Below, piece after piece: positions 1-64,000 of a stretch of DNA of 64,000 nucleotides (its first letter is position 1; every line of letters starts with the position of its first letter). The stretch covers positions 9,672,001 through 9,736,000 of the forward strand of contig JANTQA010000032.1 of NCBI GenBank assembly GCA_027625915.1, read 5' to 3'. The translations under genes and the position numbers were made by a program. This DNA is from Anaeramoeba flamelloides. Lineage: Eukaryota; Metamonada; Anaeramoebidae. The notes under the pieces are model-generated. The model was not told the DNA's origin. It saw only the letters and a list, made by a program, of their open reading frames with translations, and made no database searches.

Positions 1-475
1 TAATCTTTCTTAAGATTTTCTGTATTATTTGTTAAGTGTTCTAGGTTTTTTTGAGTTTTCTATTTATTTTTAAAATCTCTTGATTTTACAAACAAATTGA
101 AAACTCAAAAAAACCTAATGAAAAACTTTCTATTTTACATATAACAAGAAAACCCAAGAAAAGCTAACTGCACCTTTCCAGAATTCAAAAGAATAGTTTA
201 AAATACTTGATTTTACTCTATTCATTTTAATTCTCAAAAAAAAATATCCAATTTTTTTTTTTTTTTTTTTACTTTTTGAAATAAACCGAAAATTTCTTAA
301 ATTTTCCGTTTATTATAAAAATTAAAAAAAACCTAACGAAAAATCAAAAACAAAAAATAGTTTTTTCAATTTTAAATCAATAAATAATTCTTTAATAGTC
401 AAAATTATTGGTTCTCCAATTTTGTGATATTTATGAAATTTAAAATATTTTAAATTTATTTAAATAACCACTTAA

Positions 476-735
476 TGAAGTAGCCACGTTAAAGGAAAAA
501 TTTTTCACTTTTTTGAAATTTTGAAGGGAATCAGAAAATCAAATTTTTTACTTTAGTTATGATACATTGATTATTATTATTTAAAGCACTTCATTCATTA
601 GAATTTTTAATTTTTTTTTCAAAAAGTCTCAAAGAGGTGGCCACAATAGAATATTGAGTCGAATTGCTTAAAATAGAACTTTGAATGTTGAATGAGTTAT
701 CCCTGATCATTGTCTCAAAGTTCTATTATGCAATT
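476..735 (+). repeat. Family D repeat
   Basis: It shares the blocks TAGCCACGTTAAAGGAAAAA, TTTTTCACTTTTTTGAAATT and GTGGCCACAATAGAATATTG with the inverted copy at 5879-6142. The internal hairpin arms are less perfect here, so this copy appears more decayed. Confidence 0.5.
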
Positions 736-1129
736 GACTTTTTTTATTTGTTATTTTTTCATCATTTGCGAATTTTTTTTTTTTTTAATCGGGACAACAA
801 AAAACAATAAGAAATATTTTTTTTATCAGTAACCTTTGGGATAAATAGATTTTGTTTAAAAATTGCAACATTATTAAAACTGGGAGAATCACAAAAGAAA
901 ATACGAATATGGTTTTAAAAGCTATATGATTTTTTAAAAAAATGATAATTATACCAGTACATTATTGATTAGGATTTTAAACTCTTGGATTTGTTAGAAT
1001 TGTAGAACTGAATATGATTATTTTTTATCAAATTTTAAATCAAAAAATAGCTATAATTTTCATTACAAGAATCTAAAATTATCTTTCTCCAAAAAAATAT
1101 ATATATTTATTATATTTAAAAATAAAAAT

Positions 1130-1291
1130 AGAATAAATTTTATCAATTCTTTTCTCTTTTTTATATTGTTTAAACATTATTAAAAAAAAAAAATATAAAA
1201 AAATTTTTAAAAAAAACTTTTTAGAGAATCTACAATCACATGCTACTAAAATAAAAGACTCTTCTCTCATCTCTCTCAAAATTATATCATG
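1130..1291 (-). repeat. Family E repeat, left copy flanking TOM22
   Basis: Read on the minus strand, this segment matches 2623-2775 in order. Shared blocks include a CATGATA start, a GAGAGRGATGAGA block, GTAGATTCTCTAAAA, a long T/A stretch and a final ATTGATAAAAT. The two copies are inverted and enclose the TOM22-like gene and the 1713-1877 MITE. I cannot name the family. Confidence 0.5.
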
Positions 1292-1712
1292 TTTTATTCT
1301 GTAATTACTCCCTAGACTATGAAAAAAAAATTTTTTTTCAGAATTTTTTGGATATTAAAATTTCAAAAAAATCTTAGAAGAACCTGAAAAATTTGATTTT
1401 TCTAATATAAATTGCATCATATCTTATAAAATAATTTTTGATTAAATATCTTTTATAAACCAATAGTGTTTATCTTGAGTGAAGTTATCAAGAAGTGAAA
1501 AATTATCAAATGTTTAATTTGTTTTTCGAAAATTTTTTTAATAATAGCAAATTCTCGTCTTTCGAGAACTAAAAGTTTTTCTATTTCCTTTATTTGATTT
1601 TAAATGGAAAAAAAAAATAGCTTCAGTTGATTAGCAATTCAACAATGTTCTTAAGAGATTGTAAAAGTGATTAGTGTGCTTTGAAAAAAGTGAGTTTGTC
1701 AAGGTTATTATA

Positions 1713-1877
1713 CTAGGATTTGAATTAAAAATGGGAAAAATTTTTCTCTTCACTTCCTTCTTTTTCTTTTAGAAATACAGTTTTCAAAGAAGTAGGTTGT
1801 AATTTATAATTTGAGATTTAAAAGAGAAAGTCCAAAAAGGAGTGACAATTCTTTACCATTTAGTATTCAAATCCTAG
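1713..1877. mobile_element. MITE family A, copy 1 (Tc1/mariner-like)
   Basis: The 165 bp element begins CTAGGATTTGAAT and ends with the reverse complement ATTCAAATCCTAG. It is bounded by TA on both sides. The size, the TA duplication and the inverted ends match copies at 37077-37239 and 61209-61373, which begin CTGGTATTTGAA. There is no coding capacity, so it would depend on a transposase elsewhere. Confidence 0.75.
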
Positions 1878-2018
1878 TAAGGAACACCCTGCCTTTGTTG
1901 ACCCTTTCAAACAGTTTGTGTTACGTTTTTAGAACACTTACCACCCACTTATTTTAGTTCAAATTTTTCATTTTTTATTTTTTATTTTTTATCTTTTAAT
2001 ACCTTTCAAAATTTCTCT

Positions 2019-2342
2019 ATGTCCAAGCTCAATTTAAACACCGAACCAGAACCAGACTTTAACAAAGCTCCTGAAGAAAAATTAACTGACTCAATTTTCA
2101 AAACAATAAACGAAAAGGCATCAGTTGCCTATGATTATTTAACAAAAGGAGTCTCGGTTGGCGGCAAGGTTCTTTGGGTTGGTGTAACGAGTGCAGCAAT
2201 GATTATACTTCCTTATGGTATCACAGTTTCAACTGAAATGAGTCTTCAACAAATGGATAAATCAGAAGGTGCAAGACTTGGGCTAAATAAACCTATAGAC
2301 TCAACATTTGGTACAGGCTTCCCACCTCTTTTTGATCACTAA
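2019..2342 (+). CDS. Tom22-like outer-membrane import receptor
   Basis: This single-exon gene encodes 107 residues. The N-terminal half is acidic and charged. A membrane segment lies at about residues 50-69, where the core LWVGVTSAAMIILP matches the conserved Trp-x-Gly-x-Thr-Ser...Leu-Pro signature of Tom22. A short C-terminal tail follows (TEMSLQQMDKSEGARLGL), resembling the intermembrane-space part of animal Tom22. In that family the protein is a single-pass receptor and organiser of the TOM complex in the outer membrane of mitochondria or related organelles. The length is at the short end of the family. The ATG follows a T-rich leader and AATAAA-like sequence follows the stop. The assignment rests on the membrane-segment signature, so other small single-pass proteins are not fully excluded. 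Confidence 0.75.
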   Translation: MSKLNLNTEPEPDFNKAPEEKLTDSIFKTINEKASVAYDYLTKGVSVGGKVLWVGVTSAAMIILPYGITVSTEMSLQQMDKSEGARLGLNKPIDSTFGTGFPPLFDH

Positions 2343-2622
2343 ATAAAACCTTTACTGTTTTTGAATTTTAAAATAAAAAAAAAAAAAAAAAAAAAAAAAT
2401 GTTTTTTTTGTTTTTTTTTCGATCTTTTTAAAATTTTTTGTTTATTTTTCTTTCAAAAAGCAAATTCAAAACGAAACAAAACAATGAAAAAACCAACTTT
2501 TAATTGATCTCATTTCTCAGTAATCCTCACTATTGCTTGTTCTTCCACAAAAAACATTGAAAACAATTTTCGAGTATTTTTCAAAAAGAAAATGCTTTTA
2601 AGGGAGTAGCTACACCATAAGG

Positions 2623-2775
2623 CATGATAAAAATTTGAGAGGGATGAGATAAGAACATTTTATTTTAGTGTAGTGTGATCGTAGATTCTCTAAAAATTTT
2701 TTTAAAAAAATTATTTGATATTTTTTTTTTAGTAATGTTCAACAATTAAAAAAAAGAGATTATATTGATAAAATA
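2623..2775 (+). repeat. Family E repeat, right copy flanking TOM22
   Basis: This is the partner of the inverted copy at 1130-1291. It lies about 280 bp past the TOM22-like stop codon. The sequence runs from CATGATAAAAATTTGAGAGG through GTAGATTCTCTAAAA to ATTGATAAAAT. Confidence 0.5.
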
Positions 2776-3170
2776 GTTTGTTTTTTTTTTTTAATTTTTT
2801 TATTAAAATAAACTTAATTCCATTAATATGGGCACAGTTTAAACAGTTGGAAAAATAACAATAACATGATTTGCATCCAATTGGAAATTAATTTTAATTC
2901 AACAAACTATTTCATTTTTTGTCTTTTTTGTTTTTGTTTTCCTTTTCTATTTCTGAAGTTACTTAAGGACTATCGGAATTTTATGCTCTGTGGGCATTGA
3001 AATACAATTCAGTAAATAGATTAAGAACTTTAAAATACAATGAATAGAGGGAAAGTCAAAATATTGCCAATTTTTAGCATTTTAAGATTTTGACTAAAAT
3101 CATTTATTGATCCTTAAAATTTTTGAAAAATCTCAACAAAGCAAGGCAAAAATAAAAAGCTATTTTTTTT

Positions 3171-3275
3171 GATATTAGGAAAACGTCACTCCACTTTCTT
3201 TTCAAATGGGTGGCTACACTCATCACCAACTCTAACATACTTCAATATAAAGTGGAGTGACATTTTCCCAATATC
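3171..3275. mobile_element. Small hairpin element (family H)
   Basis: The 5' end GATATTAGGAAAACGTCACT and the 3' end are inverted repeats over 27 bp with two mismatches, ending in CACTCCACTTT on each arm. The total length is about 105 bp and there is no ORF. It looks like a small MITE, but I saw only this one copy. Confidence 0.5.
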
Positions 3276-4143
3276 ATTTTGGAACACGAAAATTTTGAGA
3301 GAAAATTTTTGGATTTGACCAAGGTAATTTTTTTTTCAATTTCGAGAAGGATCTGAAATTTTACCAATGCTATTTTGAAGTCTTGAATTGGTTTTGTGCT
3401 TTAAATAATTTACAAAAGAGTTTTTTTTTGTTTATTTTTCTAACTTTTAATTTTTTTTTTAATTTGCAAAAACACAAAGCATTTTTTTAAAGGAACACAA
3501 AACTATCAAGTGGGATTTTATATTTTGGGTTTGTTGTGTAGAAAGGGCAATAGAAACAACAATTAAAAACCCTTTTCCCAACACAAAAAGATCGAAGCAA
3601 TTACCATTAAAGACTAAAATTTCTCTATTTTACCAATTCATCAAGTTTGTGGTTGAGATAGCATTACAAAAGTGAAAAATATTAAAGGCGCCTGTCTAAA
3701 GGAATGCTTGTTAAGTTTCTCAAACCACCACCTAATGTTAAACAACCCAATCAGTTGATTTCGAGGTATTGTTACTTTGTTGGGAGAATTACTCTACTAC
3801 CCAGAACAAAACTCTCAAAAAAAAAAATTAAAAGGAAAGGAAATAGAATGGGTTTCAAGCTCCAAAAGATCGAAAAAAAAAAAAAGTCCAGAAACCGAAT
3901 CAATACACTTAGCTTTTAAATACCCAACGATTCAAAATTAACCCAAAAAAAAAATTTTCAGCATCAAAAAAACCAATTTAGAGACACCAGAGAAGAAAGC
4001 AAGGAATTCATTATTTTTTCAAGAATTCTATCTAGATTTGTCAAGAGACAATAACAAAGATGTTAAATTCAACCTAAAAATGGATTTGCCAAACTCAAAA
4101 ATTTCCAAAAAAAAAACTAAATTTTAAGTTAGCAAGATCTATA

Positions 4144-4340
4144 CAGTCAGTTTCACTTTTAAGGCACAAACTTTCATCGAAATTTAAGGCACAAAAAAAT
4201 CTCAAATTAAGGCACAAATTTTGGAATTTTTTTTTTTACAATTTATTTTTACTAGAATTTGAATTTTGTGCTTTAATTTGAGATTTTTATTGTGCCTTAA
4301 ATTTCGTTGAAAGTTTGTGCCTTAAAAGTGAAACTGACTG
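4144..4340. mobile_element. MITE family C, copy 1 (TA-flanked, CAGT ends)
   Basis: The ends are CAGTCAGTTTCACTTTTAAG and its reverse complement, and the inverted repeat continues through AGGCACAAACTTTC for about 50 bp. The element is 197 bp and is flanked by TA on both sides. CAGT termini with TA duplication are typical of Tc1/mariner relatives. A related copy with the same boundaries lies at 22581-22776 and decayed ones near 15143-15338 and 15554-15655. Confidence 0.75.
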
Positions 4341-5878
4341 TAAGATCAAGTTTCTTTTAAGCCAATAAATATGTTTCTACACTTAAAAATAGTATCCACT
4401 GAGCATAAAATTCTGATAATCCTTAATCTGTTTTGTTAGATCTGAAAATTTTTTATAGATGGTTGATAGATGGTTACAGTTGAGTTTCTTAAATTGAAAA
4501 ATCCACATACAACCGGTGCATGGTATCTTATCATTTGATCGATCAGCCATTGTTGGTGTAATTTTAACAAATCTACCAATATATTTTTTGTTCAAACTCT
4601 GTCATTTCAGCTCGTTTCCTTATTTTGGACACACCACTAAAAGGAAAATTTTTTCAAAAAAAAATCTCTAAATTTTGTATTTTTCAAATAAACTCATATA
4701 ATAAACATTATTATACATAACAATTTTCAATGAGGTGTACAACTTTAATAGATATTAATAGGAATTGAAAAAAAAATGAAATTTTTCAGTAATATTTTTT
4801 CATTTTTAATTGTAAAATTTTTGAATTTTTTAATTGACTTAGTAGAGAGATAATTTTCAAGTATTTTTTTTAATAGTCTAAAAGGAAACATATTTTTTCA
4901 ATTTGAAAATAGTACAAAATATTTCAATCAAAAGATATTGCTAAATAAAATTGAAAATCTGATTTTTTATCTGTTTTTGGAATATTTTTTATCATTTTAT
5001 TTTTTTCCATGTTTGAGTTTTTATATACGTTCCCGGTTGTTTTCTGCAAATTGCTTTAACATTTATTCTTTTTTCAATCTTAATGTTCAATCAAAAATTA
5101 ATTCATTTCAACTTTTTCCAATATAAAAATACCCTGAAAATAGGTGTTTTTTTCAAAAGTCGGTATTTTTTGAAAAGGGGGGTATTCAGATTTACAAGAG
5201 TTTAAAAGCTATCCTTTTTTTATTACATAAAATTATGATAAATTTGAAAAAATAATTTTTAAAAGAAGTATAACTTAAATCCAATGTATAGTTTTGGCTA
5301 ACTTTAATTTTAGGTATTTAAATTTTCCTTGTAGTGACTTGTTTTGATTTTTTATTTTATATTGTTTTCTTATATTTGGATGAAAATGATTACTTAAAAA
5401 ACCATGAATACTATGTTACTTAAATGTGGTTTTATATTACGTTTGGAAAAATATCATAAATTGAGTTTTTGTTTCCCTATTTTTGATTTTATATATTTCC
5501 AAATTTTTGGAATGGGGTTTAGTTTTTTTTTTGGGAGAAGATAATTTCAGATTCTTTGAATAAAACTTATGGCTATTTTGTGGTTTAAACTTTGGTAACA
5601 TATAATCACCTTTACTTCTCCAATTCCACTAAACACAACGATTTAAAATCCTAACAAGTAATAATTTGACTTAATTATTCTTTTTTTTTGAATCTTATAG
5701 CTATTTAAGTCCCATTTATGTTTCCTTTTATGATTCTCTCAATTGTAATAGTGTTGTTCTTTTTAAACAAAATCCATGAATCCCAAATGCCACTAATAAA
5801 AAAATATTTCTAATTGCTTTATGTTATCAGGATTAAAATAATCTCAAAAATGATGAAAATTGAAAAAATGTTAAAATT

Positions 5879-6142
5879 AAATGCCACAATAGAATGTTGA
5901 GATAAGGATAAAAGATAAGTCATTCAACATTCAAAACACTATTTTAAGCAATTCAACTCAACATTCTATTGTGGCAATTTCTTTGAGACTTTTTTAAAAA
6001 AAATTTAAAAAATTTAATGAATAAAGTACTTTAAATAATAAAAATCAATGAGATACAACCAGAGTAAAAAATGTTATTTTCTGATCCTTTTCAAAATTGC
6101 AAAAAAGTGAAAAATTTTCCTTTACCGTGGCCACTCCCTTAA
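5879..6142 (-). repeat. Family D repeat (inverted relative to 476-735)
   Basis: This segment is the reverse complement relative of 476-735. It carries an internal hairpin with perfect 19 bp arms at 5883-5901 and 5957-5975 (GCCACAATAGAATGTTGAG). The distal part matches the first copy up to the block GTGGCCACTCC. Confidence 0.55.
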
Positions 6143-6339
6143 AATCCGTTGGCATTCTTTTCAAGGAAAACCCAGTATTTGGGTATTGAGAAAAACAGAT
6201 TTATTTTGAGTTGTCCTCAATATTTCGTTCGGGAGTGGACTTTAGTGAATTTTTTATATTCTTACAAAGAAACAAGAAAGGTTGTGATCGTTTTAATAAC
6301 TTGAGAGCTATTTCCTGTGAGTAAGTGATGTAGTGGTTT

Positions 6340-6784
6340 GTTACTTGTTCAAATCAAACATTTGAACTATTAACTGGATGGGTCTGTTGTCCGTTTCGTA
6401 TAGGGACACAGCACACTGGTAGCAGTAGTTGATCGCCTATCGTAAAGTTTTTGGTTCAATAACATTCAAAGTGATTTTTACCTTTGAAAACCTTCTATTC
6501 CCTTTTTCTGGTCAAATTATTTTTCTTAAAAACGGTGAAGGTATAATCAAGACACTTTGATTTGCACAGATCAGTTTTTTCTCTTTACCAACAAAAAAAG
6601 TTACATCCAACAAGGGTGTGTTGTTCGAAATTTCTTCAAAATTGTTTTGAGAAGATATTGGAAATGCTTTTGTTGTTCGATTGATTGAAACTTTATTGTT
6701 TATTGTTTTTTGCAGAAATATTAGAAAAAAGGATATTGAAATTATCCATTTAAAGATAAAGAAAAATGAGATATCAAATGTCAT
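6340..6784 (-). pseudogene. BTB-domain gene, decayed
   Basis: On the minus strand one frame reads a BTB (POZ) domain. The start LLDVTFFVGKEKKLICANQS fits the typical BTB opening, SPFLRKII fits the next helix, and further down IEPKTLR, AINYCYQCAVSL and QLIVQMFDLNK fit the later strand and helices. The frame is interrupted by a stop after SPFLRKII (6512-6514), another after IEPKTLR, and more after FDLNK, so it is not translated as one domain. BTB domains mediate dimerisation and bind Cullin3 ligases; this copy is probably dead. The upstream 60 residues are unlike BTB. It lies about 270 bp from the DBR1 start, divergently. An alternative is a real gene with unusual short introns, but no GT-AG pairs fit around the stops. 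Confidence 0.6.
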
Positions 6785-7056
6785 TTTTTGAGACTAATAC
6801 TCCTAGAAATAAGCTTTTAAAGTTTTTTCCGAAGAGGATCTACCTCTTTTAAATGATCTTCAAATATTTTATCGAGAAATATAATCCAGTTTGAGTTAAT
6901 AAAACTTGTGTTTTAAATTAGAATCTAAAAAATCTCAGATCTTCATCCTATGTAACTTGAATCTTAGAATTTTAACTAACCACACATCCAAAATTGAGTA
7001 TTTATTGTCCTAATCATTTCATTTTTTTTTATCTTTTCCAAATTTTCAATTCCTTT

Positions 7057-10000
7057 ATGAAGGTAATAATTATAAATTTTGGTTCTCAACTATCTTGTTC
7101 CTTTTCAATTTTTTCTTTTTTTATTTTTTTTTATTTTGTTTCTTCAATTACTAATTTTCATAGATTGCTGTTGTTGGATGCGTACATGGGAAACTCGATA
7201 AAGTTTATTCCAAAATAAGATACCTATCAAAAAAAAACAATTACCATATAGATCTCGTAATTATTTGTGGTGACTTTCAAACAGCCCGTAATAGATCTGA
7301 TCTTGATTCTCTTTGCGTGAAGCCCAAATTTAAATTAATGCATGACTTTCATCGTTATTACTCTGGTGAAAAAACAGCGCCTTTTTTAACAATTTTTGTT
7401 GGTGGTAACCATGAAGCTTCGAATTATCTTCAAGAATTGTTTGTTAAATTCCTTTTCTTTTCTTTTCTTTGAGTTCACTTTTTTCTTTCATTACCACGTT
7501 TTTCATCTAAAAAAAGCAAAAACAAATCACCATTTTCAAAAAGAGCATTCTGCTTCAAAACCCACTAATTTCAAATGGAAATCTCCCAAAATAAGACAAC
7601 CCAAGAGTTAATAACTTTTCTCAGATATAAAAGACAAAAGTATCACTTTGTTAAGTCATTTTTTATTTTCACTTTAATTTTGGAATAAAAAGTTCAAAAG
7701 CAACTCGTTATGACAAAGAAAAAGAGACAAGTAACACCCTAATTTACAATTGCTGTTGAAAGGTTTCAAAATAATGGAAGACATAAATAAAACTTCTAGG
7801 GTAAATCCTCAACTTGATTGTCCTTTTTTGAAATTATTGTAAAAACAAAATACATCAAAGGAATTGTTTAGTTAAACATTCAAAAAGCAAAGAAAACAAA
7901 AGAACACTCAGAATATTATTGTACTTTGAAAAAAGTGTGACAAAACAGTTTTCAAAATTATCAATAAAACAATTGAAAAACTTCAATAGATCTATTTTTA
8001 GATCTTTATTCATAATATTTATCTTCGTGCTTTTTGAATGTTACATTATTCAATCTTGAATAATTTATATCCCATTCAAACTTTTTTTTCAATTACAATC
8101 GGAAGGTTTATATTGAGACATTTTTTTTTACTAATATTTCTTTAAAAATTTTTCTCCAAAATAATAGTTTTTGAAAGTAGTTCTACTAATTCAGGGAATT
8201 ATAATATTGGTCTGTGACAATTGCTTCAAAAAAACCAAACAAAACAATGAAACAATAGATTGACTTTTTAAAAAATAATTGATTGTATTGAACTCCTTTG
8301 AATGGTTTTCTCTTTGACTTTAAGTGATTTGGAAAAAATTTGTTTTTTTTTTTTTGTTAATATGTGAATATTTTTAAGAGTTTCTAGTTTTTTGTTTGTT
8401 AGTCGCTAGTATGAAAAAAGAAAATTGAAAATTTTAATTTTGATCATCCAAATACTATTTAAAAATCATTTCGCCATTAGAAATAAAGTTTATTTACAAT
8501 ATAATCAAAATTCCAGAACTTCAAATTCTGAAAGATATTGTATTTAATGTTATTATTAGTACCACGATTTTTAAAACTCCCGAGTCAAGAAAAAAAGTTA
8601 CTTTTTCGGGTAAAAAATTTAAAATGGATGTGAAAATAAATTTGAGTTTAATTTAACTTTGAGATATTTTTTTGATTAGATAATAACTAATATTTTTAAA
8701 AATGCTATTCTCATCTAATAAAACTAAAATATTGAAAAATAATTACTAATGATAAATATTGAGTGTCCTAGGTTTTCCAGGATTCAGAAGAGAATTGAGT
8801 AAAACCGAAAGAAAAGTGCCGTCAAGTGCCTATGTTTTTTTTTTATGATTTGATAAATTAATAAAAAGCTAACCAAGACTTTTCAAAAAATTAAAAAAAA
8901 AAAAAAGATAAAAATTAGTGATTTTACTCTATTCTTTTAAATTTTGGAAAACCTAATGAAAGTGACCGTAAAGTGCTGTCAAGTGCATAGGTTTTCCAGA
9001 ATTAGGAATCGAATAAAATCTAGAGATTTTACTCTATTCTTTCCAATCCTGGAAAGCCTAACGAAAGTGACTGTCAAGTGCATAGGTTTTCCAGAATTCA
9101 AAAGAAGGGAGAAAAATCTTTGATTTTACTCAATTCTTTTAAATTCTGAAAAATATAACGGCCGTTTTTTTTTTAATTTTTGAAATAAGTGTATCTAAAT
9201 TTGAAAAATATTAATTAAATTTGAAATTCTTTTATTAAAACTAAAATGCTTTTTAAAATATATCATTATAACCTCTTTACTATGATTAGAAAAAAATTCA
9301 AATTTTTTACTATCAAATTTGAAAACAATCTTAAAGAACCTGGAAAATTGGATTTTTCAACTTAAATTGATAGACATCTTGAAAAATAATTTTATTGATC
9401 AAAGATCTTTTAGTAACCAATAATGTTATTAAAAGTGACGTTATAAAAAAGTGAAAAATTAGCAAATGCTTAATTTTTTTTTTGAAAATTTTTTTTCAGG
9501 ATTGTGGTTGGTGAAGCTGATTTTTTATTTTGGGTAAAAAGGTTTTATATTCTCTTTTAATAACAATTATTCTTACCTTACAATTATTACCAAAAAAAAA
9601 AAAAAAAGTGAAAATTACTATGATGTGAGATTAGATTTGTTTATTTCTGATATTTTGGGGGATTAATTGATTTCTTCCTCTTTAAAAATCTTATTTATAG
9701 GTTATTTTTTTTTTATTTTTTTTTTTATCAAAAAAACTCTAAAAATAGAGTTATCATGCTTACACTTGTAAACTTTTGAAAAAAAATTGTTTTTTAAAAG
9801 TTTATAAGTCAAATCATGGTTAAAAAGAAAAAATAACAGCATCAAATTTCTAAAGGGGGAGGGGTGCGAAATTATTCTAAAAAAATGAATTATTTGAGTA
9901 TAAAAAGAATAGAAGTTATTGTATAAATTTGAAATTGTTGGGAATTATTTAAAAATTAAATTTTTTAACATTTTGAGCAATATTTGAAAAATCTGATAGA

Positions 10001-12822
10001 TCTGACATTTTTTTATTGTTATTTTAATCAATATTTTATTTAATAATTCAAATATAACATTTTATCCAAATCGGTTCATTATTAATGAATTTCCAAAAAA
10101 AAAACATCTAGGTAGGTTTATTTTAGATTGATCTCATTTTTGAATTACAAAATGTTTTGGTTTTCTATTTGAGAGAAAATTAAAGACAAATTACTCATAT
10201 TGTTTGAAAATTTTAGATATTTATGCTTTCAATGATTATGCTATTTTTTATCATTACAATTTCTGTGAATTAATATGATTTATAATATATTATACTAATT
10301 CAGATAAACGGGTTTTTTTAATAATATGCATAAATAGATTAGAAATTAGATCAATCGTTAATTAAACTAGAACCAGTCAATGAATTCTTTTAAAAATAAA
10401 CAACCAAAAAGAAATATTTAATTTTACACAGCCAATTTCTTTAAAAAACAAATATTTATTCACAACTTCAATTATTAAAATATATTTTAGCATTTTAAAC
10501 ATTATCAGAAATTTATCTCAATTGGTTTATGGTTTAATCAATAAATAATATCAAAAGAAATGTTTCTGAAAAACGATATTGGGAATATTGATTAAAAAAA
10601 ATATTTTTTTTTTCCATTAAAGAGTGAGTACTCAAAGTTCGCCTCTTTACATTTAGTTTTTTTTTTTTTAATTAAAGAAATTAAAAGAAAATTTATTAAA
10701 CATTTCTTTTTGTTTCATAAATTAAAAAAAAAAAATGCAGATAGGTTTTCCCAGGTTTAAAAAAGTAGAGTAAAATCAAAGATCTAATTAAATACATTTG
10801 AATTTTGGAAAATGTCATTAAGTTTTTTTTAATTTCTTAAATTAAAAAAAAACTAGAAACTTAACTACACTTCTCGATTCTCTAATTTGAATTAAATATA
10901 TTTTTGAACCAAGCGATAGAGCGAATCGGGCCACTTCTTTTAAGGATCGGATACACTCTGTAAATTGAGAGTGGTTTTTGTTCAAATTCTTATTCATTTT
11001 TATAATTGCCAAAAAGATTCAAATCGGTCAGACGATTTCTTCAAAGAATTAGTGGTTCTAAGAAATGTATAAGCCCAGTTTTTAATAAAAATTACACCTT
11101 TGTGGTTTTTGTAATTTTTGTAACATTTTGAAAAAATTACAAACAATCAAAAATATAGTGATTGGGAAGAATTTGAACCCAGACCTTCATATTGTAAGTT
11201 GGACGCTTTATCACTGGATATTTATCGGTTCTCCACTGATCCATTATTGATTCTTCACTGAGCTATTATTGGCTCTCATAAATTTTTGTTTTTAAATTTT
11301 CATCTTTTTTTTTTTTTTTTTAATTAAAGTTAGTAAAATAACAATAAGGGATAAACGACAAATAATAAATTGAAATTTATTAATTAATTGTTTTTAAAAA
11401 AGTTGAAAATTAAATCTAATAGTTTTGATGTTCCTATAATAATTTTCCCTGAAACCAAACAAAATTATAATCAACACCACAAAAAAAATAATTAAAAGAA
11501 ACAGAAAAGAAAACATATCTTTGATTTATTATATATATATATAAAATTATTGTTAATATTTATTTATTTTTAATATTTATTATTACAAAAAAAGAAATTT
11601 TGGGGGATGGGTAGCACCAAATATTTACTATCTTGGAAGATCTGGTGTAATTAATTTCAATGGTCTAAAAATTGCAGGTTTATCGGGGATTTTTAAAGGA
11701 TATCATTTAAATCTTCCTTATGAAGAAAAATGTCCTTATTCAAACGAAGAAATCCGTAGCATTTTTCACGTCAGATCTTTAGATATTTTTCGGCTTCATT
11801 TAATTCAAAGAAATATTGATATCATGATTACACATGATTGGCCAAGGGGTGTTACTGACCATGGCGATGTAAATAGTTTACTTAAAAAAAAGCCCTTTTT
11901 TCGTAAAGATATTGAAACTACTGGATTAGGGTCTCCTATAAATTGGGAACTTTTAATTAAAAAACAGCCTCGTTATTATTTTTGTGCACATTTACATTGT
12001 AAATTTACAGCATTAATTTTTCATAATAATAACAACAACTTTAATAACAATTATAATAATCAGCAGAAACAGCAAAATTACCAACAACAAAATTATCAAC
12101 AACAAAATTATCAACAGCAAAATTACCAACAGCAAAATTACCAACAGCAAAACTATCAACAACAAAAACAGCAGCAAAATTACAATCAACAAAAATCAAC
12201 ACAAACACAATTTCTAGCTTTAGATAAGCCTCTCCCAGGTAGAAACTTTGTTGAAATAATGGATATTCGTATAAATAAAGATAAAGAACTTGAATTTAAA
12301 GAAAAAAAAATAGCAAACGGCAAATTGTATTATGATCTCGAATGGTTAGCAATTTTAAAAGTAACACAAGAATTGTTTTCAAAAGAAAACCGACTTAAAA
12401 GTGTTCAAAATTTACTTTTCGAAAAAAATAATTTTATAGAAAAAGTAAATAACGAAATGAAAGAGATGAAAAATGATAAACACTATAATGATTTACAAAT
12501 CCCAGAAAATTTCCAACCATCTGCACCGACATTAAAAGAGGAAATCAGCCTTAAAGGACAAAATTTTATTCCAAAGGTATTGGAAAATCAGCAACATTTA
12601 CGCTTTGTGAATTGGCTCGGAATAACCGATCCTTGGGAAGGTTTAGGCGGATCTAATCAAGTAGAAAATTCTGAAGAAATTCGTATTGATTTAAATTCAC
12701 TCGAAAATAATCTTTTGACACAAACAAGCCAACAAATAATCGAAGAAGAAGAAGAAGAAATCCCAATTGTTGCAAAAAATCCAGATGAAATAGATTTAGA
12801 TATGGATTTTGATTTTGATTAA
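7057..12822 (+). CDS. RNA lariat debranching enzyme DBR1
   Basis: DBR1 cuts the 2'-5' branch of excised intron lariats in the nucleus. Three exons join in phase: 7057-7062 (only ATG AAG), 7164-7438 and 11595-12822, giving 502 residues. The introns are 101 bp (GTAATA...CATAG) and 4156 bp (GTTTGT...AAAAG). The metallophosphatase core is intact: Cys8 and His10 in GCVHG, Asp39 in CGDFQ, Asn84-His85 in GGNHEA, His174 in THDWPR, and His226/His228 in CAHLHC. The second junction rebuilds the family segment LQEL..GGWVAPNIYYLG exactly. After a six-copy Asn-Tyr-Gln-Gln-Gln tract (residues 255-284) comes the DBR1 C-terminal domain (FLALDKPLPGRNF, YDLEWLAIL). The tail is acidic. The family identity is near certain; the exact donor of the long intron is inferred from phase. 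Confidence 0.95.
8764..9165. repeat. Cluster of TTTTCCAGAATTC hairpin repeats (family I)
   Basis: Three successive units each read AGGTTTTCCAGAATTC, then GAGTAAAATC or similar, then the mirror GATTTTACTCTATTC and GGAAAACCTAA. They are separated by a shared spacer of the form GAAAGTGACTGTCAAGTGCAT. Each unit is nearly palindromic over about 80 bp. Similar units occur at 50-350, 10740-10860, 49675-50300 and 50450-50580. Confidence 0.65.
9290..9490 (+). repeat. Family J dispersed repeat
   Basis: Shared blocks such as AGAACCTGGAAAATTGGATT, ATCAAAGATCTTTTAGTAACC and AAAAGTGAAAAATTAGCAAA recur at about 1300-1530 in the same orientation and at about 57400-57620 inverted. Divergence is substantial, so the insertions are old. 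The element type is unknown. Confidence 0.5.
9890..10200 (+). repeat. Family N repeat, copy in DBR1 intron
   Basis: The blocks CTGATAGATCTGACATTTTT, AACATTTTATCCAAATCGG and TTCATTATTAATGAATT correspond in order to about 43590-43900 inside the CDC50 long intron. The unit is about 300 bp. I cannot assign a class. Confidence 0.5.
10905..11060 (+). repeat. Possible tRNA-derived SINE relic
   Basis: AAGCGATAGAGCG resembles a tRNA D-arm/A box and TTTGTTCAAATTC resembles a T-arm/B box about 75 bp later. A tail with TTCAAATCGGTCAGACGATTT follows. The cloverleaf cannot be folded convincingly, so this is a relic at best. Confidence 0.3.
11155..11225 (-). pseudogene. Degenerate tRNA-like sequence
   Basis: On the minus strand it reads CCAGTGATAAAGCGTCC (D-arm-like), then CTTACAA, which is like a Val TAC anticodon loop, then AAGGTCTGGGTTCAAATTC (variable loop and B box). 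Anticodon and T stems are poorly paired and no acceptor stem closes. I read it as a decayed tRNA or SINE head rather than a working tRNA. Confidence 0.35.
12076..12165 (+). repeat. Six-copy 15 bp tandem repeat in DBR1
   Basis: Six exact-length units AATTAYCAACARCAA code for Asn-Tyr-Gln-Gln-Gln. Units differ only at silent third positions (and one AAC for AAT), which indicates selection on the protein sequence or slow decay after slippage. The repeat links the catalytic core to the C-terminal domain. Confidence 0.9.
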
Positions 12823-15800
12823 AATTGAAAAGAAATAAATTATGTATTGATTTGTTTGTTTTATTTGTTTATTTATTTATTGGGGAAAGGATCAAACCAA
12901 AATAAAATAAAAAGCATAAGAAAAGGGCAGAGATATAGAAATATATACCTTATTTACATATAAATATAATAATTAATAATTAATAAATTTATTCAATTTT
13001 TATTATTTTTTTTTTATTGCAAATTAGAAATTATTTGAATTTTTCTTTGTTAATATAATAAATTATTATTATTATTTTGATAATATGTAATTTTTTATTT
13101 CAAGTGTTTTTGTTTTTTTTTTTGGTTTTTTTCCAAACATTGCAAATTTTCTCAGAGTTCACATTTTGATTCTTTTTTGAACAAAAACCTCAAATAATTC
13201 TTTTTTTGATTGTCTGGAATGAAGAGATACTTTTTTTTTTTTTGAACATTTAACCTCAACTTATTTCTTGTTTAAATTTGGTTTGTAATAGAATCTAAAC
13301 ATTCTCAAAGTTTCTTAATTAATAAATCGGTTTTGAAAAATCATTTCTTGGTTATTATAATCATTAAATGTTTGAGGTTTTTCTTCTTGATATTGTGGTT
13401 GTAAAGTCCTTCTCAATCCATAAAAATAGAATAACACTAAAAATCCTTTTTTTTTTTACTTTTAGCCAAATTTTTTCTTTTACTCCAATGTTTTTTTCTT
13501 TTTTCATTTAAAAGAAAATATATTAATTGAAATAAATACTACACATGCACAAAAAGAAGTTGAATTAAAAATGATTCTTATGAACAATTTTACCTTTTTA
13601 TTAAATGTTAATTTAATATTAAAAATAATATCATTTTGGAAACGATTTATTGCAAAACTTATAATTGAATACTAATAAAGGATAAGACATTAAAAAAATA
13701 ATAAACAATTAGTATAATGGAGTAATATCAAGAGAAATATAGACATCTTTGGTTATATTGTTATAAATATTTTTTAAGAAAATTCCTATTTATTGTTTTA
13801 TCAATTTTAAATATTACACGTAATAATAATATATAATTAATGGGACAAAAACGTAACCGCATAAAGATTAAATAAACATATTATTTTGATTTTTGTTATA
13901 AAAGTAAAAAAAAAATAAGATTAAATAAAAATAAATGAACCTAATAGCACATTTTTTTTATGATTGAAATACTTTAAGTGTTTTTTGGTGATCCAAATTT
14001 TTTTTAAAATGTTTCTTGGCCTCAAAAAGGTTATTCCGTAAATTGAATCAAACGTTTTTTTTTTTTGTTTTGTTTATTATGAGCAAAATATTAAAAGAGA
14101 AGAATGGTTATATTGAAAAATAAATTATTTAAAAAAATGAGTTTTGGTAAGTAGGATACACATATAAAAAATTATACATATGCAAATATCTTAACATTTT
14201 GATACTAGTCTTTTTTTTTTGATTATAAAAATTGAATCTTTGGATCTTTGTGGGCAATCTCAAAATAATTTGTATCAAATCAAATATGTTTAAATATTTC
14301 CTCTTTTAATTCAAAACATCTTTTAGAAATATTACAATATTCTATTAATAGAAATTATTTAGAGTGAATTTTGAATTAAATATCTATAAGCACCCAATAA
14401 AAATTTTTAAATGACAAAACTTCAATTTTTGAAAAAAAAAATCTTATATACTCAATTTAAGAAGAAATGCCAAATTAGATATATTCACTAATTAGAAAAT
14501 TAACAATTATTAAAAAAAACAATATTTGTAAAACAAAAAATATTTAATTATTAATGTAAATAAATCAAGAATGTATTTAAAATATTTGGATTGGCATAAA
14601 AAACTAGTTTGTGAAAAATTGTTGAAAAAATATTAGGAATATTGATCCATCAAATGGTTAGATACCATCAAATCATTTTAGTTGGGTTCTAATTTAATTT
14701 TAAGGAACTTTATCTTTAACCTAATATAAATCATTGAAAAAATAAACAAAAATAACCAAACATATTAGGTAAGTGAAAAAAATGAAATGAAAACTAAACA
14801 GTAAAAAAAAAAATAAAAAATAAATAAAATGAGGGTGTTTTTAAAAAAATGGATTGAGTACAATTATGGATAATTTAGTGGAAGATATGTTGAAAATCTG
14901 CTAATGGTTTCTGATTAAATAAAAAGTGAGAAACCATCAATTAATTTTATTTGTGTTTTCTTATTTTGAATAACTTAAATTTCAAAAAATATATACTTTT
15001 GGATTTTTGTGATTAAATAAACAAGTTACACAATTCAAACATTAAAATAAAAAACTAGACAATAGAAAATAATTTAAATATTATACAATAATCAAAATTA
15101 TCCCTATTTAAATGAAATCATATTGTTAAGATTTTTTTAACTTTAGTCAATTCGACTTCGTATACGCAAACTTTGAACGAAAATTTAAGGTAAGGTAAAA
15201 TTTCTCAAATTAAAGCACAAATTGTGGATTTTAGTAAAATAATTTCTGAGATAGATTCCTAAAATGTGTTTTAATATGATATTTATGTTCTACCCAAAAT
15301 TTAATTGAAAGTTGATGTATTAAAAGTGGAACTGTTTGTATTCTAACCATGTTTAAAATATTTGAATTTAAGTTTGTATATATCCCTCTAGTATAAACAC
15401 GAATAAATAATTGAATCTGTGATACAATTACTAATATGAATTGTTCAGAAAGGATTATATGATATAAATTTAATACAAAATTATCTTAGAAAAATTGATG
15501 ATTGAAAATTTTTTCTCTACTATTTTGGAAATAAATTTTTGACACTAATTATACAGACAAATTCACTTTTGGGGAACAAAATTTCAATGAAATTTAAGGC
15601 ATATAAAAAAAGTCACAAATTAAGAAAAATTCAGATTATGGCAAAATAAATGGTGTAAAAAATATTTTCGAAAAATCTGCCTTAATGTGGAATGGAAACT
15701 CATTTTCTAGATATTTCAAAAGTTAACATTGATCTTATCCACTGATGTTTGTAATACAAAAATTAAAAGAAAGAAAGTATAAAATAGACTTGAAGGATCT

Positions 15801-16382
15801 TAATATATTTTTAATGAAGGAAAAGCAACATATTTACTATTTAAGAAGTTTAATTGTTTTGACTATTTTGTTACATTTTTACAACAGAGAAAATAATTGA
15901 TATTTTATTTTACTTAATAAAAAGTGAAATTAGAGATGTCTCAACTTATATCATATTTTTTCAAAAAATTAAAATTTTCAGATATTAATATTTACCAGAC
16001 TATAATACTACTTTAACCAAATAAATTGAATAAAACTTCCATAAAAATCTTGTCTAATAGGTAAAGTTTCACAATTTTGTGATTAAAGTTTACATTTTTT
16101 AAGATATTTTTAGATTCATTTGTTTAAATTATTTTGAAAAATCTATTTTTTTTATAATCTCATCAGCAGAGTATTTACAACAAAAAAACTCACTTTTACA
16201 AAACACTTTGCGCTTTTAATGTGTTGGAAATTCTAAAAAAGCCATGTAAAAGTGATATTTTTATTGTTTCTTCATCTAATAAAACTGAGATTTTTTCTAA
16301 AATAAAATCATTTTTTATCAATTTATTCTTGTATTCTTTTTCAACCCTTCGTTCTCTTTTTCTTTAATTTGATCGAGTTTAA
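12823..16382. other. AT-rich intergenic DNA
   Basis: No gene is visible in 3.5 kb. The stretch holds two decayed relatives of MITE family C at about 15143-15338 and 15554-15655, which share ATTTAAGGYA and CTCAAATTAAAGCAC blocks with copy 1. The remainder is A/T-rich without recognised structure. Confidence 0.6.
15143..15338. mobile_element. Decayed MITE family C copy
   Basis: The length (about 196 bp) and the internal order of blocks match the copies at 4144 and 22581. The right end reads AAAAGTGGAACTGTTTG followed by TA. The ends have drifted, so the boundaries are approximate. Confidence 0.5.
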
Positions 16383-18245
16383 ATGAGCGAAATAAATTCC
16401 AAACAAATTCAATCAATGTTGGTGGACATTCTTGGTCCTAAAGAAGCCATAAATATCTTATCAAAAAAAAAACGCAAGTCAAGGAATAATGGGATTGTTG
16501 GTAACAACATTTCAATAACCAAAAACCAAAGCCAAACAAAGCCACAAACAATTCCACCAACCACAAACAATTCTCAAAAAATTGGGCTAAATTTGGATAA
16601 CAAACAAAACAAATTGCTTAATTATTTCTTATCGAAAAAAAAAAAAAACAGCAGAGCAAAAAAGCCGGTTGCTGCAAAAAAAAATAACATTTCAAGTGTT
16701 CGTGTTACAGATCTTTTATTAGACATTCCACTTGATAAATCTGTCAATGAGATCACTAATCATTTTTCAACAAAAACAAAATCAAAATCAAACCCAAAGT
16801 TTTCTTTTGAAAAAAACTCTGCTCTTCAACAAAAATTATCTTCAACTTCTCACCCCTCCTCTTCCCACCATTCGCTTTCTTTTTCTTCTTCTTCTTTTTC
16901 TTCTTCTTCTAGGAATATTTCTCCTAGGAATATTTCTTCTCGTATTTCTTCCTTATCTTCAAATTCAACAAAATTGCCGCATTCATCATCTTATATTGAA
17001 AATTTAAAACGATTTGGCTTATTGGATAGTGTACTTAATACAAGCAAGCCACAACCAAAGACAATTTACCCACCCAAAAATCAAGGTTTACAAATTGTAA
17101 ATAATTTGAATTTCTTGCCAAAAAATAATGGTTTTTCACAAAAAAAAAATCCTTCATCCAATTTGTCAATTGACAAATTAATGGCTGATTTTGGTTTTAG
17201 TGAACTTGAACTTGATTCGGTTTATGTTGAAAGTGATGAAGAAGAAAAAGAAGAAGAAAAGGAAAAAATGAAAGAAAAGGAAAAAAAGAAAGAAAAGGAA
17301 AAAAAGAAAGAAAAGGAAAAAAAGAAAGAAAAGGAAAAAGAAAAAGAAAAAGAAAAAAAGAAAGAAAAAGAAAAAGAAAAAAAGAAAGAAAAAGAAAAAG
17401 AAAAAAAGAAAGAAAAAGAAAAAGAAAAAAAAAAAGAAAAGGAGAAGGAAAAAAGAAAAGAAAAGGAAAAAGAAATTGATCTGAGAAAGAAGAAAAGAAA
17501 TGAAGAACAAAAACAGTACCCAGAAATTACAACAACAAAAAATAAAAAAAAAAAATTGACGATAAATAATCGAAAAACAAATAAAAACCAAGTTATTTTT
17601 CTGAAAAACAAAAACAATTCAAAAAAAAAGTTAAAAGAAAAAACAAAATCATTTAACAAAAATAATTTCAATAATGAGAGCGAAGATGAATTTAATCAGT
17701 TAGATAGCTCTTTGTATGTAAATTTAACAAAAGAACAAATCAAAAGGAAAAACTCACTTAAACGGCGAATACTTAAGGAATTTTTAACCCATCCATTAAA
17801 CCTAAATAAAGAGCAAAATCGTGAAAACCCATCACTAGGTATTTCATTTTATTTATTTTTTACCCATAATATCCAGGTACATACCAAACTTGGTAAAAAG
17901 CAAACCAAATACAAATTATTGCCAACACTAGATCCTAAAGAGATTCGTCGTGGAATTTGTTCCAGCGAAATGGCAGAATGGGTTTTAAACCATGGATATT
18001 TAAATACAGATTTTCACCCGGATACAAGAAAGCGCGGTAGAAGGAAAAAAGAAAAAACACCAACAATGATCATCCAGAGAGTTTCCCGTTCTTGTCTAAA
18101 AGAATCACCAACACAAGACCTCGAATCTAATACTTCATTTCAAATTAATAAAAAAAGAAGAAGAAACACCCGCAATAGTGCCCGTGGACGGAAAAGAACA
18201 ATTAAAAAGTATATTGTAATTAACAACAAAAGAAAAAACAAATAA
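16383..18245 (+). CDS. Lys/Glu-rich nuclear-looking protein, unknown
   Basis: This uninterrupted frame encodes 620 residues that I do not recognise. Residues 1-45 are a mixed segment with a basic patch (KKKRKSR). Residues 150-195 are Ser-rich. Residues about 285-365 alternate Lys and Glu blocks with an i/i+4 charge pattern, predicted to form a long single alpha helix. Residues about 455-570 have ordinary composition (LLPTLDPKEIRRGICSSEMA, WVLNHGYLNTDFHPD) and look like a small folded domain. The tail carries two Arg-Gly-Arg basic clusters (KRGRRKK and ARGRKR), loosely like AT-hook cores but without the flanking prolines. Nuclear location and nucleic-acid binding are inference only. The coding strand contains a 206 bp pure purine tract. 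The ATG is the first in frame after an upstream T-rich leader. Confidence 0.75.
   Translation: MSEINSKQIQSMLVDILGPKEAINILSKKKRKSRNNGIVGNNISITKNQSQTKPQTIPPTTNNSQKIGLNLDNKQNKLLNYFLSKKKKNSRAKKPVAAKKNNISSVRVTDLLLDIPLDKSVNEITNHFSTKTKSKSNPKFSFEKNSALQQKLSSTSHPSSSHHSLSFSSSSFSSSSRNISPRNISSRISSLSSNSTKLPHSSSYIENLKRFGLLDSVLNTSKPQPKTIYPPKNQGLQIVNNLNFLPKNNGFSQKKNPSSNLSIDKLMADFGFSELELDSVYVESDEEEKEEEKEKMKEKEKKKEKEKKKEKEKKKEKEKEKEKEKKKEKEKEKKKEKEKEKKKEKEKEKKKEKEKEKRKEKEKEIDLRKKKRNEEQKQYPEITTTKNKKKKLTINNRKTNKNQVIFLKNKNNSKKKLKEKTKSFNKNNFNNESEDEFNQLDSSLYVNLTKEQIKRKNSLKRRILKEFLTHPLNLNKEQNRENPSLGISFYLFFTHNIQVHTKLGKKQTKYKLLPTLDPKEIRRGICSSEMAEWVLNHGYLNTDFHPDTRKRGRRKKEKTPTMIIQRVSRSCLKESPTQDLESNTSFQINKKRRRNTRNSARGRKRTIKKYIVINNKRKNK
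17270..17475 (+). repeat. 206 bp uninterrupted polypurine tract
   Basis: Every base from 17270 to 17475 on the + strand is A or G. It is built from degenerate units such as AAAGAAAAGGAAAAAAAG. It encodes the Lys/Glu helix of the surrounding gene. Tracts of this type can slip in replication and can adopt triplex structures. Confidence 0.9.
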
Positions 18246-19869
18246 AGGCGTTAATATCACCGTTTTATATTAATGTTGAAATTCTCATGCAATTTTTCTG
18301 GAAAAGTAAAAAGAATTTTGAATAAGAAATATTTTTTATTTTGTAAGCAATGATTGTAATTTTTTGAATTTTTATTTTTTTTAAAGTTAGACTCTTTTTT
18401 TTTTTATTTTTTTTTGTGCTTGAGGGCGATTTCTAAGTTTAAAAGATCTAAGATCATTAATTCTTCAATTTGTGCAAAAAAAAAATAATAATTCATATAA
18501 ATATATTTAAATTATTACTTTTTTTTTTTTTTTTTCTAATTTATGAATACTTTATTCTTGATCATATGAGTATACTAATGTGTAGTGTTAAAATTGTTTT
18601 GGGGTGATTTTCTTTAAAATGTGCATTTTATTTATTCAAATTTAAGGGATTCAGCTCTTATTTATTTTTTTAAAAAGATAATAGAGCACTTATTTTACCA
18701 AAGATTTAATTAAACTTGATAAGTAAACCTTTAATTCTTTGGAGAAATAAATTATTGTTTTTAAAAGAAGACTTTATTTATAATAAATTTTCAGTACAAA
18801 CAGATTTGATCCTTTTGGTTTGAATTTTAAAAAAGATTCATAAAATTAAGAGAAAATTTTTCCAAAATTTTTTTATTTTTATAAAATCTCACTTTTCGTA
18901 TTTTTTTAAGGTTTGTAAAATGTAAAATAAACTTGAAACTTTGATCTTATTTTTAAAATAAAAAAAAAAATCAATAAAATAAACCATTTCCAAGTTAAAT
19001 TGGCCCCTTTTGTGGGAGGGGGGGGGGATTTGTTTTTAAGGGGTTTGAATCATTAAGGGAAGAAAAATTTTATTTTGGATCTTTTCGAAATTGGTACCAT
19101 TTTTTTACATTTTTGACTTTTTTTACTCATTTTTTTTTTTTTATTGATTTCACATTTCATTAGTACAATTTTTTTTTTATAATAAGATCGATAGTCACTT
19201 GATAAAAAATGGTTATTCTGGTGTTATTTGAAAAGTGAAAATGGTTGTAGAGATATCATGTTTTTTATAATTGGTAATTTATTTGAATCATTGATCCTTT
19301 TTTTGAATAAAATTAGATAATTTGTAATCCATTAGGCATGTAAAACAATTGATTTAATTTTTTTTTTTTCAACCTATTTCTAATTTTCATTTGAGAGTTT
19401 TTACTAATTTGATGAAATATTTAAGATTTGGTTATTACTTTTTATTTGTAAATAATGAAATTAAAAGGCTTTTTTTTTTTTTTTTTTTTTGGTTTAAAGT
19501 TGAATTTTTCGGATTATAAAATTGGTATTAGCTTTGGTTCTTTGTTGTTCCACTGATCTCTTTTTTTCTCTTTATTTTATTTTATTTTTTTTTTCACATC
19601 ATCTATATATATATATATATAAACCAAATTCCAAAATTTTCGAAACTGTAAAACAAAACTTGAAAGAAGAATAATACAGCACTTTACTTCCATTTGGTAA
19701 TATTTTTTGATTTTAAAAATCACCTAATTTTTTTTTTAATTTTTTTCTTATCATTTCCTTTTTTTAGAGAGTTGTAATATGTTGTGTTAGATTATGAATT
19801 TTTATCCAATGAATGACAGAGGTAAAAGGTGTTTGTTAAATAGAAATTTCACATTCTAATTAGTTTATG

Positions 19870-19940
19870 GGGTTTAATCATTTGACCAGTCAATAATTGT
19901 TGGTGAAATTTCAACAAATTTACCAATATATTTTTTTTTT
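19870..19940 (+). repeat. Family M short repeat
   Basis: The block ATCATTTGACCAGTCAATAA, then TTTCAACAAATTTACCAATA and a T run, recurs in the same orientation at 4521-4590 and 31595-31672. It has no inverted ends. Its nature is unknown. Confidence 0.5.
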
Positions 19941-22580
19941 GCAGGTTTTATCCTTTTGAACACATCTATTCTTATTGGTTTGTTTTATATATTTTTATTT
20001 TATTTAGATGAAAATAGTTAGATATCAAAACAGTAATACTGAGTAACTTAAATTATGGTTTAATATTACACTTGAAAAAAATGCAATAAATTCAATAAAT
20101 TAGCTAAAAACAATAAATTGGTAAAAAAAAAAAATTTCTTTTTTTAGACTCTTTATGATATTTTAGAAAAATAAATTGAGTTTAAAATTCTTATAATGAC
20201 TGTTTCTATTTTAGATACTCTTTGAATTGGGAGACACAAATTTAGTCACTTCAAAATTCTCTCTTTTACCGATCAAGTGTCCAACACTTAAGTCTTTACA
20301 ATAAATCTGAAAATACAATAAATTGTGATTTTTTTTACCTATTTTTATTTTGGTGTATGTCTGGGCAGTTTCGATTAGCCTCCATATATCGATCCAAAAT
20401 TAATCATTTTTCATTAGACATTATTTAGCTTTTGATAAAGCCTGTTATAATTTTTAAGGGCTAATTGCTAGAAAACTTTGATTATTGATCTAGCGAAAAA
20501 TGATCACCCATCCTTGCGTATGTGTTCTTAAATGGATTTTTTATTGGTTTTCTATTGTAGAAAAAATAGCAAGATAAAAATATAGGTCATAAAATTAAGC
20601 TAATCAATAAATCCTTTTTTTTGTTCAATTGGAATTATTTGTAAAAGTTTTAAAAATTGGCTCTATTATAAAAATAAATATAACCTTTCAAAGGATGCAG
20701 TATATTTCTAAAATAATTGAATCTTTATGTTCATATAATGTTGATAACAGTTGAATAGATGGATACGGAAGCTTAAATTGAAAAAATATCCAAAAACACA
20801 CATATATTCAAGAAAAAGTTTTGATCTGGAAACAATAAATGTTATTATCTTAAAATATCTAGAAACACAAAACTTTTCTGAAGATGACATTTAAGGTTTA
20901 CAATCTATAAAGTTGGAAATGCGTTTATTTTGGGGTTACCACATATTCTTTTGTTTCATAATTAATCGATCCTCAACTTAGTATATTTTCTAATAATATT
21001 TTATTGTTGTTGGTTTATTTTTTTTTTCTGAAATGCAAATTGAAGGGTGTAAAACTAATGTGTTTAAAAGTAAATACGATAAATATGGTTGTTGTATTGT
21101 TAATTGTATTTATTATTTTTTTTTTTGGTCTTATAAGGGGTGATATATGTTATTTCCAAGAAATCGGAGCAATTTTTTTTTTTTTTTTTTTTAAATTTAT
21201 AGTTTGCCCAGATATTTTGTTTATGTTTATCGACTCTACTCAGAAGTTTATTATTTCTCTAATTTCTAAACAATAGTAGTTTGGTTGGTGCTTAAAAAAG
21301 GGTGAATTTATCAGTTGTTTGGGGGGGGGGGGGCGCCTTTAAGTGAAATGGGGATTCTCATTATGAAAATAAATCTTCAAAGAAGTATTTAAATTTTCAA
21401 AATATTTAAATGTAATTTAGATATTCTAGAGAATAATTCAATTTGTTTATTAGTATTGTGTTTTATAAAAGAATATATATTAATTTGTCTGTTATTAGTT
21501 TTATTTGATATTTTTTATGTGTCAAAATTGATGTATAATAATTTATTTTTGATTGGAAAAATTGTTTTCATAAATTGTTTAATCTCAAAAACTTTTCAAA
21601 TCGAAGGAAAAAAATATAACTACATTCGATGGTTTAAAAAAGCATTTTTATAGTTTCCATATTTCCAGTTTTTAATTGAAACTGGTTTTACACTGTTTTC
21701 TCCAGAAATGGTGTAATTTTTTTCAAATTATTTTGAAATATTTCAACAAAAATATGTTGAAATAAATACATGTCATTGATGCAATCGGGATTACAATTAA
21801 ACTTAATTTAGTATTGTCAATTAACAAATACATTCACTCACAAAGATCATTTTTTAAGAAATGTAAAAAAAAATAACCCACTTAATTTGCAAATAATTAT
21901 ATATTATGTAATGAAAATGGAAAGGTGGTGAATTTTTCAATACAAAACCAAAAAATTAAAAGTTATTATAAAATAAGTTCTGAACTATTAATGTTATATT
22001 CTTCAATTTGGATTTATGGAAAAAATAATAAAAAAAAAAAGTATATTTTATCATTATAAAACGACTCTTAAAATTCAAAAAAAGTTGAATATTGATCCTC
22101 TAATAACCAAAATAACGTTTTGTCTTCTACTTATAACTAAATTCTTTTTTAAATAAAAGTTGGAGAAATTTTCAAGAATTAATCATAATTGAATCAAATT
22201 AATTGCAGTGCCAAATTAAAATCTCAGAAACTCTTTGAAATATAAAAAAAAGGTCTCAACTGAATATTTAAAACTCATTAAAAAAAAATAATCATAATTA
22301 AATTTGAATATTTGAAATGTTAATGTTCCCTTCTATTTGAAATGGGTAATCTCCTTTTGAAAATTAAGAAGAAAAAAAATTATAAAATTAATATAAACCG
22401 TTCGAACAAGACGAATTGAGAACCTATTCTGTGCAGTTTATTGATAACTCTTTTCATGTTAAACGTTTGTTCTTTAAAGTCTCATTTTAAAGATAAAGAA
22501 ACGGTTCATTTGGGTATTATATTGGTGTTGTTTTTTTTTTATTTATTTTCTTTTTTCTTAGTACGGTTATCAACCAAATA

Positions 22581-22776
22581 CAGTAAGTTTCACTTTTAGG
22601 ACACAAACTTTCAAAAAAAATAAAGACCCAGAAAAATCTCAAATTAAAGTAAATTCTTTGGAATTTTTTTTTAACTAAATTATTTTACTAATATTTGAAA
22701 GTTGTACCTCAATTTGGAATTGTTATTGTGCCTTAAATTTTGTTCCTAGTCTGGGTCTTAAACTTAGAACTGGCTG
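22581..22776. mobile_element. MITE family C, copy 2
   Basis: It starts CAGTAAGTTTCACTTTTAGG and ends AACTTAGAACTGGCTG, with TA on each side. It is 196 bp long and has the same internal layout as the copy at 4144-4340, with more mismatches between its arms. Confidence 0.7.
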
Positions 22777-23473
22777 TAACCGTATTTCTTAATTCCTATA
22801 TCTTGCTCATTCGAGATCAAATTTATACTATTTCCGTTTTTATATTGATAAATTATTTCCAAATTAGTTCTCCTTATTTTTGTTTTTTCATTTTCAAACT
22901 GTTCAATATTCATAAATCAAAAAAAGCAAAAAATGAAAAAAGGAATAATGAAAATGAAAATCACATCGCCAATTAGTAATTATCTTATAAACAATCAAAT
23001 CCAATGTTATCAATGGTTTGAGATAGGTGCCCTTTTGTTTGAAAAGAGGATTAGATATTCAGTTTTCCAGATTTAGGGCTTTTATAAGATAAAATCCTTT
23101 TGTAGATCAATCAAAAATATTGGGAAAATTTTATTAAATACATTCCCTTTTTACAGATAAATTTTTAAATTGCCAACTCACCATTGGCCTTTCTAATTTG
23201 GATATTGTTTAAATATTCTAAATCTGCCAATTTGAAGTATTTCGTTAATGTAGTCATCAAAAAAAAATCTTATGTATCAGCAGTTATTGATTTTTAAAAA
23301 AAAAAATATCGAATATATTTATTTGTGAAGATGAAAGCTTCTAAAAAAAATATATTCAGATGTTTTTTTTTTTAAAAAGCAATAGCAAATGTTATTTTTT
23401 GTGGGCAAACAATATTAAAAAAAATAAAAAAGACTAAAAACAAAAAAACAAAATTTTTTTTTTTATTTATTTT

Positions 23474-23662
23474 TCATCCTTTGCGATCTTTATCGAAAAT
23501 AGTTAGAAATGTTAAAAAACAACAAATATAAAAGATCTTCATTTGTATTTTAATTTCTTTTAATATTTGTTCCAAACTCTCATCTGATATTGGAACTTCG
23601 TCTGGTGAATCGTTGTTATCTGATTGGCCACTAAAAGAGTAAAATTTTGGACCATTAAACAT
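23474..23662 (-). CDS. Possible small tail-anchored protein
   Basis: A 62-residue frame starts at an ATG and has codon use much less AT-biased than the surrounding DNA. Residues 1-36 are polar and acidic (SDNNDSPDEVPISDESLEQI). A short amphipathic Lys-rich stretch follows, then a hydrophobic segment (IFYICCFLTFLTIF) and a charged end (DKDRKG). This layout fits a tail-anchored membrane protein. I do not recognise the family, and Tom5, Tom6 and Tom7 signatures are absent. It could instead be one exon of a larger gene. Confidence 0.4.
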   Translation of the reverse strand: MFNGPKFYSFSGQSDNNDSPDEVPISDESLEQILKEIKIQMKIFYICCFLTFLTIFDKDRKG

Positions 23663-25991
23663 CCCAATACAACAAACTTATAAATAAAAAAAAAATGTTT
23701 TGTTATTTTCTCTTTTTTGAAATTCTGTCATTTCAATTATTTAAAAAAAAAAAGTAAAAAATGAAACTTAATTTTTCCAACTCCTATTAAATGGTTGATT
23801 GCTTCGATTGCTACTCTTTTTTTGATCCTAAGTAAAAAAATTTTTATCAAAAAAATTGATATTTTTTTTTGATTTCAAAAAGTCAATTGATAAGATCCAA
23901 AAGCCAAAATAAACCTTTTTATTTGCAATATTTTTTTTTTTGATAAAGTGATCTGATATTTTTAGTAACTTGAATTTTTCACTTTATGAATTTGAATTTT
24001 ACTTCCCAAAAAAAACTCCAAAATCCCAATTTAAACAATTTCCTCCTATATTTTTAATTTGAAAAAGTTTTGATATTTTTTCACTAATTTTTAGCTTATT
24101 TTTTTCTTTCCAGAAAAGAAAAGCTTAACCCAATACAAGAACATTTGGTAAACAATATCGAATATGTTACGTGATGTTGATCACAAAGATATAGCAACAT
24201 TTTTTAAATTTTTTCCAATATTTTTGCTTGAGAAAAATAACTAAAATATTAAAAGAGAAACTGACTAGAAATTGATAATCGAATTAATTATAATCTCACA
24301 CCCCCGTGGTTAAATTATGAGTTTATTAGAAAACAACCACTCTTTAACTACTTTTGTTTTGCTCTTGATAAAAAAAAGTTTTATTGTATAATAATCTTTC
24401 CTTTTATAATTTTTCATAATTTGAGAGTTTTGAATTTCCCTGATTTTATTTTGTTAATCGATTATTTTTTATTAATTTTAGTGTAAAATCACAATAACCA
24501 AACACCCATCTCAAATTAAAAATTAATATCTATATGATTAAATTGATAACAATTTTTGCGAACTAAAAATTTATAAAACAATTTGTTTGAAATTTCATCA
24601 TTTTCTCTATTTATATTAAAATTATCTTATTATTTTGAACTCTACATGTACCAAACACCGCAAATTGATAAATTTGAAATATTTAAACAACATCCGAATT
24701 AGAAAGGTTAATTGTTCGTTGATAATTTATATATTTAATTTGTAAAAAGGGAATGTATTTTTAAAATTTTACCCAATATTTTTAAATGATCAAGAAAAGG
24801 ATTTTTCTTTGGCTTTTTGAAATTTTGGGGGTTTTAGATTTGAATGCCAGCCTACACTTTTTAAAAATTTGTTCTTCCCATCATTTAAAATAATTTTCTG
24901 AATTGGAATTTTCTAAATAATTTTCAAAACTTATTGTAGACTCATTTTTAAGATTTTTGTTTAACCAATAATAAAAGTTGGTCTATCAACTTTTTATCTG
25001 AATGGATCTACAAATCCTATTTTTATTCTCTTAATTTTTCAAAATTGACTTTGTTTCAAAAAATGAACTCTTACTATTTTTTTCAGTAATATTTCAGAAA
25101 CAATCCGACAAAGTGAAACCTTATTTATTTTGTGAAGCGTTCTAATGTCTGAATTGATCTTCTTGAAACTAATCAGAAGTAAAAAATGTTTATAATTTTC
25201 GAAATAAAAAAAGACTCTGTTATTCAATTGAAAAAACTGAATTTGTTTCGTGAATTGAAAATTGTGGGTGTGTTTTTTAATCATACAAATAGAAGTATTG
25301 AATCCAAAGATCTCTTGAAAAATAAATTTTTTTCTTGAAAAAAAATCTTTTTATCAAATCTGGATTTATCTCTAACTTCTATTCTAAATTCACTCACAAA
25401 TTAAACCCATTCACTAATTCGGTTGTACAATTAATTTTAAAGATATACTATCTTACAAAGAATGTGACAAACATTTTATTTCGTCATTCTTTCAAAAAAA
25501 AAAAGGATTTACGTAAAATCACGACGAACACCAAAAAACTCAATTAAATTCATTGAAAATTTAGATGACAAAATCAATTCTATTTCATGATCATTCACAA
25601 AATTAATCGAAATTTTTTTTTTGTAGATTTTTTTTGTGAATTCTTATTTTGGGAATTCGTTTTTGAATAACGATTTTCTAAAAGAATTTCAAATCCTAAA
25701 AATTTTTTCAAATAAAAAAATCAAAAAAAAAAATTTTTCTACTTTAAAAGTTAAAAACACAAAACTAAGAATTTTCATCAAATCCCGGAGACTGGAACCA
25801 ATTTTTTAAAAATTGAAACTTTGTTTCACAAGAATAACAAAAAAAAAAAATCATTTTTTTCTTTTTGTTTTCAAAAATAATTTCAAAACTAATTTCTTGG
25901 ATAACAAAATAACAAAAGTTACGTTAACAAAATCACAAAAAACAAACTTTCGACACAATAACATAAAAAACTATCATCAAAATAAACAATT
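23663..25991. other. AT-rich intergenic DNA
   Basis: No gene, element or repeat could be supported. Short frames at 25.0-26.0 kb lack any recognisable domain. Confidence 0.5.
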
Positions 25992-27995
25992 ATGAGTCAA
26001 ATTTTAGTAGAAAACAGATTTAATTTTTTCGGTGAGGAATTTGGGAACAAAAGTTCATATTTTGGATTTGAACAAAAAACAGAAAAAGCCTTTTTTGGGA
26101 ATTTGATTTCGCAAAAACAAAAAGAGAAACTTGAAGAAAAGTTGTATTTGACAATCAAAAAACTTGACCAAAAACCGGATGTAAGGAACAATTTTGAATT
26201 GGTCAAATCTGGGAAATTGGGAGAGATCAAAGAAATGCTGGAAAAAGAGAAAAACCAAAACAAAGTTGATCAAAAGGGTCACAGCTATCTCTACCACGCG
26301 TGCTCTCGGGGCAGTTTGGAAATCATTGAAACCTTGTTAGGGCTTGAAAGCAATAAAACGATCAACAACAAACAAAATTTTGAAAGCTATCTCAAGGCAA
26401 TTAAAAAAGGAAATTTCCAAGTTGTCAGGCTCTTTCTTCAAAAGGGATTGAGTAGATATCAAAAAACAGGGAAAACCGAGGAGACTGCACTCCACATTGC
26501 ATGTAAATTTGGAAACAAGCAAGTTGTGGAAGAGTTGATCAAACACCAATATCCCGTTTCCCCACTCGATGCTCACCGCAACACGCCGCTTATGGACGCC
26601 TGCAGGAAGGGCAAGACAGGCATTGCTGAATTTCTTCTATCTCAACGGGAAGACTGTAAAATCGATTCTTTGAATAAACGCAACGAAACAGCACTAATTC
26701 TTGCAAGCAAATCAGGGCACCACGAAATTGTCAAACTGTTAATCCAAAAAGGGGCAACTGTCAATTTAAAAACCAAAGGCAACCACAATTGTGCACTCTA
26801 CGAAGGTGTCAAGAACAATCATATCAAAGTTGTTGACGAATTATTAAAAAATGGTGCCTATGTCGATAGCGTAGTCGACGGATGGACAAGCCTATTAATT
26901 GCATCTCAAAATGGCTATTTAGAAATTGCTGAAAAGCTCTTACAATACAAGGCAAACCTGACTTATGTTGAGCCACAGGACGGATTCGACGTATTCTTTT
27001 TAGCAGCCGAAAATGGACACCTTGAGGTACTTGAATACTTACTCCAAACAAGCAAAAATCAAAATCTTTTTGACAGTGTTGCAACCAAAACAAACAACTG
27101 CCAAGAAACACTTTTGCATGTAGCCTCAAATAATGGACACTTGGAAATCGTGAAATTTTTAATTAATAATACACAACCAAATTTGGATGCCTTGGATGAT
27201 TGCGAATTAACCCCCTTAATGTGTGCTGCAGAAAATGATCATGAAGAAATTGTATTATTCCTTCTTCAAAACGGCGCAAAGGTCATTGAAAACGATGACT
27301 TCCAATTGGAATATCTTGAAAACGAAACAATTAAAAAGTTAATTCAAAATTTTAGTCAAATTAATTTTGATTTCAAACAGTTGTTTGACAACCAACAAAA
27401 CTGCGACTATTATATCACCAATAAATATAATGAAAAAATTGGTGTTCATTCTTCCTTTGTCAAGTCCCGCCTTGGTGGTTCCATCGAAAATTATTTAAAA
27501 ATCTTTCAAAACTATGAAAAAAAATCCCTTGATGTGTATTTCTCTTGGATGTATTCTGGTGTATTACCAAATGACGAGAATGGCAATGTTAGTTTAATTG
27601 CAGAAATTAATAAGCAAATCAAAATAAATACTCAAAATAAAACTGGGAAAAACTCTTTATTATCAGATCTTATAACTTTACTCAATGATAACGATTCAAA
27701 AGATTTTAAATTAATAGTAAACGGCAAACCAATTTATGTTCATAAATTTATTCTCATTGCTAGAAGTAACTTATTTTCCTCATTTTTCAAGAACTTCCCA
27801 AAAGAATTATCACAATTAAAAGACCATTCAAACAGTACCTTCCAATCCATCAACATTTTAATTAAATATCTCTACACAGATAACATAGATACACATTTAA
27901 ATAAAAACATCTACAATGAACTTGCAAACGCTTTAGAATATTATCAACTCAATAAAAAATCAATGCTAGATTATTATTTATATAAAAATTATTAG
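25992..27995 (+). CDS. Ankyrin-repeat and BTB-domain protein
   Basis: This single-exon gene encodes 667 residues. About eleven ankyrin repeats run from residue 68 to about 445, with typical units such as TALHIACKFGNKQVVEELIK, LILASKSGHHEIVKLLIQKG and LMCAAENDHEEIVLFLLQNG. A degenerate BTB-like region follows (about 455-530, ending DVYFSWMYSGVLP). A clearer BTB domain covers about 565-655 (DFKLIVNGKPIYVHKFILIA, then LIKYLYTDNI). Proteins of this layout usually act as adaptors: the ankyrins bind a client and the BTB dimerises or recruits a Cullin3 ubiquitin ligase. There is no signal peptide or membrane segment, so it is probably cytosolic or nuclear. The central coding part is richer in G and C than its surroundings. 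The domain calls are strong; client and ligase role are inference. Confidence 0.9.
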   Translation: MSQILVENRFNFFGEEFGNKSSYFGFEQKTEKAFFGNLISQKQKEKLEEKLYLTIKKLDQKPDVRNNFELVKSGKLGEIKEMLEKEKNQNKVDQKGHSYLYHACSRGSLEIIETLLGLESNKTINNKQNFESYLKAIKKGNFQVVRLFLQKGLSRYQKTGKTEETALHIACKFGNKQVVEELIKHQYPVSPLDAHRNTPLMDACRKGKTGIAEFLLSQREDCKIDSLNKRNETALILASKSGHHEIVKLLIQKGATVNLKTKGNHNCALYEGVKNNHIKVVDELLKNGAYVDSVVDGWTSLLIASQNGYLEIAEKLLQYKANLTYVEPQDGFDVFFLAAENGHLEVLEYLLQTSKNQNLFDSVATKTNNCQETLLHVASNNGHLEIVKFLINNTQPNLDALDDCELTPLMCAAENDHEEIVLFLLQNGAKVIENDDFQLEYLENETIKKLIQNFSQINFDFKQLFDNQQNCDYYITNKYNEKIGVHSSFVKSRLGGSIENYLKIFQNYEKKSLDVYFSWMYSGVLPNDENGNVSLIAEINKQIKINTQNKTGKNSLLSDLITLLNDNDSKDFKLIVNGKPIYVHKFILIARSNLFSSFFKNFPKELSQLKDHSNSTFQSINILIKYLYTDNIDTHLNKNIYNELANALEYYQLNKKSMLDYYLYKNY

Positions 27996-29302
27996 ATAAT
28001 CATCTTTTATTGCACTTATATTTTAATTTTTTTTTTTTTTTATTACTTTTTTTTTGTATACTTTGCAAATTTTCCGCAAAAACAAAATCATTTGTTTTTT
28101 TTTTTTTGTAAAATAATGGATAAGAAAGATTTTTTTAATTTATTATTCTTGTTTTATTCATTTTTTTATTCTTAATTTAATTTATACAAATTAATAATAA
28201 ATAACAATCAAAATAAATTGAATCATATTAATCTTTTTTATCTTCAATTTTCAATTTTAAACCTTTTAATAACTGATAATACAACAACTGTTCAAACTTT
28301 CCACCAGTTAGGAATATAATCTATGGATTTCAAAATTATTATAAGTTTGTCTTTTATGAAATAGAGAATCCGATTTCTTCGAGATCTTAAGATAATATAA
28401 TTAAGTTCTTCTTATACAAGTCCATTTGAAAAAAGGGAAAACTTTTTTTTTATTCTGTTGTTGGAATTAAAGGGTAAATTATTAAATTTCAAATTTGGTC
28501 AGATTCTCATTTTTTTCAAAATAGTTAATTCCATTGAAATATATTGACTGTAGGTAATTAAAAACCTCTTTACGGGTATGTTAGAGTATGTTAGAGTAGG
28601 TTTTTGGTGTTTGAATGGTATGCTAGAAAATTTTAGCAAGGATTTAAAAAACAAAAAATTATTAACTGACCATTAGACTTTTGAAACTTGTTTTAAGGGG
28701 AAAAAAATTACACTTAACTTTGGTCTTTAAAATTGGATTTCGAACAAATTATTAAAAATATTTAGTGTTGATGATTTCAAAATTTTGGATTTTCTACAAT
28801 TTAGTAATAAAATACTACCAATCGCAAAATAATAGTTTTGCTTTTTCCTCCCACAACTATAAAAAACATTAAAAACTTTCATACCAATGTTAATAATCAA
28901 AAAACTCTTCAAAAATAAGAAAAAATCCAATTTGACCAAATTTTAAATTTAATAATATACCCGTTATATACTAACTAATTAAAAAAAAAAAAAAAAATAG
29001 AGAATATTAAACAATTACAATAACTTTTATTTATTAATTGATTTCAAAAACATAATATATGTTAAAATAAAAATATAACATAAAAAAAATAAAAATATGA
29101 TAAAGTTGGTTTAAAAAAGTGTGATCAAAAAATTTTTTAATAAAGCACTGAAAAAAAGGCAATACAAATTTACTAAGAAATTAAAAAAAATACTTTTTAA
29201 ATCTTTTTTGTCACACTTGCTTAAAATAATTATAATAAAAAATCAAAAATTCAAAATATTAATTTTAAACAAATAAATAGTCTAAGAAAAAAAAAAATAT
29301 TC
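27996..29302. other. AT-rich spacer between convergent genes
   Basis: This is the 3' side of both neighbours: the ankyrin/BTB gene ends at 27995 and ATG4 ends at 29303 on the other strand. Only T-rich sequence with polyadenylation-like AATAAA motifs is visible. No gene is supported. Confidence 0.6.
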
Positions 29303-32300
29303 TTAAATTATTGAAAAAATTGATCTTGTGCCAAATTTTTTGGAAAATTTTGTGCTTCTTTCAATAAAATCATTTAAATCATCTAAATTTTTAATTAAAA
29401 ACCCTAAAACCATGGAAGGGTCAATATTTTTAATTTTCAATCGATAAATGGAATTCTGATGGTAACTGTTTGTATCAAAAATATTTTTATTATAAGTGTT
29501 TACACATTCTTGAGTTTTGTGGGGATCTAAAAAATAAAAATTATCTTCTTGTATTGCAACAAAGTATAAACTAGAATTTGTTTTACCACCAACAATTCCA
29601 ATAGATTGGGGAAATTTCATTATTTCTGTTAAGGGTTCAATATAATTTTCATTAAATTTTCTCATGCCTAACCTTACCGGGATAAAAATCACTGTTGGTT
29701 TCCATTGTTCAAAATCATTTTTTAAGAGTTTTAAAAATGGTGCCTTTTTGTTTTTGTGTTTGGAATTTTTTTTTTTTTTTCCCTGTTCGTCAAAGTTTAA
29801 ACCAATTTTCACCAATTTATTATGATTCTCTTTTTGATCATTTGTTTTTGAGCTTTTGTCCGGAAAATGAATTTGTAATTTTATTAATTTTTTATCTCCA
29901 GAAATTTTGTTTTCATCAATTTGAATATTTGTATTGTTTTTTAATTTTGATTGGGATTTACCATCGAGTTTTTTCAAATTCTTATTCTTTTCCTTTTTGA
30001 TTTTTGTTTTGCTTTTTTCATTTTCAGTTTTTTTTGTTTTTGTTTTTGTTTTTGTTTTTCTTTTCGACTCAAGACTGTTTTTTTTATAAAATCCATTTAA
30101 ATCATTGTCATCAATAACATCAAAATCATCTAAAAAAAATGATTTCTCTTTTTCTTTATTACCCTTTTCCTTTTCCTTTTCCCTTTCCTTCCCCCCTTTC
30201 TTATTATTGTCCCCTTTCTTATTATTGCCCCCTTTTTTCTTCCCTTTATTTCTTCCCTTTTCATTCCCCTTGTTTTTTTTTTTTTTTTTTTTATCGAATT
30301 CTTTTTCTGATTGTTCTTCAATATCCGAAATTATAATAGGAAAATTTGAATTTATATCATCATTTGATTCCACCCATTTTTTTATTTTTTCATCACCATT
30401 ATTACGATTTATTTTTCTTGAGGGAATATTGAGACTTTTGGAGGTTCTAAGTGTCTGTGTTGTTGTTTTTTTTTTTTTCCTAAAACTATTGATTTTTTTT
30501 AATGGTTTTTTTTTTTCTGTACTTTTGTTATTAGATTTACTTTTTTGTCTTAGTTGATGAAATTCTTCTAAAATATTTTCATCAGGATTGGAAATTAATT
30601 CGAGTTGTTCTTTCTGGAATTTTTTTTTCTCTTGAATAATTTCAAAATAGTTCTCGGAAAAAAATTTATTTTTCTTTTTTTGATTTTGATTTTTTTTCTT
30701 CTCTTTAAAAACATTTTTATCAAGAGTAATTGATATCCCCTTTTCATTTGTAACCTTTTTTTGGTTTCTTTTGGTAACATTTAAATCATGATAATAATTT
30801 TTTGAAGATAATGATTTAAATAACATTTTTAAAGTCGACTTTTTATTTGTTTTTTTACCAAGTTCTTTAATTTTATTAAGATAAATGCCAGAATCTTGGG
30901 TAACATACATATTAAAGTAATCACCATGGGCCTTTGAAACCAGATTTCTATTATCAATAAAATACAATAAAGAAATAAAAGTTTTTTTTTTTTTTTATTT
31001 TTATTTTTATTTGTTATTATTATTTTTTTATTAGGTATTTTTGATTTTTAAAAACGAAAAATATTTAAAGTCATTTCCAAAAAGTGAAAATTAAAAAATT
31101 GAAAAATATTTGTCGCCATTTTCAAAAAGTGAAAAACTAAAATTATATAAAGTTTCACTAAAACTACTTAAAGGGGTAAATTAAATAGCCCGAGTAACAC
31201 TTTTGAAAACTTTTATTCCTAACTTTTTTAAAATGGCTGTTTTGAAAATAATAATTGGATTATTTACTGTTTTTAAATTTGTGTAAAAGATTTTTAATTG
31301 TATATAATACGTAAAATGAAGAAATAAAAAAGTGTTCAAAACTAAAACGCAATTTTTTTGGACCTAGTTAAAACTGTTCAAAGAATCATAATAATACAAT
31401 TTTATTCAATTTGAAAATAATTTTGATTTTTTTAAAATATTGGTATCATTTTTTGTTTTTTTGCTTTTTATTTTTTTATTTAATTTTTTTGAATTACTAA
31501 ACTGTTTCCGTTCGATCAATAATTTTTTCGAACAATTGATATTAGGTTAAGGTTGTTTTTTTTTTTTGAAATTGATGAACTTAAATAAAATTAGTTGATA
31601 GTATCTAACCATTTGATCGATCAATATTTTTAATAGTATTTCAACAAATCCACCAATGCATTTTTTTTGTTAGCCCATCACTTTAAAATTTTTACACACC
31701 GATAATTTATTAGTTTTGATAATTATTTATTTTTTGTTTTTTGTGGATATTGCCAATTTCTAAATAATTGTTAACATTTCAAATTAGTTAGTAGTTCTAA
31801 TTTAGTATTTTTTAAATAATTTATTTAATACGATTTTTTTTTTTTTTATCAAAAATTAATTTTTGTTTAATAATAAATCAAAGTGAGGATTTATTGAATA
31901 GTTAAATTATTAAAAAAACACTTAATCTGTTAAAAATTGAATTTTGATGTGTAAAAAATTTTGAATTGGATTTTATAAGCATTTTAAAAATTCTTGAAGT
32001 GAATATCTTGTTTGACAATATTTGATAAATTGGATGATTTAAAATCATAAAAAAATAAAAAAAAAAAAAAATATTAACATTAAATATACATAATATTAAT
32101 ATTTAATAGTTATTTATTGGTTATTAATAAAACTAAAAGGAAATTAATTTTACCTTAAAGCAAGCGAAACTGTTGTTGGTGAATGCCTATTATGAGTAAA
32201 AATAAAGAAATAAATTATAATAATAATTAATTGAAAATTTGAGATTAATAATATTTTTATTATTATTCAGAATAAAGGTATTTTAGAAAGGTAAATTCGT

Positions 32301-35300
32301 AATTTATAATAAATTCATTTTTCTCCTTTTTCTTAATTTTTCAACTTGGTGTTTTTCTTATTATTTTTTTTTTTTTTGTATTGTTATTTTGTATGTTAGG
32401 AGCTTTAAAATAATATAATTTAAACAACGGGTTTCATTTTTCTTTTTATATTGGCATAATTACTTTTATAAAAACAAATATTTTGAAAAGAAATTTAGGT
32501 ATGTGACTTGTTTGAAATTTTTTTACTTTTCTTAAATTTGAAAGAAAATAAAAATTAATAAAAAATCTTACCATTGCCCTGCAGAAAGGCCAAGTTCATA
32601 TCCCTCGTTTGTCATTTTATGTATTGAATAAGGTGAAAATTGATCATCCCCATACCATCTAATAATCTAATACAGAAAAATAATGATAAAGTAATAAAAT
32701 AATTTCATTATTAATTTATTTATTGTAAAAGTTAGAATTAAAATGGGAATAACAAGAGTAAATTTACATTTAAATAAATCATTAATTCTCTTTTTGTTGA
32801 TTTTTCAATTCTCCAATCTATTGAAATAATTTCGAAAATATTAACATTTTAAATATTGGTACCAAAAAAAGAATATTTTAAATAATGAAATTAAAAAAAA
32901 AAAATTAAAAAGAAAGTGGCTTACCTCTTCCAAGAAAATATAATACAAATGCTTGTGCTAACATCATTTGTCCTAAATTATTAAAAGTTAATTGAATTTA
33001 AAGGTGAGAATTTAAGATTGGTTTTTAAATGATTTAAAAATTTGTTGCAAGTTTCAATTATTCAAAAAAATTTAATTATTAAAAAAAAATTTTTTTTATT
33101 AACAAGTTGAAGCTGTATCATAATAAAAAACTTTTAAGAATATGAATATAATATTCTAAAAAGTACGTATAAATACAATTTAGTCTTATGATATTTACTG
33201 CCACTTAGCAATTGTTTTCAAAATATTTTTATTCTTAACAGTATTTGAATTTTAATGAGCTAAAAGTTTCATTGAATTATCTTCTTTTTATTACAATGAA
33301 TTTTCAAAGTGGTCAATTTTATATTTAATTTACTCTTTTTCATTTGAGAAACTCATTTTCATTGTTAATATAGATTTCTTTTCTTTAATTATCTGAAGTT
33401 TATTCTAATTTAAGACACATTAGAAAATAAACAAAGAAAATTAATAAAGCCATTTTCAAAAGGTGAAAAATCAAAATTTTAAAAAGCTATTACTGTCCAT
33501 TTAATAAAAGAGGAATTACAAAGGTGCTACTCAACTACTGAAATGAGTCAACCAAACAATTTGGGTAAGGCTTTATAAAAATTTTCTTTATCACTTTTTA
33601 AGGATTATCCTCATTCTGTGTTAAGTGAATAATATTTTTATTACTAACAACATATTTATTGACTTTTAAGAATGTTGGGAAAAGAGATACTGTTAGAATT
33701 TAAAATTTTCGGTTTTTTTTTCGAAAATATGTCATTTGGTAAAACTATTTTTCTTGGATCCAAATTCGAGATTTACCATGAAAAGGTTCGAAAATCAAAG
33801 TTCACTTATTTTCCAATTTCCTCTTTATTTAAAAATATAATAGAGTTTAATGCAATAGTATAAACATATTTGCATAAAAATGAAAGTGAGTGAACTAAGA
33901 GGTAAACAGAATTGATTATAATTTTTCCTTGTTTTGCTCGAGAATTTCGAATAATTTTTTGGATCAATAAATGTTTTTTTATTTTTCTCGAACAAAATCC
34001 TCATAAAAAACCCTCAAAATTTGTAATATTTTGGCTTTCATTTAATCCACCAACTTTTAAATCATTTTTATTGACAGTTATATTGCATTGCAAATCTATA
34101 AAGAATAAAATTAGGATAGGCCTTAAAATAACTCGAAAAAATTGTTTTGTTAAACCATTTTTTTGGGAATGGTTTTTTACTTTTCAAAAATAAAGAGACA
34201 TTTTTTCCGCATTTAAAATTCAAATACTAATTGGAATAAAAATATATGTTTTGAATAGAATATATATTTGCAACAAAAAATTCAAAGGATCTTGTGATTT
34301 TTAGAAAAGAAAATGAATTTTAATTAGACCTAACATAACAAAAAAGCGACAAATTGTGAAATTAAAAAAAATAAAAATTTATATTAAAACGATTTTGTCC
34401 ATGTAGAAATGTTCTTAAAAGAAATTTGTTTAAGGTATAATTGAACACATAACTAATAATTCTTTAAAAACAAACGTGTTAGATAGAGCGACATTGTTTT
34501 TTTTTGTTGCTTGGAAAAGAAAAGAAAAAAAACAATAACAAAAATTCATGAAATAGTTTTCTTTTCCTATTCAATGAATTTTGGAGCTGAAAAGACAAAT
34601 AAAAAATTCAGGAACTATTATAAGATCTTTTTTTAAATTAAAAATAATGTAAGAGCCCATGAAAGAAAATTTACGATCTTTAAAGTTTGACAAATTTTTT
34701 TCGCAATTAAAAAGAAAAAGAAAATTTCAGTTTTCTTTTTATATTAATAGACTAGCAAACTAAAAAAAAATCTTCTTTAAAATTTAATACCAAATCCAAA
34801 AAAAAAATTACCGCATCTTGAAATTGAAAAAATGAAGTAAAAATCTGATTACCGCAATACCTGACTTACTTTTAAAGCTATTTTCAGAAATGAATTCTTG
34901 TTTTTAAAAGTTTGATCCATTTTTCTCATTTTTTTGAAAAAGTTCAAAATCCAACATATTTCCGAATTATTTCAAAAAAAATTATTTTCGTTGAAAAAGA
35001 AAGAAATCTTGATGTCTGTGAAGGAAAGTGTAAAAAATACACTTTAAAAATAAAACCACTAAGTTTTGGAATAACTCAGATTAAAAAAATCAACTTTATT
35101 TCAAAAAAATTACCATAATTATTTTAAACTTGAAAAAAATATAATTTCTGATTCAAAGAATATTTCGAATCAATTTTTTTCTTTTTGTTGAACAAAAAAA
35201 TACGAGAAAAAAAAACCAATACATTTAAATTAAAAATTCTCCCAAAACACTGTTTTAAAAGCCTGGTAAATTAAACTTATAATCCAAAGAAATATTTTTT

Positions 35301-37594
35301 AATTTTGATTATTTTTAACCAATAATTTATAGCCCATTCTTAATTTGTGTAGTGAGTTTGGGAATAACCCAAAGGTTAAATTTATCAAGATACTTTATTC
35401 TTATTAGGAAATTTTTTAAAGTATTTTCAAACAAATAAAACGAATTCAAATTAGTAATTCTAATAAAAAAAAAATGAATAGATATTCTCAAATAACTGAT
35501 TTATATAATCACAGTTAGTTGTTTGTACTCTTGAATATTTTGAAAAGAATATTACCGAATCTTTTTAATCCCAAGAAATTTAATAAATTATTTGTAAATA
35601 AAAGATTAAATCATTTTTTTCTGATCTTCAAGGACTCAATATATGTCTTAATATACGAGGAGGTAATGTTTTTTTAAAGAATTTGTTTTAATGAATATAA
35701 ACATCTAAATTTGATTAGAATATTGTTAAAACCAACTCTTGATCCACTATTTTGGTTCAACAAACCATAATCTTTTGCTAAAAATTGAAAAAAAAAAAAA
35801 AATATTTTCAACGTTTTTATTATTTTTTAATTAATAAAATCAAATTATTTTAAAGATCAGTCAAAAGGGTGATGAAGTATCTTGTCTTGGAAATTTGAAT
35901 AAATAAAGAAAAAGATTTTATTTTTTTGTAAAAATTGAAATTTCATTTTGAATTTTTTTTTTTGAAAAAAATACAACTCCTTTTGTTCTGTACTGAGTGG
36001 AACACACACTACCAAAACAAAACAATTTTAAAACCAAATTTGAAATTAAACTATTCTTTCTATGAGTTAAGAAAATAAATTTCTCTTTTTTGTTATTTTC
36101 TTCAACCAAAAAAAGATAAAATCTAACTACTACCAATCGTTCAAGTTACAAATGGTTTTATTTACCAGGTGTATTTGTAATTTTTAAAACCCACTTGGTA
36201 ATAAATAATCTCAAAAAGCAAATCTCATTAATGAAAATGAGTACCAAATCCCCGATCTTTATTAAAGATTGAATTTTTTAATAGAAAATTTTACATCAAA
36301 AAAAGCAATTAAAGACAGTTTTCCAGTCTTACTCTAAACTAAATAACGTTTTTATCGTTTAGAATTTGAAATCGAAATGGTGGTTTTCCAAAAAAATTAT
36401 TCCTTAAAAAATAAATACCTTCTTATTTTTCGAAAAAATTGTAGTATTTCAAGGCATTTCGTTTTTCAATACAAATCTATTTTTGATAAATCTCTTATAA
36501 TCAAAAAACAGAGTATCTAAACAATTTTAACTGTGTTCAATTCAAATTTCAACAAATAACTCTTCATTCAATTCCATATTAATAGATTTTTAATCATATG
36601 TTTTCAGAATAAGTAAAAAATTTTTCAGTTTATTCTCTTTGAATTTTTTTTTCTTTATTAATTTATTGATCAACATTTCCCATTCAATTTTTAATATTAA
36701 CACAAGAGCGAATATTATTTTTGGTGTCAATTACTTGGAATTCGAAAAAATAAAAAATACCGAAATTGTAGAGAAAGACATATAAATTATTTGTCTTGTA
36801 TTTTCAAATAAGATTAGTTTCAAGGTTCCTTTTTCATATAAACTCTCAGAAATTTCTAAAAGTCGGATTTCTGAAAAAAATAAAAAGGTTTTTACAAATT
36901 TTTCTTAATCAGATTTAGATCCCAAAAACAAAAAACAAAAAAGGATCAGATCTTTTGACTGAAAATTTAATTTGTTAAAATGGACTTCTTTTCAAAATGG
37001 TTGCTCATTTCTCTAAAGCTGATAAAAGAGTTTGTTTATTGGGTTTAATCGTATCCTTGTGAAAATAATTACTCTACTGGTATTTGAATTCTAAATGGGA
37101 AAGAATTTTCACTTCCTTTTCCATATTTTTTTTTTATAAATATAGTTCTTAAAGAAAGAGGTTCTCGATCTATGTTCTCGTAAAAAAGAGAAATTAAAAA
37201 TGAAGTGAAAAAAAATCCCATTTATTATTCAAATACCAGTATTACACTTTTCAAAAATAAATAAGAGTTATTAGTCAATTAACGGATTTCATTTGTTATT
37301 TGTATAATTTTTTCTTTTTTTTCTTTGATGAAGGACTAAAAAGATTCACTCGTTTATTCAAGTATAAAGAAAAAAAAAAAAAAAAAAAAAGAACAAACCA
37401 GTTCTGTACATACACCCCCAACCAGTGTCAGTGGTGTAGCTTTCTATTTCGGGAAATTTCATTCGATAACTGAGATAAATCCTCGATTCCAGATCCAAGA
37501 TAAATTTTTTCCATTTATCTTCATTTTTTTTATATTTTAAATCGGGTGTGTGCTCCCTTCCAAGCATTTGGATTGTCTTGTCAGATTCAATCCC
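29303..37594 (-). CDS. Autophagy cysteine protease ATG4
   Basis: ATG4 processes the ubiquitin-like ATG8 and removes it from lipid. Six exons on the minus strand join in phase: about 37594-37399, 32972-32925, 32817-32768, 32666-32572, 32186-32154 and 30947-29303. Together they give at least 680 residues. Introns are 4426, 107, 101, 385 and 1206 bp. Catalytic Cys lies in TDTGWGCMYRTG and is followed across the first junction by GQMMLAQAFVLYFLGRDW. The later exons give FSPYSIHKM, GQWHSPTTVSLALR, IFIPVRLG, IGIVGGKTNSSLYFVA and the Asp/His pair in YFLDPHKTQE, then DPSMVLGF. A Lys-rich insert of about 370 residues (29745-30860) splits the catalytic domain. The N-terminus is not resolved: no in-frame ATG lies upstream of the first recognised exon except the internal one at 37567, so at least one further 5' exon is likely. 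Confidence 0.93.
29745..30860 (-). other. Lys-rich insert within ATG4 catalytic domain
   Basis: The segment encodes runs such as KKKKKNKGNEKGRNKGKKKG and KEREKEKEKGNKEKEK, with Ser/Asn/Thr-rich parts. It lies between the strand reading NMYVTQDSGIYLNKIKEL and the motif WKPTVIFIPVRLG. In animal and yeast ATG4 this position is a short loop. The frame is intact throughout, so it is probably a disordered translated loop and not an intron. Confidence 0.8.
31595..31672 (+). repeat. Family M repeat in ATG4 intron
   Basis: It reads CTAACCATTTGATCGATCAA, then TTTCAACAAATCCACCAATG and a T run. It is the third copy of the short repeat also seen at 4521-4590 and 19870-19940. It lies in the 1.2 kb intron of ATG4. 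Confidence 0.5.
32973..37398 (-). other. 4.43 kb intron of ATG4
   Basis: The minus-strand donor is GTTTGTTC, directly after the codon pair for Arg-Thr and one G of the next Gly. The acceptor is TTTAG. The intron contains MITE family A copy 2 at 37077-37239 and otherwise AT-rich DNA with only chance frames. Confidence 0.85.
37077..37239. mobile_element. MITE family A, copy 2
   Basis: The ends are CTGGTATTTGAAT and its reverse complement ATTCAAATACCAG, flanked by TA on both sides. The element is 163 bp. The sub-terminal blocks AAATGGGAAAG and TCCCATTT extend the pairing. It sits in the long intron of ATG4, close to the donor. Confidence 0.8.
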
Positions 37595-38452
37595 TTTTTT
37601 TTTTACTTTTTGTTTTTGTTTTTTTGTTTTTTGTTTTTTGTTTTTTGTTTTTTGTTTTTTTTTTTTTTTTTTTTTTTTATTTCAGGTTTAATAGGATGTT
37701 CAAAAAATTGTGAGAAGAATTAAATTAGAGAAAAGTTTGAATTTCAGTTGTGGTGTAAAACGAGACAAGTGTTTTTGAGAGGCAAATTGATCGGTAAACA
37801 AAAAATTAGAAAATTGGTTTTTAAACAAAAAAACTTGTATTCTTCGAAAGATAAAAAAACGACAGGATCAAAAACATACTTAAGTGACGAATAGTGTTTT
37901 TAAATCTAAATATCATCTTTGGTTTGAGTTATTTGTGATTTTAGGAAAATTTATTGAAAAGTAGTTGATAAAAAAAAAATGAATTTTATTTTCATTTGAT
38001 ACTCTTGGCTTTCAAAAAGTCTGACAAAAAAGTTCACTAATTATTTCTACAAACAACCAAGAAACTTAAATTGGATGATTTTCAGGTATTTTTGGAAAAC
38101 TTTTTTGAATCACACTTTTTTAAATGGCTGTATGTTTTAGAATTCAAAGAATTTTTTTTTTAATGACAAAGGGTGAATAGATTGTAAATGTTCTTGAATT
38201 GTTTGACAAAATTAATAAATGATTTACTTGACGAAAAGTATTTACAAATAATAAATTCAACGAAAGAAAAGAGTGATAAATTATCAAAAATGAAACATAT
38301 TTATCTCTTGAAAGTTTGACTGATTTGAAAGTTAGTTCTTATTGAAATGGAATTAGTTTGGGGTTATGAAAAAAAATGATGAAAGGCTTTAGTTATTAGT
38401 ATTGTAATTTATTATTAATATATCCGACTATTTGTTTGTAAATAAATGGGAC

Positions 38453-38623
38453 AAAATTTTCATTCAGCTTTCAAAAAAAGAGTTTTTAAAATGTTACCTT
38501 TCAAATTTTTTAATTGCTTAAAATCAGCTTCAATTATTAATTTACTCTTTAGAATTGGCAAAATTTGATGATTTATTTTAATTCTTTGGAATGTGTTTTT
38601 TTGGAAAGCTGAATGAAAATTTT
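38453..38623. mobile_element. Hairpin element (family L)
   Basis: The left arm AAAATTTTCATTCAGCTTTC and the right arm GAAAGCTGAATGAAAATTTT are exact reverse complements over 20 bp. The element is about 171 bp and has no ORF. I found no second copy and no clear target duplication. Confidence 0.6.
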
Positions 38624-40791
38624 GATCTTTTTATTTTACAATTAAAAGTACTTGTCAGAGATTTTCTATCGATTTAAGGTGGCAATATTAAAGGGAAAGT
38701 ATATGATATTTCTCTTGTAGAATTCAGTTTTCACAAAACACTTTTAAAATACTTGTGAAAGGTTGATCAATCTAAAAACAAAAAATTGTAATTTTTTTGT
38801 ATATTATTTAAGGGTGGAGTAGCAAGGTGCTAGCATCTATTAGGAAGAAGAATAAATTTAAAGTGTGCTTCCATTTTAGGTAAATCTTATAGAAGATCCA
38901 TGATCTAAATGTCTCTAAAAAATCTCTATTTAAATAAGTACAAAATAGTTGGGCTTATTAGTTAAATATGATCATTTGTTTTGGTAAAAAAAATTTTTAA
39001 GAGTTTAAGAAAAAAATATGCATTTTGAAATCAATTAAAAGGTTGAATAATCAATACCCAAACTTCAAAGTTGAACAATTTTTTTTTTGTATTTGTCTCA
39101 AAATCCAAATTTGTTGTTATAATTTTTGTTTTTTTTCAAATTAATTTATAATTAAATTGTTGATTTTGACAAATTATTTTCAAACAGTGGAAATATATTG
39201 ATAATACAGCTAATTTTGTAAAAAGGAAACTATATGATTCATTCTTAATTGATTTTTTTTATGTAAATATTTTTCGAGTATAATTGGAATTAAAAAATTG
39301 ACAAAATATTTATCATTTTTTACTAGGATGTGTTAAAAAATGATAAAATATAACAAGCACTCAAAGACGATTTCGTTAACTCACACTTTAGATCAACTTC
39401 TTTCAACCTGCTTACTCTTTCAATTTTAGCTATTTTCAAAATTTTAATTGTTTATTTTTTTTATTCATAATAACTTTTAGGATGATAGTTATAGTTCTAA
39501 ATTATTAAAATTATATGAATTGTGGGATATATCAAATTTTTAAATTTTATTTAGATCAAGTAGAGCAATTTATACTATTTTTTAAAAAAATTGAAAATTA
39601 ATAGTCTTTTAATGACCCCATACATCCAAATTGAATATTTTTTACAAATAATAATAATAAAATAATTGAGTTTAAAATTTATACATCAAATTGATCAATT
39701 TGTTTGTTTTGGCTACTTTAAAGTTGATTTTCGGAAATTCCGTATTAGAGAAAAATTTATAAATTATTAAAAAAAATTGATAGATTTTTTTTCTGTATGT
39801 TCTTATTGTTTGTTTTTTTTTTATAGAAAAAATGTAAAAGTATTTATTTGTTATATTTGGTAAGTTTTTTATTATATTTTAATTATTGGTATTAACTAGC
39901 CAATTAATAATAATAACTCTAGCAATTTTGTTCATTTTCCGAATATAAGCAAATTATTATCCTCTCACTTGTGGATATTAAAAATATCACCTATCGAGAA
40001 TTATAATTAGCACATTTTTTCGAATTCACTAAAATAATGCCAGTTATTTTTATTGAGTTTCGAAATATTAATCTTTTAATTCCAAAATTCTTTAATTATA
40101 TGGGTTTATATTTTTTCTTTCATAAAAATCAAATAAAAGTTTTTCTAAAAAATATTGCAGAAAGTCAGATTTTTAATTGTATGAATTAATAAAACATAGA
40201 TTAATTTATTGATATGTTTTACTTAATCATAATAGAATTGTTTGAGTAATTTGATTATTATTAGATGACTAATATCCTGATAGACCAATCACATCCTAAT
40301 TTAATTATCAGCAATTATATAGCCACAACAACCACTTAAGTAATAAAGATTAACTATTTGCATATTATTATATATTTGTAAAAAAATTGTTTTTATTTTT
40401 TGTTCTATTGTCAATCCTCAATAAACAACTTCTTAAAAATATGACTATTGAAGACTTCTTTCATTTTTATAAATTGGATATAATGTTTTTTCAAATATTC
40501 ACTAAATAGTTCCAACCATTATCACATTCAATAGACAGGTTTTCAATGAACGTTCGGTGCAAAAAAACTCGAATTAAGGTACAAAAATTTATTTCTAAGA
40601 GAGAAAAAAACTCTTTAAAAAAAATTCAAAAATAGGTGATAAAAATTTTGATTTTTTTTGTAACTTATGAGTAAAGTTGTTCCCTTAAAAGTGATAAAGG
40701 ATGTTATGAATACAATAATTTTAGAATAAATCAACACAAAATTTCATAATACTTTATATTTGATAAATTTTACAAGAAAACATAAAATGTA

Positions 40792-41278
40792 TAGTAGGGA
40801 AAAAAATACCGGACATGAAAAAAATCCCTGACAAGATTTTTAATTGTGAGTATTAGTAAAATTTTTGTCTAATTTCAATCAAATCCTTATTATAAATAAC
40901 CAATTTTTTTAGGAGATTAGTAATAAACCTACCTAAAGTTCATCAAAGTAAGGTGTCTCTAGAATACTCAAGTAATTGTTTGATAGCCATATGTTGATCA
41001 ACTTTTTTTGAAAAACAATCGAGTTTTATTGAGGTTTACTAGAGTTTGGAAAATGATAATTTTTCTTATTGTTTTTTGATTGATTGAATAGTGTTTTGAA
41101 CAAGTGTGATTTCATCAATCATCATTCTAATAAGTGGGGGAGTTATAATTGAAAAAGTTGGATTCTTAAAAAAAGGAATTTGATTGTAAATAAATGAAAT
41201 TACACAATAATTGTACTAATATTCACAATTCAAAATCTTGTCCGGGATTTTTTTCATGTCCGGTATTTTTTTTACTGC
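40792..41278 (+). mobile_element. MITE family B, copy 1 (uninterrupted)
   Basis: The arms are long: ATACCGGACATGAAAAAAAT, TCCCTGACAAGATTTT and GTGAGTATTAGTA at the left pair with TACTAATATTCACAATT, CTTGTCCGGG and ATTTTTTTCATGTCCGGTAT at the right. Pairing extends about 70 bp. Total length is about 487 bp. A second copy lies at 61089-61743. No transposase frame is present. Confidence 0.8.
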
Positions 41279-41328
41279 TCTAATTTAAAAAATATTTATT
41301 GTGACTAACAAAAAATTTAAAAGTCTAG

Positions 41329-41795
41329 TGTAGAAAAAAATCCCCAGCAAAATTTTTCTTTGTGTATATTTGGAAAATTGCTTTATCCCTCATTAATCAT
41401 ATTTTTTTAACAGTATCAAACTTTGAAAATGATAACTCATCTTATCTTATAATGATGATTTATTTAATTACACCTGTTCAAACAATTTTCAATCGATCAA
41501 AAAATCAAAATAAAATTTATCATTTTCCATATTCAAGCAAAACTTTCTTAAACTAAATTGTTTTTCAAAAAAAGTAGATCAAATTATGCTTATCAAACAA
41601 TTACTTGAATATTTGATAGACACCCTCACTTTAATTAACTTTGGTTAGGTTTATTACAGAGTTCATACAAAATTTAGTTAGTTGAAAAAAGGATTTGATT
41701 TGCAATGATATCCTCGGCTATTTTCAGAATATTAACAATTAATTATGTTTTTTGTACGTAATTTTAGATCAGGGATTTTTTTCAAAAATATAAAT
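41329..41795 (-). mobile_element. MITE family B, diverged inverted copy
   Basis: Read on the minus strand it follows the order of copy 1: AATAAACCTAACCAAAG, GTGTCTATCAAATATTC, AAGTAATTGTTTGATAAG, CTACTTTTTTTGAAAAACAA and a terminal block with GCTGGGGATTTTTTT. It starts about 50 bp from copy 1 in opposite orientation. It is much more diverged than copies 1 and 2 are from each other. Confidence 0.65.
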
Positions 41796-42133
41796 AACAA
41801 CAGGCAGTTCTTAATAACTAAAACCAAAAGTAAAGGTGGGGGGTTACAATGTTTTTTCCAGAATTGTTTGGTGAACCCTTCTTTTAGTAAGTAACTATGA
41901 TGCAAAAGACATATAATACTCAAATGGTTTTTTTATGTTTTATTTGAAAAACCAGGAAATAAAAGTGTGATTTCGGATGTGGTACAGCTGCTTTAATAAA
42001 TTTTTGGAATTTTAGTTGTGTAGTTTACACTTTATAAATGGTATGATCAAAACTTAGAAAACTTCTAATACTCGGTTTTTCAAACAGTTTTTTAAAACCA
42101 TTTTTATCATTTTTTCTATTTTTTGAATCTTTA

Positions 42134-45108
42134 ATGTCTGAACAACCACCAAAAAACAAGAAAAAAAATCTAATACATGCATTTAAACAGCAAGAACTAA
42201 ATTCCTGGAAGCCAATTCTGAGACCAAGGATCGTGATTCCGATCTTATTTGTTACAGGAATTATTTTTTTAATAACAGGCTTTGTTCTTTTAATGCAAAT
42301 GATGCCACTTCAAACCGTTAGCACAAGGTATGACGATCAATGTATGGGGAAGGAAAATTGTGAAATTACCTTTGGTAAGTATAATCTCTTTTTATTTCTT
42401 CATTTTTAGGCAGATCTACCCTACTTTATAAAAAAAAAAAAAAAAACAAAAACATTAAAATTTGCAACATAATTTAAAATCTATTCTTTGTGTATTACTC
42501 ACAAAAAGAAATCAAAGAAACGATGAAAAAGCCAGTGTATTTTTATTATGAATTAACAAATTTCCATCAAAACCATCGACGGTTTCTCAAGTCTCGTTGT
42601 GATAGCCAACTTCGAGGAGAAGACATTAGTTTTAGTGATATTGCCGATTGTCAACCCTTACAAAGTAGAAATAATAAAAAAGATTACAAATACATATACA
42701 AACCTTGTGGTTTAATTTCTTGGAATACATTTAATGGTATGCTGTTCTTGTTTTTTCTTTTATTATTTTTTTAAAAGTACAACATTTCTGTATCAAATTT
42801 TATTCTTAAATCAAAAAAACTCCATAACAGCAGAATAATCGAATTAATTCAATTCAAAATAATTGAAAAATGCTTTACAACTTTTTACAGTCTTCGTTCT
42901 TTATAAAAATTAAATAAGAAGATTTTTTTTTTCATAAATTAATCAATAATTGTCAAGAATTAATTTCACCATCACCAAAAGTAGTCCATTAAATTGAATT
43001 ACCCTGAACCAGTTATTTAAATATGTTTCGAAAATGGGGTGGAAAGAAATTGTCAAATTGCCTCGAATTTATCAGTCTCTCCTTTACATTTTTACATAAA
43101 TGTAAAAAGTAAAAAATTTAATTTTCGTTAAACCAAATGAAACGACCTCAATTAAAAATTTGGATTTATTTTTCCTCTATTTGGAATTAATTTGTTATAT
43201 TTATAAAGAGAAGAATGGTTGTGTGAGTTTCTTCTATTTAAAGTTCTGATCATTAAAGTATGGAAAGTTTTTTTTTTACCTCAAAATGTTGTTCTGCAAT
43301 TTCCAATTTTTAGTGTTTCTTCATTAGGTAATATATCCTCTTATCTTGGAACTATTTCAAAACTAAAGCAATATTTAAAGAGGTGTGTTGTTATAGCTGT
43401 TGTCTTGTGTGAGTTTTGGAGATCATTTGTATTGTCTCTCTTTGAAAATTTCGTTTCTTTTGATTTTTTTATTTGTCAAAAATTACTTTTGATTTTTAAA
43501 AAGTTTTTAATTTGAAAAATAAATTAAAAAATTGAAATAGAGTTTATATAAAAGACTCAAAATGAATTCTACCTTGATGAAATTGAATTAGTATATAAAA
43601 AAGAATTATTTCAGATATCTAAGAATACTTATAATTCGATATTTTTTAAGATTGTAGAATGGGATTATTTTTAAAATAACCCCTTTATTTAATATTTTGA
43701 AGAGCTGATAGATCTTGCATTTTTCTTCTTATAATTCTAGTAGTATTTGGGATAACAAAATCAAATATAGAATTTTATCAAAATTGGTTCATTATTAAAG
43801 AATTGACAAAAAAAATCGAGGTCGATTCATTCAGATTATTGAAATTCACCACATTTTTGCTTCACTGTTTCAAAATGAACGAACAACAAAAACATTTGTA
43901 ATTTCCTTTTTTTGATCTTTTGTTTAATTAAGTGCATAATCGCGGCCTTGGGTTGCCTTCGTACCTGTGGTGCGATTTACTTTCTAAAAATGATAATGCG
44001 AAACTGTATTTTCTTTTGGAAGTAAAAATATAAAAGAAATTAAAGTAAAGATTCATAAGATCTCAATAACAAAAAAACAATGACAAAAATAGACAAAATA
44101 ACAAAGAAAAAAAAAAACAATTAAATTAAAAGGATCTCCAATTATAACAATTCAAATAATAATAAAAAAAGAATCACAGAATCTAAAAACACAAAAATTC
44201 AAATTTTGTTAAAAAAAAACTCTTTTTCTTGTTTTATATTCCAACCCGCTTATTTTTTCTACTATTTTGGAACAAATCGTTTTCTTTCAGAACATAATTA
44301 ATTCAATTCAATTTGTTGTTGCTCGATAACCCTTTATATTTCTAATGTATTTAATTTTGGAAATATTCCTTAGGTAAAGAGACTCATTTGAAAAAGGAAA
44401 ATAAAATAAAAACTCAGTTAGATCCCAAAAAACGGGCCAAGGAGTTAAACTTCAAAGCTAATTCAATTGTATTAAAAATTATTATAAACATCAATTTCAA
44501 CTTGAAATTGGTTGTCACTACTCTGGCTATTTTTCTAAAAATGCCATCGATTTTCTTTATTGATTATTAGACATCAATCAGACACCACCAACTGGCTTGT
44601 TTTAAATATGAAATTAGATATTTTTCAAAAAAATGGGAAAAAGTTTTTCTATTTCAAAAAGGCAATTTACACCATAATATCTGTCCACTTAATGTTAGTA
44701 TTAGTAAAATTTCATTTTGTTTTTTTTTTCACTTAACGACTGATATCAATTTTTGAGATTATTAAATTCTTGAAACAACCAAATTTTGTGAACATTAAAG
44801 AAAAATTTTATTATCGATATGATTTCTTTTATTTTGTAAAAAAAAATAATTTGTATGTTTTTAGTGGAGTAACTCTTTAAGAGAGAATTTTTCTCATTTT
44901 TCTGAATTTCAAAACATACCCAAAACACTTCCTATTCCTGTTTCTTTATTTTTATTTATCTAAAATCCAAAATAAGAATTATAGTATTAAATCAAATATA
45001 GCAGAAATCATTTGTTTTTTTTGATTTTTATTTTAGATCCTCTAAAAACAATATTTTTGAGATTATAATTATCTGTGAATAAAATAGTGGCAGAATATCT
45101 TGAATCTG

Positions 45109-45140
<32 letters not shown>

Positions 45141-45725
45141 ATTCACTCGATGGTATTCTATGGTATTTACAAAAACCAATTAACCATTATGTTACTTTTT
45201 TTATCCAAAGTAAACAGAAGTAACAGAATTTTCAAGTTTTTATACCTTTTAAAATGGTCCTATGTAATATGTATAGATATGTGTGCATATATTTATATAA
45301 ACCATTTTCCAGTCAAAGTCACCCCAGTTGTAGGGGGTTAATTACATAAACACCATTTCAAAAATTGTGACTCACCTGAAATAATAAATTGAAAAAAAAA
45401 AAATATATCCTTTTGGTATTCAGGAACAACTATTAATAATTAAATCTGATTTGTAATTCACTTTTAAATCATTCTAAATATATAAAAACCTGATATATTA
45501 AAAATTAAAAAAAAATAAAATCAAAAACTAAAAAAAAAGCGAGTCACAATTTTTAAAATGTGCATTACCAATTTTTTATTACAGAACTTTCACTAAAAAA
45601 AAGTTATCAAACAAGATTTTTTACTAATAATTAAATTCATTTTAAAAAGATATCTATAGTCTCAATTTTCATAGTGATTATTGGTCTTTTTGAATATCTT
45701 TTTTTTTTTTCCGAATGATCTTTTG

Positions 45726-45772
<47 letters not shown>

Positions 45773-48700
45773 AAAAGCAAAAAAATTAAGAAAAAGAGAA
45801 AAAAAAATGAAAAACGAAAAAAAAAGTTAAAAAACAAAACAAAAATTTGCAAAATTAGAAAAAATGATTCTGATCTCAAAATTGAAAAATTTAGATTTTG
45901 ATAAAAATTATGAAAACACTCGGCAAAACCACACCCAATAACATTATAATTTGAGTTAACATTTTTGAAAAATAGTTTATATCTGTATATATCCCTTTCA
46001 AACCAAAAACCTGTATTTTTTTAAGATGGCAATTAAAACTGAAAATGGATAAAAAAAAACAAAAAAATATTACTTAAAAGTGCTGATTTCACAACACAAT
46101 TCATGATAAAATTTTATAAAATTGATGATATTCTAATAAAATAGTAACAGATTTTTTTTTTAAACTCAAAATTTTTATTTGAAAAAATTACAAGTATATA
46201 ATTCCTCATAACTACCGATAAGAAAGAGATTAAAACACTGAAAAGTTTAGGATAGAACTGTAGTCACTGATGAAAGATTTTGGGAAATACTTTAGTTATT
46301 AGACAAAGTTTGAAAATTTTTTGATCTTCTCATTTTCAATTCATTCAATTTGGGTAAAATACTTCTTATTTTACTAATAAATTTGACTTTAAAAATGTTA
46401 AAGTTATTTTAGAAGAGTTTACCAATTTTTTTGCTACATTTTTAGTCTCATAAATCCCATAAGATCGCCGCACTCAAGGATTTACTACATTGTAAAATTA
46501 ATTTGGTTCAAGAAACCCAATTATTTGATCAATAGATGACAAAGAAAAAAAGTCCTTCAATTATTCCTTAAAGGTTGGAAATTGAATGAATTCTCTTTCT
46601 TTGTACAAAAAGAATGCCGAAAATCCAACAAAATTTTTGGTTTTGGTTTGAAAAGAAATCAATATCATTTTTAAAAAATAAAAAAACATGTTTGATCTCT
46701 TTTTTTCTTAGGAAAAAGAGAGAAGAGGCTATTTATAGAAGAATTTCAAAATGAGAAAAAAAACAATTACAAATTTAAAAAAATTAGAAAAAAAAAAAAA
46801 CATTTTTTTTTTTGCAACATCAAGTCAAGAATTTTTCGAGGAATACTTCAAAATCATTCACTGTTAAGAACACATAATAGATACGGAGTTTTATGTTTGA
46901 TCGCCTTCGGATCTCTCTTAACAAGCATGAAATAAACGGGGAGATGAGAGGCTCATTGAAAAGTTTGACGATCTAGTTTGTTTCTGTGGGATTTTAAACC
47001 AAGTTTTGTTTTCGATAACTCCATTGGGAGAAAAAGCTCATTTGAAGAACAAGTTCTTCAAATTACCCTTTAAAAATAACAAATTGGTTTTTACTTGTTT
47101 TGGTTTAAATTTGTTTGTTTTGTGTCTTGTTGTGTTGAGTTAGATCCCTAGTTCCAAAAAATAAATAGCATCTCATATTGTTTCATTTATTCAAAAATCA
47201 CCAGTTATAATTCCTCGTTTTGGATCCCCTTCCAGACTCAAAATAATGATATTGTTCTGGTACTAAGATTATACTAATCGTCGTTTTTCGAACTCCTCAA
47301 TATCATCTTATATCACTTCGAACAATATCATATTTCTCGTTCTTCCAGGCCAAGCTCATAACATAACAAAGTGAGTGATTGTTTCCAAATCAAAACCATA
47401 AAGACAGATATTACTCCAGGTGAAAAGAATACTGTAACTCTTTAATTTAACAATTTGAAAATAAAAACAAGTTATGTAATTTATGATTTGGAAATGTTTT
47501 TTTTACTTTAATATTTTTTTTTATTGCAAACTGGGAACTCAGAATACCATTTTATATTTTCTATGAGCTTGTAAATGCAAATCCAATTGAATAAAAACAA
47601 TATCATTGAATTTAAAAATACAGGAATATGTTTTAAAGATATATATAAGGTATTTCCAAAAAAGTGGGGCATTTTTTTTTACATTTCATAAAAAATAATC
47701 TTTTTTAGTGATGATTATAATTAATCAACTATACCAAATTAAGTTTAATATTTATACCGATTGAACCAACCACTTATGTATTTAATTCAAAATATGTTAG
47801 TTGAAATATTCCCAAAAAATGAAAAAAAAAATAGTGTTTTTTTTGGTTAAAGCAATGTACGACCAATTTCAATAAAAAACCGGAAATATGGAAAGGGAAC
47901 AAATAACTTTTTAAACACGAAAACGCAGTTATAGGTTTTTAATTATATTGTAAATTTTGTTGAGATTATACAAGTTATGAAAATGGTTTTTTCGATCAAA
48001 AAGAAAACAATAAACACCAATTTTCACCATAAAAAAATATCCGATAAAATCGAGATCAGAAATTTTAATATATTTTATTTCTGCAATACAATACAAAGGA
48101 ACAAATTGAATTATTATCAAGAATATATAAAAGGTGGTTAATGATTTTATATATTTAAATCCTTTTTTGAAGAATGGGTTACATAAATATATTTTAAAAT
48201 AAATTTGCCCCACTTTCTTGGAAATATCTTATATACATATATATATATATATATATACGTGTGTCTGTGTGAATGCTTACAAGGTTACAAAGAGTTTTAA
48301 AAGTAGACAAATATTCTTACAGAAATGTTGTTTCTTTTCATTTTTATTAATTTTTTTTTTTTCAAAAATAATAATTTTTTTCTTGTTATCTATCCATTCA
48401 TAATAGATACTTATTCTTTGATGACTGAGAGTAAAAATAATGTTTCATTCACAAGCGAAGGTATCTCGTGGAATTCAGATGTGGGAAAAAAATTTAAAAA
48501 TCCAACAGAAACCCTTGATCCAATGGACGAAACAGTCATTCAATCCGATTATACTGACGAGCATTTTATTGTTTGGATGAGGGTCGAATCTCTTCCAAAT
48601 TTCCGTAAATTATATGGGATTATTAAGGATAACGATTTGGAAAAGGGTACATATACCGCACAAATTGAAAATAATTTTAATTCAACAACTTTTCATGGAA

Positions 48701-48879
48701 CAAAATCTCTAGTTTTCTTGACGACAACTTGGACTGGTTCAAGAAATTACTTTATTAGTTTGACATATATGTCTGCTGGTATTTTTTTAATCGTGATCGG
48801 CATTGCTTTTTTAATAAAACATTTGGTTTCTCCTCGAAACTTGGGTGATTTGAAATTAATTGACTGGTATAACGATTAA
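42134..48879 (+). CDS. CDC50/LEM3 flippase beta subunit
   Basis: CDC50 proteins chaperone and activate P4-ATPases that flip phospholipids, at the plasma membrane, Golgi or endosomes. Exons 42134-42374, 42509-42736 and 48407-48879 join in phase to give 313 residues, a usual length for the family. Introns are 134 bp (GTAAGT...AAAAG) and 5670 bp (GTATGC...AATAG). The hallmark N-terminus AFKQQELNSWKPILRPR precedes a membrane segment at about 32-58. The ectodomain carries VYFYYELTNFHQNHRRFLKS, a QLRG motif, several Cys residues and CGLISWNTFND. The last exon supplies GISWNSD, FIVWMRVESLPNFRKLYG and a second membrane segment at about 275-296. Both junctions restore conserved residues: CEITF-E-IKETM and FN-D-TYSL. 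Which ATPase it pairs with cannot be told from the window. Confidence 0.95.
43590..43900 (+). repeat. Family N repeat, copy in CDC50 intron
   Basis: GCTGATAGATCTTGCATTTT, AGAATTTTATCAAAATTGG and TTCATTATTAAAGAATTGAC align in order with 9890-10200 in the DBR1 intron, same orientation. Divergence is high. Confidence 0.5.
45359..45555. mobile_element. MITE family F, copy 1
   Basis: The ends are AAAAATTGTGACTCACC and AGCGAGTCACAATTTTT, inverted repeats of about 15 bp. The element is about 197 bp and AT-rich inside. A close copy lies at 51200-51391. No target duplication could be defined with certainty because the flanks are A/T runs. Confidence 0.7.
47644..48234. mobile_element. Element family G with TATAAG ends
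   Basis: The left end TATAAGGTATTTCCAAAA, followed by AAGTGGGGCA, pairs with the right end over 28 bp with two mismatches. The element is about 590 bp and sits between TATA repeats, so a TA duplication is possible but not provable. A 94-residue minus frame at 47929-48213 has no transposase motif. It ends 172 bp before CDC50 exon 3. Confidence 0.65.
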
Positions 48880-50864
48880 CATAACTTAAATATAATGGAA
48901 TGAAATAGACAAATAGTTATTAAAATTAAATATATATATTATTATATTTTCCTATTTTTTTTTTAAAAAAAATCCCTAATTTGAAATAATTCATAAATGT
49001 ATTACTGTTTTATGAATGTATAAAAAATGTTTTTTAATTATATTATTATTTCGGATTTTTTTTTGTTATTCTTTTCGGTTTATTAGAAATATCTACAAAA
49101 TTTTGTTTATAATAACAAAAAATAAAAAATTTCCTTTTCTATTAATTTTAAATTTCTTTTAAAAAAATATTTGTTTTTTGAAAATGTCAATTTATAAAGT
49201 ATTTTTAAAGATCCAAAAAAACTTAAACTCATAAATATAACATAATGGGGAGGTTATTGATCCATAGATTTGTAAACTTCAATGTTGAAAAAGATTATTC
49301 TGAAATTTGTCTTGAAATCTAGATTAGTTGCTAAAAAATTCAATTTTTTTTAATAAATTAAATAATTCCACAAGAGAGTATTTTGTAAAATTATATTCGT
49401 TATTTTGAAATGTCATTGAAAATAAACTAGTTTTTTTAAAAAAAAAAATGAATCATTAATTCTTTTGTTGATGTGTTAATAATTATAGAAGAAATATTGT
49501 GAATTAAAAAAATAGAAAAGATAGTTTAGCTCTTTATTGATTTATTTGACAAAATGTGTAATTAAAGAAAATTTATCAAAATAAATATAAGAGAAGAAAA
49601 ATAATTAGAATATTAGCATATAACAATAACAACATCAATTTTATAAAATAATTGAACATCATTCAGAATCTATTATGTTTTCCAAAATTTAAAACAATTG
49701 AGTAAAATTCAAGATTTTTACCCAATTCTTTTGAATTCTGAAAACCATCATTATGTTTTTTTGAACTTTCAGTTTAGATTAGAAATATAAAATATTTAGG
49801 ATACTAAAACTAAAAAAAAAAAAAAATAGCCACCCGACAGTACTCTAGGGCACTTGTCGTACACTTTCCCATAAATTTTCTAGAATTAAAAATTATTTAA
49901 TAAAATCTGTAATTTTTTTACATTATTTTGAATTATTTAAATGTTCTGTTAGGTTTTTTTTTTAATTTTCGAAATTAAAATTAAATATCAGAAATTTTCT
50001 TTTTATTTCTTAAATTAAAAATAAACATCTTTATGTTTTCTTGTGTTTTCTGTTTATATGCAATATCTCCTTATTTTCGTTAGGTTTTTTTTTACTTTTT
50101 GTAATCAACCGAAAATTTATAAAATTTTCTTTTTATTTCAAAAATTAAAAAAAACCTAGAACACTTTACAAATAAAATCGAAAAATCCAAGAAAACCACT
50201 GTTAGGGTTTTTTCCACAAGTAATAGGAATTTAGTAAAATCAAAGAGTTTACTCAATACTTTTGATTTATGGGAAACTTAAACACTGAATGTACTCAAAA
50301 TCACTTGGGAATACTCCCAAATTTCGTAGAAGTGATAAAAATTGATAAAAGGATTAACAATAATAAAATAAAAATCCATCAATCTACTATTAATAATTCG
50401 TATTAAGTTTTTTTTTTTTTTTTTTTTATTTTTATTTAAAATAATCATAAACAATCAGTAATTTCACTCAAATCTTTTGAAGTTAAAAAAAAAACTACCT
50501 TAACTTCCCATGAATTTCTAATAATAGAGTAAACTCTTTAATTTCCAAAAATCCTTTAAATCCAGAAAACCTTATTACAAATATTTGAAATTTTAGTACT
50601 CACTTGTTTATAAAAAAAAAACAAAAATTGTGAGCTTAAAAAAAAAAAAACAAAGCAAAAAAAAAAAATTCCACAATCAACAAACCCAAACTCAATTTTT
50701 TTATTAAATATCTCTCAACCTATTATCTTTGCACCCACCAATTTGAATTCTGGAAAAAAATAAAAAAAAGATTACCATTTTGAACAAATTTATTAAAAAT
50801 AAAAATTTTGGATTCAAAATTATTTATATTAGAATTAATTAAATAAAGATATTCTAAAATAAAA
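48880..50864. other. AT-rich intergenic DNA with hairpin repeats
   Basis: No gene is visible. Between about 49675 and 50580 lie several hairpin-family units: GAGTAAAATTCAAGATTTTT next to CCAATTCTTTTGAATTCTG, and two with AGGTTTTTTTTTACTTTTTG-like arms. The last unit is near 50450-50580. Confidence 0.55.
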
Positions 50865-51617
50865 CTACCTTACAATTAGAAAATAAATTATAATAGTTAA
50901 TAAATTTTTATTTATTATCCACTTTTCTGATTGACTTGAATGATATATCATCAAACAGAAAATAATAATAATAATAATATATAATATTAATCCCATAAAA
51001 AAAAAAGAATTGGAGACATTATTTTTTTCACTAAAATAAAGAAAACTTTCACCAATTATTAAAAAGTATGAACAAAAATTTAAAAAAAACAAACCAAAGA
51101 ACAAGATCCAACTTTGCTTTTTAGATAATAGTAGCAAAAAAATATAAATAATAAAAAAAAGATCTTGCTTTTATTCTTCTTCATGACTAAACTCTTTATC
51201 AAAAATTGTGACTCACCTAAAATAATAAATTGAAAAAAAAAATATTTTTTCATTAGTATTCAAGAACAATTAAAAATTAAATATGATCAGTAATTTACTT
51301 TTAAGTCTTTCTAAAGCAATAAAAACCGAATGTATTTAAAATTAAAAAAAAATAAAACTAAAAACTAAAAAAAAGTGAGTCAAAATTTTTGAAAAATAGG
51401 TTATATAAAAAAACAAAAGTCTAGTTAACTCTAATTCAATAAACTCTCTCAAGTTGTTTAATAATAAAAAAAAAATAATAATAAAAATAATAATCCAACC
51501 AACAAGAAAATTATGTTTGTATAAATTTATCTCCGAAAATTTAACAGACAATTCATTATATGAATATAAATATTCAAAAATAAAATTATTTTTAAAAACA
51601 AAATTAACCAAATGCAA
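50865..51617 (-). other. Two hydrophobic open stretches split by a MITE
   Basis: Minus-strand frames at 51342-51617 and 50865-51137 read like membrane segments (HNFLVGWIIIFIIIFFLLL; SWILFFGLFFLNFCSYFLII; FMGLILYIIIIIIFCLMI) with some charged loops. A family F element (51200-51391) lies between them. No ATG begins the first frame and no splice pair could be fixed. They may be remains of a small multi-spanning protein gene, or chance frames in T-rich DNA. Confidence 0.25.
51200..51391. mobile_element. MITE family F, copy 2
   Basis: Its AAAAATTGTGACTCACC left end is identical to copy 1 at 45359. The right end reads AGTGAGTCAAAATTTTT. The interior aligns throughout with copy 1, including ATAATAAATTGAAAAAAAAA. 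The length is about 192 bp. Confidence 0.7.
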
Positions 51618-51854
51618 AACAATTATTTAAGAATTTAAAACATAAAAAAAATGAGAATTATAAAAAATAAAATGATAAAAACAAGAAAAATTTATTAAAT
51701 TTCTTAAAAAATAAAAATAAAATACAATTTGTTTTATTCTTTTTGAACTATTAAAAAAACAAAAAAAAAACAATTCATTTTTTTAATGCTTTTCAACAGT
51801 TTCAAATTGACTCTTCATCACAAAAGACACAATACTTTTATTTCCCAATTGATC

Positions 51855-54800
51855 TTAATCATCATTTTCACCACCTAGTTTTCCCATTTTGCCTACATTT
51901 TCTTCTCTTTCTTTTAATAGATTCAGTTTTTCATCGTTAAAAACAGTATAATTGTTTTGCAAAATTTGAATTTTATCATCTAATTGCTTGATTTGTCGCA
52001 AAAGGTCCTTTTCTACTGAAACACTTTCTTTAATGCTTTTGATAATTTGTTGATTTAGAGACAACAGATGCAAATCAGAAAAGGTTTGTTTTTTGGTGAA
52101 TTTTCTTAACATTTTTTCTTGTTTTTTAATTTCGGCTTTTGCGGAGAATTTAATTTTTGATTTTGCTTTTTTTTCTTTCATTTTTTGGTATGAAGAATAT
52201 AAGCCAACAAAGCTAATGATTGCGCCCAGGGGCCAAAGAATTACAAAAAGAATATTATTCAATTGCTGCAACGCTAATGTGATTGCGCCGATGATCATAA
52301 TATAGAACCCGATCTGGGCCTTGTCTTCTGCTGCAAACTTGCCATGATCAAATGTTACATCAACTTGGTAGGGCTTCAAATAGATCATTAATAATAGGGC
52401 AACCACAAACAAGGACAAGAGGAAATAGTTTCTTTGGCTGATTCCATCGTCATCATTTGCAAAAAAAAGTGACGATATGGCTAAGAAAAATTTAATAAAG
52501 ATTTCAAAGATTTCAAACCAATATCGATTTGATTTGTAGTTCAAAAAAATCCAACCAAAACGATCGGCCCAAAATTTACTAAAATTGGCCTTTTTTGCTT
52601 TGAGTAGCACAATAATAAAAAACAAGGGGATCCCAACGATATAGATAATAATGGACAAAATATACAGTGTCAAATATTTTTTGTATGTGGTACTCGATGT
52701 CGAAATTGAAGGGTCGATTGATAGGACCTTTTCGTTGGTTTCTGGATCCGTTGTGTAGTTAAACGGTTGGAATGAGATATTTGACATTGGAATGAAGAAA
52801 TATTTTAAAGTCAGGCTAAATAGCCTTGAAAAAAAGATGCCAAATTCCTTTTGTTCTTCTTTCAAACCATGACTTTTGTAATAGCGGTTCAATGCCAAAT
52901 AAACAGCCAATAGGATCGAAATGATGATAAGCGGTGTCATAAATTGCAGTACCCATTTGTCTTTCCAGCTTAATTGCGAATAGCAGTCTGGAGATGCCAG
53001 TACATTGAGATCAAAGACGAAAATGGTTCCCCATTTGCTTATACTGCCGCTGACGGTTTCTGGCCACGACAGCTTTAGGGTGAACAACAGAGATATGATT
53101 TGCACGAATGTTACAACGATTCTAAAAACGGGGAACGGGTCTTCTAAAATCTTTCTTTGCACTTTTTTCTTAAAGACAAATAGTAAGATAATAAAGGCAA
53201 CGATCAAGATGAGCAAATAGAGATATTGCAAATTGGTGGGGCACTTTTGGCAAGATTTGTTTAATTCAAAAAATCCTTCCTTACATTTTTCGCATTGCTT
53301 TTGAGGGTTTCTGCCAGATGCGCATGTGTCGCCACCTAGGCAATATTCTGGATGCAGACACTTCTTGCAGGCTGTTTGCTTGGTCCCATTGTTGAAGGTA
53401 CCCTTTTCACATTTATTACATTGCGGGTTCGCCTCCCCCTCGGCATATGTCCCGCTGCCACAGCTGACATATTTTTGGAAATTACTTGAAGACGTTGTCC
53501 CCTCGGGGCAAGCCATGCAGGACGTTGATGCGATTTTTGGAGAATAGTACCCTAATTCGCAGGTTTTACATTCCCCATCAAGATCGTTTGGATCTAAATA
53601 CGTGCCCTTGCCGCATGGAATGCATACAGATTCCGTAATAGCGCCGACAGTTTCTGACCAAAACCCGTTTTCGCATCGAATGCATGCCTCTATGGATTTG
53701 CTTCCAGTTTTTGGGTTATATGTCAGTACGGGGCAAGGCTCGCAGGCGTCAATGGAATCCCCGCTTGTCTTGTTATTAAATGTCCCCGCGGGGCAGGGGA
53801 TGCACTCGATTCGGTTTTCGTGGGCGTACGTTCCCTCCGTGCATGGTTGGCAAGCCGGTGATCCCGTGTTGGGGGAAATCGTGCCGGGGGGGCATTGGGG
53901 GCAATCTATGGCACCCTCTTCGTCTTGGTAATACCCCCTCGAACACCGCTCGCAGCTTGTTGTCCACTGGTTTGGTTGGTGCGTCCCAACTTCACAATCT
54001 GTGCAATTATGATTTCCTTTCCCCCCCGCATACTGTCCCTCTGGGCAGTGGATACATTTTGTTTGCCCCTGGGTATTCTGATAGCTTCCAGGATAGCACT
54101 TGGTGCACCCCGTGGACCCGTCCGTATCCGAATATGTGCCGCTTTCGCAGATGTCGCATGCACTGCTTCCCACGCCACCGGAATAATACCCGCTGGAGCA
54201 GTCTTCGCAGGCACTCAAGCCCGTTTTATTTCCGTATGTTCCTGGTACACAGCCAAGGCATTCTGACAATCCAAGTTCGCCTGCGTATGTTCCCAGGCCG
54301 CAATCGTGGCATTGCGTTAGCTTTGTGACATTGGCAAATGTGCCCACTGAGCAATTTTGGCACGAGGTTTGTCCTAACCTGGACGTAAACGAACCAAGCG
54401 CACATTCACGGCAAAAGGACTGCCCCTCGAGCTCTTGATAAGTTCCCCGTGGGCATTTTTCACATTCGTTTGCCATCACAGCTTCATCATTAAACTTCCC
54501 AGTTGAACAGGGGAAGCAGCCTTCTCTTGTTGTGTAATTGCCCGTCCCGCATTTCCAATTTAACGAGATCAATTGGATGTCATCCTCGCCATTTTGTTCC
54601 TCTTGATAGGCGTTTTCTGAGGGGTAATTGAACGGGCTACTACCATAGCACATTAAAGTGAAGTTATAAATGTCACCGTTATACAACAAGATCCTGTCGC
54701 AATAGGAAAGAGGATTCGAAATGTTGACCAAAAATTGATCAAATTGCTTATTTAAAACAAAAAGCGCATTATCAACTCCATAGTTGTGATCAACCATGCT

Positions 54801-57800
54801 TTGTGTTGGAAAGAAATTTCTTACCGAGATCATGACTTCGTCATTACTTCCGATGGCGATTGACCTCACTTCGGGAGCGCTTGGATTCTCTTTTTTATAG
54901 ATCCATGTTGAATACAAAATGGTTGTCAGCTTGCTATCCAATTTGAAAACATTCCCAAACAGGCTTGTTTCGAGCCCGGATGGCTTTGTTGGGAGTAGCG
55001 CATCGCCCGTGGTGACGAAATTGGATGCCTCGCTTGATCCAACAACCCACATGTTGCCCTCAGAATCAAACTCCATATCATAGAAATTGGATGTGCCATC
55101 GCCCCCGTAGGCACATGCATAATCGTACGTGAAGTTTGAGAGATGCACTCTCCCCACAAGAATGGATCTTAGATCGTCCAGGGGATCTCTTTTCACCGGG
55201 CAATCGGGACTTTCCCAAAATTCTCCACTTGTATGTTCGATCCAACCACCAAAATATATATATTCGTTATTGACCACAGATATCTTCTCGACGTTTGTGA
55301 CAAGGTTGTCTTGCGAATTTGGCTTTAAGCACGTCACCCTTTCCAAATCTGTTCCCTCATTGTCGACCAACCCAATGAAGGCCACTTTATTCGTATCCTT
55401 GGATAGGCACGAATGCTTTGACGCATTATATCCATTTTGTGGAAAATTTGCATTACTAAACCCGCCAATGACGATCTTGTTATCACCAGGCAAGTACTTC
55501 AATGAGTTGAGGGTGCTATGATGTGCAGAACAAATCAAAGTTGACCAGATTATATCCGTTCCATCGTTTCGCAATTTGGTAATGAACACGGTACCCTGAT
55601 TCGTCTGATCACTACACTCTTGTTCTATCACACCCGAAGTCGTGGGGAAGGGGGTGGTATTGCTACTCTCATGGCCGTCTGTATACCCACCGATAATCAA
55701 ATCACCATTACCATCAAAATCAATCGCCCAGGCTCGATCACAAAGACTAGAGCCTAAAAAAAGGGACCATCTTATCTCCTGCTTGTCTCCACAAAATTTA
55801 AAAACGAGGACATCCTCAATATCTCCGCTGCCTACGAATGGGAATTTACTGATTGTAATCTCAAAATTCGTTGATTTTGATGAACCTATTGTTTTTTTAG
55901 AATTGTTTTTTTTTTTATGTCATTTTCCAAGTGGTAAAGATAGGGTTGCTTTAGTTTTACGACGTAAGCTGCTTTTTAGAATTTTGTTGTACTGATAAAT
56001 TTGATAAATATTAAACAAATTTTTAGTTCCAATTTCCATTTTGAGAAATATTCTATCTTTATCTTTCAGAACATTTGATTAACAAAGAATATTTTGAAAA
56101 TCAATTCATTTTTCAAAATTTTCTTTGGACTTATACCAATAAAGTTTTTTATTCAAAATCTTAAAAAATTACTAAAAAGGGAAATAATAGCAAAAAGTTG
56201 AAAATGTTTGGGTTTATCGGTATTTTTTACCAATAGTTGTGAACGAATTGAATTCCCAAATAATAATAATTATAATATTAAAAACTAAAAGTTTATAGAA
56301 GAATAAACTATTTTATGTATTTTATTCTTTTGTAATGTATCCAAATCTAAAAAAAAGTTTTAATATTATTCGTTACAAAATATCCAAGTTTATTGTTAAT
56401 TTACTAGGATTAAAATTCAATTTTTTTTTTTTTTTTTGAACTTTATGGGGAAATTCCCAATCATTATGTAATTGTTTTTAAACAACCATTTACTAGTGAG
56501 CATCATTTCATTTTATTTCATTTTTATGTGAATAACATTTTGAACTTCACTTTCAATCTCAATATTTTTTTTTATTTTTTTTTTTGTATTCCAAAATGTT
56601 AAGTCATTAAATAGAAATTGGTAATCTCCTTTTTTTTTTTTTTTTTTTTATTTATTTTGTCTTTTCTAAAAAAACAAAATATTTTAATCTGTGATAAAAG
56701 GACGGAATTACCTTAACCAAAATAAAAGTAAATTATGTATAATGCATATTTAGAATTGAAACTGGGTGTGCACACTTAATTCCAGTAAATCCATTCGGAT
56801 TTAATATTTGGAAAGTAGTAAAATATAATTTTTTCGCTCGAAAAATAAGGCATTGAAAAGATTTTTAGATCTTGAGATTTGAAATTCAGATTAATTCAAA
56901 ATAATCAATTTTATTTAAGAAAAACAATAAATTGAAATAAGGATTTGAAATTCAAAAAAGGATCACTCTAAACAATCTTTTTGTTGTTGCCTTTTTGTGG
57001 CATTTATATCTTTTCCATTTACTTGTTGATTATTTTCAAAGCAATTACTCAAATTTATGATGTTTTGTAACTTTAAATTGACATTTTTTTTTGCAAAAAA
57101 AAAAAATTAATTCTCATTTTTGAAACGAATGCTTTTTAACATTTTAAAATATAATATGATCTAAAAGTTAATTAGTAATGATAAAAAAACCCTAATAAAT
57201 GGTAATTTGGAACAAAGGTGCAAAATCAAATCTTTAATTTTTAATTTTTTTCTATGAAAATTTGAAATTTTAAGAACATTCCTGAAACTTTTCAATATGC
57301 AATCAAAAGAGAAAACTTGCGAAAAAAATTGTTTTTGACTGAAAAAATACAAATTCATTCAAAAAACTCAAAATTTAAAAGATCATTTTGAACATATTAT
57401 GATGCTGAAAACTTTTTATAAAAAAAATGATTAAACTTTTGCTAATTTTTCATTTTTTAATATGCCCCACTTATAATAAGCACCATTGACTAATAAGAGA
57501 TCTTTGATCAAAAATTATGTAGACAGATATTTTAAAATTTAATGTGACCAATCCAATTTTTCATTCTATTAAGATTTTTGTTTAATACAATAGGAAAAAA
57601 TCCTATAAAATCTTTTTTCACACTTTTGAGATTATTTTATCATCTTTCAATAATATTTTAAGTTTAGATAAATATCTTTTAAATGAGAAATCAATTATTT
57701 TGAAAGATTAAAAAAATATTTATTGATTAAAATTGAAAAAAAAATACTTATGATTTTGCTCTTTTCTTTTATATCCTGGAAACGGTGGGACACGGAACAT

Positions 57801-59353
57801 TATCATCACGAGTATTTTTTTTCGATATTTCAGTTTTATTATACAAGTATAGCATTTTGAAAAGTATTCAATTATTATTCATTCAGGTTAATATCTAAAA
57901 GTGGAATTAAACTAAAAGTCATTGGTAAAGTGATTTAATTAACATTTTGCCCCATGGAATAAAGTTTATTTATGATATAATAAGCATTACAAAACTTGAA
58001 ATTCTTGAGGCCAGTTATCTTTATTATTGTTGTTAACAGAAGTACTTCGGATTTATAAAATTCACTAGTCCAGAAAAAAAGTTACCTTTTGGGTGTGTAT
58101 AATATTTTAACAAATTAGTTTCATCTATAGTTGTTTGAAAAGGGGTGCAGACGATAAGTTCTTTAAAATGGTGTTTACCAACCTTCTTAAAGCCGGCAAA
58201 TTATATATTTTGAGTAGCCTGGAAAAATTTTATTTTTCCTTTTTTTTTAAAAGAGTCACAACCCAAAATTTTCAATTTTAGTACTACATCTCAGCAAAAC
58301 AATAATAATTTTTTCTGGAAAAAAACAAAAAATATTTACCTATTACAATAACACAACCATCTTCATCTTGAATAGCATTATTGGATTTTTCCATTTTATT
58401 TCCACCAACGTATGTTGCATAATTTGGATCAATAACCAAAGCCTCTTCTTCATTAAAATTATAGTTTTTGTCAATCTGAAAGGTGACAACACCATTCACT
58501 TCATCTAAAATAAAATCACCCTCTAATTGCCTATTGTTTTGGAAGAACACTGGTTTAGACTCTTCAAATATTAGGCTATTGGTTGATTTTGAGTAAAATT
58601 GTAAATTGCCATTGCTTTCGGAGATTGTCATTGTTAATGCCTCATTTTTTGTTTCATATTTCCATTGAATCTGTGACATGTCAGCTGCGCGATCTAAGAC
58701 AAACGAGGACTTTAAATTCCCAGTTTCGTCATTTATATGGAATTCTAAATCAATGTTGCTATAAATATTCTCATATTTGACTCCAGAATAGTTTTCAATG
58801 TCTGTGGCCTTAAATTTTCCCAAATAGTAGTGTGAAACAGACTTCCTTTTGAGAAGAGGTTTTGTCGTCTCAAAATTTGCTCCAATTAACTTCATTTGGA
58901 TTTGATAATCTTCATTAATTCCATAAACGATCGATTCATTTGTAAAAAACCAAATACCTTTTGAGTGCAGATTACAAATATACTTTACATTTTGATCTTC
59001 GTTTTGGCCACTGTTTGGATAAAAAAAAATGGGATACTTTATTTCATTTATTCTGTTTTTGGTTATTTTTTTTTTTCAGTTATTTGAGTGACAAAAAAGT
59101 TTTTAGAATTTTTTAATTCAAATTAGGCTTGGTTTATTTTGAAAAGGAAATTGGATAAGAAGGGTTACTGAGAAACATACTTTTCCGAGACGGGTGGACT
59201 TTTTTGTCCTTTAACGTTTTGGCTTAAAATTGGAAATATCATTTCATGATTTGGTATTGCTTGTTGGTTGTATGTTGATTGAATTGAGAGCTGTACAAAC
59301 ACAAAAATAATTACTACAAAAAACAAACAATGCAATTTCATTTTGATTTTCAA
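51855..59353 (-). CDS. DUF7948/SBBP propeller, Cys-repeat membrane receptor
   Basis: Three minus-strand exons (59353-59181, 59010-58340, 55885-51855) join in phase to give 1624 residues; introns are 170 bp (GTATGT...AACAG) and 2454 bp (GTAAAT...AATAG). Residues about 1-26 are a signal peptide. Residues 27-270 match the DUF7948 type: VKYICNLHSKGIWFF, MKLIGANFETTKPLL, GVKYENIYSNIDLEFHIND, ALVIDPNYATYVGG. SBBP-like propeller repeats follow to about 720 (IDFDGNGDLIIGGYTDG, FDSEGNMWVVGSS). Residues 722-1160 hold about sixteen Cys-rich ephrin-receptor-like (GCC2/GCC3) repeats such as CPRGTYQELEGQSFCREC. Eight or nine membrane segments span 1165-1511, and a charged coiled-coil tail ends the protein. 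It is probably a surface receptor or sensor; ligand and signal are unknown. Exon 3 is much richer in G and C than its surroundings. Confidence 0.9.
57400..57620 (-). repeat. Family J repeat, inverted copy
   Basis: Read on the minus strand, GAAAAATTGGATT, TTTTTGATCAAAGATCTCTT and AATGAAAAATTAGCAAAAG match in order the copies at 9290-9490 and 1300-1530. Confidence 0.45.
57950..58130 (+). repeat. Family K repeat
   Basis: AATAAAGTTTATTTATGATA, ATTACAAAACTTGAAATTCT and CCAGAAAAAAAGTTACCTTT follow the order of a relative at about 8470-8660 in the DBR1 intron. The element class is unknown. Confidence 0.45.
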
Positions 59354-61088
59354 GAAAAAACAATAAAAAAAAAAATAATGAAATTTAACTTTTACAAATT
59401 ATCCTAGTAACCAATTAAAAAAAAAAAGTTCTTTCGGATTATTCCCAAATATGCATGTTTGAACATATAGGCCAATTTATAATCCTTATTGTTGAGAAGT
59501 AAAATATATTCATTTTTTTTTATTTTTTTTTGCAATAAATCGAAAAGCTTTTTACTTATTTGAGGCTGATCTTTGAAGAAAAAATTTTAAGAAATTTTCC
59601 ATTTTGGAAACAAATTCGGTAAAGATGCTGAAAAAAAAATAAATCTGGGAAACCTTTTGTGGGGGTGCGAAATGGTTTCACCTAGAATTATTCCTTCAAA
59701 CTTGTTCGGTTTGAGAAAAATTATTTTTATTTTGATAAATAACAAAATATTGTTCGGGTTATTTTTCTTGAAAAATTCTTAATTTTAATGAAATGTGTCA
59801 TAGACAGGTGTTTAAAAGCCAATAAATTTTCTACAAAATTACTTTTTGGTGAAAAAAAAATCATAGGCGTATTTTCTTTTTCATATACGTATCAATAAGT
59901 ACAGACATAAAACTATTAAATTTTAAATTACGTATAAGTTTGAAAAATCAAACTTTTACTAATCCAAAAGTTTTTGAATACTTTTTCAAAAACATTTGGA
60001 TTTGAAAATAAAAATAATAATTTGCATTTAAACTGTTTTTCAACTTTTATCGATTGAAACCTAATAACCTATTATCATTTTAGTAATTTTCTTTTTCTTT
60101 TGATAACACGATCAGATCTTGAATTTCAAAATATGAAAATGGAATATTTTTCTTAGTGTTTCTGAAATCTTCTCAAAGAACAAAACTCCGGTTTTATGGT
60201 TAAGTTTGGAAGACTTTTGATCCAAGAATTAATAGTTAATACATTTTTTTTTTTCAATTGAGAATAAATTTCAATAATGGTATTTGTTTGGCTCATATGA
60301 GACACCCTGTTGGGTTCTTTCCAAGGAAAACCGAATTACTCTAGAGATTTTACTTTGACATAGGCAAGTTCATAATACTTTCAAACGGAAATTCTTTTGA
60401 CAAATACAGTTTGTGCTCTACGCCCATGTTTTTGTATTTTATGATTTTTCAAAGCACTTAAAGGCTATTTTGAATAGTGTTTTCAAATAATTGTTGTATT
60501 TTCGGAATTTGCTTTGTGGGTGTCTGGGATCATTAAGCTTTTTTATTTTAGGTTTTGAAGATCTTCAGTTCTTGAAAGTTAATAATTAAAATTTAAATTT
60601 TGTTGAGTTTTTTAGATTATCAAAAGAGTATTTTCAGAAATAAAAGTTATCTCTAAGATTTCTGGGAAATTTTACTAAAAAAAATATCTTTTAGTCGTTT
60701 TGTAACTCCTAAAAAGTTTTGCAAAAATTTATAGAAACGATCTTTTTCCAAAATAAAGACTGGCAAATGAATGTATATTTAGTTACAAGTTTATTTTTTT
60801 TTGTTAAAACTCTGAACAAATAATTATTAGGAAACTTTCAGAAAAAAAATCAAAATAATATAAAAAAACAACAATTTTTTTTATGACAACAAATAAATTA
60901 TTTCAAACACAAAGAAAGCAGAAAACACGGATTATTGAGTATAAAATAATTAGCTTTTGGATACCTTGTTTCTATTTCTATACAAATGTATGATAAGGTT
61001 ATTGATTAGGAGTACGGAAAACAATCAAGAATACCGTCTTTCAGTTGCGAACAATCATTATTAAATGTAAATTGTGATAAAAAAAGTA

Positions 61089-61743
61089 TAGTAGGGAAAA
61101 AAATACCGTAAATGAAAAAAATCCCTGACAAGATTTTTAATGGTGAGTATTAGTAAAATTTTTGTATAATTTCAATCAAATCCTTATTATAAATAACCAA
61201 TTTTTTTACTGGTATTTGAAGTCTAAATGGGAAAATATTTTATTTTCAAATCATTTTCCTTGTTTATGACAAACAGAGTTTCCCTACAGGAGCAGGTTGT
61301 AAATTGGAATTTTGTAACAAAAAGGAAATTGTAAACCAAGTGAAAAAATTTCCCATTTGAAATTCAAATACCAGTATGAGATTAGTAATAAACCTACCCA
61401 AAGTCCATCAAAGTAAGGTGTCTCTAGAATACCCGAGTAATTGTTTGATAGCCTAATGATGATCAACTTTTTTTGAAAAAAAATCGAGTTTTATCGAGGT
61501 TTACTAGAGTTTGGAAAATGATAATTTTTATTCTTGTCTTTTGATTGATTGAATGGTTTTTTGAACAAGTATGATTTCATCAATCATCATTCTAATAAGT
61601 GGGGGAGTTATAATTGAAAAAGTTCGATTCTTAAAAAAAGGAATTTGATTGTAAATAAATAAATTAAACAATAATTTTTCTGAATATTCACAATTAAAAA
61701 TCTTTTCCGGGATTTTTTTCATGTCCGGTATTTTTTTCACTGC
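61089..61743 (+). mobile_element. MITE family B, copy 2, carrying a nested MITE
   Basis: It aligns with 40792-41278 over the full length, including the ATGAAAAAAATCCCTGACAA arm, AGGTGTCTCTAGAATAC, GTAATTGTTTGATAGCC and the ATGTCCGGTATTTTTTT end. The extra length is explained by a 165 bp family A element at 61209-61373 plus its TA. Similarity between the two copies is high, so they moved fairly recently. Confidence 0.85.
61209..61373. mobile_element. MITE family A, copy 3, nested in family B
   Basis: The ends CTGGTATTTGAAG and TTCAAATACCAG are flanked by TA at 61207-61208 and 61374-61375. The unoccupied site is seen in copy 1 of family B near 40913, where a T run runs straight into TAGGAGATTAG. 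The insertion therefore happened after family B copy 2 had arrived here. Confidence 0.88.
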
Positions 61744-64000
61744 TCTAAAGTGATCTTTTGAAAACAGTTAATTAAAAGTAATTGATTTGAATTTGAAATC
61801 CAATTCAAAAGATCAAAACCTTTAGTTTATTGTTCAAACAATTAATAAATGGTACAAGACAAATTCCAACTTTTCTCATTCTTCGGAATTTGATGTACTT
61901 TTTTTTTTTTTTTCAAATAATCTAAAGTAATTTTTAAAAAGTAAATGTATCCCAAGAGGGTAAAATCAAGGAACGAATTGAACAAATGAAATCAATTTGA
62001 TTTAAGAAATTTTGTTTTTATATTTGGGTTAACTTCTGAGAGATTAAGACTAAAGGGGAATTAATTTTTGCATTTTGTTTTCTTCTCAAAAAGTCATATT
62101 GAAGAAATCAATCAAAATATGCGATTCTATTCAAATGGCATGTCTTTTTTATAGATCTAGTTCACTCAGAATTCTCATAAAGCCAAATGAAAAAAGTTAA
62201 TACATTGAAATTTTAAATCGTTTTATTTTTAAATATGAGAAACTAAAATAATTAAAAGTTTTTATTCGAAAATTGTTTTATTTTTTCGAGAAGCGGATGA
62301 ATTTATTTATGGGTCATGGAATTAAGAAGAAAAATAACCTTTCGAAGAGTTTTTAAATGAAGAGTTTTTCCTAAAATAATGTCGAAAGGGTTTTGGAATA
62401 AATTTGTATTTTTGGAACTGACCAAGAAAAAAGGAAAGAAAGTCTTTTGAAAATCACACTAGAGAGACGTAAACCCAATAAAAATTTTTCAACTTTGCTG
62501 TTGTATGATACTTGATTTTGTTGCAGAGGCTTTATCAAATAAATTACTATTTTTATTCTCAAATGAATAGAGTACAAACCCTCTCTGGACTTAGGTAATA
62601 AAAGTATTTTAGTACTTTCGTCAAAATAAAGCGTGCCAAAAAATTTTAGGCGTGTTTCAAAATAAAAAGCGTGTTTTTTTGTTATAGAAAACCGATACAT
62701 CAACCAATCAAAGAAACCAATAATAAACCCGAAAAAAATATGGTGTTGGTTTCTTAAAGTTCTATTATTTAAAAAGAAATTCTAAAAATAAAGGATCAAA
62801 TTGGAAAATTTATCTCAAAAAATAGAGTTAATTTTTTTTGAAAATTTTATTTTATCAAAAAAACAAAAAATTTCAAAAAAATTGAGAATATTATGGAAAA
62901 TTTTCAACTATTTGCATTAATAATTTAAATTTTACTGAAAATAACCAGTACTTTACTTTCAAAATTGATTTGGGCTCAGTTATACTATTTGGTAGTAGAT
63001 TGGATGTTGCCTTGGTACAAGAATAAAAAAAAACACGGATAATATTTTGAAACACGGATTATAGTCGTTGTGCACGCATTATTTTGATCACTGTAAACAA
63101 TTCTCTTTTTTCATATTTTTGGTTCTCCGCTTGTGAAAAAACGATTTTCATCTTTGGTTTGTTATTGTTTGCCAGCTTTATCCATTCTTCTTATTGTTTT
63201 TACTTTTTTGAAAAAGTAGGTCAACATAATCTTACTTTAAAACGAGAAAAGAAAAAGTCTTGTGGAATATTATTTTTCATAAAATTAAAAAAAAATAAAA
63301 AACTTGAAAAAAATTTCTGAAATAGAATTATTATTGTTTTCAAAGATCAACAAAAACAAATAAAATCACTGTCGTTATTTGTTTGAAGGTGTGAAAATAA
63401 GAAATATATTTTTCTTGAGAGGGCGATAGTTATAACATCCAGAAAGAAAAATACCATGCTTTTTGTCAAAACAATGCGACAAATTGTGTGAGTTATTATT
63501 TGTTGAAAGGTGGGGTGAGGATCTTTAAGAAAAAAAATAAAAACACAAAAAATAAAAAAAAATTCTTTGTAGTTTTTTTATTCTTTTTAGATCTTTAAAG
63601 CTAGAAATTTTTTTTTATTATCTAAAACTGTTTTAAAATAAGAGACTCTCAATGCAGACAGTAATTACTTCGAAATTTCAAATTTTTTAAAAAGTTATTT
63701 TCTTCATTCCATTTATACTCTCAAAATAAATTTATTACCCAATAACAATACATTTTTGAATTTTATTTTTTTTAATAAAAAAAAATAATTAGTTAATTAA
63801 GATCTAGAAAAGCTATTCACATTACCTCTGCCCACCCACCTTTTCTATTTTTTGTATTAAGAGACTTTAACAAAAAACTCAGCTATTTATTTCGCAAAAA
63901 AAAAAAAAAGAAAAAAAAGAGTAAAACCCAATAATATTTATAAACAGTAGTATATTATCTAATAAAGATGTTTTTTTTCAGGAAATAACCAATATATATA

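Follow-up and report, generated by a model that had tools for sequence, protein, structure and literature searches.

In the 64,000-nucleotide stretch of Anaeramoeba flamelloides DNA analysed here (the window), a minus-strand gene encodes a 1634-amino-acid protein in which a bacterial-type head, made of a DUF7948 domain and a propeller, is followed by a cysteine-rich stalk, a multi-span membrane module and a coiled-coil tail. We assign this architecture with high confidence. The gene model, the Pfam matches and paralogues carrying the parts in a single frame confirm the fusion claimed in the original prediction; the product comes to 1634 amino acids, where that prediction gave 1624 residues. 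Tentatively, and at slightly below an even chance, we read the protein as a ligand-sensing member of a large paralogous cell-surface family with a bacterial-type head, Cys stalk, PF06011-kind membrane module and cytosolic coiled coil. The gene extends from 59341 to 51855 in three exons, with both introns of the GT-AG type:

59181 to 59341, minus strand: exon 1, residues 1-53, signal peptide and linker, with ATG at 59341, hydrophobic residues 3-21 and GT donor at 59180
59053 to 59180, minus strand: intron 1, 128 bp, GT-AG
58340 to 59052, minus strand: exon 2, DUF7948 and propeller motif 1
58425 to 59024, minus strand: DUF7948 domain PF25778, residues 64-263, E=7e-27 with exon 2 searched alone
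55886 to 58339, minus strand: intron 2, 2454 bp, GT-AG, position common to 9 of 9 split copies examined
51855 to 55885, minus strand: exon 3, remaining propeller, Cys repeats, membrane module, coiled coil and stop; open frame 51855-55919, acceptor AG/GTTCATC
54564 to 55885, minus strand: SBBP-type propeller motifs 2-7, given by motif positions; SBBP above cut-off in 4 of 10 paralogues
53235 to 54563, minus strand: Ephrin_rec_like Cys-rich stalk, residues 733-1175, PF07699 E=5e-50, 24 CxxC motifs
52185 to 53234, minus strand: 8-9 membrane segments by hydropathy, probable distant PF06011 relative; 83 related genome places, with PF06011 above cut-off in relatives
51858 to 52184, minus strand: predicted cytosolic coiled-coil tail; profile hits weak and confined to coiled coils

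A signal peptide is supported by hydropathy, as claimed. Exon 2 reaches 95 bits with the Pfam profile of DUF7948 (cut-off 27), in line with the assignment made from the sequence. Seven propeller motifs, picked by eye and then positioned in the sequence, are found at residues 284, 348, 424, 496, 565, 637 and 693. The SBBP profile PF06739 (cut-off 20.5 bits) has no match in the window protein at E<=1, but it scores above cut-off in four of ten paralogous propellers (L022, L011, L012 and L024). The window propeller is SBBP-type by kinship, not by profile membership. The original prediction expected a profile match to DUF7948 or SBBP: the former is obtained directly and the latter through paralogues only. 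A search of solved structures (PDB) with the head module gives no informative match.

The stalk matches Ephrin_rec_like PF07699 in 11 stretches with 167 bits against a cut-off of 23.1. Its first 15 CxxC motifs are mostly 17 residues apart, a regular part that agrees with the "about sixteen" Cys repeats counted earlier. NCD3G matches are confined to these repeats. In protist Ephrin_rec_like multi-span proteins, several membrane segments follow immediately on the Cys repeats; the window protein differs from them in its head. No kinase family as in ephrin receptor tyrosine kinases is hit by any piece at E<=1, and Pfam searches of the window protein yield no GAIN or GPCR 7TM profile match. Identity as an ephrin receptor or adhesion GPCR was rejected because kinase, GAIN and 7TM profiles are all missing.

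Hydropathy places 8 or 9 membrane segments C-terminal of residue 1175, as originally proposed. For the proposed coiled coil, the C-terminal profile has only weak hits to coiled coils among the solved structures (best E=0.0065); beyond such coiled-coil or helical matches the PDB gives nothing for the membrane module. The TRP-like profile PF06011 (cut-off 28.5 bits) has no match in the window copy at E<=1 or 0.5 and the ML-like ectodomain PF14558 is absent from the window protein at E<=1. The link to PF06011 comes through paralogues. Searches with the window's own sequence locate relatives of this module at 83 places in the genome, and PF06011 hits 37 places at E<=1, 13 of them above cut-off. 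These hits, which cover mostly profile positions 150-420 and often less, coincide with membrane-module places or lie no more than 1.5 kb away in 25 of the 37 cases overall and in 8 of the 13 above cut-off. Locus L025 has DUF7948 (64 bits) and, in another frame of the same strand, Ephrin_rec_like together with TRP, the latter at 34.8 bits (cut-off 28.5). The membrane part is probably a distant relative of TRP-like PF06011 proteins of the fungal Flc kind, and the window protein most likely a TRP-like channel or sensor. The "overlooked receptor class" first suggested is sharpened to that of a probable distant TRP-like PF06011 relative with various heads on one chassis. In one bacterial phylum, 2 of 198 genomes match part of the membrane profile, one at E=1.7e-6 where the stretch contains two stops and the other at 9.7e-4; we take both to be chance hits in hydrophobic or coiled segments. 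Viral contigs, searched with exact short patterns only, hold no relative for two membrane-module queries or a DUF7948 query. The DUF7948 alignment contains no segment of sufficient conservation for scanning a genome collection.

The 254-Mb genome contains at least 54 DUF7948 places, and for 42 of these 54 a membrane module follows within 30 kb downstream, on the same strand. The controls, upstream on the same strand and downstream on the opposite strand, give one of 54 each. Among the 12 places left without partner in that count, L115 has a diverged module (score 137) and a weak DUF part (E=4e-4, no Pfam match at 0.05). BLAST with the window pieces detects all four modules in one frame of L031 (DUF 3e-8, propeller 3e-18, Cys 2e-35, membrane 1e-43). 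In L029 and L030 the DUF, Cys and membrane pieces are likewise matched in one frame, the propeller being seen by eye only, and Pfam confirms both DUF7948 and Ephrin_rec_like in the L029 frame. The intron 2 position is shared by the nine junctions compared, which were picked where the split was visible (L016, L018-L021, L025 and L027 are left out). Since L031 carries the four modules in a single frame and the intron 2 position is shared, the fusion is not a splicing artefact. Just ahead of the donor site, L017 has a frame shift relative to its neighbour copy L009. RNA-seq exists for two Anaeramoeba cultures, according to PMC11550330.

A merger in the model of two adjacent genes, one for a secreted protein with DUF7948 and the other for the stalk and membrane parts, would fit the 2.45-kb AT-rich gap (22% GC) between exons 2 and 3 and the jump in GC from 31% to 42%. 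However, propeller motif 1 spans the end of exon 2 and both sides of intron 2 splice in frame within it, the intron position is identical in the split copies examined, and L029-L031 need no splicing at all; the common intron position and the single-frame paralogues led us to reject two joined genes as highly improbable. The bacterial-type domain and the same GC jump could also evoke bacterial contamination or a chimeric contig, whose probability we regard as negligible. It was rejected because copies with introns are spread over many megabase-size contigs of the 254-Mb genome, and DBR1, an ATG4-type peptidase and CDC50 are among the neighbours.

The same stalk-membrane chassis also bears other heads, one of which matches bacterial plasmid proteins (E=3e-73); this reading covers 11 of 41 places, hand-picked and mostly long frames, not a random sample. 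In a tree of 21 membrane modules, the three other-headed ones are placed among the propeller-headed ones. Head labels in this tree show no clustering beyond that of shuffled labels (every shuffle is as low), a comparison of little power with only three other-headed rows. The labels were assigned by hand: L116 is classed as DUF from its propeller alone, and for L012-L017, L021-L023, L025, L026 and L028 a separate exon of that strand holds all or part of the head. We read this as swapping of heads, suggestive of a mix-and-match sensor set.

A profile built from the protist sequences, covering DUF7948 and propeller motif 1, detects the domain in 80 of 80 bacterial loci, themselves retrieved with a DUF7948-like query. 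In five bacterial phyla it matches 36 of 198, 21 of 148, 39 of 149, 3 of 249 and 1 of 146 genomes, centre genomes being counted and a few (e.g. G267, G781, G810, G868, G886) matching only at the propeller end. These matches uphold the bacterial affinity of the head. In a tree without outgroup and with unsettled bootstrap (correlation 0.969), the 22 protist DUF7948 rows group together as a single clade (100/100), with all 70 bacterial rows outside it and no donor among them; the one-clade statement covers these 22 rows. For each locus the tree takes the best stretch spanning 140 profile positions or more, which drops L029, L030, the diverged L115, L118 and L121. The bacterial rows comprise all 51 from L124-L174 and every fourth of 73 usable rows from L032-L111; 88 of the 92 rows are distinct and several come from one genome. 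The tree of protist and bacterial homologues proposed earlier gives a single protist clade nested in no bacterial group.

Of the transfer followed by fusion originally put forward, the fusion and the bacterial homology stand, and a transfer from bacteria into the protist lineage is likely; we infer its direction, bacteria to eukaryote, from distribution. It is quite unlikely that DUF7948 is instead of ancient eukaryotic origin or passed into bacteria from eukaryotes. The position of the protist rows outside any one bacterial group in a tree without outgroup would accommodate such a history, as would their diversity, about as large as that of the bacterial rows, and a distribution based on bacterial genomes and the protist's own genome, not on a eukaryotic genome collection. 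Against it, the domain is patchy in many bacterial phyla, the protist rows group in a single clade, bacterial proteins too repeat the first propeller motif downstream of DUF7948, and the Priestia protein that was matched carries the annotation SBBP repeat-containing.

The bacterial DUF7948-SBBP proteins share with the window protein the order of DUF7948 and SBBP-type propeller; the membrane module has no match in 131 bacterial loci (stretches of up to ~11 kb, some overlapping). LipL53, a leptospiral adhesin with laminin, collagen IV and fibronectin as listed ligands in the excerpts of PMC4388678, gives its name to an NCBIfam SBBP lipoprotein family, NF047494. This family has an SBBP propeller in common and shows a weak match in one stretch (E=0.0056), but with 15 bits against a cut-off of 400, and it is named for lipoproteins and lacks the membrane module. 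In excerpts of PMC11277609, fission yeast Pkd2 combines an extracellular domain with a nine-helix membrane domain and a cytosolic tail, and lets Ca2+ through on membrane stretch; those of PMC9600462 describe it as a TRP-like channel. The Flc and Pkd2 proteins resemble the window protein in this extracellular, multi-span and cytosolic layout, and relatives of its module pass PF06011, whereas the window copy has no PF06011 match of its own; the likeness of its 8-9 segments to the nine helices of Pkd2 is one of hydropathy alone. Fungal Flc proteins combine PF06011 with the ML-like ectodomain PF14558 (PMC9600462, same excerpts), in contrast to the DUF7948/SBBP-type propeller and Cys stalk found here. 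Our literature searches found no description of this combination of head, Cys repeats and multi-span module, and nothing on DUF7948, on SBBP beta-propeller repeats in eukaryotes or on PF07699 with PF06011. The literature match for the SBBP repeat is to Leptospira.

We infer a surface location, ligand binding and channel activity for the window protein. A sensing channel is a possible mechanism, held with a little less assurance than the family reading. The head would bind an extracellular ligand, either a glycan or a protein on a surface, plausibly that of bacteria (prey or symbionts). The disulphide-rich stalk would keep the head off the membrane and transmit force or a conformational change, to which the membrane module would respond by cation (Ca2+) entry or by signalling through the tail. 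It is somewhat unlikely that the module is a mere anchor or transporter, Flc proteins being named putative flavin carriers, and the protein a non-gating adhesin sticking the cell to bacteria or surfaces. The excerpts of PMC9600462 do treat fungal PF06011 proteins both as flavin carriers and in the context of Ca2+ homeostasis, and bacterial SBBP proteins include the adhesin of PMC4388678; yet a single-span anchor would do for adhesion, and the multi-span module is kept across the 13 aligned rows of paralogues. More speculative, and unlikely, is a diversifying bacterial-recognition system in which a TRP-like channel chassis with its Cys stalk (~83 places) would carry exchanged and duplicated heads taken over from the surface proteins of bacteria. 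These would include DUF7948-SBBP propellers, a second, WxSxxQDG-type repeat head and perhaps heads resembling beta-helices. The cell would thereby use bacterial surface parts to sense bacteria themselves, whether prey or symbionts, and respond with an ion signal.

If the sensing-channel reading is true, bacterial surface propellers would have been reused as the ligand-facing part of a eukaryotic TRP-like protein present in tens of copies, with heads exchanged on a common chassis. It would add a new kind of ectodomain to PF06011-like proteins and offer a route to study gating by ligand or force, and the recognition of bacteria by phagotrophic or symbiont-bearing protists would become testable.

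The DUF7948 gene lies in a stretch of 25% GC (75% A+T) of the 254-Mb, 76-contig genome (G000:C33). The gene model, made from sequence, has three exons and two GT-AG introns and predicts a protein of 1634 residues. The exons and the neighbouring genes of the window are as follows.

Features of the window
59341-59181, minus strand: signal-peptide exon (exon 1)
59052-58340, minus strand: DUF7948 exon (exon 2)
55885-51855, minus strand: 4-kb exon (exon 3)
11557-12822: neighbour gene, lariat-debranching enzyme C-terminal domain
25986-27995: neighbour gene, ankyrin-BTB protein
29303-30994: neighbour gene, ATG4-type peptidase (C54)
48307-48879: neighbour gene, CDC50

Pfam finds Ephrin_rec_like in the protein (E=5e-50); seven propeller motifs, picked by eye with a spacing of 56-76 residues, separate it from DUF7948. 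The ectodomain bears N-glycosylation motifs, the carboxyl-terminal part has 8-9 hydrophobic segments and the tail is coiled-coil-like. Profile searches bore out the DUF7948 domain of the original prediction (E=7e-27) and found no SBBP (PF06739) match in the window copy. Exon 3 (51855-55885) has 42% GC, its Cys stretch 51% with a GC3 of 0.51, within the 25% GC window. GC is similarly high in the large exons of paralogues L012, L014 and L015 (43-45%) but differs in the L016 and L017 frames (25-37%).

The 2.45-kb intron of the window gene interrupts a propeller motif, and the printed junctions place the split at the same motif position in 9/9 split copies examined (window, L009-L015, L017). L016 and L017, which are close copies, carry one in-frame stop each (TAG and TGA) within the stretch matching the membrane module, and in L017 the DUF exon is also frame-shifted shortly before the split; both are possibly decaying. 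Other paralogues read through in a single frame. The 1578-codon open frame of L031 matches the window protein in the DUF part at 3e-8, in the propeller at 3e-18, in the Cys repeats at 2e-35 and in the membrane part at 1e-43, so that all four pieces of the fusion first proposed, DUF7948/propeller to Cys repeats and a multi-spanning domain, are found in-frame; Pfam detects Ephrin_rec_like but no DUF7948 in this frame at E<=0.001. In L029 (1558 codons) and L030 (1546 codons) a single frame holds matches to the DUF part, the Cys repeats and the membrane part, L029 having Pfam hits to DUF7948 (58 bits) and Ephrin_rec_like. Their propellers are seen by eye only, and the SBBP profile gives no match in that of L030. 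DUF7948 and the initial propeller part share one frame in L022, L023, L024, L026 and L028. Since such paralogues are single frames, the fusion stands without relying on splicing.

The exon-2 protein has at least 56 matches at 54 or more places in its own genome, and the membrane module at least 95 at 83 or more; these place counts are lower bounds, only the best candidates having been scored (for the membrane module, the best 91 of 161). For 42/54 DUF7948 places a membrane module follows on the same strand no more than 30 kb downstream, and for 37/54 no more than 10 kb, against 1/54 upstream on the same strand and 1/54 downstream on the other strand. Among the 12 partnerless places, L115 has a diverged membrane module and a weakly matching DUF part (E=4e-4 with the exon-2 query, no Pfam match at 0.05). 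The nearest module is ~13 and ~11 kb downstream of the DUF7948 copies L019 and L020, which have end branches below 0.1; introns there may therefore be very long. The Anaeramoeba genomes are described as A+T-rich, with many laterally acquired genes and, in A. flamelloides, more than 1100 ribosomal-protein genes; the words SBBP, propeller and ephrin are absent from the main text of that paper (PMC11550330). We observed 21 full, near-equal-score matches to uL22 (PF00237) scattered across the genome.

The membrane module of the window copy gives nothing above cut-off in Pfam and no match whatsoever to the TRP-like family PF06011; the links to PF06011 and SBBP never rested on this copy alone. Its close relatives L014, L012 and L015 match PF06011 below cut-off (E=1.5e-4 to 6e-3). 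A whole-genome search found 37 places at E<=1, 13 of them above cut-off (two with neighbouring pieces added), and 0/14 control genomes, prokaryotic judging by the genome list, gave a match. Places found with the window's membrane sequence coincide with, or lie within 1.5 kb of, 25/37 of these and 8/13 of those above cut-off. L025 has Ephrin_rec_like and TRP in one frame, the latter above cut-off (34.8 bits), and DUF7948 (64 bits) in an upstream frame. Because of the matches of its relatives, the overlap of places and L025, the module is most likely distantly related to the group containing fungal Flc proteins. Pkd2 of fission yeast is itself a member of PF06011. In a published description (PMC11277609), the nine-helix membrane domain of Pkd2 is accompanied by an extracellular domain and a cytosolic tail, and the protein passes Ca2+ upon membrane stretch.

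A head profile built from 19 protist sequences, ending within the first propeller motif, detects the domain in 80/80 bacterial loci obtained with a bacterial DUF7948-like query. It matches 36/198 genomes in the phylum of G003 (a Bacteroidetes record), 21/148 in that of G006 (Nitrospira), 39/149 in that of G005 (Planctomycetota), 3/249 in that of G001 (Methylobacter) and 1/146 in that of G002 (Iningainema), counts that include the centre genome and a few genomes matched at the propeller end only. G793 and G813, from the phylum of G005, have 17 and 18 DUF7948-profile matches, single propeller motifs included, indicating expansions in bacteria too. The L022 head matches nine plasmid records, the best from Paenibacillus and Priestia (E=2e-24). 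The membrane module has no match in 131 bacterial loci (L032-L111, L124-L174; short stretches, some overlapping); the partial matches in 2/198 whole genomes of one bacterial phylum are probably chance.

In a maximum-likelihood DUF7948 tree with 92 rows, 22 from the protist and 70 from bacteria (88/92 distinct, 242 columns, no outgroup), the protist rows form a single clade with support 100/100 (bootstrap not fully settled) and connecting branches of 0.53 and 0.74. The tree gave no donor, none of the bacterial groups among the 70 rows being nearest to the protist clade. The simplest reading of these sequences would be one old acquisition followed by duplication. We infer the direction, from bacteria to protist, from how the domain is distributed over the bacterial genomes and the one protist genome compared.

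The Cys-rich stalk and TRP-like module form a chassis that also carries other heads. We read 11 (L112-L114, L116-L123) of the 41 membrane-module places that have no DUF7948 partner. Judged by eye, they comprise four with another kind of repeat head, of pattern 'GSEFQVN...WxSxGQDGxxxGIxAQxF' (L113, L114, L117, L120), four with an SBBP-type head (L116, L118, L119, L121; diverged DUF7948 in L118 and L121), two with beta-helix-like repeats (L112, L123) and one with no clear head (L122). The WxSxxQDG repeat is a second, unnamed head kind on this chassis; no Pfam or NCBIfam name was found for the L113 and L114 heads. The L113 head matches bacterial proteins in 33 plasmid records, the best sharing 38.5% identity across 93% of the head (E=3e-73; repeats raise scores of this kind). 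L112 (G000:C13:13145200-13155100) is one 3298-codon open frame in which a long beta-helix-like head (by eye) is joined to Cys repeats; its TRP match is below threshold. In a tree of 21 membrane modules, 18 DUF/propeller-headed and three other-headed, L113 pairs with DUF-headed L031 (99/99) and L112 with DUF-headed L025 (100/100). The latter pair is less sure because the L025 head and membrane part are in different exons, L031 and L113 both being single frames. Grouping all 18 DUF/propeller-headed rows is rejected (p-AU 3e-56) and three head changes are required; head labels cluster no more than they do after shuffling, and with three other-headed rows this test is weak.

The modules are of known kinds; their combination and the head exchange appear undescribed in the open-licence papers searched. 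The fusion is real and unusual, and belongs to a large family. Signal peptide, large disulphide-rich ectodomain, TRP-like module and coiled-coil tail together agree with a surface sensor whose propeller head would bind something extracellular and whose membrane module would respond. The ligands listed for LipL53, a bacterial SBBP-family lipoprotein, are laminin, collagen IV and fibronectin (PMC4388678), which by analogy would be compatible with a binding role of such propellers.
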